Of a DNA stretch of 6,521 nt, positions 1 through 6,521 are shown one piece after another (the stretch's first letter is position 1; every line of letters begins with the position of its first letter). Location: positions 1 through 6,521 of the forward strand of contig QNFD01000162.1 in NCBI GenBank assembly GCA_003645435.1, written 5' to 3'. This DNA is from Gammaproteobacteria bacterium (GTDB lineage: Bacteria; Pseudomonadota; Gammaproteobacteria; GCA-001735895). The notes beneath the pieces are model-generated. The model had not been told where the DNA came from, made no database searches, and saw only the letters and a program-made list of their open reading frames with translations. The position numbers and the translations under genes are program-made.

Positions 1-179
1 CCATCAGTTGGCAGGTGGATCGTTTTGTTCTGGTAAAATCGATATCGATATCCGGGGGCGTGCGCTATGAAGTTGTTGAGAGTTATGCCTTGGGGTGTTG
101 ATTGTTTCTAAGTAGTTGTTGTTCGTCACACTGGCACTTTCCTCATCATTTTTCACACCCGAAATCTATACTGTTGGTT

Positions 180-271
180 CTCCCTCGCCCCCCAGGGGAG
201 AGGGCAGGGGTGAGGGGGCAATCTAAAGGCATCCCCCTCATCCCAGCCTTCTCCCCTCAAGGGAGAAGGAG
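180..271. repeat. GC-rich paired inverted repeat (REP/BIME-like or small MITE-like dispersed element)
   Basis: Two C/T-rich to G/A-rich arms, about 180-219 and 232-271, are imperfect reverse complements around a short AT-richer centre (about 220-231). Each arm also folds on itself. The left arm pairs 182-191 with 195-204 (one mismatch). The right arm pairs CCTTCTCCC (247-255) with GGGAGAAGG (261-269) perfectly across a five-base loop. This CCCTC...GGGAGAGGG style of element is familiar as a dispersed extragenic repeat in many proteobacteria; I do not assign a named family. It lies between the rpoH terminator and whatever lies to the left, the usual place for such elements. Confidence 0.75.
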
Positions 272-310
272 AAAATATATCCAGATGGTTGAATTACATT
301 TCTTCAGAGC

Positions 311-342
311 AAAAAAAAACACGGCTTATAGCCGTGTTTTTT
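311..342 (-). terminator. Intrinsic terminator of rpoH (bidirectional)
   Basis: CACGGC (320-325) pairs with GCCGTG (331-336) across a five-base loop (TTATA), and the stem extends through A314-A319 paired with T337-T342. On the minus strand the hairpin is followed by the T run complementary to A311-A319. It begins about 20 bases beyond the rpoH stop codon, so it is well placed to end rpoH transcription. The plus strand also has a T run after the stem, so it could terminate a convergent gene from the left. Confidence 0.92.
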
Positions 343-363
343 AAAACTAATGACCAGGGAATG

Positions 364-1230
364 CTAGGCCACAAATGTCGCTTTAATTGATTTGAACGCG
401 TTCTTTTCAATTTGCCGAATACGCTCGGCAGAGACACCATATTCATCAGCTAACTCATGCAGCGTGGATTTTGAATCACTTAACCAGCGCCGGGTAACAA
501 TCGCTTTGCTGCGATCATCCAGTAGTTCCAGTGCTTCGCTAAGATGTTGGTGATTTTGCTGCTCGGTATCATTCATTTCAAGCGTTAATTCAGGCGACTG
601 TGTGCTGGAAACCAGCGTGTTTTCGGGCGCCAGGTAACTAGCGTCGTCATCGTCGTCACTACTCATGTTGAATCCAATATCATGGTTGTTGAGACGATTC
701 TCCATTTCCATGACATTTTCTTTCGTTACGCCCAGGGTTTCAGCGACGTGTTCGATTTCTTCCGGCTTAAACCAGCCAAGGCGTGTTTTTTGACTGCGCA
801 ATTTAAAAAATAACTTACGCTGCGCTTTGGTCGTGGCAATCTTGACGATGCGCCAGTTTTTCAGGATATATTCGTGAATTTCAGCCTTGATCCAGTGTAC
901 TGCGAAAGAAACCAGACGTACGCCAACTTCGGGACGAAATCGTTTCACCGCTTTCATCAGGCCTATATTTCCTTCCTGGATTAAATCGGCGATTGCGAGG
1001 CCGTATCCGCCATAGTTGTTGGCAACTTTAATGACGAATCTTAGATGTGGCAGGATTAGTTTCTGTGCTGATTCGAGGTTACCGGTTTCCTGTAAATCGG
1101 TTGCGTACCGCTGTTCTTCCTCAAGCGTTAAGATAGGTACACTCCGCGCCGCACGCATGTACGCCTCCAGATTCGAGGTGCCGAGAAGTACCGGCAGTGT
1201 GTTACCTGTATTGACTAGTTCTGTGCTCAT
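364..1230 (-). CDS. rpoH: RNA polymerase heat-shock sigma factor sigma-32 (RpoH)
   Basis: Alternative sigma factor that directs core RNA polymerase to heat-shock promoters (chaperones, proteases). The 288-residue length is normal for RpoH (E. coli 284). Region 2 is clear: the core-binding segment DLIQEGNIGLMKAVKRF (82-98) is followed by the region 2.3/2.4 stretch with VSFAVHWIKAEI (107-118). The diagnostic RpoH box, QRKLFFKLR (137-145), separates it from RpoD and other group 2/3 factors. An acidic run D192-D196 lies in the linker before region 4. The C-terminal helix-turn-helix of region 4.2 is at about 255-283 (ELADEYGVSAERIRQIEKNA). The ATG is supported by GAGG at 1239-1236, five bases upstream. 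It follows the ftsX/receiver genes on the same strand after a 164-base regulatory gap with a CIRCE operator, and it ends at an intrinsic terminator. Identification is secure. Confidence 0.98.
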   Translation of the reverse strand: MSTELVNTGNTLPVLLGTSNLEAYMRAARSVPILTLEEEQRYATDLQETGNLESAQKLILPHLRFVIKVANNYGGYGLAIADLIQEGNIGLMKAVKRFRPEVGVRLVSFAVHWIKAEIHEYILKNWRIVKIATTKAQRKLFFKLRSQKTRLGWFKPEEIEHVAETLGVTKENVMEMENRLNNHDIGFNMSSDDDDDASYLAPENTLVSSTQSPELTLEMNDTEQQNHQHLSEALELLDDRSKAIVTRRWLSDSKSTLHELADEYGVSAERIRQIEKNAFKSIKATFVA

Positions 1231-1249
1231 AGTGTCCTCACGTATGTTT

Positions 1250-1276
1250 TTAGCACTCTAACTGTTCGAGTGCTAA
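1250..1276 (-). promoter_or_regulatory. CIRCE operator (HrcA binding site) in the rpoH leader
   Basis: A perfect match to the classical CIRCE inverted repeat, TTAGCACTC-N9-GAGTGCTAA, with arms 1250-1258 and 1268-1276 and a spacer of exactly nine bases. It ends 19 bases before the rpoH ATG, a typical position for CIRCE relative to a controlled gene. HrcA is the dimeric repressor that binds CIRCE at normal temperature and is kept active by GroEL. By position only rpoH (minus strand) can be the target, since the receiver gene upstream is transcribed in the same direction and ends at 1395. hrcA itself is not in the window. Regulation of rpoH by HrcA is inferred from this site. Confidence 0.92.
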
Positions 1277-1279
1277 ACA

Positions 1280-1306
1280 TTAGAGCATAAATTATAGTAG
1301 AAGTTC
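1280..1306 (-). promoter_or_regulatory. Candidate sigma-E-type promoter of rpoH, overlapping a sigma-70 -10 box
   Basis: Reading toward rpoH, GAACTT (1306-1301) is followed after exactly 16 bases by TCTAA (1284-1280). This agrees with the GAACTT-N16-TCTGA pattern of sigma-E promoters, with one mismatch in the -10, and has the same layout as the sigma-E promoter (P3) of E. coli rpoH as I recall it. A perfect TATAAT (1296-1291) lies inside the spacer and could serve sigma-70, although no good -35 sits 16-18 bases above it. A sigma-E start would fall at about 1275, in the first CIRCE arm; a sigma-70 start at about 1284, just before it. Bound HrcA would block both. Confidence 0.5.
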
Positions 1307-1337
1307 AAGCTTTATTATAAGTTTATTAACAAATATT

Positions 1338-1366
1338 AATATAGGTTTTAAGCGTCGGATTTCAAG
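1338..1366 (-). promoter_or_regulatory. Candidate distal rpoH promoter (sigma-70 or sigma-32 type)
   Basis: Reading toward rpoH, CTTGAAA occupies 1366-1360. As a sigma-70 promoter it reads TTGAAA-N16-TATATT (-10 at 1343-1338), five of six matches in each box. The same DNA also reads CTTGAAA-N14-CCTATAT (1345-1339), which resembles the sigma-32 pattern CTTGAAA...CCCATNT with one -10 mismatch and would allow self-activation. The two readings overlap and cannot be separated by eye. Either would give a leader of about 100 bases containing the whole CIRCE sequence. Confidence 0.35.
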
Positions 1367-1394
1367 TCTGTAATTGCTTGAATTTATTGAATAT

Positions 1395-2222
1395 TTATGG
1401 GTTTAAGGCTTCGTTTTGACGTTTGATATTTACCAGGGTTTCGATGCGTTGAAGCAAATCGGATTCGTCGACTGGTTTGGTGATAAAGTCATTAGTGCCG
1501 GCGCCAAATATGCCGGTAAAATCAGTTTTTTCGTCGTCGGCCGGCGCTATCGTCATTAGTAACGCGGGCAAGGCCAAATAGTCAAGTTTGAGTTCATTGC
1601 GCACGGTTTGAATAAGCTCATATCCATTCGTTGCACTGGACAACATTGAGTCGGTAATCAGGACATCAACGGTACAGCTGTTATTTCTGGTTATATCCTG
1701 TTTCAAATATTCGAGGGCGTTTCCCGCATCGTTGAAATGTCTGAACTGAATATCATTTTTATCCATTATTGCATTCGTAATTGCGGTCGAAGTCGCGCCA
1801 TTGTCGACGTATACGATTTTAACCGGTAGCTCCGAGTCCTTGCCGAGAAAATTAAGAATGAAATTCACCAGTGACTGGTGCCCCTCGGCCTTGTCAAAAT
1901 AGGCAGTAACCGCCCTGCTATCATCCATATCATCCCCAAGGATTCGATTCTCAGGATCACCGGAAATTACAAAAATTGCTGTATCCCGGTTTTTAGCCGA
2001 CTTACGAATATGATCGATGAGACTGTATCCATCCATATCGGGCAAGGTGATGCCCGTGGTGATAATTTCGAATTCGAATTGCTGTACAGCCGTGCGCGCT
2101 TCCCTGGCGGTCCCGCAGGCGATAATATCCAGCCCGGGCATTTGTTTTAAAATTTCCTGGTACAAAATAGTTCTGGCCGAGTCCGACGAGTCTATCAATA
2201 ATAGGCGGCGTTGTTTGAACAT
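1395..2222 (-). CDS. Tandem receiver-domain (REC-REC) response regulator without output domain
   Basis: 275-residue cytoplasmic protein made of two CheY-like receiver domains, about 5-127 and 134-268. REC1 has LLLID (7-11) and retains Ser87 and Lys111, but the phospho-acceptor position in the ITLPDMDG strand-loop is Gly57 (four residues before Pro61), so it is probably not phosphorylated. REC2 has VYVDN (Asp140), acceptor Asp191 in LITDSML, Thr224 and the Lys249-Pro250 motif, so it looks phosphorylatable. No DNA-binding, GGDEF, HD-GYP or kinase domain follows, so output would be through protein contacts. The ATG lies 24 bases after the ftsX stop, in the same reading frame; AGGAG at 2241-2237 lies 14 bases before it, a long spacing, so translation may depend partly on coupling to ftsX. 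No other in-frame start exists between the ftsX stop and this ATG. No specific family name or partner kinase can be given. Confidence 0.88.
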   Translation of the reverse strand: MFKQRRLLLIDSSDSARTILYQEILKQMPGLDIIACGTAREARTAVQQFEFEIITTGITLPDMDGYSLIDHIRKSAKNRDTAIFVISGDPENRILGDDMDDSRAVTAYFDKAEGHQSLVNFILNFLGKDSELPVKIVYVDNGATSTAITNAIMDKNDIQFRHFNDAGNALEYLKQDITRNNSCTVDVLITDSMLSSATNGYELIQTVRNELKLDYLALPALLMTIAPADDEKTDFTGIFGAGTNDFITKPVDESDLLQRIETLVNIKRQNEALNP

Positions 2223-2246
2223 GAGGTAATGCGAGGCTCCTGTTTC

Positions 2247-3206
2247 TCAGGTAGGTTCGATTTGATTCAGGTGTTGGGCTACTGCTATCCAGGAGCCGGC
2301 CAGGCCGAGCAGGGTACTTGAAGTCACCAATACGATAAAGTCCTGAAAAGTGAATGTGATTAATTCAAGGTCGGCCTGGTAGAGCAGGTTTAACCGGTTC
2401 AGCGGGCCGGAAATAGCCAAATAGCCAATTTCGACGATTAACCAGGACATCAAACCACCTAACAGTCCATACCAGACACCACCATACAGAAAAGGGCGCC
2501 GGATAAAAGCGTTGGTGGCGCCAATTAACTTGGTGACGATGATTTCCTGGTAGCGATTCTGGATATCGAGCCTGATGGTATTGCCAATAATCAATAAAAC
2601 CGCAATTGAAAATAAAATGGTGACCATCACGACAGACCGTTTTGCAATTTCCAGTATGGTGTAGAGCCTTTCCAGCCATTCGGTATCGAGCTTCGCAATT
2701 TTAACCTGCGGGGAAGCCTGCAGGGTATTTAGCAGGTTTTTAACCGCGAAGGTATCGGCTTCGCCCAGGGGCTCAACGATAATAGTGTGCGGTAGTGGAT
2801 TGTTGGCGAGGGTATCGAGACTCTTGCCAAATCCGGAAGATTCGCGGAAAGCTTCCAGTGAGATCTTCCGGGAAATAAACTCTGTCGACTGGACATTTTT
2901 CATGCCCGAGATTTCACCTTCAAACGCTCTGGCCTTTTTTTCGCTTAACTTGATATCGAGGTAAAGTGTAATCTGCGTGATCGATCGGTAATCACCAGAC
3001 ATGGCGTTGATATTTTTTAAAAACAGGTAAAAGCCACCGGGTAGCGACAGGGTAATGCCGATTACGGCGACCGTCATAATAGTGGGTACCGGCGCCTGAT
3101 ATATTTTCCCAAGACTGAATATCAAGGACTGAACGTGGTGCAGGAGGTATGCAATTAGCTGGTTCGATGTGGCCGGCTTGTCACGGCGTGTGTTACTGGT
3201 CCGCAT
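2247..3206 (-). CDS. ftsX: Cell-division ABC transporter-like membrane protein FtsX
   Basis: Inner-membrane partner of FtsE. The FtsEX complex sits at the division septum and, driven by FtsE ATP hydrolysis, activates periplasmic amidase activation (EnvC-type) rather than moving a substrate. The 319-residue protein has the expected topology: a cytoplasmic N-terminus, TM1 at about 41-63, a periplasmic domain at about 65-188, then TM2 (about 191-209), TM3 (about 241-265) and TM4 (about 289-311). The conserved cytoplasmic segment EIIVTKLIGATNAFIRRPFL (221-240) is typical of FtsX. It is somewhat shorter than E. coli FtsX (352), mainly at the N-terminus. It starts three bases after the ftsE stop, indicating coupled translation. 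The receiver-domain gene follows after 24 bases. Confidence 0.97.
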   Translation of the reverse strand: MRTSNTRRDKPATSNQLIAYLLHHVQSLIFSLGKIYQAPVPTIMTVAVIGITLSLPGGFYLFLKNINAMSGDYRSITQITLYLDIKLSEKKARAFEGEISGMKNVQSTEFISRKISLEAFRESSGFGKSLDTLANNPLPHTIIVEPLGEADTFAVKNLLNTLQASPQVKIAKLDTEWLERLYTILEIAKRSVVMVTILFSIAVLLIIGNTIRLDIQNRYQEIIVTKLIGATNAFIRRPFLYGGVWYGLLGGLMSWLIVEIGYLAISGPLNRLNLLYQADLELITFTFQDFIVLVTSSTLLGLAGSWIAVAQHLNQIEPT

Positions 3207-3209
3207 AAA

Positions 3210-3947
3210 TCACCAGTTTCCCGGGCGGAATTCGTGAGCTTGCCCTGGCTTGAATTCTGCCGAATCATGGTCTGGCAGCTTACCGTCGAGGTCATTGTAG
3301 ATCATTTTTCCCTGATTCAGAGTAAGTACCGGCTTCGCCAGTTCATCAATCAGGTTGAGGTCGTGGCTGGCGACCAGTACCGATACGCCGACCTGGTGAA
3401 AATCGATAAAAATTTGCATGATTTCGCGTGATAGTACCGGGTCCAGGTTACCGGTCGGTTCATCGGCCAGGAGTAGCATCGGCTTGTGAACCACCGCCCG
3501 TGCTATGCCCACGCGCTGTTGTTCTCCGCCGGAAAGCGTTATTGGCATCGATTTTTCCTTGCCGAGCAAACCTACTTTGTCGAGTGCGGCGCGAGTTCTC
3601 TTTGCGATCTCCTGATGGCGATATCCCTGAATAATTAAAGGCAATGCGACATTGTCGAATACGGGACGATCAAACAGAAGCTGATGGTCCTGAAAAATAA
3701 TGCCGATGTTACGCCGTACATAGGGAACTCGATGCCTGGCTATGGTTTTCAGATTAATCCTGTTCAGCAACGCATGTCCGCGTGTCGGCTTTTCGATCAA
3801 TGAAATGATTTTTAGCAGGGTGCTTTTACCGGCGCCGGAATGGCCGGTGAGAAACGCCATTTCACCTGCTCCCAGCTGCATAGACACGTTACTGAGTGCT
3901 TCATGACCACCGGGGTATCTTTTCGTAACGTGTTGAAACTCGATCAT
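3210..3947 (-). CDS. ftsE: Cell-division ATP-binding protein FtsE
   Basis: ATPase subunit of the FtsEX complex at the septum. Counting from the ATG at 3947 it has 245 residues. Motifs are Walker A GHSGAGKST (35-43), Q-loop Gln86, ABC signature LSGGEQQR (138-145), Walker B LLLADEP (158-164) and H-loop His195. The N-terminus MIEFQHVTKRYPGG is the standard FtsE start, so I prefer 3947, seven bases after the ftsY stop. An in-frame ATG at 3971 would add eight residues and overlap ftsY by 17 bases. Neither start has a clear Shine-Dalgarno sequence, in keeping with translational coupling. The C-terminus carries roughly 25 polar residues (ending in EFRPGNW) beyond the usual end of the family (E. coli 222). 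Confidence 0.97.
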   Translation of the reverse strand: MIEFQHVTKRYPGGHEALSNVSMQLGAGEMAFLTGHSGAGKSTLLKIISLIEKPTRGHALLNRINLKTIARHRVPYVRRNIGIIFQDHQLLFDRPVFDNVALPLIIQGYRHQEIAKRTRAALDKVGLLGKEKSMPITLSGGEQQRVGIARAVVHKPMLLLADEPTGNLDPVLSREIMQIFIDFHQVGVSVLVASHDLNLIDELAKPVLTLNQGKMIYNDLDGKLPDHDSAEFKPGQAHEFRPGNW

Positions 3948-3954
3948 TGTAATA

Positions 3955-4944
3955 TTAGGCGTTTTGCTCATCTAGTTCTGAAAGCAGTGCATCGACAAAC
4001 TCCTTGTCGTCAAACACGCGGAGGTCATCGACTGATTCACCAACACCAATATAGCGTATGGGCAATTGCAATTGTTCGGAGACACTAAATATGATGCCGC
4101 CTTTTGCGGTGCCGTCAAGCTTGGTCAGGGTGATACCGGTGATGCCTATAGACTGATTAAAATTAGTCGCCTGCGAAAGCGCATTTTGACCGGTACCCGC
4201 GTCAAGTACAAGCATGGTTTCGTGCGGTGCACTGGGATCAAGTTTGCCGATAACGCGCTTTATTTTTTCCAGTTCATCCATTAAATCATTCTGTGTGTGC
4301 AGGCGGCCCGCGGTGTCGGCGATTAATATATCGATATCCTTTGCCTGCGCCGATTTGAGGGCGTCAAATATGACCGAGGCCGAATCGGCACCTTGCCCCT
4401 GCTTGATCACTGGAATATCGAGGCGCGCACCCCAACTCTGCAATTGTTCTACCGCGGCAGCACGAAAAGTATCGCCGGCGGCCAGCATCACACTATACCC
4501 CTGGTTCTTAAATTGCTGTGCGAGTTTACCGACCGTGGTAGTTTTACCTGCACCGTTAACGCCGACCATCAATATCACGAAAGGGCGATGTTGTTTATCG
4601 ATAGTTAACGGACTGGAACTCGGCAAAAGGATATCCACCATCGACTGCTTTAGTACTGAGACGAGACTCTTACCGTCTTTAAGCGCATCGCGGCTGGCAG
4701 CCTCAACCAGGTTGGTGGTAATTTTCTGGGTGGCCTGTATGCCAACATCCGCCATTAGCAACTGGTCTTCCAGTTGTTCGAGGAGGTCGTCGTCGATCGC
4801 CTTCTTTCCGAGTAGAATTGAAGCGATTCCCGAGGACAGGCCGGCCCGGGTTTTGGATAACTTTTGTTTCAGGCTGGCAAATAGCCCCTGCGTTTTTTGC
4901 TCCGCCGCATCATTATTTTTCTGACTTGATTTGAAGCCAAACAT
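3955..4944 (-). CDS. ftsY: Signal recognition particle receptor FtsY (SRP GTPase)
   Basis: Membrane-associated GTPase that receives ribosome-nascent-chain-SRP complexes and hands them to the Sec translocon. From the ATG at 4944 it has 329 residues. The N domain helical bundle spans about 20-105. G-domain motifs are G1 GVNGAGKTT (128-136), DTFRAAA (158-164), G3 DTAGR (210-214), G4 TKLDG (274-278) and GVGE (300-303), followed by DDLRVFD (306-312). The long acidic A domain of E. coli FtsY (497 residues) is absent, leaving only a short N-terminal lead with MFGF, a common start in the family. GGGA, six bases upstream, supports 4944; the frame can be extended only to a GTG at 4974 giving ten atypical residues. 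It is the first gene of the likely ftsY-ftsE-ftsX-receiver operon and is divergent from rsmD. Confidence 0.97.
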   Translation of the reverse strand: MFGFKSSQKNNDAAEQKTQGLFASLKQKLSKTRAGLSSGIASILLGKKAIDDDLLEQLEDQLLMADVGIQATQKITTNLVEAASRDALKDGKSLVSVLKQSMVDILLPSSSPLTIDKQHRPFVILMVGVNGAGKTTTVGKLAQQFKNQGYSVMLAAGDTFRAAAVEQLQSWGARLDIPVIKQGQGADSASVIFDALKSAQAKDIDILIADTAGRLHTQNDLMDELEKIKRVIGKLDPSAPHETMLVLDAGTGQNALSQATNFNQSIGITGITLTKLDGTAKGGIIFSVSEQLQLPIRYIGVGESVDDLRVFDDKEFVDALLSELDEQNA

Positions 4945-5117
4945 TGCTTTTCCCGGGATCGAAATTTCAGGCACAATATGCTAACAGAAAGCGATCGATT
5001 CTGTGCATACTGATTGCTGTTTGTGACTTACTGTTAGAGTAGTTTCCAATTGTAGTTTGCGCTATCGAACAGGTAGTCGAGAATGCTAGCCACCGGCGAG
5101 CGAGGACGTCAATTCAA
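4945..5117. promoter_or_regulatory. Divergent promoter region between ftsY and rsmD
   Basis: This 173-base gap must contain the promoters for both transcription units. Toward ftsY the best candidate is TTGACG (5112-5107) with TAGCAT (5088-5083) 18 bases on, which is five of six and four of six matches to sigma-70 boxes; it would start near 5076. Toward rsmD nothing rises clearly above background. GAGG at 5102-5105, 12 bases before the rsmD ATG, is a possible ribosome binding site with long spacing. Confidence 0.3.
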
Positions 5118-5693
5118 ATGAGCAGGGCAAAACCCCAGCAGGTAAGGATTATCGGCGGCATATGGCGCGGTCGTAAAATACCCGTTGCTAATATCGATGG
5201 ATTACGGCCGACGCCTGACCGAATCCGCGAAACGCTGTTTAACTGGCTCGTTATGGATTGTCCGGGAGCCAGTGTTCTCGACTGTTTTGCCGGTAGTGGC
5301 GTGCTTGGGTTTGAAGCCATTTCGCGTGCGGCGAAACACCTCACAATGGTCGAAAAAGATCAACAGGCCTGGGATAGACTTCGGAAACAGCTTGAGCGTT
5401 TTGAATGTGATGCGATTACCCTGATTTGCGGGGATATAATAAAATTAATTCCCGGGATGAAGAAGCAATTCGATCTGGTTTTTATTGATCCGCCGTATGC
5501 TTTGCCGCAACTGCGGCATCAGGTGATTAACAGCCTGCTAGAGCATCAACGTCTGATCGATGGCGCAAAGATTTTCATCGAATGGCCGGTGACAGAGCAG
5601 TTTGATCTACCGGTTCCCGAGCTGTCCTGGCTAAAGCAGAAAAAAGCCGGGCTGGTCAATTACGGTATAGCCGAATGGCGCCTAACTCGCTAA
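5118..5693 (+). CDS. rsmD: 16S rRNA (guanine(966)-N2)-methyltransferase RsmD
   Basis: SAM-dependent methyltransferase that makes m2G966 in 16S rRNA during small-subunit assembly. The 191-residue length is normal (E. coli 198). The N-terminal motif VRIIGGIWRGRKIPV (9-23) and LRPTPDRIRETLFNWL (29-44) are hallmarks of this family. The SAM-binding motif I is VLDCFAGSGVLGFEAISR (53-70), the acidic residue after beta-2 is Glu79 in MVEKD, and the catalytic motif IV is DPPY (124-127). It is divergent from ftsY, as in E. coli, and is followed by coaD 73 bases downstream on the same strand, probably as one transcription unit. Confidence 0.97.
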   Translation: MSRAKPQQVRIIGGIWRGRKIPVANIDGLRPTPDRIRETLFNWLVMDCPGASVLDCFAGSGVLGFEAISRAAKHLTMVEKDQQAWDRLRKQLERFECDAITLICGDIIKLIPGMKKQFDLVFIDPPYALPQLRHQVINSLLEHQRLIDGAKIFIEWPVTEQFDLPVPELSWLKQKKAGLVNYGIAEWRLTR

Positions 5694-5766
5694 ACTGGCA
5701 GGCTATTTTACTGATAGAATCGGTTCTCGGGCTTACTCGGGCCAGTTGAACCAGATGGGACCATTG

Positions 5767-6255
5767 ATGACGAAAATCGCGATCTACCCGGGAACCTTCG
5801 ATCCGGTTACAAGGGGGCATATCGATATATGCGAGCGCGCAATAAAAATGTTCGATCAAGTGGTGATCGGCGTTGCTGATAGCCTCGCGAAAGAACCATT
5901 CTTCGATATCGACGAACGCGTATCGATGCTGGAGACGGTATTTAAGGATAGTCCTCGAATATCGATCAGGCCTTTTTCCAGTCTGGCAATTGATTTTGCG
6001 CGCGAGTGTAACGCTGAAGTTATTATCCGTGGATTACGCGCGATTTCTGATTTCGAATTTGAAGTACAGTTGGCAGGGATGAATCGTTCGCTCGCAAGTG
6101 AGATCGAAACCGTGTTTCTCACCGCCGCGCAACGATATGCTTTTGTATCCTCCAGCCTGGTGCGTGAAATCGCGCGGTTGGGCGGAGACGTGTCCGAATT
6201 TTTACACCCTGAAGTGCTGGATCGACTAACTGCCAAACTAGTTAAATCCAGATGA
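5767..6255 (+). CDS. coaD: Phosphopantetheine adenylyltransferase CoaD
   Basis: Catalyses the penultimate step of coenzyme A synthesis, transferring AMP from ATP to 4'-phosphopantetheine to form dephospho-CoA. The 162-residue length is standard (E. coli 159). The nucleotidyltransferase signature is YPGTFDPVTRGH (7-18), with Thr15 and His18 forming the T/HxGH motif. RGLR (88-91), the DFEFEVQLAGMNR segment (95-107) and SSSLVR (128-133) form the substrate and ATP contacts known for the family. I chose ATG 5767 because GGGA (5757-5760) is six bases upstream and the protein then begins MTKIAIYPG as usual. An in-frame TTG at 5746 and ATG at 5755 would only add atypical residues. Identification is secure. 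Confidence 0.98.
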   Translation: MTKIAIYPGTFDPVTRGHIDICERAIKMFDQVVIGVADSLAKEPFFDIDERVSMLETVFKDSPRISIRPFSSLAIDFARECNAEVIIRGLRAISDFEFEVQLAGMNRSLASEIETVFLTAAQRYAFVSSSLVREIARLGGDVSEFLHPEVLDRLTAKLVKSR

Positions 6256-6288
6256 TAAGCCAGTCCCCCACAGCCCGCGTATCGGTAG

Positions 6289-6521
<233 letters not shown>

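What the first reader, a model, noticed from the sequence alone, without database searches (positions are those of the whole stretch)
1250..1276. Perfect CIRCE element in front of rpoH: the heat-shock sigma factor appears to be under HrcA control
All 18 arm bases and the nine-base spacer match the classical CIRCE, and the element sits in the rpoH leader 19 bases before the ATG. CIRCE/HrcA normally represses groESL and dnaK operons directly. Here the repressor would act one level higher, on the sigma factor, so loss of HrcA activity on heating could release the whole sigma-32 regulon. In E. coli, which lacks HrcA, rpoH is controlled instead by RNA thermosensing and by chaperone/protease feedback. 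I cannot say whether this arrangement has been described in related genomes.
Basis: partly seen in the sequence, partly recalled or inferred. Interest (0 to 1): 0.75.

Follow-up and report, generated by a model that had tools for sequence, protein, structure and literature searches.

The report
HrcA operator inside the rpoH promoter
A textbook binding site for the heat-shock repressor HrcA sits on the promoter of the gene for the heat-shock sigma factor, and the same arrangement recurs in many related bacteria that carry HrcA, which suggests that one heat-shock control system is stacked on top of the other.

Summary
In detail: a perfect CIRCE lies at 1250-1276, 19 bases before the rpoH ATG. 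It is not peculiar to this genome. Of 191 rpoH leaders read (window included), 128 have a CIRCE with at most 3 mismatches; a reversed-pattern control never fell below 5. Presence tracks hrcA: 119 both, 55 neither, 8 and 8 discordant, of 190 genomes. The window's genome is not held, so its hrcA is inferred from its three nearest relatives, all with hrcA and rpoH-CIRCE. Their second CIRCE is at groES; hrcA-grpE-dnaK has none, but a sigma-32-like block before dnaK. The new part: the rpoH CIRCE overlaps promoter elements. In 74 (strict) plus 16 (relaxed) of 128 leaders a sigma-E-type -35 puts its -10 inside the CIRCE. The window's clade has TTGAACT and TATGCTCTAAT just before the CIRCE, 4 of 4. 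Most likely HrcA occludes rpoH transcription and gates sigma-E/sigma-70 input. A CIRCE before rpoH was reported for Geobacter sulfurreducens in 2004 (PMC545781), so this is a new variant of a known kind. Binding and expression are untested.

The parts
1250..1276 (-). CIRCE (HrcA operator), perfect 9-9-9 palindrome
   Evidence: 0 of 18 mismatches, only match in window; 16 of 18 arm bases invariant in the 4-leader alignment (5' arm 7 of 9, 3' arm 9 of 9) while the 9-base spacer varies
1279..1289 (-). TATGCTCTAAT: composite -10 (extended -10 sigma-70 type; TCTAA at 1280-1284 also fits a sigma-E -10)
   Evidence: invariant in window and three nearest relatives; sigma-E-like pair TGAACTT-N16-TCTAA in window. 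Element type inferred from recalled consensus
1301..1308 (-). TTGAACTT: -35-like block (TGAACTT fits sigma-E with one mismatch; TTGAAC 4 of 6 for sigma-70)
   Evidence: TTGAACT invariant in 4 of 4 leaders. Consensus recalled
1236..1239 (-). GAGG, Shine-Dalgarno-like block
   Evidence: invariant in 4 of 4 leaders
364..1230 (-). rpoH, sigma-32, 288 aa
   Evidence: TIGR02392 and NF005143 above cut-off
314..342 (.). 13-bp perfect inverted repeat with T-rich end just after rpoH, likely intrinsic terminator
1395..2222 (-). upstream neighbour: protein with response-regulator receiver domains
   Evidence: PF00072, 2 stretches

Best explanation
The element is an HrcA operator that overlaps the transcription start region of rpoH. 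At normal temperature HrcA, whose activity depends on the GroE chaperonin (recalled from B. subtilis), sits on the CIRCE and blocks the promoter just upstream. That promoter (TTGAACTT and TATGCTCTAAT) fits a sigma-E type and an extended -10 sigma-70 type at the same time. When heat or unfolded protein takes HrcA out of action, rpoH and groESL are derepressed directly and other heat-shock genes, dnaKJ among them, follow through sigma-32. So HrcA gates sigma-E/housekeeping input into rpoH. Shown: the site, its conservation, its place next to a conserved promoter-like footprint, and co-occurrence with hrcA in other genomes. Inferred: that the window's genome has hrcA and rpoE, which sigma factors read the promoter, the start site, binding, repression and heat release.
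For: Perfect CIRCE, the only match in the window. 128 of 191 leaders have a CIRCE with at most 3 mismatches within 400 bp; reversed-pattern control never below 5. hrcA x CIRCE: 119 both, 8 hrcA only, 8 CIRCE only, 55 neither, of 190. Nearest relatives G439, G344, G233 have hrcA, rpoH-CIRCE, groES-CIRCE and rpoE (16 of 16 genomes tested); the hrcA of G439 is an equivalog over cut-off. In the 4-leader alignment the long invariant runs are TTGAACT, TATGCTCTAAT, most of the CIRCE arms and GAGG. 91 of 128 CIRCE leaders have GGAACTT (at most 1 mismatch) within 60 bp upstream, against 10.7% of shuffles. A12, the last base of a sigma-E -10 set inside the CIRCE, is present in 67 of 74 strict register-A leaders against 8 of 44 groES CIRCEs.
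Against: The window's own genome could not be searched. Promoter types rest on recalled consensus; the tool's sigma-70 scan did not pick this promoter and its one hit elsewhere is at chance level. Eight genomes have the CIRCE without a detected hrcA (six assemblies of 1.7-2.9 Mb, two of 3.4 and 4.0 Mb) and eight have hrcA without the CIRCE. 22 of 128 CIRCE leaders show no sigma-E-like -35 in either register. An A+T-rich block at about 1322-1343 is also shared by three of the four aligned leaders, so the promoter footprint is not the only similar stretch. With phylogeny controlled, only 6 well-supported independent pairs exist: on average 4.0 agree and 0.1 disagree, median p 0.125.
Confidence: 0.8

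Rival explanations
1. The palindrome acts mainly as an RNA hairpin in the rpoH leader (mRNA stability or a thermosensor), not as a DNA operator.
For: The strand folds into a 9-bp hairpin. Arm changes are strand-biased: A3 to G in the 5' arm alone (keeps a G-U pair) in 38 of 128 rpoH CIRCEs against 1 of 128 for the mirror change T25 to C alone; in groES 7 against 0 of 44, with 2 of 44 carrying both; at the arm ends the bias is weaker (G27 alone 11, C1 alone 5).
Against: The predicted start sites fall inside or after the CIRCE, so most transcripts would not carry both full arms (inference). The GAGG block is outside that hairpin, and the leader folds only modestly better than shuffles (z -1.71; 10 of 200 shuffles as good). 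Presence tracks hrcA, which an RNA element would not need. For rpoH, promoter overlap explains the bias too (TTGGCA is a better -35 for TAANAT; inference).
Confidence: 0.07
2. A relic: the site was inherited from an HrcA-bearing ancestor and no longer works here because this genome has lost hrcA.
For: The window genome cannot be searched; 8 of 127 CIRCE-bearing fetched genomes have no detected hrcA.
Against: The site is perfect although the spacer and much of the leader have diverged from the nearest kin. Of 63 fetched genomes without detected hrcA, 55 have no CIRCE at up to 3 mismatches, so relics do not seem to last. All three nearest relatives have hrcA.
Confidence: 0.06
3. HrcA binds, but rpoH transcription comes mainly from elsewhere (read-through from the upstream receiver-domain gene or a distal promoter), so the effect on sigma-32 level is small and translation or stability control dominates, as recalled for E. 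coli.
For: No terminator-like site was found in 1150-1500, and a sigma-70-like hit lies at 1338-1365, minus strand (0.9 expected by chance).
Against: The promoter footprint next to the CIRCE is invariant among the four closest leaders, and a sigma-E-like -35 recurs in two fixed registers in 87 (strict) of 128 leaders.
Confidence: 0.2

Closest known systems
CIRCE before rpoH in Geobacter sulfurreducens (PMC545781, Table 8; passages read)
   Same: Perfect CIRCE arms, 51 bp before the rpoH start; groESL also under CIRCE; predicted HrcA control of rpoH
   Different: Deltaproteobacterium; there hrcA-grpE-dnaKJ also carries a CIRCE, while in the window's three nearest relatives it does not; the passages read describe no sigma-E promoter overlap
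Classical HrcA/CIRCE regulon (groESL, dnaK operons; B. subtilis type, recalled)
   Same: Operator sequence, spacing, position near the transcription start region
   Different: Target is the sigma factor gene; dnaKJ would be reached only indirectly
E. coli rpoH P3, sigma-E-dependent promoter (recalled, not read)
   Same: sigma-E-type -35/-10 with 16-bp spacing before rpoH
   Different: E. coli lacks HrcA (control); in many CIRCE-bearing leaders the -10 is embedded in, or abuts, the operator
[quoted passage not shown] seen only as a cited reference)
   Same: By its title it covers the same regulons and classes; it may already list rpoH as a CIRCE target
   Different: Content could not be read

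Membership tests
CIRCE / HrcA operator | TTAGCACTC-N9-GAGTGCTAA arms and spacer length | tested here: met
   0 of 18 mismatches
CIRCE / HrcA operator | lies in the promoter/leader of a heat-shock gene | tested here: met
   19 bases before rpoH ATG, adjoining a conserved promoter-like footprint
CIRCE / HrcA operator | hrcA in the same genome | tested here: inconclusive
   window genome not held; 3 of 3 nearest relatives have it
CIRCE / HrcA operator | conserved in relatives and absent where hrcA is absent | tested here: met
   119 both and 55 neither, 8 and 8 discordant, of 190; phylogeny-controlled test underpowered
CIRCE / HrcA operator | HrcA binding and heat derepression | not testable with these tools
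   needs gel shift and expression data
sigma-E (RpoE) promoter | GGAACTT-like -35, 16-17 bp, TCnnA -10 (consensus recalled) | tested here: met
   window TGAACTT-N16-TCTAA, 1 mismatch in -35
sigma-E (RpoE) promoter | rpoE in the genome | tested here: inconclusive
   window genome not held; 16 of 16 CIRCE-bearing genomes tested, the three nearest relatives among them, have TIGR02939 over cut-off
sigma-E (RpoE) promoter | sigma-E-dependent transcription | not testable with these tools
   needs start-site mapping or in vitro transcription
RpoH (sigma-32) | equivalog score | tested here: met
   TIGR02392 392.7 bits, cut-off 323.1

The most novel reading that the evidence does not exclude
Across much of the Gamma- and Betaproteobacteria that keep hrcA, the rpoH promoter is a single overlapping promoter-operator of about 60 bp in which a sigma-E -10 (and often an extended -10 sigma-70 box, TGCTAANAT) is written into the CIRCE itself, so that envelope stress (sigma-E), GroE status (HrcA) and housekeeping input are integrated at one DNA element before sigma-32. 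The E. coli arrangement (sigma-E promoter, no CIRCE) would be what is left after loss of HrcA.
Probability: 0.5. Interest if true: 0.68.

Novelty: new variant of a known kind. Interest (0 to 1): 0.5.

Why it matters
The two bacterial heat-shock strategies (HrcA repressor and sigma-32) are usually described as parallel. Here they look stacked: HrcA over rpoH, sigma-32 over dnaKJ. Because E. coli, the model for rpoH control, lacks HrcA, a layer that is common among the relatives sampled here would be missing from the textbook picture. The overlap with a sigma-E-type promoter makes a direct test possible of how envelope and cytoplasmic stress are combined at rpoH.

Tried and rejected
Chance palindrome: rejected. 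Isolated oddity of one genome: rejected. RNA hairpin as main function: kept as a weak rival; the strand bias of arm changes (38 against 1 in rpoH, 7 against 0 in groES; at fewest 15 changes of state, either direction, on the quick RpoH tree of 111 rows, of whose 108 inner branches 37 are starred) looked at first like G-U pairing, but promoter elements overlapping the CIRCE explain it at least as well for rpoH; for groES it stays unexplained. sigma-54 reading of TTGGCAC: considered by eye on a few spacers only, not counted. Matching of operator variants inside the Xanthomonad-type genomes: rpoH sites are TTAGCAGTC..GACTGCTAA-like, groES sites of G005 and G028 carry part of the same changes, and the hrcA leaders of G005, G028 and G002 gave no site within 4 mismatches: suggestive only. 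L002 (Xanthomonas pisi), 5 mismatches, is no better than the reversed control and was counted as CIRCE-negative. Plasmid collection search of the leader: no match. A phylogeny-controlled test of hrcA/CIRCE was underpowered.

Literature: 10 searches; one held papers have both HrcA and rpoH, of which 40 were listed. For most I saw title and start of abstract only. Passages were opened in 8 papers; of these only PMC545781 reports a CIRCE before rpoH. Permina and Gelfand 2003 and a PLoS Biology paper asked for by a DOI recalled as the sigma-E regulon study are not held, so prior report in gamma/beta cannot be excluded.

groES: 50 genomes searched, 45 with a match, 47 matches; 46 leaders read (30 loci and 16; one partial match of G056 left out), 44 with a site at up to 5 mismatches. 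Register classes A and B were defined after seeing the profile, and the relaxed members (16 and 3) by a looser -35; the A12 and T30 checks did not enter the classification. The sigma-32-like scan allowed mismatches and returned 15 hits in L263-L265; the three cited are those directly before dnaK; no shuffle control was run for it, nor for the 31 of 63 sigma-E-like pairs in CIRCE-negative leaders.

Full report
The finding. A perfect CIRCE lies at 1250-1276 and is the only match in the window at up to 3 mismatches; shuffled controls gave none. It is read on the minus strand, 19 bases ahead of the ATG of a gene at 364-1230 that scores over the cut-off of the RpoH equivalog model. The neighbours are a receiver-domain protein, ftsX, ftsE, ftsY, rsmD, coaD and a YfhL-type ferredoxin, a gammaproteobacterial-looking chromosome segment (inference). 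No whole genome is held for the window, so everything on its hrcA is by inference from kin.

Conservation. I read 190 rpoH leaders from other genomes: 80 loci with record titles, the 30 best of 369 genomes of one class, and the next 80 of the same list. Counting the window, 128 of 191 have a CIRCE with at most three mismatches within 400 bases: 66 with none, 44 with one, 12 with two, 6 with three. The other 63 have 5 to 9; the one at 5, Xanthomonas pisi L002, is no better than the control by count. The same scan with the pattern reversed never fell below 5. The nearest relatives found, L081, L082 and L083 (RpoH 85, 77 and 71% identical), have 0, 1 and 2 mismatches. The sample was chosen by likeness to the window's RpoH, so 128 of 191 is not a rate for the class.

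Link with hrcA. PF01628 was sought in the same genomes. Of 190 genomes 119 have both, 55 neither, 8 hrcA only and 8 the CIRCE only. Of the 8 with CIRCE only, six are assemblies of 1.7 to 2.9 Mb and two of 3.4 and 4.0 Mb, so missing contigs are possible but not shown. The plain association is strong, but genomes are not independent. On an RpoH tree of 111 rows only 6 independent pairs on well-supported branches differ in hrcA; on average 4.0 agree in CIRCE, 0.1 disagree and 1.9 do not differ, median p 0.125.

The regulon in the nearest relatives. G439, G344 and G233 each have two CIRCEs at up to two mismatches: one at rpoH and one at groES. The fetched stretches around hrcA (L263-L265) have no site within 5 mismatches; they hold hrcA, grpE and dnaK, in L264 and L265 also dnaJ, and in L263 dnaK is cut by the contig end. 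In all three a CTTGAAA-N-CCCTAC block, which fits the recalled sigma-32 consensus, lies between grpE and dnaK (the scan gave 15 hits in all and had no shuffle control). G439's HrcA is an equivalog over cut-off. So in this clade HrcA would act directly on groESL and rpoH, and on dnaKJ only through sigma-32.

The promoter. Aligning the four closest leaders leaves these long invariant runs: TTGAACT, TATGCTCTAAT, 16 of the 18 CIRCE arm bases (5' arm 7 of 9, 3' arm 9 of 9), GAGG and the ATG; the CIRCE spacer has diverged. An A+T-rich block at about 1322-1343 of the window is shared by three of the four. In the window, TGAACTT-N16-TCTAA (1301-1307 and 1280-1284) fits a sigma-E promoter with one mismatch, and TATGCTCTAAT also fits an extended -10 for sigma-70; both readings rest on recalled consensus, and the tool's sigma-70 scan did not pick the site. 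Over all 128 CIRCE leaders, 91 have GGAACTT (at most one mismatch) in the 60 bases upstream, against 10.7% of shuffles, and 74 hits sit 9 or 10 bases before the CIRCE. That spacing puts the TC of a sigma-E -10 on CIRCE positions 8-9 and its A on position 12. Position 12, which was not used to define the class, is A in 67 of 74 strict and 16 of 16 relaxed members, but in 8 of 44 groES CIRCEs and 10 of 38 other rpoH CIRCEs. A second register, used by the window (13 strict and 3 relaxed of 128), puts the -10 just before the CIRCE; 22 of 128 show neither. In addition T at the third base after the CIRCE (TGCTAANAT, an extended -10) is present in 119 of 128 rpoH but 2 of 44 groES CIRCEs; the window itself lacks it. 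Leaders without a CIRCE also often have a sigma-E-like pair (31 of 63; no shuffle control for these), in line with the recalled sigma-E promoter P3 of E. coli rpoH. rpoE is present over cut-off in 16 of 16 genomes tested, the three nearest relatives among them.

Mechanism. The best reading is steric repression: HrcA on the CIRCE covers the predicted start region and hides either the -10 (register A) or the start site (register B, window). Loss of HrcA activity would free rpoH for sigma-E and sigma-70 polymerase. Shown are sequence, conservation and association; binding, start sites and expression are inferred.

Rivals. An RNA hairpin is possible in sequence, and arm changes are strongly strand-biased at position 3 (38 against 1 in rpoH, 7 against 0 in groES) and weakly at the arm ends (11 against 5), with at fewest 15 changes at position 3 on the tree; but the predicted transcripts would lack a full 5' arm, and hrcA tracking would be unexplained. 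A relic is unlikely, as 55 of 63 genomes without detected hrcA lack the site. Weak physiological effect, with translation or stability control dominating, cannot be excluded.

What is known. [quoted passage not shown] Permina and Gelfand 2003, the paper most likely to cover gamma- and betaproteobacteria, is not held. In the held library, searches with CIRCE+rpoH+HrcA (10 papers), HrcA+rpoH (46, 40 listed), rpoE+rpoH+HrcA+promoter (8), sigma32+HrcA+CIRCE (18) and CIRCE+HrcA+sigmaE (7) showed, by title and start of abstract and by the passages opened in 8 papers, no report of a CIRCE fused to a sigma-E promoter of rpoH. Most subscription papers are not in that library, so this is not proof of absence from print.

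Verdict. The CIRCE-rpoH pairing itself has a published precedent and is common among the relatives sampled. The overlap of operator and sigma-E-type promoter is what I would call new, with even odds that it works as read.

Noticed in passing
L042 (Pseudoalteromonas luteoviolacea H33-S) 3671-3697; L262 2208-3152: The only CIRCE (up to 2 mismatches) found in this genome is at rpoH; its groES leader has none (best 8 mismatches), and its HrcA, between nadK-like and grpE-like ORFs, is divergent (TIGR00331 119.9 bits, below the cut-off of 197.2; over the Pfam cut-off). It may be an HrcA with rpoH as its only target.
   Followed up: partly
128 rpoH leaders and 44 groES leaders: CIRCE arm changes are strand-biased: A3 to G alone 38 times against 1 for the mirror change alone in rpoH, 7 against 0 in groES (2 groES sites carry both). 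A symmetric HrcA dimer alone would not explain it.
   Followed up: partly
window 1395-2222: A protein with two receiver-domain stretches and no other Pfam hit sits between ftsX and rpoH; tblastn relatives (E up to 1e-6) lie in 19 of 110 rpoH loci, many of which have short flanks; none was seen in L081, the nearest relative.
   Followed up: partly
L005, L028, L109 rpoH leaders: A CIRCE variant with both arms changed in a matching way (TTAGCAGTC-N9-GACTGCTAA) in L028 and L109, and nearly so in L005; groES sites of G005 and G028 carry part of the same change.
   Followed up: partly
window 181-275: G-rich and C-rich stretch downstream of rpoH that looks by eye like a dispersed palindromic repeat; the inverted-repeat scan of 100-360 listed only the likely terminator at 314-342, so the palindrome is imperfect at best.
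   Followed up: partly
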